Source: Eggerthellaceae bacterium (GTDB lineage Bacteria; Actinomycetota; Coriobacteriia; Coriobacteriales; Eggerthellaceae). Taken from it: 41,228 nucleotides of DNA. This document shows positions 1 through 41,228 of the stretch, piece by piece. A program made the position numbers and the translations under genes. The DNA is taken from assembly GCA_030524475.1 (NCBI GenBank), contig JAUNGO010000017.1, forward strand, positions 1-41,228, read 5' to 3'. The notes under the pieces are model-generated. The model did not search any database. It was not told the origin of the DNA and saw nothing but the letters and a program-made list of their open reading frames with translations. Position 1 is the stretch's first letter, and every line of letters begins with the position of its first letter.

Positions 1-3
1 TGG

Positions 4-45
4 AAGGGCCCGGGAGGGGATTCCCCCTCCCGGGCCCTTTTTGCG
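4..45 (+). terminator. Intrinsic terminator of an upstream gene outside the window
   Basis: A near-perfect GC-rich hairpin (arms reading AGGGCCCGGGAGGGG and CCCCTCCCGGGCCCT around a short loop) is followed directly by a run of five T. It most likely ends a rightward gene lying before base 1. Confidence 0.85.
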
Positions 46-167
46 TTTCGGGGCGCGTGCAGGGCCGCGCGGGGGATTGCCGGCGCCCGCCGCGTCCTTC
101 GCCGCCGCTCGTCGGTTGCGGGCGTGTTAATTCTTTGGCTGGGCGTTTCGGCTGATCGCTTCGCACG

Positions 168-173
168 TATAAT
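168..173 (+). promoter_or_regulatory. -10 box for the HEAT-like gene
   Basis: A perfect TATAAT lies here with only a weak -35 (TTTCGG around 146). Transcription would start near base 180. That leaves almost no leader before the ATG at 186 and favours the TTG at 213 as the real start. Confidence 0.55.
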
Positions 174-212
174 GTCTTTGAGCAGATGATACGCGAGAAA
201 AGGACGAATACG

Positions 213-815
213 TTGGCTGAGAAAAAGCAAGATGCGGCAACGGCGGAAGAGACTGTCGAACTCGAAAAGAAACTCGATACATTGGTTGAGGCGCTTTCCA
301 ACGGCTCGCGTCGCGAGCGACAGCAGGCGGCTCAATCTATTTCCCAAATCGCCAAGACTCAGCCTGAATTGCTTGTTCCGTATGCGAACGATTTGGTCGA
401 CGCACTGAATCGTCCCGAGGCGCAAACGCGTTGGGAGGTTCTCGACGTGCTGACTGCGCTTGTTCCCTATGAGTCTCGCACGTGCGACAAAGCCCTTGTG
501 GGCGCCGAGACTGCGCTGTTCGATGAGGACAGCGGCCCGCTTCGCTTGGCGGCGATGCGCTTTCTGTGCAAGCTGGGCGCAACGACGGAGAATCGCTCCG
601 AGAAAGCCTGGCCGCTCATTGACGAGGGCATTCAGTGCTACCACGGCGATCTGGAGTTTCAGGATATGCTGCTTGCGGTGATCGACTTTTCGACTGGCAA
701 GCTTTCCGACAAGGTGAAGCAAGAGCTCGTTGCCCGCATGAAGTTCGACGCCGACAACGGCAAGGGGGCGCTCAAGAAGCGTGCCTCCCTCATTGTAGAA
801 AATGCGTCGCGCTAG
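213..815 (+). CDS. HEAT-repeat-like helical protein, function unknown
   Basis: About 200 residues, soluble, no signal peptide or membrane segment. Residues 15-190 are a run of amphipathic helices with HEAT/ARM-like spacing (for example ALSNGSRRERQQAAQSISQI and GPLRLAAMRFLCKLG), which suggests a protein-binding scaffold. An in-frame ATG exists at 186, but TTG at 213 has a good ribosome binding site (GAAAAGGA, 9 bases upstream) and fits the -10 box at 168, so it is preferred. The gene is monocistronic: own promoter and a hairpin-plus-T terminator before icd. Neighbours do not reveal its role. Homologues of this size occur as hypothetical proteins in actinobacteria; I know no experimental function. 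Confidence 0.8.
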   Translation: MAEKKQDAATAEETVELEKKLDTLVEALSNGSRRERQQAAQSISQIAKTQPELLVPYANDLVDALNRPEAQTRWEVLDVLTALVPYESRTCDKALVGAETALFDEDSGPLRLAAMRFLCKLGATTENRSEKAWPLIDEGIQCYHGDLEFQDMLLAVIDFSTGKLSDKVKQELVARMKFDADNGKGALKKRASLIVENASR

Positions 816-840
816 TTTTCGCAGTTCGCGGTGTAAAAAT

Positions 841-885
841 ACGAAGTGAGTGCGCCTTGTTCTTTCAAGGTGTGGCTTCGTTTTT
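841..885 (+). terminator. Probable terminator after the HEAT-like gene
   Basis: Imperfect hairpin with outer arms ACGAAG/CTTCGT and inner arms CCTTG/CAAGG, ending in five T. It lies between the HEAT-like gene and icd. Confidence 0.55.
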
Positions 886-913
886 GCACGCCCCTGAGAT
901 AAGGAGTTAAGTT

Positions 914-2023
914 ATGGCCTCCCATACGGTAACGCTTATTCCCGGTGATGGAATTGGCTCGGAAACGTCGGCTGCGATGCAGCGCGTCGTGGCGGCAAGC
1001 GGCGTTGACATCACGTGGGAGGTGGCTCCGGCGGGCGCGGCGTGTTTGGAGGAATACGGCGCAGTGCTGCCCGACTCGACCGTCGAGGCGGTGCGGCGCA
1101 ACAAGGTGGCCATCAAAGGGCCCATCACCACGCCGGTAGGTACGGGCTTTCGCAGCGTGAACGTGGCGCTGCGCAAGGCGCTGGGCTTGTACGTGTGTCT
1201 GCGCCCCGTGTGGTCGATTCCGGGGGCGGGCGGGCGCTACGCTGACGTTGACCTAGTGATCGTGCGCGAAAACTCCGAGGATCTCTATGCGGGAATCGAG
1301 TTCGAGGAAGGCTCCGACGATACGCGCGAACTCATTGACTTCGTGGAGGCGCGCGGTGCCGGCTCCATTCGTCCCGACTCGGGCATTTCCATCAAGCCGA
1401 TCTCGGTGACGGCGACGCGCAACATCGTCGAGTACGCGTTCGAGTATGCGCTGGCGCACGGGCGCCGCAAGGTGACGGCGGTGCACAAGGCGAACATCAT
1501 GAAGCACTCCGACGGCCTGTTCCTGCGCGAGGCGCGCGAGGTGGCGAAACGCTACGAAGGGCGCGTGGCGTTCGACGACCGTATCGTCGACGCGTTCTGC
1601 ATGAACATGGTGATGGACCCCGCGCAGTTCGACGTGGTGGTGTTCCCGAACTTGTACGGCGACATCGCCAGCGACTTGGCGGCGGGCCTGGTGGGCGGTT
1701 TGGGAATCGCCCCCGGCGCGAACATCGGGCGCGACTACGCGGTGTTCGAGGCGGTGCACGGCTCGGCGCCCGACATCGCGGGGAAGAACCTGGCGAACCC
1801 CACGGCCGAGATCCTGTCGGCGGCGATGATGCTCGACCACCTGCGCGAGCGCGAGGCGGCGGCGCTGATTCGCCAGGCGGTTTCGGCCGTGTATGCGCAG
1901 GGGACGTGCCTGACGGGCGACATTCGCCGCGCGACGGGGTCGGACGTGCCGGCGGCCACGTGCACGGCGTTTACCGACGCACTGGTGGCGGAGTTGGAGC
2001 GCCTGCGCGCTGAAAGGGAGTAA
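914..2023 (+). CDS. icd: NAD-dependent isocitrate dehydrogenase
   Basis: Oxidatively decarboxylates isocitrate to 2-oxoglutarate in the cytoplasm. The 369-residue protein belongs to the isocitrate/isopropylmalate dehydrogenase family. Visible hallmarks: the N-terminal IPGDGIGSE, RENSEDLYAGIE at about 118-129, HKANIMKHSDGLF with the catalytic lysine, NLYGDIASDL with metal-binding aspartates, and HGSAPDIAGK. In that last motif Asp287-Ile288 occupy the positions that are Lys-Tyr in NADP-specific E. coli enzyme, which points to NAD. AAGGAG precedes the ATG by 7 bases. Only 3 bases separate its stop from acnA, so the two are surely co-transcribed. Homoisocitrate or 3-isopropylmalate dehydrogenase are alternatives, but the aconitase partner and RENSED motif favour isocitrate. 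Confidence 0.92.
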   Translation: MASHTVTLIPGDGIGSETSAAMQRVVAASGVDITWEVAPAGAACLEEYGAVLPDSTVEAVRRNKVAIKGPITTPVGTGFRSVNVALRKALGLYVCLRPVWSIPGAGGRYADVDLVIVRENSEDLYAGIEFEEGSDDTRELIDFVEARGAGSIRPDSGISIKPISVTATRNIVEYAFEYALAHGRRKVTAVHKANIMKHSDGLFLREAREVAKRYEGRVAFDDRIVDAFCMNMVMDPAQFDVVVFPNLYGDIASDLAAGLVGGLGIAPGANIGRDYAVFEAVHGSAPDIAGKNLANPTAEILSAAMMLDHLREREAAALIRQAVSAVYAQGTCLTGDIRRATGSDVPAATCTAFTDALVAELERLRAERE

Positions 2024-2026
2024 ACC

Positions 2027-4714
<2,688 letters not shown>

Positions 4715-4723
<9 letters not shown>

Positions 4724-4741
4724 CCCGCCAAGCAGCGGGCG
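4715..4741 (+). terminator. Weak hairpin after acnA
   Basis: GCCCGC/GCGGGC arms overlap the acnA stop codon region, but no T tract follows, so termination here is uncertain. Confidence 0.3.
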
Positions 4742-4831
4742 TCTAAACAACGGCATATTTCATTGCGCGTCGTTAACGGGTGAACACGCGAGCAGTCAAC
4801 GCGACAAACGCCCCGTCCCCCTTGCCGTCTT

Positions 4832-4866
4832 TATAGTATCGTAAATTAGTAACTTATGATACTATA
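4832..4866. promoter_or_regulatory. AT-rich palindrome upstream of the ATPase gene
   Basis: Two 13-base arms (TATAGTATCGTAA and TTATGATACTATA, one mismatch) flank the 9-base spacer ATTAGTAAC, 44 bases before the ATPase start. The segment is strikingly AT-rich for this genome and contains -10-like words (TATGAT, TATAAA), so it is probably both promoter and operator. The regulator is not identified. Confidence 0.55.
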
Positions 4867-4909
4867 AAAATGTCTGAACGAATCCACGCTCGGAAGGGGG
4901 GCGATTTTC

Positions 4910-6322
4910 ATGTCCTTTGTCGGCCGGGAGCGTGAGCTTCAAACGCTCGAAAACCTTTACAAAACGGACGTTTTCCAGATGCCCGTTATTTACGGGCGCC
5001 GCCGCGTGGGAAAGACAAGCCTCATCAATCGTTTCATCGAGGGCAAGCCCGCAGTGGTTTTCACGGCGCAAGAGTCGAGCGAGAAGGAGAACCTTGCGCT
5101 GCTGAGCAGGGCAATATTTGCCCTCTCGGCGACAAACGGTCCGTTTGACATCGACGCGCCGGCGCCTGTGTTCGATTCGTTCGAGGCGGCGCTTGACCAA
5201 CTTTTTCTGCTTGCGCGCAAGCGGCGCATCGTGTTCGTCATCGACGAATTCCCGTATTTGGCGCAAAGCTACAGGCCCATCTCTTCGCTGCTTCAGGCGA
5301 AAATAGACCGCGAAAAGGGAAGCAGCCGTCTGTTCCTCATTTTGTGCGGGTCGTCCATGAGCTTTATGGAGCACCAGGTGCTTGGTTACCAAAGCCCGCT
5401 CTACGGCCGCCGAACGGCGCAGATTAAGGTTCAGCCGTTCGACGTGTTCGACGCCGCGCGCATGCTTGAAGGCTTCTCGCCCGAGAATACGGTGGCGTGG
5501 TACGGCATGGTGGGGGGTGTGCCCCTTTACGTGGAGCAATGCGACACCGCCGCAACAATCGAGCAGAATATGGCGGAGCGGCTGCTGCGCGTCGATTCGT
5601 TTTTGTACGGCGAGCCCGATTTGTTCTTGCAGCAAGAGTTGCGCGAGCCGGCAATGTACAACGCCATTGTGAGGGCTATTGCGTCGGGCGCGGTCAAGTC
5701 CTCCGAAATAGCCGACACGACGGGCATGGCATCGGCGGTGGCGTCGGCATACCTCAAAAACCTGATTGAACTGGGCATTGTGGAAAAAGAACAGCCCGTT
5801 ATCGACGCGAATCGCAAGAAGGTGCGCTACCGCGTTTGCGACAACTTGTTCCGCTTCTGGTATCGCTTTGTTCCTTCGTACGCAACCCCTTTACAGGCAG
5901 GGCGGTGCAGCGAGGTCGCGCAAGCTATAACGCAACGGCACCTGTCAACCTATTTGGGCCCTACGTTCGAAGAGGTATGCCGCCAATGGGTTGTGCGTCA
6001 GATGGGCACGAGCGATATTCCGCTGGTGATGGACATAGGGCGTTGGTGGGGAAACGACCCGTCGCGCCGCGAGCAAGCCGAAATAGACTTAGTTGCCTTG
6101 TGCGACCAGGGGGAAGTGCTTTTTGCCGAGTGCAAGTGGCGCGAGAAGCTTACCGACGTAGACGTGCTGGAAACGCTGATGCATCGCAGCCAACTTGTCC
6201 CTGCGAAGCAGCGCCACTTGCTTCTGTTCTCGAAGTCGGGCTACACCGCCGCCTGTGCCGAGCGCGCGCAAAGGGAAGGCGTGAGGTTGGTGACGCTTAA
6301 CGACATGGGAATCAGGGGCTGA
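4910..6322 (+). CDS. AAA ATPase with C-terminal PD-(D/E)XK nuclease-like domain (DUF234 type)
   Basis: 470 residues. The N-terminal half is an archaeal-type AAA ATPase: FVGRERELQTL at residue 3, Walker A GRRRVGKTSL near 26-36, Walker B IVFVIDEFPYL, and a sensor-like LILCGSSMSFM. A winged-helix segment follows (about 250-300, SSEIADTTGMASAVASAYLK). The C-terminus has EIDLVALCDQGEVLFAECKW, where Asp393, Glu407 and Lys409 fit a PD-(D/E)XK nuclease core. The family is widespread and often mobile; its cellular role is not settled, with defence and selfish-element roles proposed. AGGGGGG lies just before the ATG. The gene stands alone behind an AT-rich palindrome and before an inverted repeat, consistent with acquisition as a single cassette. 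Confidence 0.85.
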   Translation: MSFVGRERELQTLENLYKTDVFQMPVIYGRRRVGKTSLINRFIEGKPAVVFTAQESSEKENLALLSRAIFALSATNGPFDIDAPAPVFDSFEAALDQLFLLARKRRIVFVIDEFPYLAQSYRPISSLLQAKIDREKGSSRLFLILCGSSMSFMEHQVLGYQSPLYGRRTAQIKVQPFDVFDAARMLEGFSPENTVAWYGMVGGVPLYVEQCDTAATIEQNMAERLLRVDSFLYGEPDLFLQQELREPAMYNAIVRAIASGAVKSSEIADTTGMASAVASAYLKNLIELGIVEKEQPVIDANRKKVRYRVCDNLFRFWYRFVPSYATPLQAGRCSEVAQAITQRHLSTYLGPTFEEVCRQWVVRQMGTSDIPLVMDIGRWWGNDPSRREQAEIDLVALCDQGEVLFAECKWREKLTDVDVLETLMHRSQLVPAKQRHLLLFSKSGYTAACAERAQREGVRLVTLNDMGIRG

Positions 6323-6341
6323 GGTTTCAGTGTCGAGTGAC

Positions 6342-6423
6342 AAAGGGACAGGTCGTTTGTCGCATTGACAGAGCGCAGGAGAGCGAATGATCTCTCGCAA
6401 TGTGACGAACGACCTGTCCCTTT
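6342..6423. repeat. REP-like inverted repeat after the ATPase gene
   Basis: 26-base arms at 6342-6367 and 6398-6423 match at 24 of 26 positions (core AAAGGGACAGGTCGTT) around a 30-base loop. As RNA it would be a strong hairpin and could also end the ATPase transcript. A solitary related half (GACAAACGCCCCGTCCCC) lies near 4802-4821. Confidence 0.85.
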
Positions 6424-6479
6424 ATCGTATTAGCGCAGGGTTCGCCATTTGCTTGAAGGTGCTTTCCATCGAGGTGTTT

Positions 6480-6485
6480 TATAAT
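6480..6485 (+). promoter_or_regulatory. -10 box for the surface protein gene
   Basis: Perfect TATAAT about 100 bases before the chosen start. A TTGAAG at 6453 is 21 bases upstream, too far for a classical -35, so the promoter may need an activator. Confidence 0.45.
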
Positions 6486-6588
6486 ATTTTGTGTTAGAGG
6501 GCTTCGCGCTGCAATTTGATTGCTTATGGTGGCGGGCGAAGTCGGTTTGTGCGCAAAGTATTTCATTCGAGGAAAGCAGAGGCTAGCG

Positions 6589-9500
6589 ATGCTGCGGAGT
6601 GAGAAAGCAGAAAAACGCATCGGGGGGGGGGTCACAAATAGCGCTCTGTATGTAGCGTTGGTGATCGCTTTGGCGCTTGTGCTGGGCTTGGGGATCGCGC
6701 CCACGGTTGCGCAGGCGGACACGCAGGATGATGCGGCGTCAGATACGGTTGTTGATGGCTCGAGTTTTAACAGCTACCTGGATTATCTGAAAGATGAGCA
6801 GGGCAATTACTCCACGGTGAATGTTGGTCGTATCTGGACTGACAAGTCGGTGTTCAATCAGGGCTTTTCGTTTACCCTTGGCGATCTTACAGATCAGAAG
6901 GTTGAGAAAGGCAACTCGGATTTCCTTGTGGCGCTTTCCGCCCTATCCTCCGCCTCGACTCCAAGCATGACCTACACCCAGCCCCTCGACATCGTGCTTG
7001 TGCTGGACGTGTCGGGTTCGATGAATGATCCGATTTCCTATACCAAGACATACAATGTCCCTAACTACAATGATGGCTCCACGTATTTCTGGGTTCAGGA
7101 CGATATTATGTCCAGATTGTACTGGAGAGACGATAGGAGCGGTTGGTGTTATTACGATTACGACGGCATAAAAAACTATGTGCGCGTGCAACCTAAGACC
7201 AGTGAGAGCGATAATAATTCCACGCATCATCAGTTTTACGTTGGAGATTCAGCATCGGGCTCTAAGATGGATGCCCTCAAGAGCGCAGTGAACTCGTTCA
7301 TTGGTTCAGTTGCAGAGCAGAATGAATCTATTCTCAACGCTGACCAGAGACATGAAATCTCAATCGTTAAATTTGCCAGCAACAGCTATGTCGATAGCGG
7401 CATGGACAGCGTTGGGAACGAAAAAGACGGCAGTACTAATTACTCACAAATCGTGAGCGACATGACTGATAATGTGGAATTTCTCGAGGAAAGCGTGGGT
7501 CAATTAACTGCTGGTGGTTATACGGCGGCGGATTATGGCTTGACGTTGGCAAATCGTGTGCTTGGCACCGATGAAAAATCCGGCGCGGATCACGGTGCGC
7601 GTGCGGATGCCCAAAAAATCGTGGTCTTCTTTACCGATGGTGAACCGAATCACGTCAGTGGCTTCGATTCTGATGTTGCAACAACAGCGATAGAGCAAGC
7701 GGGCTCGCTCAAGGATGCAGGCGCGCTTGTGTATTCCATCGCGGTGGTGGGGTCTGCTGACCCTTCAGCTGAAATCTCAAGCGCTACCGAGCGCAATATC
7801 AACGCCTATCTTCACGGTATTTCGAGCAATTATCCCAAAGCAGAGGGATGGAGCAACTCAGCTTGGAACCTTGGCGAGCGCGTTGAGGACTCAAATTACT
7901 ACGAAGCAGCTACGAACGCAGATGAGCTGAAAGGCATCTTCGATGAGATTTCACGTGAGGTTACGGCTGCAACGCGCATTCCTACATTGACTGAGGAGGG
8001 CAACTACAACCACAGCGGCTACATCACGATTACCGATCTGCTCGGCGACTATATGCAGGTGGATGGGTTCAAGGAAATCATCTATGGCGATGAGCGCTAT
8101 GCCTTTAAGGACTATGGATCGGTCGCAACAAAAGACGGAACCACCGTTGACACGTACACCTTTGAGAAAAAGGTGACGGGCAATACGGGAGGCTCGGCCA
8201 ACCTGCACAACATTCTTATCACGGTAACGCGGTCGGATGATCTCGCCACGGGCGACGTTGTTGAGGTGAAGATACCCGCCTCGCTCATTCCGCTGCGCCA
8301 CTTCTACGTGCATATTGATGGCGATACAAACGCAGCCACCATGACGGTGGACGAAAACTATCCTATCCGCCTGTTCTATGGTGTGAGCGTAAAAGACGGC
8401 GTCTTTACCGATGCGGTGGACGAGAACGGCGCTGTTACGCAGACGGCGCTTATCAAGCAGCCAGACGTGAAATTCAAGGAATACGCTGCACAACACCAGA
8501 CGGAGGACGGTTCGGGCGTGCTCTTTTACTCCAATGCCTGGGAGGCGGATTCCGACGGAAATCCAACAGAAAACGGCTGCACCACCTCTGTGTTTGAGCC
8601 GGCAGCGACCAATGGTTTCTACTATATCGGCACCGATAAGCCAGTGTATAAGGACGAAGGGTGCACGATTCAGGCAACGAAAGCAGATGTTGAAAACGCA
8701 CAATCCGGGACGATGTTTTACTACCAACGCCCGTACTACGTAACAACTGCACTTGAACCCTCTGATGGTGTGTTGCCGGCAAAGCAAGATACGGAAATTG
8801 TTGGGTTCCCGGCGTCGAATTTTGAAGTTGGCGGTGGCGAGGACAAGAGCTGGAAGGTTGTTGACAACAAAGTCTTCATTCTGTCGACAGCGCATCGTCT
8901 CTCGTCGATTAACGATTTGCACGCTACGAAAGACAATGCAAATGCAACCGGTACGGCGGAGAACATCATTAATCCCACGTGGAGCGAAGACTCCGACAAC
9001 GCGAACAACGTAGTGGTGTACTTGGGCAACAACGGTCGTTTGCAGGCAGAGCTTACCGGTTCGCTGGCGATTAGCAAAAGCGTGAACGCTGCCGAAGGCT
9101 TTACGGTGCCCGAGGATGGCGACTTTACGTTTACCGTTGCCCTAAAGGATGCAAGCGATAACGCGTTGTCCGGTAGCTACAACTATGCTGTCGTGGACAA
9201 AAACGGCAACCAGATCACAAACGGTCGGGGTGAGGGCATCGCCGGCGCCATTGAGAATGGAACCGGCAGCATCACGCTCAAGGCGGACCAGACGATTCTG
9301 ATATACGGCCTGCCAAATGGAGCAAAGTATACGGTTACAGAGGCGAAGGCCAATGGCTTTACCGCCTCCGCAACCGTGAACGGCGTCGCTGCTGAAGTGA
9401 CGAAGGATGCCAACGACAATGCCTCCGTGAGCGGGAGCATCGAGGCGGGTGTTGACTCGACGTTAGCAACAGGCGCCAAAATAACAACGGTCGCCTTCAC

Positions 9501-12500
9501 CAACACCTACAAACCCGACGAGGTGGTGCTGGGCAGCGGCACCGGTACCGCGCTCGCGGGGCAGAAGACTCTCGCGGGTCGTGCCTGGAAAGATGGCGAG
9601 ACGTTCAGCTTCACGCTGGAGCCGAAGGAGGAGACTAAGGCGCAGGGCGGCTACTCGTTCGGCACCGATGGGGACGGCAGCGCGAGAGCTTCGCTTGCCG
9701 CAACTGCGACGAAGCCGGAGAGCGGCGCCACCGCCCAGTTCGCCTTCGGCGACGTGGCGTTCTCCAAGCCGGGCGATTACACGTTCACCATCAAGGAGAA
9801 CGTGCCGGAAGAAACTAACAAAGCGGGCGGCATGACCTACGACGGGCACACTTGCACCGTGACGGTGAAAGTCAAGGACGACGATTCGGGCAAGCTCGTG
9901 CTCGACGGCGGTGTTACGTACAGCAATACTGATGCGCGAACCGATGCCGACCTTAATGCAACTGATAAGGCTGCGTTCACCAACACCTATAACGCCACGG
10001 TGTCCGAAAGCGAGACAGCCAAGACGAACGCGACGTTCTACAAGAAGCTCAGCGGTCGTAATTGGCTCGATTCCGACGAGTTCAGCTTTACGTTGGAGCC
10101 TGCTACCGAAGGTGCGCCCATGCCCACGGGCGCGGTGGACGGGAAAGTTACGGCAACGGTGAAGGGCTCGGAGGTAAGGAACGACGACGGGGCGATTCCG
10201 TTCAGCTTCGGTGAGATTCGGTTCACGCGCGAAAACCTGAAGAATGCGGACGACTCGTATGGTACGTCGCGGACATTCGAGTACCACGTGACGGAGAACG
10301 ATACGTCGATCCCGGGTGTGTACAAGGACGGACATACCGCCACGCTCAAAATCACGCTGACCGACAACGGTAACGGCACGTTGTCTGTTGCGACCACCGT
10401 TGTGGACGGCACGTTTACGAATACGTATTCTTCGAGCACGACGTATAACGCAAATGGCGTAGGTGGACTTAACCTTACTAAGACGCTGAACGGTCGAGAC
10501 ATGAAGTCGGGGCAGTTTGAATTCACCGTCACGGCGAAGGATGAGGCATCAGCTGCGAAGGCTGGGTTTGACGCCAGCAGCAAAACCAAGGTGGTAGCGG
10601 TTCCTTCTGATGCCCCCGATGGTCAAACGGTGACCATGCACCCGTTCTCGGGCATGATCTTCAACCAAGACGACAACGGTAAAACCTACGAGTACACCAT
10701 TGCGGAGAGCAAAGGCGGTGACACGTCTGCGGGTTATACCAACGATACCGCTGTGCACACGGTGAAGATTTCCGTTGCAGATGACGGTAGGGGTGCCATT
10801 TCCGTTACTACGACAGTCGATGGCGGCACGCCGGTTGTTTCTACGAAAGCTAACCCCCAGGTTGCAACGGTTTCGTTTACGAATAACTATGCTGCTACGG
10901 GCTCCCTTGACGGCAACGCTGCCGTGAAGATTGAGGCAACCAAGACGCTTGCCGGTCGCGCTATGACGGCTGGCGAGTTCTCGTTCAAGGTGGTGGACAA
11001 GAACAACACGGTGGTTGCGACGGGCTCCAATGCGGCGGCTGACGCGGGTGTGCCCGGAGTTGTAACGTTCGGTGCAATCAATTACAGCACCGAGAGCCTG
11101 AAACAGGCGGTTGCATCGGGGGCTGCAACCAAGGCGCAGAGCGGCGCCTATGTGTTCAAGTACCAGGTGTATGAAGTTTCCGATGCCGATACACTTCCTG
11201 CGGGCGTAACCCATAAGGAAGGCCGCTTTAGCATTACGGTGACGGTGACAGACAACGGTGACGGAACGCTGACCCCGAGCATCGCATATCCCGACGGCAT
11301 GACGTCGCTCTCGTTTGAGAACACCTACGATGCGGAGAGCGTGCAGGTTGGCTTGCGGGGCGCGAAGGTACTTTCCCTGGGTGACACCTCGCTCAGCACG
11401 ACGATTGCCGATGTTGCGAATAAGTTTACGTTTACGCTTGAGGGTGTTGATGGGGCGCCAACGCCCGAACCGTCGAAGGTGAGCAACGACGCCGCAGGCA
11501 ACGTCGATTTCGGAAACGTGACGTTTACGAAGACTATGCTTGAGAACGCAAGCGAGAAGACGTTTACCTACAAGGTTTCCGAGTCCGGTTCGGCTGATGG
11601 CGTTCAAAACGACACAGAGATAAAGACCTTCACGGTGACCGTGAAGGACAATGGGCAGGGAAAGCTCGTGGCGACTACGAGTCCCGCTTCCGGCGCTCTG
11701 TTTACCTTCGACAATACCTATAGCGTGGAGTCGACGTCTTCTTCGTTGACCGATAGCATTAAGGTGACTAAGACGCTCTCTGGTCGTACGCTGCACAAGG
11801 ATGACTTCACCTTCCAGCTCATTGAGGGCACGGGTGCTGATGCCAAGGTAGTTGCTACGGGTACTAACGATGCTGTTGGCATGGTGAGCATGGGTGCGGT
11901 GACGTTCGACAAGCCCGGTGTGCGGCAATTTACGCTTGTGGAAAAGAGCGCGACTGGTGATGGCGTGACGTACGATTCTGTCGTGTATGACGTGTTCGCT
12001 ACCGTTACCGACAGCCACGATGGCACGCTGAGCGTAGCATGGTCGCTAAGCAAGGACTCTCAAGATAGCGGCCAGACTGGCCTGACCTTCGCCAACACCT
12101 ACGACGCAGACCCGACTTCGGTGATGCTGGGAGCAGCTAAGACGCTCGCCGGCAAGGACGGCAGCGCGCTTGAGCTCGAGGACGGGCAATTCTCCTTCGA
12201 GCTGCGCGATGCTGGCGGCAAGGTTGTGGGGACGGCAACGAACGATGCCGATGGCCAGATTACGTTCCCTGCGCTGACGTTCGATAAAGTGGGCACGTAC
12301 ACCTACGAGATGTCCGAGGTTGCGGGCAACGTGAAGGGTATGACCTACGACGGTACCGTGTTCAAGGCGATCGTGACCGTGACCGACGACGGCAAAGGAC
12401 ACCTGAGCGCGTCGGTCGCCTACGACGGCGATGCGACGCCTGTGTTCGCCAACGTTTACAGTGCCGATGGCAACGGTGGTGGCGATCCGGACGATGGCGA

Positions 12501-12819
12501 CGACAACGACGGCGACGGCGGCGGTGACAGCGGCGACGATGGTGACGACGACGGTTACAACGACAACGACAACGACGGCGACGACGATGGCGGCGACGGC
12601 GACGACGACGGTAATGATGGTGCCAGCGGCAACAGTGACTCGGACAATGACGGCAGCGGCGGCGCGGATGATGGCGACAGGGGTGTCGGCGAGTCCGGTA
12701 AGGCTGCTTCACCCCAGACGGGTGACGCTATGACAGGGGTGCTCGCGGGAGCTTGCGTGCTCGTTGTCGCGGCTGTCGCCGTGTGCCTCGGAGCGGCGCG
12801 CAGGATGCGTCGGCAATAG
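6589..12819 (+). CDS. Giant cell-wall-anchored surface protein: VWA domain, eight pilin-like repeats, SPQTG sorting signal
   Basis: 2,076 residues. A positively charged start and hydrophobic core ending APTVAQA form a signal peptide (about 1-43). A von Willebrand A domain follows (about 134-430) with MIDAS residues Asp140, Ser142 and Ser144 in DVSGS and TDGEPNH near 350. From about residue 820 come eight domains of roughly 115-160 residues, most opening with KTL(A/S/N)GR and closing with FTNTY-like motifs. This pattern belongs to streptococcal-type pilin domains that form internal Lys-Asn isopeptide bonds. An acidic Asp/Gly/Asn spacer (about 1963-2035) leads to SPQTGD, a hydrophobic helix and ARRMRRQ. 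ATG 6589 is chosen over TTG 6520 because AGAGG lies 6 bases upstream and it yields a clean signal peptide. Likely an adhesin or pilus tip. No sortase gene is in the window. Base composition is more AT-rich than the neighbours. Confidence 0.88.
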   Translation: MLRSEKAEKRIGGGVTNSALYVALVIALALVLGLGIAPTVAQADTQDDAASDTVVDGSSFNSYLDYLKDEQGNYSTVNVGRIWTDKSVFNQGFSFTLGDLTDQKVEKGNSDFLVALSALSSASTPSMTYTQPLDIVLVLDVSGSMNDPISYTKTYNVPNYNDGSTYFWVQDDIMSRLYWRDDRSGWCYYDYDGIKNYVRVQPKTSESDNNSTHHQFYVGDSASGSKMDALKSAVNSFIGSVAEQNESILNADQRHEISIVKFASNSYVDSGMDSVGNEKDGSTNYSQIVSDMTDNVEFLEESVGQLTAGGYTAADYGLTLANRVLGTDEKSGADHGARADAQKIVVFFTDGEPNHVSGFDSDVATTAIEQAGSLKDAGALVYSIAVVGSADPSAEISSATERNINAYLHGISSNYPKAEGWSNSAWNLGERVEDSNYYEAATNADELKGIFDEISREVTAATRIPTLTEEGNYNHSGYITITDLLGDYMQVDGFKEIIYGDERYAFKDYGSVATKDGTTVDTYTFEKKVTGNTGGSANLHNILITVTRSDDLATGDVVEVKIPASLIPLRHFYVHIDGDTNAATMTVDENYPIRLFYGVSVKDGVFTDAVDENGAVTQTALIKQPDVKFKEYAAQHQTEDGSGVLFYSNAWEADSDGNPTENGCTTSVFEPAATNGFYYIGTDKPVYKDEGCTIQATKADVENAQSGTMFYYQRPYYVTTALEPSDGVLPAKQDTEIVGFPASNFEVGGGEDKSWKVVDNKVFILSTAHRLSSINDLHATKDNANATGTAENIINPTWSEDSDNANNVVVYLGNNGRLQAELTGSLAISKSVNAAEGFTVPEDGDFTFTVALKDASDNALSGSYNYAVVDKNGNQITNGRGEGIAGAIENGTGSITLKADQTILIYGLPNGAKYTVTEAKANGFTASATVNGVAAEVTKDANDNASVSGSIEAGVDSTLATGAKITTVAFTNTYKPDEVVLGSGTGTALAGQKTLAGRAWKDGETFSFTLEPKEETKAQGGYSFGTDGDGSARASLAATATKPESGATAQFAFGDVAFSKPGDYTFTIKENVPEETNKAGGMTYDGHTCTVTVKVKDDDSGKLVLDGGVTYSNTDARTDADLNATDKAAFTNTYNATVSESETAKTNATFYKKLSGRNWLDSDEFSFTLEPATEGAPMPTGAVDGKVTATVKGSEVRNDDGAIPFSFGEIRFTRENLKNADDSYGTSRTFEYHVTENDTSIPGVYKDGHTATLKITLTDNGNGTLSVATTVVDGTFTNTYSSSTTYNANGVGGLNLTKTLNGRDMKSGQFEFTVTAKDEASAAKAGFDASSKTKVVAVPSDAPDGQTVTMHPFSGMIFNQDDNGKTYEYTIAESKGGDTSAGYTNDTAVHTVKISVADDGRGAISVTTTVDGGTPVVSTKANPQVATVSFTNNYAATGSLDGNAAVKIEATKTLAGRAMTAGEFSFKVVDKNNTVVATGSNAAADAGVPGVVTFGAINYSTESLKQAVASGAATKAQSGAYVFKYQVYEVSDADTLPAGVTHKEGRFSITVTVTDNGDGTLTPSIAYPDGMTSLSFENTYDAESVQVGLRGAKVLSLGDTSLSTTIADVANKFTFTLEGVDGAPTPEPSKVSNDAAGNVDFGNVTFTKTMLENASEKTFTYKVSESGSADGVQNDTEIKTFTVTVKDNGQGKLVATTSPASGALFTFDNTYSVESTSSSLTDSIKVTKTLSGRTLHKDDFTFQLIEGTGADAKVVATGTNDAVGMVSMGAVTFDKPGVRQFTLVEKSATGDGVTYDSVVYDVFATVTDSHDGTLSVAWSLSKDSQDSGQTGLTFANTYDADPTSVMLGAAKTLAGKDGSALELEDGQFSFELRDAGGKVVGTATNDADGQITFPALTFDKVGTYTYEMSEVAGNVKGMTYDGTVFKAIVTVTDDGKGHLSASVAYDGDATPVFANVYSADGNGGGDPDDGDDNDGDGGGDSGDDGDDDGYNDNDNDGDDDGGDGDDDGNDGASGNSDSDNDGSGGADDGDRGVGESGKAASPQTGDAMTGVLAGACVLVVAAVAVCLGAARRMRRQ
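6622..6631 (+). repeat. Run of ten G inside the signal-peptide coding region
   Basis: Ten consecutive G encode the Gly-Gly-Gly at residues 12-14 of the surface protein. A gain or loss of one base would shift the frame before the signal peptide is complete. Confidence 0.9.
12476..12695 (+). repeat. Low-complexity GAC/GGC tract coding the acidic wall spacer
   Basis: Repeated GAC, GGC, GAT and AAC codons give an Asp/Gly/Asn-rich segment directly before the sorting signal. The codon repetition makes it prone to length change between strains. Confidence 0.8.
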
Positions 12820-12849
12820 CGTCCAACTCGGGGCTTCGCGGCGTCGGGT

Positions 12850-12882
12850 GGCTCCGCTTGCCCCGTTAGGGCAAGCGGAGCC
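12850..12882 (+). terminator. Hairpin after the surface protein gene
   Basis: A perfect 14-base stem (GGCTCCGCTTGCCC with its complement) around a 5-base loop, 30 bases after the stop. No T run follows, but position and stability fit a terminator or 3' stabiliser. Confidence 0.65.
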
Positions 12883-12987
12883 GTATATTCCTTACAGTTG
12901 CGTAAAGCTGTATGCCCCTTTCGCGGGGAACGGGACTTGTTGCCTTATACTGGCGGGTAATCGTTTTTCAATAGGAAGGGGATGCCT

Positions 12988-14931
12988 GTGGGACAGACAT
13001 CTGGTTTAGACGCGTTGCTTGAGGCTTTGAAACAATCGGGCGTGAACACCGGCAACATCGGCGGCTCGGGCGGCGCACGGGGCACAGGCGCAAGCGGCTC
13101 CGACGACGCGGGATCGACGGGCGCGGGCGACGGCGGCTCTTCGACAGGCGGTGGTCGCCGCGGCGGGCACGGCGGCAACGGGGGCGGCCCCACGTTCAGC
13201 TTCGACACGTCGTTCATGGACAACATCAAGAAGCCGCAGAGCAAAGGCGGCATGATCGCGCTTGTCGTGGTGGCAATCGTCGTGCTGGCGGCGCTGTACT
13301 GGTGGTTCCACCCGCCGATCAGCATCCACTCGGTCGACCTGTGGCTGTTCGTGGCCATCTTTATTCTGCTGCCCATCTTCTTGTTCTTCACGAACAAGTC
13401 GCGCACGTACAAGGCGGGCAGCACCAAGGTGGCGAAAGACGCCGGCAAAGCCAAAACGTTCAAGGCGCTGGCTGCCGTGCCGGTGGTGGTGGCGCTTGTG
13501 GGCGTGCTCGGCGGCGTGCTGTCGCTGTCGATCATTCCCGGCAACGCCGAGAAGTACGCCAGCGTGCTGAAAACCGACACGCTCGACTTCGCCACCGACA
13601 TCCACGAGGTGAACTACTCCGAGATTCCCGTGATCGACCGCGACTCGGCCATTTTGCTGGGCAACCGCGAGATGGGCTCGATTCCCGACTACGTGAGCCA
13701 GTTCGAGGTGTCCACGCTGTACAGCCAGATCAACTACCAGGGCGAGCCGGTGCGCGTGAGCCCGCTGGGGTACGCCGACCTGTTCAAGTGGTTCACCAAC
13801 CGCGAGGCGGGCATCCCCGCATACGCGCTGGTGAACATGACCACGCAGGACGCCGAGATCGTGCGTCTGGGCGACAGCCCCATCCACTACTCGCAGTCTG
13901 AGCCGCTCGTGCGCAACATCGACCGCCACGTGCAGCTGAGTTATCCCTTCTATATGTTTGACGAGAAGTCGTTTGAGATCGACGAGGACGGCCATCCGTG
14001 GTGGATCTGCCCCGTGAAGGAGTTCACGATTGGGCTGTTCGGCGGCACGACCATCAGCCGCGTGGTGATGGTCGACGCCACCACGGGCGAGTGTCAGGAC
14101 CTGGCGGTTGAGGACGTGCCCGAGTGGGTCGACCGCGTGTACCCCGCCGAGCTGCTCATTCAACAGTACAACTGGTACGGCACCTACCTCAACGGCTGGC
14201 TCAACTCGTTCCTCGGCCAGGAGGGCGTGGTGAAAACGACGCCCGGCACCGACGGCGCGCTGGGCTACAACTACATCGCCAAGGACGACGACGTGTGGGT
14301 GTACACGGGCGTGACCTCGGCCACCGCCGACAACTCGATCATCGGGTTCGTGATGGTGAACCAGCGCACGCAGGAGTCGCACTTCTACAGCGTGTCGGGC
14401 GCCACCGAGGAATCGGCGATGGAGTCGGCCGAGGGCCAGGTGCAGAACCTGCGCTACACGGCCACCTTCCCCATTTTGATCAACGTGGCGGACCAGCCGA
14501 CGTATTTCATGGCGCTCAAAGACGGCGCGGGGCTGGTGAAGAAGTTTGCGATGGTGGACATCCAGCGCTACCAGAACGTGGCGGTGGGCGACACCGTGGC
14601 CGACACGCAGAAGACCTACGAGGCGCTGCTGGCCACGAACGGCGTGAACGCGAGCGACGGGACGACGCTGACCGACGTGCTAACGGCAAGCGGCACCATT
14701 CGCTCGATGGCGCAGGCGGTGATCGAGAGCAACTCGCACTTCTACGTGACGCTTGAGGGCGACTCCGCCATTTATGACTTCGCGCTGCCGAGCTTGCTCG
14801 ACATCGTGAGCTACCGCGTGGGCGACGCGATAACGTTCACCTACCTGGAAGGCGACAGCACGAACGTGGCGTACGAAATTGTGTCGGGCGAGGGTAATGC
14901 GCCCTTGACGGAGAACGCCGAGGCGGTATAA
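12988..14931 (+). CDS. Uncharacterised membrane-anchored protein with large C-terminal domain
   Basis: About 647 residues. A Gly/Ser-rich region (about 20-70) precedes three hydrophobic segments: MIALVVVAIVVLAALYWW (about 90-110), LWLFVAIFILLPIFLFF (about 114-132) and one near 155-180. A long soluble region of about 460 residues follows, presumably extracellular, with the phrases RVVMVDATTGECQDL and GFVMVNQRTQESHFYSVSGA that recall PepSY-like repeats. I do not recognise the family. An ATG lies at 12982, but AGGAAGGGG abuts it; GTG 12988 has proper spacing and is preferred. The last codons contain the rplJ promoter. It is a single gene on the same strand as the surface protein; no functional link is shown. 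Confidence 0.8.
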   Translation: MGQTSGLDALLEALKQSGVNTGNIGGSGGARGTGASGSDDAGSTGAGDGGSSTGGGRRGGHGGNGGGPTFSFDTSFMDNIKKPQSKGGMIALVVVAIVVLAALYWWFHPPISIHSVDLWLFVAIFILLPIFLFFTNKSRTYKAGSTKVAKDAGKAKTFKALAAVPVVVALVGVLGGVLSLSIIPGNAEKYASVLKTDTLDFATDIHEVNYSEIPVIDRDSAILLGNREMGSIPDYVSQFEVSTLYSQINYQGEPVRVSPLGYADLFKWFTNREAGIPAYALVNMTTQDAEIVRLGDSPIHYSQSEPLVRNIDRHVQLSYPFYMFDEKSFEIDEDGHPWWICPVKEFTIGLFGGTTISRVVMVDATTGECQDLAVEDVPEWVDRVYPAELLIQQYNWYGTYLNGWLNSFLGQEGVVKTTPGTDGALGYNYIAKDDDVWVYTGVTSATADNSIIGFVMVNQRTQESHFYSVSGATEESAMESAEGQVQNLRYTATFPILINVADQPTYFMALKDGAGLVKKFAMVDIQRYQNVAVGDTVADTQKTYEALLATNGVNASDGTTLTDVLTASGTIRSMAQAVIESNSHFYVTLEGDSAIYDFALPSLLDIVSYRVGDAITFTYLEGDSTNVAYEIVSGEGNAPLTENAEAV

Positions 14932-14932
14932 T
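14905..14932 (+). promoter_or_regulatory. Promoter of rplJ-rplL, embedded in the upstream gene
   Basis: TTGACG (14905-14910), 16-base spacer, TATAAT (14927-14932). The -10 box overlaps the TAA stop of the membrane protein gene. Near-consensus strength suits a ribosomal protein operon. Confidence 0.85.
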
Positions 14933-14957
14933 AGACAGGCTGTCTTTCGAGGCAGCG

Positions 14958-15055
14958 TTTGATAGGTTAGTTCCGCTGCTTAAGACAGCAGGTGCCCGAC
15001 GAGGGCTTAAACGCGCAAGCGGCCCGCCGAGGTGGTTGCAAACGACTACGTTGCT
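14958..15055 (+). ncRNA. Ribosomal protein L10 leader
   Basis: The untranslated leader before rplJ carries the pattern of the L10 leader family: CTTAAGACAGCAGGTGCC followed by GCAAGCGGCCCGCCGAGGT. In bacteria this RNA binds L10(L12)4 and represses the operon. Assigned by motif resemblance and position. Confidence 0.8.
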
Positions 15056-15059
15056 TGTT

Positions 15060-15099
15060 GACCCCCGCCGTCTTGAGATGTGCGGGGGTCGTTTCTTTT
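15060..15099 (+). terminator. Attenuator hairpin downstream of the L10 leader
   Basis: GACCCCCGC/GCGGGGGTC arms are followed by GTTTCTTTT, 68 bases before the rplJ start. It is placed to terminate early when L10 occupies the leader. Confidence 0.8.
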
Positions 15100-15166
15100 C
15101 TCGAGCAGCGATCCCACCCCGCAAGGGCGGAACGCGAGTTTGAGAAGAAGGAGGTGTACGTAGAAG

Positions 15167-15688
15167 ATGCCCAATGCACAAAACAAAGAGATGCTTTCCA
15201 ACATCCAAGCCGATCTCGACGGTGTTACCGCCGTGTGGGTTGTGGACTATCGCGGTCTGACCGTGAAGGAGGTCGAGGTTCTGCGCGGCGCTGTTCGCGA
15301 GGCCGGTGCCACCATGAAGGTCTACAAGAACACGTTGATGCACCTTGCCCTGAAGCAGGCCGACCTGCCGACGCTCGACGACATGCTGAAGGGGCCGAGC
15401 GCGTTCATCTTCGCCGGCAACGACGTGGCGGCAGCCGCGAAGGCCGTGAAGGAGTTCGCGAAGACCAACGACAAGCTGGAGATCAAAGGCGGCTTGATGG
15501 AGGGCGCGGCGGTGACCCCCGCCGAGGTGGAAGCGATTGCTTCTCTGCCTTCTCGCGAAGAGCTCATGGCGAAGATCGCTGGCGCGATTTCCGGCGTGGC
15601 GCGCGGCCTGGCTGTTGCCCTCAACGGCGTGCCGAGCGGTTTGGCTCAGGTCACGAAGGCCGTGGCCGACCAGAAGGAAGCTGCGTAA
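15167..15688 (+). CDS. rplJ: 50S ribosomal protein L10
   Basis: 173 residues, normal length for bacterial L10. The N-terminal domain binds 23S rRNA at the stalk base (VVDYRGLTVKEVEVLR, MKVYKNTLMHLAL) and the C-terminal helix anchors L7/L12 dimers. AAGGAGGT lies 11 bases before the ATG. It is first gene of rplJ-rplL behind a strong promoter, an L10 leader and an attenuator. No rplA or rplK lies upstream, so the pair is separated from the rest of the usual cluster. Confidence 0.97.
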   Translation: MPNAQNKEMLSNIQADLDGVTAVWVVDYRGLTVKEVEVLRGAVREAGATMKVYKNTLMHLALKQADLPTLDDMLKGPSAFIFAGNDVAAAAKAVKEFAKTNDKLEIKGGLMEGAAVTPAEVEAIASLPSREELMAKIAGAISGVARGLAVALNGVPSGLAQVTKAVADQKEAA

Positions 15689-15785
15689 AAGCGGCGAAGC
15701 GGGCGGCGTAAAGTGCGCTGCCTGAGATTTGAAAACGGAATGGCTGAGTGCTAAGGGCGCTTGGCCGCTTTGAAAGGAAACTAAC

Positions 15786-16163
15786 ATGGCTGTTACTCGC
15801 GAAGAGATCATTGAGGCTCTGAAGGAGATGTCCCTGCTCGAGGCTTCCGAGCTCGTGAAGGACATCGAGGAGACGTTTGGCGTGTCCGCTGCTGCTCCGG
15901 TTGCTGTTGCTGCCGCTGCTCCGGCTGAGGGTGGCGCTGCTGCCGAGGAGAAGACCGAGTTCGACGTTGTGCTCGAGGGCTTTGGCGACAACAAGATCGC
16001 CGTCATCAAGGTTGTCCGCGAGATCACCGGCCTGGGCCTGAAGGAGGCCAAGGCTGTGGTCGAGGAAGCTCCGAAGGCTGTCGTCGAGGGCGTCAACAAG
16101 GAGAAGGCCGACGAGGTCAAGGCCAAGCTCGAGGAAGCTGGCGCGGCGGTTACCGTCAAGTAG
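15786..16163 (+). CDS. rplL: 50S ribosomal protein L7/L12
   Basis: 125 residues with an N-terminal dimerisation helix, an Ala-rich hinge (about residues 36-55) and the C-terminal factor-binding domain [20 protein letters not shown]...[12 protein letters not shown]. It forms the flexible ribosomal stalk that recruits translation GTPases. GAAAGGA stands 8 bases before the ATG. The 97-base gap after rplJ has no evident promoter, and a strong terminator follows. Confidence 0.98.
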
Positions 16164-16190
16164 CTTAAAGCTCGCTGAGCTGACGAGTGC

Positions 16191-16223
16191 AAAGGCGCGC
16201 GCCTGCGGGTGCGCGCCTTTTTT
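16191..16223 (+). terminator. Intrinsic terminator of rplJ-rplL
   Basis: AAAGGCGCGC/GCGCGCCTTT arms, 10-base loop, then a T run to 16223. It ends 25 bases before the tcdA start, so tcdA depends on read-through or an overlapping promoter. Confidence 0.9.
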
Positions 16224-16247
16224 GTGTTGCGGGACGATGGGAGGCGT

Positions 16248-16976
16248 ATGGTGGTTGAGGGCGGCGAAGACTCCAAGAGCCGTTTGAGGCGCATGATCGG
16301 GGATGCGGGCGTGGCGCGCCTTGACGGGGCGTGCGTGGCGGTGTTCGGCATCGGCGGCGTGGGCTCGAACTGCGCCGAGGCGCTGGTGCGCGGCGGCGTG
16401 GGGTCGCTGGTATTCGTCGATCGCGACGTGGTGTCGGAAAGCAATATCAACCGTCAAGCCGTTGCGTTTGTGAGCACCGTGGGGCGCGCAAAGGTCGACG
16501 TGATGGCGGAAATGGCGCGCGACATCAACCCTGACGTGCGGGTGGAGGTGCGCGAGGCGTTTGTGCTGGATAACGTGGGCGAGGTGCTTGAGGGCTGCCC
16601 GCCGCTCGACTTCGTGGTCGACGCGGTTGACACAGTGGCGGCGAAGGTGGCCTTGGCGAAGTATGCGCAGGAGCAGGGGATCCCGATTGTGTCTGCGATG
16701 GGCGGGGCGAACAAGCTCGACCCTGCGCAGCTGCGCTTCGCCGATTTGTTCGAGACCGAGCATTGCCCGCTATGCCGCGCGATGCGCAAAGCCGCGCGCG
16801 CGGCGGGGGTTGAATCGCTGCCGGTGCTGTACTCGTGCGAGCAACCGGTGCGCGTGGAGGCACAGGCGGGGGCCGATCGCCGCGAGCGCACCGAGCTGGG
16901 AACAATGTCGTACATGCCGCCCATCATGGGGCAGATGATCGCGGGGTACGTGATTCGGAAGTTGCTGGGGATATAG
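16248..16976 (+). CDS. tcdA: tRNA threonylcarbamoyladenosine dehydratase (ThiF/E1-like)
   Basis: Activates the t6A carboxylate with ATP and dehydrates it to cyclic t6A at tRNA position 37. About 242 residues from this ATG. Features seen: Rossmann nucleotide loop VFGIGGVGSNCAEALVRGG (about 26-44), FVDRDVVSESNINRQ with the E1-family arginine, VVDAVDTVAAKVAL, and C-terminal CPLCRAMRKAARAAGVE plus YMPPIMGQMIAGYVIRKLLG. An in-frame GTG at 16209 lies inside the rplL terminator and is rejected; GGGAGG upstream of 16248 (or GTG 16251) fits better. The other t6A genes, tsaE and the tsaB-rimI-tsaD fusion, lie 15 kb downstream. Confidence 0.88.
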   Translation: MVVEGGEDSKSRLRRMIGDAGVARLDGACVAVFGIGGVGSNCAEALVRGGVGSLVFVDRDVVSESNINRQAVAFVSTVGRAKVDVMAEMARDINPDVRVEVREAFVLDNVGEVLEGCPPLDFVVDAVDTVAAKVALAKYAQEQGIPIVSAMGGANKLDPAQLRFADLFETEHCPLCRAMRKAARAAGVESLPVLYSCEQPVRVEAQAGADRRERTELGTMSYMPPIMGQMIAGYVIRKLLGI

Positions 16977-16993
16977 CGCGGCGTCTGCGGTAG

Positions 16994-17040
16994 GGGGGTG
17001 CGGCGGCGACGCGTGGGGCGCGTGGGGCTGCAGCACCCCC
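16994..17040. terminator. Candidate terminator between convergent tcdA and the P-type ATPase gene
   Basis: GGGGGTGC/GCACCCCC arms with a 31-base GC-rich interior; a short GTTTCC follows. It sits between two convergent stop codons. Confidence 0.4.
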
Positions 17041-17067
17041 GTTTCCGTTGCAACGCGTCCTGCGCCG

Positions 17068-18999
<1,932 letters not shown>

Positions 19000-19038
19000 G
19001 GAAACTCCTTGGAGGGTGGGGTTGCTGGGGCGGCGCGG

Positions 19039-19257
19039 TTAGCGCGCGATGCGGCAGTCGGGCTCGATGCCGGAGATGAGGCGCTGAGCCTCGTCGAGGA
19101 CGGCGTCGAAGCGGGCGTCGTCGGCGTCAAGGACGAGCTTTTGCGTCATGAACGAGATGGTAGCCTTGTTGACGCCTTCGACTTTGTTGATGGCGGTTTC
19201 CATTTTCGCGGCGCAGTTGGCGCAGTCGAGATCTTCGAGTTTGAATGAGCGACGCAT
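19039..19257 (-). CDS. Heavy-metal-associated (HMA) domain protein
   Basis: 72 residues, a single ferredoxin-like HMA fold: LEDLDCANCAAKMETAIN with Cys12 and Cys15 as metal ligands, then a typical VEGVNKATISFMTQKLVL strand. It probably binds or delivers the metal exported by the adjacent ATPase, which lacks its own HMA domain. The ATG at 19257 is preceded by GAAGGAAA; a longer in-frame start at 19293 lies inside the regulator gene and is rejected. Middle gene of a three-gene operon. Confidence 0.9.
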   Translation of the reverse strand: MRRSFKLEDLDCANCAAKMETAINKVEGVNKATISFMTQKLVLDADDARFDAVLDEAQRLISGIEPDCRIAR

Positions 19258-19283
19258 GGCGGTTTCCTTCTTCCTTGGCTGGG

Positions 19284-19712
19284 CTATTCGCAAATGTGCG
19301 TCATGCCCTGGGCGAGCATGGTGTACACGTGGTTATCGGCAAGCGAGTAGATGACGTTTTTGCCGTCGCGCTGGAACTTCACGAGCCGTGCCTGCTTGAG
19401 TGTGCGCAGCTGGTGAGACACGGCGCTTTGCGTAGTGCCGACGATTTCGGCGATGTCGGCTACGCAGCGGTCGCATTCCATGAGCGCATAGAGGATTTTG
19501 ATGCGCGTGGTGTCGGCGAACACTTTAAACAGGTCGGCGAGGTCGTAAAGCAGTTCCTCGTTGGGCATGGTGTCGAATAGGCACGCGCTTTCCTCGCGGT
19601 TGCAACCGCATGGGCAGTCGATTGCGTGCGCAGTGGGCGTTTCGTCGACAATCTTCGTGGCTTCATACACGATTTGGGGCTGAGGCGCTCTGTTGTATCC
19701 GGTGTCCGTCAC
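19284..19712 (-). CDS. ArsR/SmtB-family metal-responsive repressor
   Basis: 142 residues, winged helix with TQSAVSHQLRTLKQARLV as recognition helix. The C-terminal helix has Asp126, His128, His139 and Glu142, exactly the spacing of the SmtB alpha5 zinc site. Cysteines in ECDRCVAD sit at the CadC alpha3 site and an N-terminal CPCGC could contribute further ligands, so Zn, Cd and Pb are plausible inducers. The start is GTG with GGAG 7 bases upstream. It leads the operon and very likely represses it from the palindrome at 19745-19762, releasing when metal binds. Confidence 0.93.
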   Translation of the reverse strand: MTDTGYNRAPQPQIVYEATKIVDETPTAHAIDCPCGCNREESACLFDTMPNEELLYDLADLFKVFADTTRIKILYALMECDRCVADIAEIVGTTQSAVSHQLRTLKQARLVKFQRDGKNVIYSLADNHVYTMLAQGMTHICE

Positions 19713-19744
19713 AGTGCTTCTCCGTTCATGTTTTCAAATAAACA

Positions 19745-19762
19745 TATGAGCAACTGTTCATA
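19745..19762. promoter_or_regulatory. SmtB/ArsR-type operator
   Basis: TATGAGCAACTGTTCATA is an imperfect palindrome (7 of 9 pairs) resembling the TGAAC-type operators of SmtB/CadC. It lies just downstream of the -10 box, over the expected transcription start. Confidence 0.75.
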
Positions 19763-19790
19763 AGTATAGGCGCCGAACGACCTCTGTCAA
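19763..19790 (-). promoter_or_regulatory. Consensus promoter of the metal-export operon
   Basis: On the minus strand TTGACA (19790-19785), 16 bases, TATACT (19768-19763). A perfect -35 and near-perfect -10 imply strong transcription unless repressed. Confidence 0.85.
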
Positions 19791-19837
19791 GAAGAATTTG
19801 GAAGTGACACGATTTTGTTTTTGTTTGAAAAGAGGGT

Positions 19838-19965
19838 GCTGCGGTTGGCTGCGGCATTGTGATTGGTTGCGGCACCGCAGATGGTTGCGGCCTCGTGGAT
19901 GGGTGCGATGTTATGGTTGGATGCGGCGCCGCGATCGGTTGTCTCGATTGCGGCGCCGCAGGTTA
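19838..19965. repeat. Degenerate short repeats of a GGTTGCGGC unit
   Basis: About six diverged units of 14-24 bases built on GGTTGCGGC(A/G)CCGC. Minus-strand translation gives only a low-complexity Ala/Asn/Ile peptide without a ribosome binding site. Together with 20021-20095 this fills the gap between the metal operon promoter and metY; no gene is supported. Confidence 0.55.
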
Positions 19966-20020
19966 GTTTTGGCAAGGGTGGCGGCTGACCCTGTGTCGGA
20001 GCTCCTTAGCAGTCCCCAGC

Positions 20021-20095
20021 AGAGCCCCCCCCGGCAGAGTTCCTCCGGTAAAGTTCCTCCAACAAAGCCCCTCGGCAAAGCTCCCGTGTTGAAGT
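20021..20095 (-). repeat. Five 15-base repeats; possible pentapeptide-repeat remnant
   Basis: Read on the minus strand, five successive 15-base units translate with Phe or Leu every fifth residue (SFAEG, LCWRN, FTGGT, LPGGA, LLGTA), as in pentapeptide-repeat proteins. The frame is short, has no good start signal and sits 22 bases past the metY stop, so it is at most a relic. Confidence 0.35.
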
Positions 20096-20116
20096 TTTCG
20101 GTTCGGGAAAGGGCTT

Positions 20117-21424
20117 CTATTTCGCGGCCTCGAATGCTTGGGCGAGGTCGGCGAGGATGTCGTCGATGTGCTCGGTTCCGATCGACAGGCGTATGGTGCT
20201 GGGAAGAATGCCCTGGTCGGCAAGCTCTTCAGTCGACAACTGCGAGTGCGTGGTAGTTGCGGGGTGAATGACCAGGCTCTTCACGTCGGCCACGTTCGCC
20301 AAAAGCGAGAAGATGCGCAGCGCGTCGATGAACTTCCACGCTTCGGCTTGCCCGCCCTTGATGTCGAAGGTGAAAATGGACGCGCCGCCGTTGGGGAAGT
20401 AGTGTTGGTAGAGCTCGTGGTCGGGGTGGTTGGGCAGACTGGGGTGGTTCACGCGCTCAACCTGCGGGTGATTTTCCAGGAACTCGACCACGCGGCGGGT
20501 GTTCTCGGCGTGGCGCTCAAGGCGCAGCGACAGCGTTTCCGTGCCCTGCAAAAGCAGAAACGCGTTGAAGGGCGAAATGCAAGCGCCTTGGTCGCGCAGC
20601 AGGATGGCACGTGCATAGGTGGCGAAGGGCGCTGCCGGCGCCGCTTGCGTGAACGTGACGCCGTGGTAGCTGGGGTTGGGTGCGGCGATGTTGGGGTAGC
20701 GCCCCGACGCCTCCCAGTCAAACGTGCCGCCGTCGACGATGATGCCGCCGAGCGTGGTGCCGTGCCCTCCGATGAACTTGGTGGCGGAGTGCACCACGAT
20801 GTCGGCTCCGTGCTCGATGGGACGGATGAGGTACGGCGTGCCGAATGTGTTGTCGATGGCCACGGGGATGCCGTGCGCATGCGCGATGCGTGCGATGGCG
20901 TCGATGTCGGGAATGTCGGAGTTGGGGTTGCCGAGTGTCTCCAGCCAGACGGCTTTGGTGTTCGGCTGGATGGCGGCTTCGAGCTCTGCGAGATCGTGGG
21001 CGTCGACGAAGGTGGTTTCGACGCCGAACAGGGGCAGCGTGTGGGCGAGCAGGTTGTAAGTGCCGCCGTAGATGGTCTTCTGCGCGACGATGTGGTCGCC
21101 TGCTTGCGCAAGCGCCTGAATGGTGTAGGTGATGGCTGCCGCTCCCGACGCCACGGCAAGCGCCGCCGCGCCTCCCTCGAGCGCGGCGATGCGCTTCTCG
21201 AGCACGTCTTGCGTTGAGTTGGTGAGACGGCCGTAGATGTTGCCGGCATCGGTGAGCCCGAAACGCGCGGCGGCGTGCTCGGAATTATGGAACACGTACG
21301 AGGTGGTCTGATAGATGGGAACGGCGCGTGAGTCGGTGGCGGGGTCGGCGTGCTCTTGGCCGACGTGCAGCTGCAGCGTCTCGAAGTGGTAGGGGTGCGT
21401 GGGATTGAGCTCGGTGGTTGACAT
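20117..21424 (-). CDS. metY: O-acetylhomoserine sulfhydrylase / aminocarboxypropyltransferase
   Basis: PLP enzyme of the Cys/Met metabolism family that makes homocysteine from O-acetylhomoserine and sulfide (direct sulfhydrylation). 435 residues, typical for MetY and longer than MetB/MetC. Pyridoxal lysine is Lys216 in SATKFIGGHGTT; LETLGNPNSDIPDI, DNTFGTPYLIRP and AATTTHSQLS are family signatures. ATG 21424 follows AGAGAGGA; a 13-residue longer reading from 21463 is rejected. It is transcribed alone, divergent from the parS/nfo region. Homocysteine links it to the mtnN-luxS branch at 35-37 kb. Confidence 0.93.
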   Translation of the reverse strand: MSTTELNPTHPYHFETLQLHVGQEHADPATDSRAVPIYQTTSYVFHNSEHAAARFGLTDAGNIYGRLTNSTQDVLEKRIAALEGGAAALAVASGAAAITYTIQALAQAGDHIVAQKTIYGGTYNLLAHTLPLFGVETTFVDAHDLAELEAAIQPNTKAVWLETLGNPNSDIPDIDAIARIAHAHGIPVAIDNTFGTPYLIRPIEHGADIVVHSATKFIGGHGTTLGGIIVDGGTFDWEASGRYPNIAAPNPSYHGVTFTQAAPAAPFATYARAILLRDQGACISPFNAFLLLQGTETLSLRLERHAENTRRVVEFLENHPQVERVNHPSLPNHPDHELYQHYFPNGGASIFTFDIKGGQAEAWKFIDALRIFSLLANVADVKSLVIHPATTTHSQLSTEELADQGILPSTIRLSIGTEHIDDILADLAQAFEAAK

Positions 21425-21679
21425 GGGAAATCCTCTCTCTTGGATGAATTGGATGAGACTCAAGTTTCTTTGCGCGGCTGATCGTACGGCTTTTAAATCT
21501 AGTAAGTCAATAAAAATAATGGGAAAACAGTGAGCCAGGCTATACGAAATAGCGATAAAGCGTTTGCGCCGTGCGCGTTATGGCCTTTGATCAGGTTCTT
21601 TGCAGAAGCTCGTGGATGGTTTGCGCATTTAACGTTGCACGCTTGAAGCGAGTTGGCGGGGCGAACTGGCGGGGTAAAA

Positions 21680-21695
21680 TGTTTCACGTGAAACA
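21680..21695. other. parS centromere site 1
   Basis: Perfect TGTTTCACGTGAAACA, the consensus ParB-binding parS sequence. First of three copies spaced exactly 66 bp apart, between metY and nfo. Confidence 0.93.
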
Positions 21696-21745
21696 AAGTG
21701 AATCACGCGGCAACGTATCGGAGGAACAATCGTGCGTTGCCCGAA

Positions 21746-21761
21746 TGTTTCACGTGAAACA
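21746..21761. other. parS centromere site 2
   Basis: Second perfect 16-base parS, 66 bp after the first and preceded by TTGCCCGAA as in site 3. Confidence 0.93.
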
Positions 21762-21811
21762 AAACGAGTTGCGCGGCGGATTTCCAAAGAGGCAGCTCTG
21801 CTTTGCCCGAA

Positions 21812-21827
21812 TGTTTCACGTGAAACA
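21812..21827. other. parS centromere site 3
   Basis: Third perfect 16-base parS, again at 66 bp. ParB would load here and spread to condense the origin region. No parA or parB is in this window. Confidence 0.93.
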
Positions 21828-21881
21828 TTCAGCTCAACTAAACTCAACGGAGTTTGACTGACGAAGGAGATTTGGCGCGGC

Positions 21882-22724
21882 ATGACGGAGTTGTTTACGA
21901 TAGGATGCCATCTCTCGAGCGCGAAGGGCTACGCGCAGATGGCGAAGGACGCGGCGTCTATCGGCGCGAACACGTTCCAATTCTTCACGCGAAACCCGCG
22001 CGGCGGTAAGGCGAAGGCGATCGACCCTGACGACGTGGAGGCTTTCCGCAACCTTGCGGCCGAGTTCGGCATCGAGCGATTCCTTGCCCATGCCCCCTAC
22101 ACGATGAATCCTGCGGCGGCCAAGCCCGAAACGCGTGAGTTTGCGTTGCAGACGCTTGCCGACGACCTTGCGCGCATGGAAAACACGCCGAACCAAATGT
22201 ACAACATGCATCCTGGTTGCCATGTGGGGCAGGGCGCCGAGGTGGGCATAGGGCTTGTTGCCGACGCGTTGAATGCGGTGCTCGCTCCCGAGCAGACCAC
22301 CACGCTGTTGCTGGAGACGATGGCGGGGAAGGGCACCGAGCTGGGCCGCACGTTTGAAGAGCTGGCCGACATCATCGATCGCGTGGAGTTGTCCGATCAT
22401 GTGGGCGTGTGCCTCGACACGTGCCATGTGTGGGACGGCGGATACGACGTGCGCGACGGGCTTGATGGCGTGCTGGAGGAATTCGACCGCGTGCTGGGGC
22501 TCGACCGCTTGCGTGCCGTGCACCTGAACGACTCGAAAAACCCGCTGGGGGCTCATAAGGATCGCCATGAGGTTATCGGCGGCGGGTTCATCGGCGCAGA
22601 CGCGTTTTCCCGTATCGTGAATCATCCTGCTCTGCGAAGCCTGCCTTTCTTCTTGGAAACGCCGCACGACGCGCTACCCGAATGGGGCGAGGAGATTGCG
22701 CTGCTAAAGGCGGCGCGCGCGTAG
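21882..22724 (+). CDS. nfo: Endonuclease IV (AP endonuclease)
   Basis: Cleaves DNA 5' to abasic sites in base excision repair, using three zinc ions. 280 residues, normal for Nfo. TIM-barrel ligands are visible in [70 protein letters not shown] and [14 protein letters not shown] stands 11 bases before the ATG. It begins 54 bases after the last parS, so ParB spreading could affect its transcription. Confidence 0.96.
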
Positions 22725-22844
22725 AGGGCAATCGAAAGGTGACCGGAAAACACGTGAAAAGATATGCGGGAAGAAGTGCGGATGGGCATTCGGGAAGACA
22801 CGCAGAGAAGCGCACGGAAAGCACGCGAGAAGATGCGCGGCGAG

Positions 22845-22860
22845 GGTTTCATGTGAAACA
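22845..22860. other. Degenerate parS-like site
   Basis: GGTTTCATGTGAAACA matches parS at 14 of 16 positions, 1.0 kb from the perfect triplet. The rest of the 252-base gap (22725-22976) holds purine-rich degenerate repeats; no gene is seen. Confidence 0.5.
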
Positions 22861-22976
22861 ATTCTCGAAGCATTTTTTAGTTTTGCAACAGATTCTTCCA
22901 ACGTGTTTTCTTCCGTCGTGTTAAAGTATCTTATAGCTAACTTTTAGAACAATAGGACAAGAAAGGAAGCTGTGGG

Positions 22977-23222
22977 ATGGTTGTTGGGATTGTGCATGCG
23001 CTTGATCGGGGCAAACTCTACACGCGCGACGATTTGAGGAAACGCCTCCATGTGGAGGGGGTGCATCTCGATCAGCTTCTCGACAGCCTTCTCGCTTCTC
23101 GTCGCTTGCGCATACGTGCCGTTGTTGAAGGGGAGACGGCGGGGTTTGACGCTTTCGGGCGTCCCCTCGCGTCGGTTTGCTGCGTTTGCGACGAGCACGC
23201 GGTAAAGTTTGAGGTGGCTTGA
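22977..23222 (+). CDS. Small winged-helix-like protein
   Basis: 81 residues. Predicted helices in HALDRGKLYTRDDLRKRLHV and LDQLLDSLLASRRLRIRAV have the layout of a small winged helix similar to FeoC-like regulators, and the end carries CCVCDEH, a possible metal or cluster site. This is inference from pattern only. GGAAG precedes the ATG. The next gene, a YgbA-family protein, starts 3 bases after its stop, so both form one operon and probably share a nitrosative-stress context. Confidence 0.65.
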   Translation: MVVGIVHALDRGKLYTRDDLRKRLHVEGVHLDQLLDSLLASRRLRIRAVVEGETAGFDAFGRPLASVCCVCDEHAVKFEVA

Positions 23223-23225
23223 TCG

Positions 23226-23609
23226 ATGCAGGCTGGGCAGCAGGGCTCGCAGCGGCTTCAGCAGCAAAGCGACACGCCTTCCGTTGCACGCCGCCGCGAG
23301 CGGGAGATGCGCACGATTTCCCAAATGGTGGCGCTGTTCTGTGCCGCAAACCATGCTTCAGATGCGCGTGTTGAGCGCGCCCATTGCGGTGAGCGAGTGT
23401 GCTCCGAGTGCGCTCGGCTTGATGCCTATGCGGTAATGCGCACTCGGCGATGCCGGAAGATGGACGCTAAAATTTCGTGCGAAAAATGCGAGAATCACTG
23501 CTATCGCTCTGACGAAAGGGAACGCATTCGCGCGGTCATGCGTTTTTCGGGCCCGCGTATGCTTACGAAGCATCCCGTCGCCGCTGTTCGCCATTTACTG
23601 GGAAAATAG
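23226..23609 (+). CDS. YgbA-family (nitrous oxide-stimulated promoter) protein
   Basis: 127 residues. The C-terminal 100 match the YgbA pattern: REMRTISQMVALFC, HCGERVCSECARLDAYA, CRKMDAKISCEKCENHCY and IRAVMRFSGPRMLTKHP. In enterobacteria YgbA is NO-inducible and supports recovery from nitrosative stress; the seven or so conserved cysteines suggest a metal or Fe-S role. GAGGTGG lies just upstream of the ATG. The N-terminal 25 residues are Gln/Ser-rich and outside the domain. Confidence 0.85.
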   Translation: MQAGQQGSQRLQQQSDTPSVARRREREMRTISQMVALFCAANHASDARVERAHCGERVCSECARLDAYAVMRTRRCRKMDAKISCEKCENHCYRSDERERIRAVMRFSGPRMLTKHPVAAVRHLLGK

Positions 23610-23927
23610 CAAGCGGCGGCAGACGGGCGTCGTCGGTTCGCTACCGCGCGCCGCTGTCGCGCGCTTACCGCCGTCTGCTCGTTACAGCTTGCTCGCCGCC
23701 GCACGCTTGTCGTCGCCTTCGCCCGCCGCCGTCTGTCCACCTGCGCATCCGCTGCCTCTCGTTCGCTGCTGTGCGCCCGTTGCGCACACGCGCCGTCCGA
23801 AACCTTCCGCGTGTTGCTTCTGATCTGTTGCGTAAACGGGTATGATAGGCGCTGGTAAGTTTTCGCCGCAGCCGCCGTTTGCGCCTTGTTGCGCGTTGTC
23901 GGCTGCCTTCGCAGGAAGAAGGCTCTC
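23610..23927. other. Gene-free GC-rich interval
   Basis: 318 bases with no supported gene. GCAGACGG (23619-23626) and CCGTCTGC (23671-23678) could form a hairpin ending the ygbA transcript. The rest is C-rich sequence without recognisable sites, then the AGGAAGAAGG ribosome binding site of the dCMP deaminase. Confidence 0.5.
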
Positions 23928-24395
23928 GTGAATCCGCTGTCTTGGAACGAGTACTTCATGGGGATTGCCAAGCTGTCGTCCCTTCGCAGCAAAGACCCGA
24001 ACACGCAGGTGGGAGCGTGCATCGTCAACGACAAGCGCATTATTGTGGGAATCGGCTACAACGGTATGCCCATCGGATGCGACGACCGGGAGTTTCCCTG
24101 GACGTCGAAGGGGGACTATTTCGACCAGAAATATGCCTACGTGGTGCATGCCGAGTTGAACGCCATCCTCAATTCGTCGGCCCCGCTTGACGGGTGCACG
24201 GTGTACACCACGCTGTTCCCTTGCAACGAGTGCGCGAAGGCCATTATCCAGTCGCGTATTGCGCGCGTGGTGTACCTTGACGACAAATACGCCGACACCG
24301 ACGGCACGCGTGCGTCGAAGCGCATGTTCGACGCGGCGGGCGTGGAATACATACGTTACGAGGAACGTGAGCTGGAAATAGGCGCAAAGGAATAA
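23928..24395 (+). CDS. Deoxycytidylate (dCMP) deaminase
   Basis: Zinc enzyme converting dCMP to dUMP for thymidylate synthesis; homologous to ComEB. About 155 residues from GTG 23928, which has AGGAAGAAGG 5 bases upstream; a longer in-frame ATG at 23886 lacks a site. Core motifs: SKDPNTQVGACIVN, catalytic His74-Ala-Glu76 in VVHAELNAIL, and zinc ligands Cys99 and Cys102 in PCNECAKAI. It is convergent with the SPFH gene. Confidence 0.93.
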   Translation: MNPLSWNEYFMGIAKLSSLRSKDPNTQVGACIVNDKRIIVGIGYNGMPIGCDDREFPWTSKGDYFDQKYAYVVHAELNAILNSSAPLDGCTVYTTLFPCNECAKAIIQSRIARVVYLDDKYADTDGTRASKRMFDAAGVEYIRYEERELEIGAKE

Positions 24396-24410
24396 ACGCC
24401 AGAAGGACGG

Positions 24411-24463
24411 CGCGAAGGGACGAGCGAGAACACAAGCGCTGTTTCTGCTTGCCCCTTCGCGCC
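24411..24463. terminator. Bidirectional hairpin between convergent genes
   Basis: GGCGCGAAGGG and CCCTTCGCGCC arms flank a 30-base interior between the dCMP deaminase and SPFH stop codons. No long T tract on either side. Confidence 0.5.
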
Positions 24464-24536
24464 TGCCCGTGTTGCTGTCCCTTTCCGCCGCGAAATCAGA
24501 TGCGGGGCAGCGCCGCCGCCGCTTCGCATCGCGGCG

Positions 24537-25490
24537 CTACTGGTTCTGCCCGCCCTTCGCGCTTGCGTCGTCGCTCTCCTTGTTCGCAACGAGCATTTGC
24601 TCGAACATTGAGGCGGTTTGCGAGAAGTCGCTCGGCAGCACGACGGTCGACATCTGCCCATTGCGCGCGAACTCGGTCATCATGTCGGTCCATTGGGTGA
24701 AGATGAACAGTTGGTTGGCCTCGGTTGCCGACACGCCCGAGTCGCGAATGACGGAAAGCGACTCCGAGATGCCGTCGGCGATGGCTTTGCGCTGGGCGGC
24801 GATGCCGATGCCGGCTTGCTCCATAGCTTCGGCGCGGGCGCGCGCTTCGGTAACCACCTTGATGCGCTCCGCCTCGGCGAGCGACTGGGCCGCTTCTTTC
24901 TCGCGCTGCGCCGAGTTGATGCGGTTCATGGACTGCTCGACGTCGGCGGGCAGGTCGATGGACGTGATCAGCGTGGACACCACGTCGAAGCCGTACGCCA
25001 CCATAAGCCCCGACACCGTCATATTCACGTCGGACGCGATGGCGTCTTTCTTGTCGAACACCTCGTCAAGCGTGTATTGCGGCACCGACGAGCGCAGCGC
25101 GTCGATCAGGTACGACCGCATTTGCGCAACGGGGTTCGCCAGCATGTAGTAGCTGCGCCACACGCCCGATTGCTCGGGGCTCATGCCCGGCGTGACCGAC
25201 ACGCGGTATTGGGCGGCGATCGACATGGTGACCGTCACGTTGTCTTTGGTTTTCGCGTCGATGGCGAACTCCTCTTGGCGCGTGCGCAAGTCAACGCGCG
25301 CGGCGATGCGCTCGATGATGGGAATGCGGAAGCGCAGGCCCGCGGGCGCGGTGCGGTTAAACTTGCCGAGGCGCTCGATGATGGCGACCTTCTGCTGAGG
25401 CACGATATAGACGCACTGCAGCGCCAAAACAACCAGGATAACGAGAATGATCAGCGGCACTACCAGCGATCCGATGATGTAGGAAATCAC
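24537..25490 (-). CDS. SPFH/band-7 membrane protein (stomatin/prohibitin-like)
   Basis: 317 residues: one N-terminal membrane segment (VVPLIILVILVVLALQCVYI), the SPFH domain (VPQQKVAIIERLGKFNRTAPAGLRFRIP...VDLRTRQEEF), and a long coiled coil with AQREKEAAQSLAEAERIKVVTEARARAEAM. Such proteins form membrane microdomain cages and often act with NfeD or FtsH. No nfeD is adjacent. GTG 25490 is chosen because AAAGGAG lies 5 bases upstream; the in-frame extension to 25529 lacks a site. Confidence 0.92.
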   Translation of the reverse strand: MISYIIGSLVVPLIILVILVVLALQCVYIVPQQKVAIIERLGKFNRTAPAGLRFRIPIIERIAARVDLRTRQEEFAIDAKTKDNVTVTMSIAAQYRVSVTPGMSPEQSGVWRSYYMLANPVAQMRSYLIDALRSSVPQYTLDEVFDKKDAIASDVNMTVSGLMVAYGFDVVSTLITSIDLPADVEQSMNRINSAQREKEAAQSLAEAERIKVVTEARARAEAMEQAGIGIAAQRKAIADGISESLSVIRDSGVSATEANQLFIFTQWTDMMTEFARNGQMSTVVLPSDFSQTASMFEQMLVANKESDDASAKGGQNQ

Positions 25491-25540
25491 GAGCGCTCCT
25501 TTCAGGTTGAGTGAACTCGGAGGTTGCAAACGTTTCCAGC

Positions 25541-25546
25541 ATTATA
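25541..25546 (-). promoter_or_regulatory. -10 box for the SPFH gene
   Basis: Minus-strand TATAAT 51 bases upstream of the start codon; the -35 is weak. Confidence 0.45.
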
Positions 25547-25628
25547 CACGAAAAGATGTTCGATTTTCGGCACAACAAGAAAGTAAGGAAGATGTTTTGG
25601 GGCGCGGGCGAGTGAGGTGGCGGGTGCG

Positions 25629-25687
25629 GGTGAACGCGGGCGAGCAAGGTGTTCGCCCCCCCGCTCCGCCCGTCGCCTGCGTTCGCC
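25629..25687. repeat. REP-like inverted repeat
   Basis: 15-base arms (GGTGAACGCGGGCGA and TCGCCTGCGTTCGCC, two mismatches) between the divergent SPFH and MOSC promoters. It shares the word GTGTTCGCC with the elements at 27.4 and 36.3 kb. Confidence 0.6.
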
Positions 25688-25710
25688 ATCTTCTTCTCCT
25701 TTAATCCTGG

Positions 25711-25738
25711 TTGATCTATAGACTTTCTTCGGTATAAT
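25711..25738 (+). promoter_or_regulatory. Promoter of the MOSC gene
   Basis: TTGATC (25711-25716), 16 bases, TATAAT (25733-25738). It predicts a leader of about 205 bases before the GTG at 25950. Confidence 0.75.
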
Positions 25739-25765
25739 ATGTCATGCGCTCAGATCTACCTGCGA

Positions 25766-25821
25766 GGGATGCGCGGCGGTTGCCGAGAAGCGGTTAGCCG
25801 CAGACGATTTCACGCATTCCC
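25766..25821 (+). ncRNA. Candidate structured leader (three-way junction)
   Basis: An outer stem GGGATGCG/CGCATTCCC (one bulge) encloses two four-pair hairpins, CGGC-GGTT-GCCG (25774-25785) and GCGG-TTAG-CCGC (25790-25801), joined by AGAA. It sits in the long MOSC leader. A riboswitch is possible but not recognised. Confidence 0.45.
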
Positions 25822-25949
25822 GCTTTCCGTCGTGCAGCGGAACGCAGGGCGGCGGGGCTCCGTCAAGAAGCCCTCACGCATGACATATGGTTTGCACCGG
25901 GTACGTCGAGGTGGCGCGCGGCGTATCGCCTCAGAGAAAGGTGCATGCC

Positions 25950-26384
25950 GTGGGCGTGGTCAAAGCCGTTTGCACAAGCGACGTCAAGGGAATCCAGAAA
26001 ACCGAGCAGCCGTCGATCGAGCTCAAGCCCGAGTGGGGCATCGAGGGCGACGCGCACGCGGGCGCGTGGCATCGGCAGGTGAGCCTGCTTTCCTACGAGA
26101 AAATCGAGGAGTTCAAGGCGCGCGGGGCCGACGTGGTGAACGGGTCGTTCGGCGAAAACATTATCGTCGAGGGCTTCGATTTGAAGGCGTTGCCCATCGG
26201 CACGCGCTTCACCTGCGGAGACGTTGTTCTCGAGCTGACGCAGATCGGGAAAGAGTGCCACGCGCACTGCGCGATCTATCACAAAATGGGAGATTGCATC
26301 ATGCCGCGCGAGGGCGTGTTCTGCCGCGTGATCGAGGGTGGTATCATTACGGTTGGAGATAGGATCGACCTCATAAAGGATTAG
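25950..26384 (+). CDS. MOSC-domain protein
   Basis: 144 residues from GTG 25950, chosen because AAAGG lies 8 bases upstream and the protein then begins GVVKAVCTSDVKGIQK, as MOSC proteins do. Core: WGIEGDAHAGAWHRQVSLLS, FGENIIVEG and GKECHAHCAIYHKMGDC with the conserved cysteine. MOSC proteins bind sulfur carried on cysteine and act with molybdenum-cofactor enzymes; a stand-alone form like this often lies near moa/mog genes, absent here. The MBL-fold gene follows 8 bases later. Confidence 0.9.
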   Translation: MGVVKAVCTSDVKGIQKTEQPSIELKPEWGIEGDAHAGAWHRQVSLLSYEKIEEFKARGADVVNGSFGENIIVEGFDLKALPIGTRFTCGDVVLELTQIGKECHAHCAIYHKMGDCIMPREGVFCRVIEGGIITVGDRIDLIKD

Positions 26385-26392
26385 CCTCGCCG

Positions 26393-27406
26393 ATGTTTGC
26401 CCAGCTTGTGCACCAAAACCCCGATGTATACCAAATTCAGGTAGCGTTCGCGAACGTTATCACGGCGGAAACGAACTGCTACGTCGTGCGCGACGGCGGT
26501 GACGCGCTTGTCATCGACACGGGGGCGCCGAGTGACGCAGCTGAGGCGTTTCTGCGAGAGGCGCTGCACGAGCTGGGCATTGACGCCGGTCAGGCGCGTT
26601 ATTTTCTCACGCACTCGCATTTCGATCACGCGGGGCTTGTGCCGCGTTTGGCGCGCGCGGGCGCGTGCGTCTACGCGAACAAGCACGAGGTTGCGGCGTT
26701 CAGCTCCGCGTTTGCCCAACAGCGCGAGCATTTTGTGTGCCAGCGCTTCATGGAGGAAGGCGTGCCCGCGCGTTTCGCGCACGCCGACAACGCGCGCATC
26801 AACGTGTCGGTGTCGTTTGACGACGCGCCGTTTGAAGTGAACGTCGTTGACGAGGGCGACGAGATCACCGTGGGTCGCTATACCTTTAAGGTGGTCAACA
26901 CGCCTGGTCACACGCATGGGCACATGGCGCTCTACCATAAGCAGTCGGGCATATGCTTCACGGGCGATCACGTGTTGTTCGTTATCTCGCCCGGCATTCC
27001 CGTTTACGTCGACGGGGACGACAGCCTGGGCGCCTATTTCGACAGTTTGGACAAAGTGGCGCGTTTGGGGTGCTCGCGGCTGTTCATCAGCCATGGCGAA
27101 TCGCGGCTCGACTTCCCCGAACGCATCGCGTGGCTCAAACAGCATCATCTCAACCGCCTTGAGGCGATGGGCGAAATCGTGAAGAAGGAGCCGGGACTTT
27201 CGGGTTGCGAAGTTATTCGCCGCACGCCGTGGAGCATTCCTTTCGCCACCGTCGACGAGTGCGACCCGCTGCAACGTTGGAGCATTTACGCGCAAGGAAC
27301 GGCGCTGCTCGACCACATGGTGGCAACGGGGCGCCTCCAGCGCGTTCGCGAGCTCGATGAGCCGACCGACACGTTCGTGAACCGCTATCGACCTGCGGGG
27401 GCGTAG
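26393..27406 (+). CDS. MBL-fold metallohydrolase
   Basis: 337 residues. Metallo-beta-lactamase fold with His74-x-His76-x-Asp78-His79 in THSHFDHAG, later ligands in NTPGHTHGHMALY and FTGDHVLF, and LFISHGESR. The C-terminal 90 residues add a helical region seen in hydrolases of the hydroxyacylglutathione/RNase-unrelated type; the substrate cannot be told. AAAGGA at 26376 serves as ribosome binding site and overlaps the end of the MOSC gene, so the two are co-transcribed. Confidence 0.88.
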   Translation: MFAQLVHQNPDVYQIQVAFANVITAETNCYVVRDGGDALVIDTGAPSDAAEAFLREALHELGIDAGQARYFLTHSHFDHAGLVPRLARAGACVYANKHEVAAFSSAFAQQREHFVCQRFMEEGVPARFAHADNARINVSVSFDDAPFEVNVVDEGDEITVGRYTFKVVNTPGHTHGHMALYHKQSGICFTGDHVLFVISPGIPVYVDGDDSLGAYFDSLDKVARLGCSRLFISHGESRLDFPERIAWLKQHHLNRLEAMGEIVKKEPGLSGCEVIRRTPWSIPFATVDECDPLQRWSIYAQGTALLDHMVATGRLQRVRELDEPTDTFVNRYRPAGA

Positions 27407-27421
27407 CGCGTTTGGTGGCTT

Positions 27422-27530
27422 GACGGGCGGGGGTGACCACGGGGTGAACACGGGGTGAGCAGGGCTGCGCTCTGGTGTTCGCCTGCGTCCCGTGTTCACC
27501 CCCCCCCAGCCCCCGTGTTCGCCCGCGCTT
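27422..27530. repeat. REP-like inverted repeat between convergent genes
   Basis: Perfect 14-base arms GGGGTGAACACGGG (27441-27454) and CCCGTGTTCACCCC (27489-27502), with outer copies of GTGTTCGCC and nine C in a row. It may also end transcription from both sides. Confidence 0.75.
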
Positions 27531-27535
27531 TCCGT

Positions 27536-28846
27536 TTACTTCTTCCGATTAATCACCAAAAACAGCGCGAGCGCCGCAATCCCCACGCCTGCCATGCACA
27601 GGTAAAGGTTCGCGTATCCCACGTACGGCACGAGCAGCCCGAGCAGGAGCGGCCCGATGCCCACTCCCACGTCGAGGCACATATAAAACGTTGAGTTTGC
27701 CAAGCTCAGGCGCGTATCGTCGACGCGGCGCACCGCCACCGCCAGGCCGCTCGACTGCACGGTTCCCACGCCGTAGCCCAGAAGGAGCGCCGCTACGAGC
27801 ACCATCCAGTCGGCGGTGGAAAACGCCAGCACCACCATGCCCACGGCGAAAACGAGAAACGCCGGCACCATCACGAACGCGGCGCCGCGCCGGTCGAAGG
27901 CGCGTCCGGTGAAGGGACGTGTAACGAACATGCTGGCGGCGTACACGATGAAGAAGATGCTTGCGGCTCCCATGAGGTCGCGCTCGGTGGCGAACGGGGT
28001 GAGGAAGGTGAGCAGGCTCGAGTAGCCGAAGAACACCACGCCGCACACGATCGACACGGGAAGCGTGTTGCGCTCGATGAAGTTCGAGAACGAGAACGCC
28101 TTGCGCGGCGCGCTCGGCGCGGGCTGGCCGGTGCGCGCGGCGGCGGGGTTCTCAGACGCGGAAGCGTTGCTTGCGGCGGCGGGGCGCTCGGGTGCAGAAG
28201 CGTCGCCGGCGGCGCTTGTGGCGGCGTCGGCGCTCGGCGCCGCGGCTTTCTTGCTCGTCAGCGGCGCGGGCGGCACTTTAAGCGCGAGCGTGCACAAAAG
28301 CGAGAGCACCGATACGCTCGCAGCCGTTATAAACAGCAGGTGATAGCCGAACGTGTTCGACACGAAGATTCCCACGAACGGCCCGAGCGCCGCGCCGAGC
28401 GTGACCGAGAGCATGAAGTACCCCACGCCTTCGCCTTTGCGCGAGGCGGGAACGCCGCCGGTGACCACAGTTGAAATGGTGGTCGAGCAGCAGCCGTACG
28501 CCAGGCCGTGCAAAAAGCGCAGCCCCATGAGCAGCACCAACGGGAAGTCCGCCAGGTAAAGGCAGGTGAAGGCGATCTCGCACACGACGCCCGCGCCTAA
28601 GATGACCTTGCGGTTGAAACGGCTGATCAAAGGACCGCTCACGAAACGCGCGATCAGCGTGCCCACGATGAAGATGCTCGCGCAGAACGCCGCGAGCGAC
28701 GCGGGCGCGTTGTAGGCGGCCATCGCGTAGCTGGTCATGACCACCATGAGCATATAGTAGTTCACGAGCAGCGTGAAGTTCACCACCGTGCCGAGGATGA
28801 ACCCCGGCGTCCAGAGTTTTTCGGGTTGAGAAGCCTGCGAGATCAC
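27536..28846 (-). CDS. MFS transporter
   Basis: 436 residues with twelve predicted membrane helices in two halves. Loop 2-3 signature RFVSGPLISRFNRK and its second-half copy TRPFTGRAFDRRG are typical of MFS drug/metabolite efflux proteins. A long Ala/Ser/Pro central loop (about 195-255) is low complexity. It starts at GTG and overlaps the stop of the universal stress gene by 4 bases (GTGA), so translation is coupled. Substrate unknown. Confidence 0.88.
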   Translation of the reverse strand: MISQASQPEKLWTPGFILGTVVNFTLLVNYYMLMVVMTSYAMAAYNAPASLAAFCASIFIVGTLIARFVSGPLISRFNRKVILGAGVVCEIAFTCLYLADFPLVLLMGLRFLHGLAYGCCSTTISTVVTGGVPASRKGEGVGYFMLSVTLGAALGPFVGIFVSNTFGYHLLFITAASVSVLSLLCTLALKVPPAPLTSKKAAAPSADAATSAAGDASAPERPAAASNASASENPAAARTGQPAPSAPRKAFSFSNFIERNTLPVSIVCGVVFFGYSSLLTFLTPFATERDLMGAASIFFIVYAASMFVTRPFTGRAFDRRGAAFVMVPAFLVFAVGMVVLAFSTADWMVLVAALLLGYGVGTVQSSGLAVAVRRVDDTRLSLANSTFYMCLDVGVGIGPLLLGLLVPYVGYANLYLCMAGVGIAALALFLVINRKK

Positions 28847-29274
28847 CGTGCGCTCTCCTCCTTGGCGATGAGCACGGTGATGGGCGAGTCTTTCGTGACC
28901 GCGTAGCTGACGCTGCCCAGGTACCCCTTCACGCCGCCTTTGCCGCGGCTGCCCATGACGATGAGGTCGCAGTTCTCCTCGACGGCGCAGCGCACGATGA
29001 GGTCGGCGGGCGAAGTGCCCGTGAGCATTTTCACCGTCGCCTGGTTGGGGAGTGTTGCGGCGATGTCCTCAAGCTCGGCGCGGATGCTTTCCATGTCGTC
29101 GAACAGCACGGTGTCGATGCCCGCAGCCGCCGTGCCCGACGCGTAGAGCCGCGTCACGTACACGAGCAGCACCTCGATGCCCGCATCGTGCGTTGCAATG
29201 TCGCGCGCTACCTCAAGCGCTTTGTGGGATGGCGTTGAGCCGTCGTAGGCCACCAGCATTTTCGTGCACCACAT
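28843..29274 (-). CDS. Universal stress protein (UspA family)
   Basis: 143 residues, one Usp domain: MLVAYDGSTPSHKALEVA at the start and the ATP-binding G-x2-G-x9-G-S pattern in GSRGKGGVKGYLGSVSYAV near the end, so an ATP-binding type. AAAGAGG precedes ATG 29274; a nine-residue longer start at 29301 has no site. First gene of a two-gene unit with the MFS transporter. Confidence 0.92.
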   Translation of the reverse strand: MWCTKMLVAYDGSTPSHKALEVARDIATHDAGIEVLLVYVTRLYASGTAAAGIDTVLFDDMESIRAELEDIAATLPNQATVKMLTGTSPADLIVRCAVEENCDLIVMGSRGKGGVKGYLGSVSYAVTKDSPITVLIAKEESAR

Positions 29275-29443
29275 ATCAGCCTCTTTCGCGAAGGGGAACA
29301 TATTTCATATTCTATTGTAGTCCTGCGATGCAAGTGGTGCGGAGAAGGCGTGGGGGAGTGGGTGGGTTCGAATCCCCGCTTCGCGAGGTGCAAGAGCGAT
29401 CGAACGCAAAAATCTCTGCTAAGTGGTTTGTGCTTAATTGAAA

Positions 29444-29517
29444 TGGCTGGGGTACCAGGATTCGAACCTAGATAGCTGGCACCAAAAACCAGAGTCCTGC
29501 CGTTGGACGATACCCCA
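29444..29517 (-). tRNA. tRNA-Gln (UUG)
   Basis: 74 bases including encoded CCA. Acceptor TGGGGTA/TACCCCA, D-arm GTCC/GGAC, anticodon arm CTGGT-TTTTGGT-GCCAG giving anticodon UUG, T-loop TTCGAAT. Confidence 0.96.
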
Positions 29518-29553
29518 ATGCCACGTTGACGCGTATCAGCATGGCAAAAAAAA

Positions 29554-29629
29554 TGGTGGGCCGTGAGGGAATCGAACCCGCGACCTTGGGATTAAAAGTC
29601 CCCTGCTCTGCCAGCTGAGCTAACGGCCC
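29554..29629 (-). tRNA. tRNA-Lys (UUU)
   Basis: 76 bases including encoded CCA. Acceptor GGGCCGT/ACGGCCC, D-arm GCTCAGCTGGCAGAGC, anticodon loop CTTTTAA giving UUU, T-loop TTCGATT. It lies upstream of tRNA-Gln in the same transcript. Confidence 0.97.
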
Positions 29630-29649
29630 ACTTCGATACGCAGCGTCGA

Positions 29650-29678
29650 ATTGTACCGCTGAATGCGCGCGCGGTCAA
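29650..29678 (-). promoter_or_regulatory. Promoter of the tRNA-Lys/tRNA-Gln unit
   Basis: Minus-strand TTGACC (29678-29673), 17 bases, TACAAT (29655-29650), about 20 bases before the tRNA-Lys 5' end. Confidence 0.8.
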
Positions 29679-29804
29679 TGAGTGTTTCGCGCGGGAACGA
29701 CGAAAAAGCTCATCGCGGGGTAGTGGAGAAACGACTTCTGCGCGCGGCGGGCGGGCGCTTTGCGCTATGCTTTCACCCTGCAATATCGAGAGAAGGATGC
29801 GGGC

Positions 29805-30422
29805 ATGATCGATGCGCAATTTATAGACGACCTCGCCAGCGCCGCGCCTACGCCCGGAGGCGGCGGAGCGAGCGCGTGCTGCGGCGCGCTGGCGGCGGCG
29901 CTCGCCTCGATGGTGGGCAACCTCACGGTGGGGAAGGCGCGCTACGCTGACGTGGAAGGTGAGGTGCGCGCGTCGCTTGAGCGCCTGGACGCGCTGCGCG
30001 CGCAGCTGACGGCGCTCGTCGACAAGGACGCGCGCGCGTTCGAGCCGCTGGCGGCGGCGTACCGCATGCCGCGCACGACGCCCGAAGAGGTTGACGCCAA
30101 AGACGCCGCCCTGCAAGCGGCGCTGGTGAGCGCGTGCGAGGTGCCGCTTTCCATCATGCGCGCGTGCGCCGAGGTTGTGCGCGAGTGCGACTTCATGGCG
30201 CGCAACGGCAGCCGCATGGCGGTGTCGGACGCGGGCGCCGGCGCGGCGTTGGCGAAGGCAGCGCTTCAGGCGGCCAGCCTCAACGTGTATATAAATGTAG
30301 GGTCGATGGCCGATGCCGCGCAGGCGGAGGCGTATCGCGCGCAGGCCGACGAGTTGATGCGCACGGCTTGCGCTCAGGCCGACGACGTGCTCTCGTACGT
30401 AATGGGAGAAATCGGCGCGTAG
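29805..30422 (+). CDS. fchA: Methenyltetrahydrofolate cyclohydrolase (FTCD-C/FchA family)
   Basis: 205 residues, the all-helical cyclodeaminase fold: PTPGGGGASACCGALAAAL near residue 16, VGNLTVGKARY, and NVYINVGSMAD near 163. Stand-alone members hydrolyse 5,10-methenyl-THF to 10-formyl-THF, or act as formimino-THF cyclodeaminase. ATG 29805 has GAAGGA 7 bases upstream; an in-frame start 15 codons earlier lacks one. folD follows 175 bases later, whose product seems to lack cyclohydrolase activity, so the cyclohydrolase role is favoured here. Confidence 0.88.
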   Translation: MIDAQFIDDLASAAPTPGGGGASACCGALAAALASMVGNLTVGKARYADVEGEVRASLERLDALRAQLTALVDKDARAFEPLAAAYRMPRTTPEEVDAKDAALQAALVSACEVPLSIMRACAEVVRECDFMARNGSRMAVSDAGAGAALAKAALQAASLNVYINVGSMADAAQAEAYRAQADELMRTACAQADDVLSYVMGEIGA

Positions 30423-30597
30423 CGACGTGCGGCGGCGGGGCTCGGCGTTGGTGCGGCGCGAAGGTGCGCGGCGCGGCAATACGATCACGGTGCGCGACGG
30501 CGACGAATGCCGTAGCATGACGGCGACGAGCGTCGCAGCATTGCGGGGCAGCCGTCGTCGCGTCGCGGGTAGGCGCAGACACGCGAAAGGGAATGTC

Positions 30598-31461
30598 ATG
30601 GCGAAACTGTTGACGGGCAAAGAAGTGGTCGCGGCGATGCGCGACGACGTGGCAGCGCGCGTGGAGGCGTTGCGTGCGCACGGCGTGGTGCCCACACTGG
30701 CGTGTGTGCGCGTGGGCGAGCGCCCCGACGACTTGTCGTACGAGCGCTCGGCCACTAAGCGCGCGGAGGAACTCGGCATCGCGGTGCGCTCGTTCGCGCT
30801 GCCCGCCGACGCGCCCGAAAGCGAGCTGGCAGACGTCATTCGCTCGGTGAACGAGGACGCGTCCATTCACGGTTGCCTCATGTTTCGGCCCCTTCCGCCG
30901 CACATCGACGAAACGCGCATCTGCGACATGCTTGCGCCCGAGAAGGACATCGACGGCATCTCGCGCGCGTCTTTGGCCGGCGTGTTCACGGGCTCGGGGC
31001 ACGGTTTTCCGCCCGCGACGGCGCAGGCGTGCCTGGAAATGCTCGACCACTACGGCATCTCCGTGGAGGGCAAGCACGTGGTGGTGGTGGGGCGCAGCCT
31101 GGTCATCGGGCGCCCAGTGGCCATGATGCTGCTCGCGCGCAACGCCAGCGTGACCATCTGCCACTCGCGCACGGAGGACTTGCCCGAGCTCATGCGGCTG
31201 GCCGACGTCGTGGTGTGCGCCACGGGCCGCGCGCGGGCGTTCGGCGCGTCGTGCTTCCGCGCGGGTCAGGTGGTGCTCGACGTGGGCATCAACTTCGATA
31301 AGGCGGGGAAGCTGTGCGGCGACGTCGACTTCGACGCCGCGTGCGCCGCGCTCGGCGAGGCGGGCGCCGTCACGCCTGTGCCGCGCGGCTTGGGTAGTGT
31401 GACCACGAGCGTCACGATGGCGCACGTGGTGCGCGCGGCCGAGGAACGCGCCGCGAACTAA
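30598..31461 (+). CDS. folD: Methylenetetrahydrofolate dehydrogenase, FolD family, cyclohydrolase lysine missing
   Basis: 287 residues, full FolD length. Seen: KDIDGIS, FPPATAQACLEML, the dinucleotide loop VVVVGRSLVIGRPVAMMLL, and TPVPRGLGSVTTSVTMAHVV. In bifunctional FolD the cyclohydrolase pair is Tyr and Lys four residues later. Here Tyr48 is present but position 52 is Ala (YERSATK), so the enzyme is probably only a dehydrogenase. AAAGGG stands 7 bases before ATG 30598. The 175-base gap after fchA is GC-rich with no clear promoter. Confidence 0.9.
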   Translation: MAKLLTGKEVVAAMRDDVAARVEALRAHGVVPTLACVRVGERPDDLSYERSATKRAEELGIAVRSFALPADAPESELADVIRSVNEDASIHGCLMFRPLPPHIDETRICDMLAPEKDIDGISRASLAGVFTGSGHGFPPATAQACLEMLDHYGISVEGKHVVVVGRSLVIGRPVAMMLLARNASVTICHSRTEDLPELMRLADVVVCATGRARAFGASCFRAGQVVLDVGINFDKAGKLCGDVDFDAACAALGEAGAVTPVPRGLGSVTTSVTMAHVVRAAEERAAN

Positions 31462-31605
31462 CGGCGCACGCGGGGCGCGACCCTGTTGGGCGGCGCCCAG
31501 CGTCGAGGCGCGTTGGGCGCGCGGCATCCGCGCCTCCTTCTGCGGGTTTGCTGTGCTTCCGCGGCTTTGCGTGCGCGCTTTCGCCGCATGGCGTATCATG
31601 GGCGC

Positions 31606-32217
31606 ATGGCTAACGGGCTCACATATATGCGCAAGACGTCCTCGACCGAGGCGACCAAACAGCTGGCGGCAACGCTGGCCCCTTATCTGCACGCGGGCGA
31701 CGTCGTGGTGCTTTCGGGCGACCTCGGCGCGGGAAAAACCCAGTTCGTGCAGGGGGTTGCGGCGGCGCTCGGCGTGACGGCGCCCGTGACCAGTCCCACG
31801 TTCAACATCATGCTCACCTACGAGCAGGCGCGCATTCCGCTGCATCACCTCGACCTGTATCGCCTCGACGACGCGCGCGAGCTCGAGGACATCGACTACT
31901 ACGCGCTCATCGACGGCGACTCCGACGGCGTGGCGTTCGTGGAATGGGCGGAGAAGTTCCCCGAGGACTTGCCCTGCGACTACCTCGAGATCGTCATCAC
32001 CGTTGACGACGCAGGTCAGCGCACGGTTTTTGCGCATTCGTGCGGCTCGCGTTCGCGGCAGCTTCTGTTCGTGTGGGCGAACGACTCGAAGGCGCGCTTG
32101 ACCAAGACGGCGAGCGGGTCGCTTGCGGGCGGTGCTGCGAACGGCTTTGCGGCGAGTGCCTCAACGAACGCTGCATCAAGTTCCTCATCAGGCGTTTCAG
32201 GAAGTTACAACCTATGA
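31606..32217 (+). CDS. tsaE: tRNA t6A modification ATPase TsaE
   Basis: About 203 residues. P-loop [44 protein letters not shown] and VEWAEKFP are TsaE signatures. It binds TsaB-TsaD and uses ATP to reset the complex. The last 60 residues ([14 protein letters not shown] onward) are a Ser/Ala/Gly tail beyond the normal domain. Start uncertain: ATG 31606 or ATG 31627, neither with a strong site. The stop overlaps the start of the fusion gene by 4 bases (ATGA), so the two are translationally coupled. Confidence 0.9.
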
Positions 32218-35072
32218 CACAACCTCAATACGCGTTGGCGTTCGACACCGCCAACGAGACGATCGCCATCGGCGTGGGGCTGCTCGACGCCGATACCTGC
32301 ACGGTGCGCCTAGTGGCGTCTGCGGAGGCGGCGGCGCGCCGCGCGTCGAACACCCAGCTGCTGCCGCGCATCGACGCGCTGCTTGCCGAGGCGGGCGTGG
32401 CGCGCGGCGACATCGCGTGCGTGTGCGTGGGGCGCGGTCCCGGGTCGTTCACGGGCGTACGCATCGCGATGGCCACGGCGAAGGGCGTCGCGAGCGCGCT
32501 TGAGGTGGGGCTTGTGGGCGTCTCGACGCTCGACGCGGTGGCGTGGGGCTGCTGGGCGCGCGGCGTGCGCGGCCGCGTGCTGGTGGCGGCCGACGCCATG
32601 CGCAAGGAGGTGTACCCGGTCGAGTTTTCGCTTGACGAAGCGGGCGTTGAGCGGCTGGGGAACGACCGCGTAGTGAAGGCGGCGGAAGCTGCGGAAGAGT
32701 TCGCGGAATTTGGGTCGTCCGCCGAGGAATCGGGCGGGGCGTTCAGTCGCTCAGAGTTGTCCGCTGGGGAATCGGGGGCATGCTCAGTCGCTCAGACAGG
32801 CTTCGCTTCGCTGCAGAACTCGCTTGGTGAGCATACCCCCGATTCCCCAGCTGCCGCACGGGATTTCGATGCGTTCAATGCGCGTGGAACTCGCTTTGTG
32901 AACACCCCGCCCGATTCCTCGGCTGCTGGTGAAGGCTTCGTGGCAAACTCTTCCGCAGCTTCCTCTGGGGAGAAGAAAGGCTGCTCGCGGGTTGTTGCTG
33001 GTCGTGGCGTTGTTGGCGACGCGCTTCGGAAGTATGCCGACTTGTTTGCTGCTTGCGGGACTATCTTGCCTGAGGATTTGTGGACGCCGACGGGGGAGGG
33101 GTTGTTGCTGGCCTTGCAGGCGGCTTGGCGCTCCGGCGCTGCTGACCCCTTCGACGCCGCGCGACACAACCCGGCGTTCGCTTTGCCGGTGTACACGCGC
33201 CTGTCGGACGCGGAAGAGGCCGAGCGCGTGCGCGCGTCGAAGGTCGACCCGACGCTTGCGGGCGCGCGCGGCAGCAAGCACGTAACCATGAACGACACGG
33301 CGGTGGCGAACGCGCGGGCGAACAGCGCGGGCGTGGCGTACAAGCCGCTCGACCGCGCGCACGCGGCGCACGTGGCGGCGCTTGAGGCGCAGGTCATGGG
33401 CTCGGACGCATGGAACGAGGCGCTGGTGGCCGACGAGCTCGGCCGCGCCGACCGCGTGTGGTGGGCAGCTTATGCCGCCGACCCTTCCGCGCCTTTGCCC
33501 GCCGACGCTCCGCTGGTGGGATACGCCGGCGGTTGGGTGGTCGACGGCGACGTGCAGATTCTCAAAGTGGGTGTTGCGCCCGATGCGCGCCGTCGCGGCA
33601 TCGCGGCCGAGCTTGTTGCACGCGTGGCCGCCGACGCGCGCAACCTCGGCGCGCGCACGAGTTCGCTTGAGGTGCGCGCGGGCAACACGGGCGCGCAGGC
33701 GTTTTACGAGACGCTGGGCTATGCGAGCCTGGGAAAGCGCCCGCGCTACTATTCCGACGGCGAGGACGCCCTCATCATGAAGGCTGGTGTGCTGCCGACG
33801 GCGGCGCGCGCGGGTGCGCATGGCGTGGCGGGGATGTCCATCGTTAATTATGCGGAAGCGGGTTCGTCCGCCGCGGAGCTGGGCGAGCCGTTCAGTCGCT
33901 CAGACAGTCCTGGCTCGCGCGAAAGCGCCGCTGGCGCTTTCGGCTCGTGCGGAACTCGCTTTGTGAACGACCCGCCCAGCCCCGCGGCTACCGAAGAATC
34001 GGGTTCGTCTGCAGCCGTTTTCCCCGCTTATCCCCTTATTTTGGCTATCGAGTCTTCCTGCGACGAGACGGCGGCGGCTGTTGTAGACGGCTCGGGCGCC
34101 TTGCTTTCCGACGTGGTTGCCTCGCAGATCGACTTTCATGCGCGTTTCGGCGGCGTGGTTCCTGAGATTGCCAGCCGCAAGCACATCGAGGCCATTTGCG
34201 GCGTGTGCGACGAGTGCCTTGACGTGGCGGCCGCCCAGATGGGGCTTGCGCCGGGTGGATTGCGTTGGCGCGACCTGAGCGCGGTGGCGGTCACCTACGC
34301 GCCGGGGCTCGTGGGCGCGCTTGTGGTGGGCGTGGCGTTCGCGAAGGGCGCGGCGTGGGCGCTCGACGTGCCGTTCATCGGTGTGCATCACCTTGAGGGA
34401 CACCTCTACGCCAACAAGATTGGTGCGCCCGACTTCGCGCCGCCGGCGGTGGTGTCGCTCGTGTCGGGCGGCAACACGCTGCTCGTGCACATGAAGGACT
34501 GGGGCAACTACACCACGCTCGGCGCGACCATCGACGACGCGGTGGGCGAGGCGTTCGACAAGGTGGCGAAGGCGCTGGGGCTGGGATATCCCGGCGGCCC
34601 CGTCATCTCGAAGTCCGCGGCGCAGGGCAACGCGCAAGCCATCGCGTTTCCGCGCGCCATGATGCACTCGGGCGATTTGCGTTTCTCGCTTTCGGGCCTG
34701 AAAACGGCGGTGGTCACCTACGTCAACGGCGAGCGCGCGGCGGGGCGCGAGCTGAGCGTGCCCGACGTTTGCGCGAGCTTCCAGCAGGCGGTGGTCGACG
34801 TGCAGGTGGCGAAGGCGAAGCGCGCGCTGGAGGAAACGGGCGCGCGCACGTTCTGCCTCGGCGGCGGCGTGGCGGCGAACCCCGTGCTGCGCGCGGCTTA
34901 CGAAGATTTGTGCGCGAAGATGCGCGTGCGCCTCGTGATGCCGCCTTTGCACTCGTGTGGCGACAACGCCGGCATGATCGCGCTCGTGGCGCTCGACCGC
35001 TATCGACAGGGGAAATTCTTCGGGCTCGACGCCGACGCGCTGGCTCACGCCGACCTCGACGAGGCTTATTAG
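32214..35072 (+). CDS. TsaB-RimI-TsaD triple fusion protein
   Basis: 952 residues. TsaB occupies about 1-340 (FDTANETIAIGVG, GRGPGSFTGVRIAMATAKG; its C-terminus TPTGEGLLLALQAAW follows an insertion at about 160-260). A GNAT domain of RimI type spans about 376-523 with acetyl-CoA loop VGVAPDARRRGIAAELV at 452-468. TsaD fills about 606-952: ILAIESSCDETAAAV, metal ligands His726 and His730 in HHLEGHLYANK, and VSGGNTLL. TsaB-TsaD transfers threonylcarbamoyl to A37 of ANN-decoding tRNAs; RimI acetylates ribosomal protein S18. The fusion ensures equal amounts. Two linkers carry palindromic insertions read in frame. ATG 32214 overlaps the tsaE stop. Confidence 0.95.
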   Translation: MTQPQYALAFDTANETIAIGVGLLDADTCTVRLVASAEAAARRASNTQLLPRIDALLAEAGVARGDIACVCVGRGPGSFTGVRIAMATAKGVASALEVGLVGVSTLDAVAWGCWARGVRGRVLVAADAMRKEVYPVEFSLDEAGVERLGNDRVVKAAEAAEEFAEFGSSAEESGGAFSRSELSAGESGACSVAQTGFASLQNSLGEHTPDSPAAARDFDAFNARGTRFVNTPPDSSAAGEGFVANSSAASSGEKKGCSRVVAGRGVVGDALRKYADLFAACGTILPEDLWTPTGEGLLLALQAAWRSGAADPFDAARHNPAFALPVYTRLSDAEEAERVRASKVDPTLAGARGSKHVTMNDTAVANARANSAGVAYKPLDRAHAAHVAALEAQVMGSDAWNEALVADELGRADRVWWAAYAADPSAPLPADAPLVGYAGGWVVDGDVQILKVGVAPDARRRGIAAELVARVAADARNLGARTSSLEVRAGNTGAQAFYETLGYASLGKRPRYYSDGEDALIMKAGVLPTAARAGAHGVAGMSIVNYAEAGSSAAELGEPFSRSDSPGSRESAAGAFGSCGTRFVNDPPSPAATEESGSSAAVFPAYPLILAIESSCDETAAAVVDGSGALLSDVVASQIDFHARFGGVVPEIASRKHIEAICGVCDECLDVAAAQMGLAPGGLRWRDLSAVAVTYAPGLVGALVVGVAFAKGAAWALDVPFIGVHHLEGHLYANKIGAPDFAPPAVVSLVSGGNTLLVHMKDWGNYTTLGATIDDAVGEAFDKVAKALGLGYPGGPVISKSAAQGNAQAIAFPRAMMHSGDLRFSLSGLKTAVVTYVNGERAAGRELSVPDVCASFQQAVVDVQVAKAKRALEETGARTFCLGGGVAANPVLRAAYEDLCAKMRVRLVMPPLHSCGDNAGMIALVALDRYRQGKFFGLDADALAHADLDEAY
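32721..32923. repeat. Palindromic element A inside the TsaB segment
   Basis: Arms GCCGAGGAATCGGGCGGGG...TTCAGTCGCTCAG and its near-complement AACTCGCTTTGTGAA...CCCCGCCCGATTCCTCGGC. It is read in frame as a Ser/Glu/Gly-rich linker and contains element B in its loop. Confidence 0.8.
32763..32851. repeat. Palindromic element B nested inside element A
   Basis: Arms GCTGGGGAATCGGGGGCA and TACCCCCGATTCCCCAGC flank TGCTCAGTCGCTCAGACAGG and GAACTCGCTTGGTGAGCA. Same core words as A and C. Confidence 0.8.
33871..33987. repeat. Palindromic element C between RimI and TsaD segments
   Basis: Arms CCGCGGAGCTGGGCGAGCCG (33871 on) and its near-complement ending 33987, with TTCAGTCGCTCAGACAG and GGAACTCGCTTTGTGAA next to them and an inner CGAAAGCGCC/GGCGCTTTCG hairpin. 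Read in frame. Confidence 0.8.
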
Positions 35073-35104
35073 GTTCCGCCTGCCCTGATGGGACAGGCGG
35101 AACC
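35072..35104 (+). terminator. Hairpin directly after the fusion gene
   Basis: GGTTCCGCCTGCCC pairs with GGGACAGGCGGAACC (one bulge, 4-base loop), starting at the stop codon. No T tract. Confidence 0.5.
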
Positions 35105-35116
35105 CGCCGACGCTGC

Positions 35117-35217
35117 GAAGCCCTGGGGCGCTTCGCCTAGCCCCTTGTGCGCTTGCCTTCGCGTACCAAAGTACGCTCAGCCGCGCGGCGGGGCTATTCG
35201 AAGCACCCCAGGGCTTC
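35117..35217. repeat. Large inverted repeat between convergent tsa fusion and mtnN
   Basis: 28-base arms beginning GAAGCCCTGGGG and ending CCCCAGGGCTTC match at 25 of 28. The interior holds a smaller GCGTAC-CAAA-GTACGC hairpin. Confidence 0.8.
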
Positions 35218-35261
35218 TCGCTGACGTTACGAACGATCCCGATTGTCTTTCGTCTTGCAGT

Positions 35262-36125
35262 CTACTCCCACTCCCGCAGCGTGCGCGCCACGATGGCGGC
35301 GCACAGCGCGGCGGCGCGGGCCTCGAACACGGGATAGTCCACGGCGTCCGACCCGTCGGCCTTGTCGGAGATGGCGCGCACGACGGCGCAGGGCACGCTG
35401 TTGCGGTAGCACGTCTGCGCCACGGCGGCGCCTTCCATCTCGCAGCACGCCGCGCCGAACGTTCGCGCGATGCGCTCCTTCTCGGTGGCGTCGCGCACGA
35501 AGCGATCGCCCGACGCTACGCGACCGGTGTGCACGACGGCGCCTTCGGCGCGCGCGGCGGCGGCTAGCGCAGCGCCGAGCACCTCGTCGCAGGGGAATGC
35601 GAGCGTGTCCATCCCCGGCGTTTGCCCTTCCGCGTACCCTAAGTTGCACACGTCCATCAGGTGGTTCACCGCGTCGCGCGCTACCAGCACGTCCCCGATG
35701 TCGAGCGTCGCGTCGAGCGAGCCGCCCACGCCCGTGTTCACCACGTGCGTCACGCCGAACACGTCGACGAGCGTTTGCGCGCACAGCGCCGCGTTCACCA
35801 TGCCCACGGCGCACTGAACCACCACGACGGGCGTGCTGCCGAACGTTCCCTCGTGAAACGTCATGCCCGCGTGCTGAACGGCGCGCGCGTCGGGCATGGC
35901 GGCAACGAGCGTTTCCACTTCCACGTCCATTGCCCCGATGACACCGACTTTCGCGGGGGCGGCCTGCCCGGAAGGGGCGCTGCTGCAGGTAGCATCGGCA
36001 GCAGCGGTAGCGACGACGGCAGAAGCACTGGCGGCAGCGGAATCGGCGGTGCCGCCAGCATCGGCAGCGAAAGCGCCGGCAGAAGCAGCGGCGTCGAAGA
36101 CGGGGGACTCAGCGGTTTGGCTCAC
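35262..36125 (-). CDS. mtnN: 5'-methylthioadenosine/S-adenosylhomocysteine nucleosidase
   Basis: Hydrolyses SAH and MTA to adenine plus the thioribosyl product. The catalytic domain (about residues 58-287) shows VGVIGAMDVEVE, VNTGVGGSLD, ASGDRFV, CCEMEGAAVAQ and ISDKADGSD with the catalytic aspartate. An N-terminal extension of about 57 residues, rich in Ala and Ser, is unusual for a family of about 230. It seems genuine: the GTG start has AAGGAG 7 bases upstream and a -10 box nearby. Product S-ribosylhomocysteine would be the substrate of LuxS encoded upstream on the same strand. Confidence 0.93.
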   Translation of the reverse strand: MSQTAESPVFDAAASAGAFAADAGGTADSAAASASAVVATAAADATCSSAPSGQAAPAKVGVIGAMDVEVETLVAAMPDARAVQHAGMTFHEGTFGSTPVVVVQCAVGMVNAALCAQTLVDVFGVTHVVNTGVGGSLDATLDIGDVLVARDAVNHLMDVCNLGYAEGQTPGMDTLAFPCDEVLGAALAAAARAEGAVVHTGRVASGDRFVRDATEKERIARTFGAACCEMEGAAVAQTCYRNSVPCAVVRAISDKADGSDAVDYPVFEARAAALCAAIVARTLREWE

Positions 36126-36162
36126 AGACGGACTCCTTACGTTGGCGAATCGTATGTGAGCG

Positions 36163-36168
36163 ATTATA
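36163..36168 (-). promoter_or_regulatory. -10 box of mtnN
   Basis: Minus-strand TATAAT 38 bases before the GTG start; no good -35. Confidence 0.5.
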
Positions 36169-36260
36169 GCGTGAACGCAAAAAATGCGGAGCGTGCATGA
36201 TGCGCGCGTTCGTGCGGCTTCGGGCGCAATCGCACGGAACGGGGGTGGGGTTGCATTTTG

Positions 36261-36323
36261 GCGAACACGGGGACGTAGCCCTGTTCGCCGGTTCAGTGAA
36301 CAGGGCTACGTCCCCGTGTTCGC
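36261..36323. repeat. Perfect 26-base inverted repeat (REP-like)
   Basis: Arms beginning GCGAACACGGGGACGTAGCC are exact complements around an 11-base loop. It lies in the 436-base gap between mtnN and luxS and could terminate luxS transcripts. Confidence 0.92.
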
Positions 36324-36349
36324 CCCGCGCAAACCAGTGACGGGGCGTA

Positions 36350-36528
36350 CGCAAAATCTGGCACAGATTGACGCTTTTACAGCGGCAAAGCGCTCAGCGC
36401 GCCTCATTGAATCGAGGGGACTCACAAAAGCCCAGGTCACGCAAATGTAGCACGGCATGTCGACGTAAGTTCCACCTCGAAAGGGCGCTGAATTCGTGCA
36501 AAACCGTCACTTTGTGCCAGATTCTGCG
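36350..36528. repeat. MITE-like element bounded by 24-base inverted repeats
   Basis: Terminal arms at 36350-36373 (CGCAAAATCTGGCACAGATT...) and 36505-36528 match at 21 of 24 and enclose 131 bases with no gene. Interior words AATCGAGG and CCTCGAAA can pair. It sits just past the luxS stop. Confidence 0.65.
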
Positions 36529-36561
36529 CGATCGCCGTCCCCGCTGTCCCTTTGCGCCGCC

Positions 36562-37077
36562 CTACGAGTCGAAAAACGTCATGCCGCGCTCGGTTGTGAT
36601 GCGCTCGGTGGTGGGGTACTCAAGCCCTGGGTTGCTGCGCAGCACCTCGACGTAGCGGGCGGCTTCCCAGCGCGCCATGTTGAGGTCGTGGAAGATGTAG
36701 TTGCCGCAGCTTTGCGGGTCGGCGCCGGGCACTTCGCCCTCGTACGCGGCGCAGTGCTCGAACGCGCGCAGCATGAGCGGCAGCACGTCGGCCGAGGTCG
36801 GCTGCCCCTTCACGATGAGGTAGCACCCGGTCAAACACCCCATCGGGCCCCAGTAAATGATGCGGTCTTTCCATTCGTCGTCGTTGCGCAGAAACGTGGC
36901 GACGATGTGCTCGATGGTGTGCATGGCGTTGGCGTGCACGACCGGCTCGGCGTTGGGGCGCTTCATGCGCACGTCGAACGTGGTGGCGAACTGGTCACCG
37001 AGGGTGTCGACGCGCGACACGTAGATGCCGGGCACGATTTTCGTGTGGTCGACTTGGAAACTGGGAATGAGGTCCAT
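36562..37077 (-). CDS. luxS: S-ribosylhomocysteine lyase (AI-2 synthase)
   Basis: Splits S-ribosylhomocysteine into homocysteine and DPD, precursor of autoinducer-2. 171 residues. Metal ligands in HTIEH (His53, Glu56, His57), catalytic cysteine in GPMGCLTGCYLI, and NIHDLN-like YIFHDLNMARWEA. ATG 37077 has AAGGAG 6 bases upstream; the in-frame extension to 37143 is rejected. With mtnN it recycles SAH to homocysteine. Whether AI-2 is a signal here or a by-product cannot be told. Confidence 0.96.
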   Translation of the reverse strand: MDLIPSFQVDHTKIVPGIYVSRVDTLGDQFATTFDVRMKRPNAEPVVHANAMHTIEHIVATFLRNDDEWKDRIIYWGPMGCLTGCYLIVKGQPTSADVLPLMLRAFEHCAAYEGEVPGADPQSCGNYIFHDLNMARWEAARYVEVLRSNPGLEYPTTERITTERGMTFFDS

Positions 37078-37107
37078 GGCGTTCTCCTTGCTCTGAGGTA
37101 CGAGGGA

Positions 37108-37136
37108 ATTGTATATGAAAGCGGGAAAGGTGTCGC
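37108..37136 (-). promoter_or_regulatory. Possible luxS promoter
   Basis: Minus-strand GCGACA, 17 bases, TACAAT, 31 bases before the start. Confidence 0.4.
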
Positions 37137-37220
37137 GCCGCATGGAGCAATCGGCGAAGGCGGGGAAGGTGCTGCGCCGCCTCCGCGCGGTCGGGAAACA
37201 AGAAAAATTAATCAGGTACC

Positions 37221-37249
37221 TTGCGAATAGCTGGGGACTTCGCTACAAT
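37221..37249 (+). promoter_or_regulatory. Promoter of the marR-type gene
   Basis: TTGCGA (37221-37226), 17 bases, TACAAT (37244-37249), in an AT-rich stretch. Confidence 0.75.
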
Positions 37250-37274
37250 ACCAAAAAAGCAAGGAACCTAACTA

Positions 37275-38045
37275 ATGAAGGGGATTCCCATGACTGATAC
37301 TGAACTTGAGCTGTGCGACGGATGCGGGCGTGGCTGCCCACTGAGCGCCCCCACCTGCGGGCTTGGTTTTGAGATTGCGCAGAAACGCGCTCATCAAGCG
37401 GAAGGCGGCGAAGAAAGCAAAGGGAGCGAAGGCGGCGAAGGGCGCGAGAGCGGCGATGGAAGCGTCGACAAGCTGCTTGCGCGTCGTTTCCATCACTGCG
37501 CGCATTTGCTCATGTACCGTCGCGCGAAGGAGGGCGGGCGGGCGCGCGCTCTTGTGGCGCTCAGCCACCATGGAGCCATGTCGCAGCGGGAGCTGGCTGA
37601 GCGGCTCAACATCCGTTCTGCCTCGGCAAGCGAGCTTTTGACGAAAATGGAGGAGTTGGGCCTGGTCACGCGCACGCCCGATGAAAACGACAGACGCGCG
37701 ATGCTCGTGGAGCTTACCGAGCATGGTCGGCAGGAGGCGGCTCGCATCGCTGCGCAGCGCGAAAAGGCGGACAAAAACCTGTTCGCTGTGCTCACTGACG
37801 AGGAAAAGCAGCAGCTTGAGAGCATTTTGGGCAAGCTCACACCTTATTGGCACGAGGAGTTCGACCCGGAGAGCGGGGCGAGAGGTTGTCGCGGCGGACG
37901 CGGCGGGCGCCATGGTCACGATGGTCACGACGAAGGCCACGGCGAGCGCGGCGACCATGACGGTCATGGCATGCACGGCGACCACAGTGCGCGCGGCGAC
38001 CGCAGCGACCATGCTCATCACGGTGGTCGCCGTCGTCATGCTTGA
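37275..38045 (+). CDS. MarR-family regulator with Cys-rich N-terminus and His-rich tail
   Basis: 256 residues (251 if ATG 37290 is used; both have plausible sites). Near the N-terminus CDGCGRGCPLSAPTCG holds four cysteines that could bind metal or sense redox state. A charged Glu/Gly/Ser linker follows. The MarR winged helix spans about 65-195 (MSQRELAERLNIRSASASEL as recognition helix, PDENDRRAMLVELTEHG as wing). The last 50 residues are His/Gly/Asp-rich (GRHGHDGHDEGHGERGDHDG), a likely metal-binding tail. An MFS gene follows 89 bases later, the expected target. Inducer unknown. Confidence 0.9.
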   Translation: MKGIPMTDTELELCDGCGRGCPLSAPTCGLGFEIAQKRAHQAEGGEESKGSEGGEGRESGDGSVDKLLARRFHHCAHLLMYRRAKEGGRARALVALSHHGAMSQRELAERLNIRSASASELLTKMEELGLVTRTPDENDRRAMLVELTEHGRQEAARIAAQREKADKNLFAVLTDEEKQQLESILGKLTPYWHEEFDPESGARGCRGGRGGRHGHDGHDEGHGERGDHDGHGMHGDHSARGDRSDHAHHGGRRRHA

Positions 38046-38070
38046 TAACCAGCGCCCGTATTCTTCCGCA

Positions 38071-38092
38071 ATCGCTGCTACACTATAGCGAT
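38071..38092. promoter_or_regulatory. Palindrome before the MFS gene, possible MarR operator
   Basis: ATCGCT and AGCGAT arms flank CTACACTAT-like sequence containing a TACACT -10-like word, 43 bases before the MFS start. Confidence 0.4.
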
Positions 38093-38134
38093 GCGCGCAA
38101 GGAAGGGGGCGCGTATGTATTTTGGAGGGGAACA

Positions 38135-39529
38135 ATGGTGATGCGGAGTAATGAGCAAAGCGGGACGGGCGACCGCAGCGGCGGAAACGGCAGGGCGACC
38201 TCCCAGCCTAAGCTGTGGACGCTCATGTTCGTGCTTATTATCCTGGTGACGTTTTGCTCTTTCGTCATGGGTCAGGGGCTCAACTCCGGCACGTCGGTGT
38301 TTTTGTCGCGCATGGGCTACGGCGCGTCGCTCGCGGGCGTGCTGGCTCTCGTGTTCTCGGTCTCGGCGGCGGTGGCGCGCCTGATCATCGGCCCGATCAT
38401 CGATGGCGGAAAATGCTCCCAGGTTATATTGGTCGGCCTGGTGGTGCTTGCGTGTGGCACGTTTGTCCCCGTGGTTGCCGGCGGCGTGGCGTCTTATGCG
38501 ATAAGCCGTGTGCTGCAGGGCATTGGTTTCGCCATGGCCACCACGGCGGCGTCCACGGCGGCGGCCGACGTTTTGCCGAAGGAGCGCTTGGGCGAAGGCA
38601 TCGGCTACTACGGCCTCGGTCAGGCGCTTGCCATGTCGGTAGGGCCGGCGCTTGCGCTGTTTTTGGTGGGGACCGACCCTGCGACGAACCTGTATGTGGG
38701 GCTGCTTTTGGTTGCGTGCGCGGGGTTCGTGGTGGCGTGGTTTACCCGCTACGAGCGCAAGCCGTTGACTCTGCCCGAAACCTCGGCTTTTCGCGAGCGC
38801 TGGGAGCGAAACGAGCGTGCGAAGGCGCAGGCTGCGGCCAGTGCGGGCGCTGAAGGGGTCGCCGCCGCTGCCGGCACGGTCGGCGCCGCGGCTGCCGAAT
38901 CGGCCGTCGGCTCGACGGCTTCCGCAGCTTCTTCTGTTCCCGTTTCGCCTGAGCCCAAGCGCTTCTCCCTGTTCGAGCCGCGCGCGTTGCCGGGCGCCAT
39001 TCCCATGACCATCATCTGTCCCACGTTCGGCTTCGGCATCTTCTTCGTGGGGCTTTACGGTACGCAGATCGGCGTGGCGAACGCAAGCCTGTTCTACACC
39101 ATATCGGCTATCAGCATGATTCTCGTGCGCCTGAAGTCGAAGTCGTTCATGGACCGTGTGGTGCCCATCAAGACGTTTGCGGTGGCGGTGGCGTGCGGGC
39201 TGGTCGCTTTCGCGATGCTGTATTGCGCCGCCGCAAACGACGTGCTGTTTTACGCTTCGGGCGTTTTTTACGGGATTTGCCTGGGGATAAGCCTGCCGCT
39301 GAACCAGTCGGTGGCGGTGAAGAACACCCCGCCCGAGCGTTGGGGCGCCACCAACGCGCTGTTTCTGTTGCTCAACGACTTGGGGATTGGGCTTGCGAGC
39401 ATGCTGTGGGGCTTCACGAACGACGCGCTCGGCTTCCAGGTTACTATCCTGCTGGTGATGTGCTGCATCGCGGCGTCGTACGTTGCCGCGTGGGTGTGCT
39501 ACCCCAAGCCCGACCGCACGTGGCGGTAG
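38135..39529 (+). CDS. MFS transporter next to the MarR gene
   Basis: 464 residues with twelve predicted helices. First-half signature RLIIGPIIDGGKCS and ISRVLQGIGFAMATTAAST; LKSKSFMDRV sits at the equivalent loop of the second half. A long Ala/Ser/Glu central loop (about 210-280) is low complexity. GGAGG lies 6 bases before ATG 38135; in-frame upstream sequence to 38042 overlaps the marR gene end and is rejected. Context suggests an efflux pump controlled by the MarR protein. Confidence 0.88.
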   Translation: MVMRSNEQSGTGDRSGGNGRATSQPKLWTLMFVLIILVTFCSFVMGQGLNSGTSVFLSRMGYGASLAGVLALVFSVSAAVARLIIGPIIDGGKCSQVILVGLVVLACGTFVPVVAGGVASYAISRVLQGIGFAMATTAASTAAADVLPKERLGEGIGYYGLGQALAMSVGPALALFLVGTDPATNLYVGLLLVACAGFVVAWFTRYERKPLTLPETSAFRERWERNERAKAQAAASAGAEGVAAAAGTVGAAAAESAVGSTASAASSVPVSPEPKRFSLFEPRALPGAIPMTIICPTFGFGIFFVGLYGTQIGVANASLFYTISAISMILVRLKSKSFMDRVVPIKTFAVAVACGLVAFAMLYCAAANDVLFYASGVFYGICLGISLPLNQSVAVKNTPPERWGATNALFLLLNDLGIGLASMLWGFTNDALGFQVTILLVMCCIAASYVAAWVCYPKPDRTWR

Positions 39530-39578
39530 CGGACCTGGGGCAAGTTTCGCGAGCCCGTGCGCTTGAAGATGCGCGTTT

Positions 39579-39663
39579 AATTGGGACGTTCCAAATGACA
39601 GGTCCAATCGAGACGTTCCAAATGGCGCATTCGTCTGCGCGTGCAATTTGGAACGTCCCAATT
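39579..39663. repeat. REP-like inverted repeat with 18-base perfect arms
   Basis: AATTGGGACGTTCCAAAT (39579-39596) and its exact complement (39646-39663), with an extra direct copy of GACGTTCCAAATG at 39612. Confidence 0.85.
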
Positions 39664-39680
39664 GCACCCCAATTGCACGC

Positions 39681-39723
39681 GCCGCCCGCATGTGCCTAGG
39701 TGCTTGAGGCTCATGCGGGCGGC
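39681..39723. terminator. Strong hairpin between convergent MFS and SDR genes
   Basis: GCCGCCCGCATG/CATGCGGGCGGC stem extended by GCCT/AGGC with one mismatch. It could terminate both genes, though no T tract is present. Confidence 0.6.
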
Positions 39724-39760
39724 GAGGGACTTGCGTATTGGTCGAATGGCGGTCGCTTGC

Positions 39761-40519
39761 CTACGAGCGCGCCAGGCCGTCCACGGAAAGCACGGTGCCG
39801 GTAACGTAGCTGGCCAAGTCGGACGCCAGGAACAGATACGCGTTGGCGATGTCCTCGGGCTCGCCGATGCGCCCGAGCGGAATGCTGGCGATGAGCGGCT
39901 GGATCATGGACTCAGGCAGCGCGTCCACCATGTCGGTGCGCGTGATGCCCGGCGCCACGGCGTTCACGCGGATGTTGTCGGGTGCAAGCTCGCGACCGAG
40001 CGACTTTGTGAGGCCGTTCACGGCGAACTTGGTGGCGGGGTAGGCGCAACCCGAGGGCTGGCCGTGCAGGCTCACCATCGAGCTGGTGTTGATGATGACG
40101 CCGCCGCCCTGCGGCTTCATGATGCGCGCCGCCGCCTGGCAGCAGAAAAACACCGCATTCAGGTTGAGGTCGACCGTCTTCTTGAACGCCTCGGGGTCGT
40201 AGTCGTAGATGCTCTCGCGCGCCGACACGCCGGCGTTGTTGCCCAGGATGTCGAGCGAGCCCCACGTGTCGCGCACGTGCTCGAACGCGGCGGCGATAGA
40301 GGCGGGCTCAGTTAGGTCGGGCGCGATGCCCATCACCTCGAAGTCGGGGTTTTCGGCCTTGAGCTTGGCTACGGCCGCATCGGCGCTTTCCTGGCGCGAG
40401 CCGCACAAGGCCACCTTAGCGCCGTTTTCCAGGTACTTCTTCACGATGGCGTAGCCGATGCCTCGCGTGCCGCCCGTGATGACGGCCACTTTTCCTTCGA
40501 GCAGATTGAGGGAACTCAT
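39761..40519 (-). CDS. SDR oxidoreductase, resembling BaiA/FabG
   Basis: 252 residues, classical short-chain dehydrogenase: TGGTRGIG nucleotide loop near 16-23, NNAG, the Ser catalytic strand INTSSMVSLHG, and Tyr160-x3-Lys164 in YPATKFAVNG. The phrases VMGIAPDLTEP and EPEDIANAYLFLASDLAS resemble BaiA-type bile-acid 3-alpha-hydroxysteroid dehydrogenases, but FabG-like reductases are also close. AAAGGAG stands 7 bases before ATG 40519. It is a single gene. Confidence 0.9.
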   Translation of the reverse strand: MSSLNLLEGKVAVITGGTRGIGYAIVKKYLENGAKVALCGSRQESADAAVAKLKAENPDFEVMGIAPDLTEPASIAAAFEHVRDTWGSLDILGNNAGVSARESIYDYDPEAFKKTVDLNLNAVFFCCQAAARIMKPQGGGVIINTSSMVSLHGQPSGCAYPATKFAVNGLTKSLGRELAPDNIRVNAVAPGITRTDMVDALPESMIQPLIASIPLGRIGEPEDIANAYLFLASDLASYVTGTVLSVDGLARS

Positions 40520-40817
40520 TGGTGTGCTCCTTTCGAGAGGGGAGGGGAAGGAACGCCCGCTGCGCAGCAGGGGGTTTCCTTCGGTCAATTATGCACGAGG
40601 GAAGCGAGTGCAGCTGCGACGCGATGCGCCACCGTCCCAATCATGCGGCGCGCGGCGGCAGGGCTGTCCTCATTGGGCGGCGCGTGGTGGTGCGGTTGCG
40701 AAGCGACGCGCGGCGACCCGATACGCCGCGAACGGCGGTGCGGCTGCCCCAATTGAGGCAGCAAGCGGCGGCTCGGTCGCGTGCGCCGATTACGCCTTGC
40801 GTGAATTCACGAGCTTG
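40520..40817. other. Gene-free interval upstream of the SDR gene
   Basis: 298 GC-rich bases. GCTGCC/GGCAGC (40745-40760) can form a small hairpin; no gene, strong promoter or repeat is seen. Confidence 0.4.
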
Positions 40818-41009
40818 CTATTCTTGGGCGCCTTCGTCGCTTGATGATGAGTGGGCCTTGATGGTTTCCGCCAAAGTTGCAATATCCATATCGTGTTCTG
40901 CGCGGAACTTCTCGACGCAGTACCCGAGCTCGTGGGCGTCATCCAGGCTGAGAGGCTTTTGGGATTTCTGGTCAATGAGTGACAGTATGTTCGAAAGGTC
41001 GTTTTCCAT
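40818..41009 (-). CDS. Small acidic hypothetical protein
   Basis: 63 residues (MENDLSNILSLIDQKSQKPL...), helical, Asp/Glu-rich, no membrane segment. LSLDDAHELGYCVEKFRAEHDMDIATLAETI looks like two or three helices, perhaps a small helix-turn-helix. No ribosome binding site precedes the ATG. A TACACT word ends 7 bases upstream, so a leaderless transcript is possible. Upstream lie nested palindromes that could be an operator. Function unknown; the frame is clearly less GC-rich than the flanks. Confidence 0.6.
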   Translation of the reverse strand: MENDLSNILSLIDQKSQKPLSLDDAHELGYCVEKFRAEHDMDIATLAETIKAHSSSSDEGAQE

Positions 41010-41015
41010 GCTGCT

Positions 41016-41063
41016 AAGTGTAAACGAAAAAATACAGTGTGCTGTAAACCGTCATTTACACTT
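41016..41063. promoter_or_regulatory. Nested palindromes upstream of the small gene
   Basis: Outer arms AAGTGTAAA (41016-41024) and TTTACACTT (41055-41063) enclose TACAG-TGTG-CTGTA (41033-41046). Looks like a repressor site. Confidence 0.55.
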
Positions 41064-41155
41064 TGCGAAACTGTGTTAAGAATGCGTCCAACGTTCCAAT
41101 GTTTGCATTTGATGTCGAGGTCTTGTTGCATGGTTCTTTGTTCCGAGCACCCGAA

Positions 41156-41196
41156 CCCCCCCGATGCCCCCGTGCCCCCGCACCCCCCCGCCCCCC
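41156..41196 (-). other. Potential G-quadruplex tract on the minus strand
   Basis: Five runs of 5-7 C on the plus strand separated by 1-4 bases; the complementary strand meets the G-quadruplex rule. No gene is seen in 41064-41228. Confidence 0.6.
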
Positions 41197-41228
41197 GCCG
41201 GGCGCCCGCCATTGCATCGAGCGGACGC

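Follow-up and report, generated by a model that had tools for sequence, protein, structure and literature searches.

In Bifidobacterium breve UCC2003, replication slippage at G tracts switches the sortase-dependent pili of bbr_0113 and bbr_1889 (PMC9187656). The reference genome carries both pilus genes in the off state, each with one G too many, and slippage between G10 and G11 was measured by deep sequencing, with shifts in the mouse gut (PMC9187656). The bbr_1889b gene codes for 2,674 aa, and the upstream ORF of bbr_0113 is only 24 nt long (PMC9187656). Phase-variable surface genes with poly-G or poly-C runs are also known in Neisseria, Campylobacter and Helicobacter (PMC5953494, PMC8355987, PMC2823697). 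For Eggerthella lenta, a preprint describes capsule switching by large inversions and mentions slippage merely as a general alternative (PMC13174815). The literature searched, which included few subscription papers, held no report of slippage for Eggerthellaceae, Coriobacteriia, Collinsella or Gordonibacter.

We describe here a G10 tract within a stretch of 41,228 nucleotides (the window; contig C80) from an Eggerthellaceae bacterium, whose fragmented assembly comprises 2.32 Mb in 97 contigs and is 85% complete. As in B. breve, the organism belongs to the Actinomycetota, the setting is the gut, and the tract is located near the 5' end of a gene for a large secreted protein with a cell-wall anchor of LPXTG type, identified by eye (PMC9187656). 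In contrast to B. breve, where the switched gene comes first in a pilus operon that includes a sortase, no dedicated sortase and no further pilins were detected downstream: neither the next gene (12982-14931) nor the other neighbours scanned, which make up part of the window ORFs, gave a Pfam match to a sortase or pilin. The bacterium also belongs to another class, Coriobacteriia, the window allele is on, and the switch is predicted from sequence. The switch proposed here is therefore not new in kind, because that of B. breve works alike; the class and the missing sortase operon are what differ. The genes of Neisseria, Campylobacter and Helicobacter share with this locus a homopolymer within the coding region, frame-based on/off control and a surface product, but those organisms are Gram-negative and the gene families are others, whereas here sortase substrates of a GC-rich Gram-positive bacterium carry the run before the signal core. 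The capsule of E. lenta, a member of the same family, is likewise subject to reversible surface variation, there by recombination and here, as we propose, by slippage (PMC13174815). A preliminary description of this DNA took the mechanism to be undescribed in the group, which holds for the class in the literature searched and not for the phylum, given B. breve (PMC9187656). The poly-G switch is proven in Bifidobacterium and appears to be undescribed in Coriobacteriia.

Anatomy of the G10 tract

The gene is located on the forward strand at 6589-12819. Its ATG (6589-6591) is preceded at a distance of 6 nt by a Shine-Dalgarno-like AGAGG (6578-6582, forward strand) and opens a frame of 2,076 aa with the stop codon at 12817-12819. 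The encoded N-terminus, MLRSEKAEKRIGGGVTNSALYVALVIALALVLGLGIAPTVAQA, consists of a charged n-region, GGG encoded by the tract, a hydrophobic core and a cleavage site. The ten G occupy 6622-6631 in frame within the n-region, filling codons 12-14 and extending one base into codon 15, rather than covering codons 11-15 as first described. The core LYVALVIALALVLGLGIA (6646-6699) reaches a hydropathy of 3.2 over 13 residues, and cleavage is expected after VAQA. A putative sortase-type cell-wall anchor, recognised by eye, is encoded at 12709-12816, with SPQTGD, a membrane span and an RRMRRQ tail. Pfam detected FctA in eight stretches (E 3e-134), VWA_2 (2e-7) and DUF7601 (4e-22), the FctA repeats being of the Spy0128-like isopeptide type. 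With a VWA domain, Spy0128-like repeats and the putative anchor, the predicted product fits a giant VWA/FctA surface protein.

A slip-prone mononucleotide run (about eight or more G) thus lies inside a coding region, as in contingency genes, and a change by one G in either direction abolishes the product. With 11 G the shifted frame runs into TAG at 6639-6641, and with 9 G into TAG at 6653-6655 (both on the forward strand), so that translation ends within 22 codons in either case; the G10 allele of the window is in frame, i.e., on. The placement of the tract upstream of the signal core of a 2,076-residue surface protein and the early stop after a one-G change, both claimed in the preliminary description, were borne out by the ORF, Pfam and hydropathy analyses and by these stop codons. 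That description had also named a start codon downstream of the tract as an objection; in this case the tract would be an untranslated leader. Another giant gene of the same genome (L063, on contig C94) does have a possible start with a Shine-Dalgarno sequence after a long C run. In the window, however, no usable start was detected downstream of G10, since all in-frame TTG and GTG codons are located inside the hydrophobic core and lack a Shine-Dalgarno sequence, and the charges of the n-region would disappear. A late start is scarcely credible.

Tract position and phase in homologues

Homologues were collected by protein similarity alone, never by the tract, with one genome per species. Among the 31 order-level homologues with a readable N-terminus, the window gene included, 14 carry G9 to G12 between the start codon and the signal core. 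Such a tract is expected at about 0.0009 per 100-nt interval, a null from which any p-value is only indicative because the homologues share ancestry. Among the 14 genes, the order is represented by three families (f1, f4 and f10), and for most of them the identity to the query is 42-50%. The gene is absent from the same-genus genomes G001 and G002; a contig search for further homologues gave only L066, without a tract, and a scan of viral contigs for the window site found nothing.

The phase was read from the best ATG bearing a Shine-Dalgarno sequence. Four of the 14 genes are in phase: the window gene (G10), L195 (G9), L283 (G10) and L285 (G9). The other ten are out of phase, nine with one G too many, namely L193 (G9), L194 (G12), L196 (G11), L198 (G10), L286 (G10), L290 (G10), L293 (G11), L294 (G9) and L295 (G10), and one, L197 (G10), with one too few. 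L294 has an additional in-frame ATG 19 nt upstream of the tract, which lacks a Shine-Dalgarno sequence. The off-phase genes would give peptides of 15-24 aa, and their reading frames are otherwise intact, remaining open over roughly 2,400-4,800 codons (about 1,900-4,800 across the 14 genes), as the off genes of B. breve do beyond the tract (PMC9187656). A second giant gene adjoining L197 (in L106; 1,719-codon frame, G9) is also out of frame, and in L298 the frame is broken at a G8 just downstream of the signal peptide. The counting of G in relatives, proposed in the preliminary description, thus gave, between species, G9 to G12 at the same spot and both phases. As a side observation, the frame of L063 (contig C94 of the same genome), which has 4,595 codons and is homologous to the window protein, has a C11 close to its start (L063:813-823); this run falls either in the leader or in the part that codes for the N-terminus.

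Homopolymers are error-prone in sequencing, and some genomes of the set contain obvious poly-G artefacts at contig ends; the off states might accordingly reflect errors of assembly or base counting. Against this, they occur across many independent genomes of varied contiguity, the frame being broken at the tract, and in several homologues TCTAGG or TCTAAG comes after the tract and gives a stop in a shifted frame. Miscounted bases would also leave the recurrent position of the tract unexplained. Sequencing error as the source of the off states is very improbable.

The off-phase genes L193 and L194, orthologues of two species (91% identical, 9% of residues differing), could be compared directly. 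Their dN/dS is 0.24 over 1,166 codons with zero gaps, so that purifying selection is evidently still acting on them. Such a value is unlike that of a permanently silent gene and fits a gene regularly turned back on. Open and conserved off frames together with a recurrent tract are characteristic of reversible slipped-strand phase variation.

The excess of alleles with one G too many (9/10, two-sided p 0.02) is shared by both B. breve loci, which have the same offset (PMC9187656). This bias possibly reflects a ratchet, with the switch being lost as tracts shrink, or a degree of re-framing at the RNA level. In a rival reading built on the latter, RNA polymerase slippage or ribosomal frameshifting would restore the frame, genes of off length would still yield some protein, and the tract would set a low level of product with no heritable switch. 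A re-framing device would need the offset to be constant, and one G too many is the offset of nine of the ten off-phase homologues and of B. breve (PMC9187656). However, the four in-frame homologues need no such device, one homologue has the opposite offset, the usual -1 ribosomal slippage repairs a missing base rather than an extra one, and the effect in B. breve is at the DNA level (PMC9187656). We regard re-framing in place of switching as improbable, though it could act in addition to DNA slippage.

Genome-wide excess of long G runs

Statistics for the source genome were obtained from pattern counts and from 453 kb of sequence stretches. For the window gene alone the tract is only mildly unusual, because 1% of synonymous-codon shuffles have at least nine consecutive G somewhere in the gene. 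For the genome, in contrast, 23 G/C runs of at least ten were counted and about 0.07 were expected when the geometric decay seen from length five to length six is extrapolated, an excess of about 350-fold; runs of exactly seven number 29. No comparable excess was observed for A/T runs in the 453 kb, where A runs end at nine and T runs at eight. Chance is excluded genome-wide as the source of the long G/C runs.

These data bear on the view that GC-rich codon use produced the tract as a side effect, with no switching role. GGG accounts for 24 of the 219 glycine codons of the window gene, and the shuffles do reach nine G now and then, as given above; but 14 of the 31 homologues share the position of the tract, mostly out of frame, and codon use of the translated frame cannot explain such recurrence. 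The excess of G runs far above the decay, with none for A/T, also speaks against codon use, which we consider highly improbable.

Long G/C runs are present in many genomes of the family. Some counts are raised by poly-G artefacts at contig ends, and clusters next to N gaps or at the ends of contigs, as in L041, L049 and several relatives, were excluded as likely artefacts; single-contig genomes have long runs as well (45 in G005, 50 in G093 and 34 in G103). G runs of the source genome that are exactly nine long were not scored as switches, since they belong in part to an intergenic repeat of the type GTGAAC...GGG, a poly-G source in its own right, of which several copies were seen (window 27499-27507, L040, L045, L052, L061 and L064).

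Tracts at signal peptides and in other genes

The tract-before-signal-core design was also found in unrelated secreted or membrane proteins of other genomes. In the complete genome G005, the related genes L100 and L101 start with MLRTMTKSLRGGGALILAAVLALSLIP and MLKTMTKSLRGGGALILAAVLALSLIP and contain G10; the N-terminus of L079 is MATSSSTFIRAEKHDGGGASLSAFAATLVVLAA; and in L185, from another family, the tract precedes a pilin-like core. Isolated tracts are located between start and signal core in 8 of 138 cases; for short G runs the figure is 32 of 5,749 (p 3e-6). After removal of the window and the tracts fetched by homology, the count is 4/134 against the same 32/5,749 (p 0.009), indicating that placement at signal peptides is enriched, yet the exception. 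The idea that poly-G runs as a whole are tied to signal peptides was considered and rejected, the proportions being 1/47 in G093 and 1/33 in G103. Since only one of the 47 isolated G093 tracts precedes a signal core, most poly-G runs of the family must have another role or none.

Several tracts were observed at other genes. A G11 (L058:134-144, contig C76 of the source genome) and a G10 (L078, contig C28 of G002) precede response-regulator genes that are orthologous between two species of the genus, the DNA being about 74% identical; switching of a regulator is possible. A G9 (L048:6163-6171, contig C40 of the source genome) and a G10 (L077, contig C11 of G001) occupy the same place next to DNA of 80% identity, at the 3' end of an apparent conserved histidine-kinase frame on the opposite strand, and could switch a kinase-like C-terminus. 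An in-frame G10 in L073 (G005:C1:66406) is located in the part coding for the N-terminus of a frame which, by eye, resembles DltA, the D-alanine ligase of teichoic acid; this tract could switch cell-wall charge. Another G10 (L042:7569-7578, contig C11 of the source genome) lies in the ribosome-binding region of a LysR-like regulator, flanked directly by ATG-A on one side and by the likely GTG start on the other.

Promoter-like G tracts in the same genome

Outside the window, seven G10 or G11 tracts of the source genome are located within promoter-like sequences on the minus strand, six on contig C70 (L054: 3315, 8074 and 14750; L055: 2085, 6802 and 10950) and the seventh on contig C92 (L062: 9213). 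At each site, nine bases separate a TTGAAA or TTGCCA from the G10 or G11, and TATCAT, TATTCT or TATCTT follows the tract, giving a spacer of 19 or 20 between the -35-like and -10-like hexamers, the usual promoter spacer being 17. Such matches were found at 7 of the 33 tracts of this genome, against 0.3 expected. The sites lie 70 to 145 bases upstream of the start codons of secreted surface proteins, and the six downstream proteins with a readable C-terminus all have the anchor ALAKTGD. The exact element was in no other genome among the 60 searched; similar promoters were detected at L181, L166 and L258. Homopolymers in promoter spacers serve as switches in porA and opc of Neisseria, and the seven sites share with them the position of the G10 or G11 between -35-like and -10-like hexamers, while concerning another gene family and predicted promoters. 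Judged by this layout, they are likely to form an array of transcriptional phase switches, and they support the same phase-switch reading of the window tract. DNA inversion near the C70 promoters was also considered as the switch and rejected, the inverted repeats found being ordinary hairpins or paralogue matches, none of which brackets the promoters consistently.

Proposed mechanism and significance

From the anatomy of the tract, the frame logic, the genome-wide excess, the recurrence in homologues and the selection on off genes, we conclude with a probability of roughly 0.9 that the window G10 is a contingency switch, by which slipped-strand mispairing would determine whether the protein is made. 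DNA polymerase would slip on the G run during replication and gain or lose one G, each change of length shifting the frame: the 2,076-residue cell-wall-anchored protein would be produced at G10, and a peptide of fewer than 23 residues at G9 or G11. A population would then contain cells of both kinds, with and without the protein, among which selection in the gut would choose. Slippage in this organism, its rate and the variation within a population are what we infer from these features; the protein is presumably an adhesin under selection by host or phage. More broadly, we lean towards the view that the order has a large, so far undescribed poly-G phasome acting at two levels per genome, one of frame switches upstream of the signal peptides of giant VWA/FctA proteins and one of switches in the promoter spacers of arrayed paralogues with sortase anchors, which together would allow combinatorial shuffling of the surface.

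Eggerthellaceae and what are probably Collinsella-type relatives in the set are common in the gut and have effects on drugs and diet; the surface variation known so far in E. lenta is by DNA inversions. If the present reading is true, slippage on giant adhesins and in promoter arrays would explain differences in surface and phage sensitivity within a strain. The G counts at the sites given here can be read from existing deep metagenomes. Colonisation studies that rely on single reference genomes, in which mostly off alleles are represented, may overlook these proteins.
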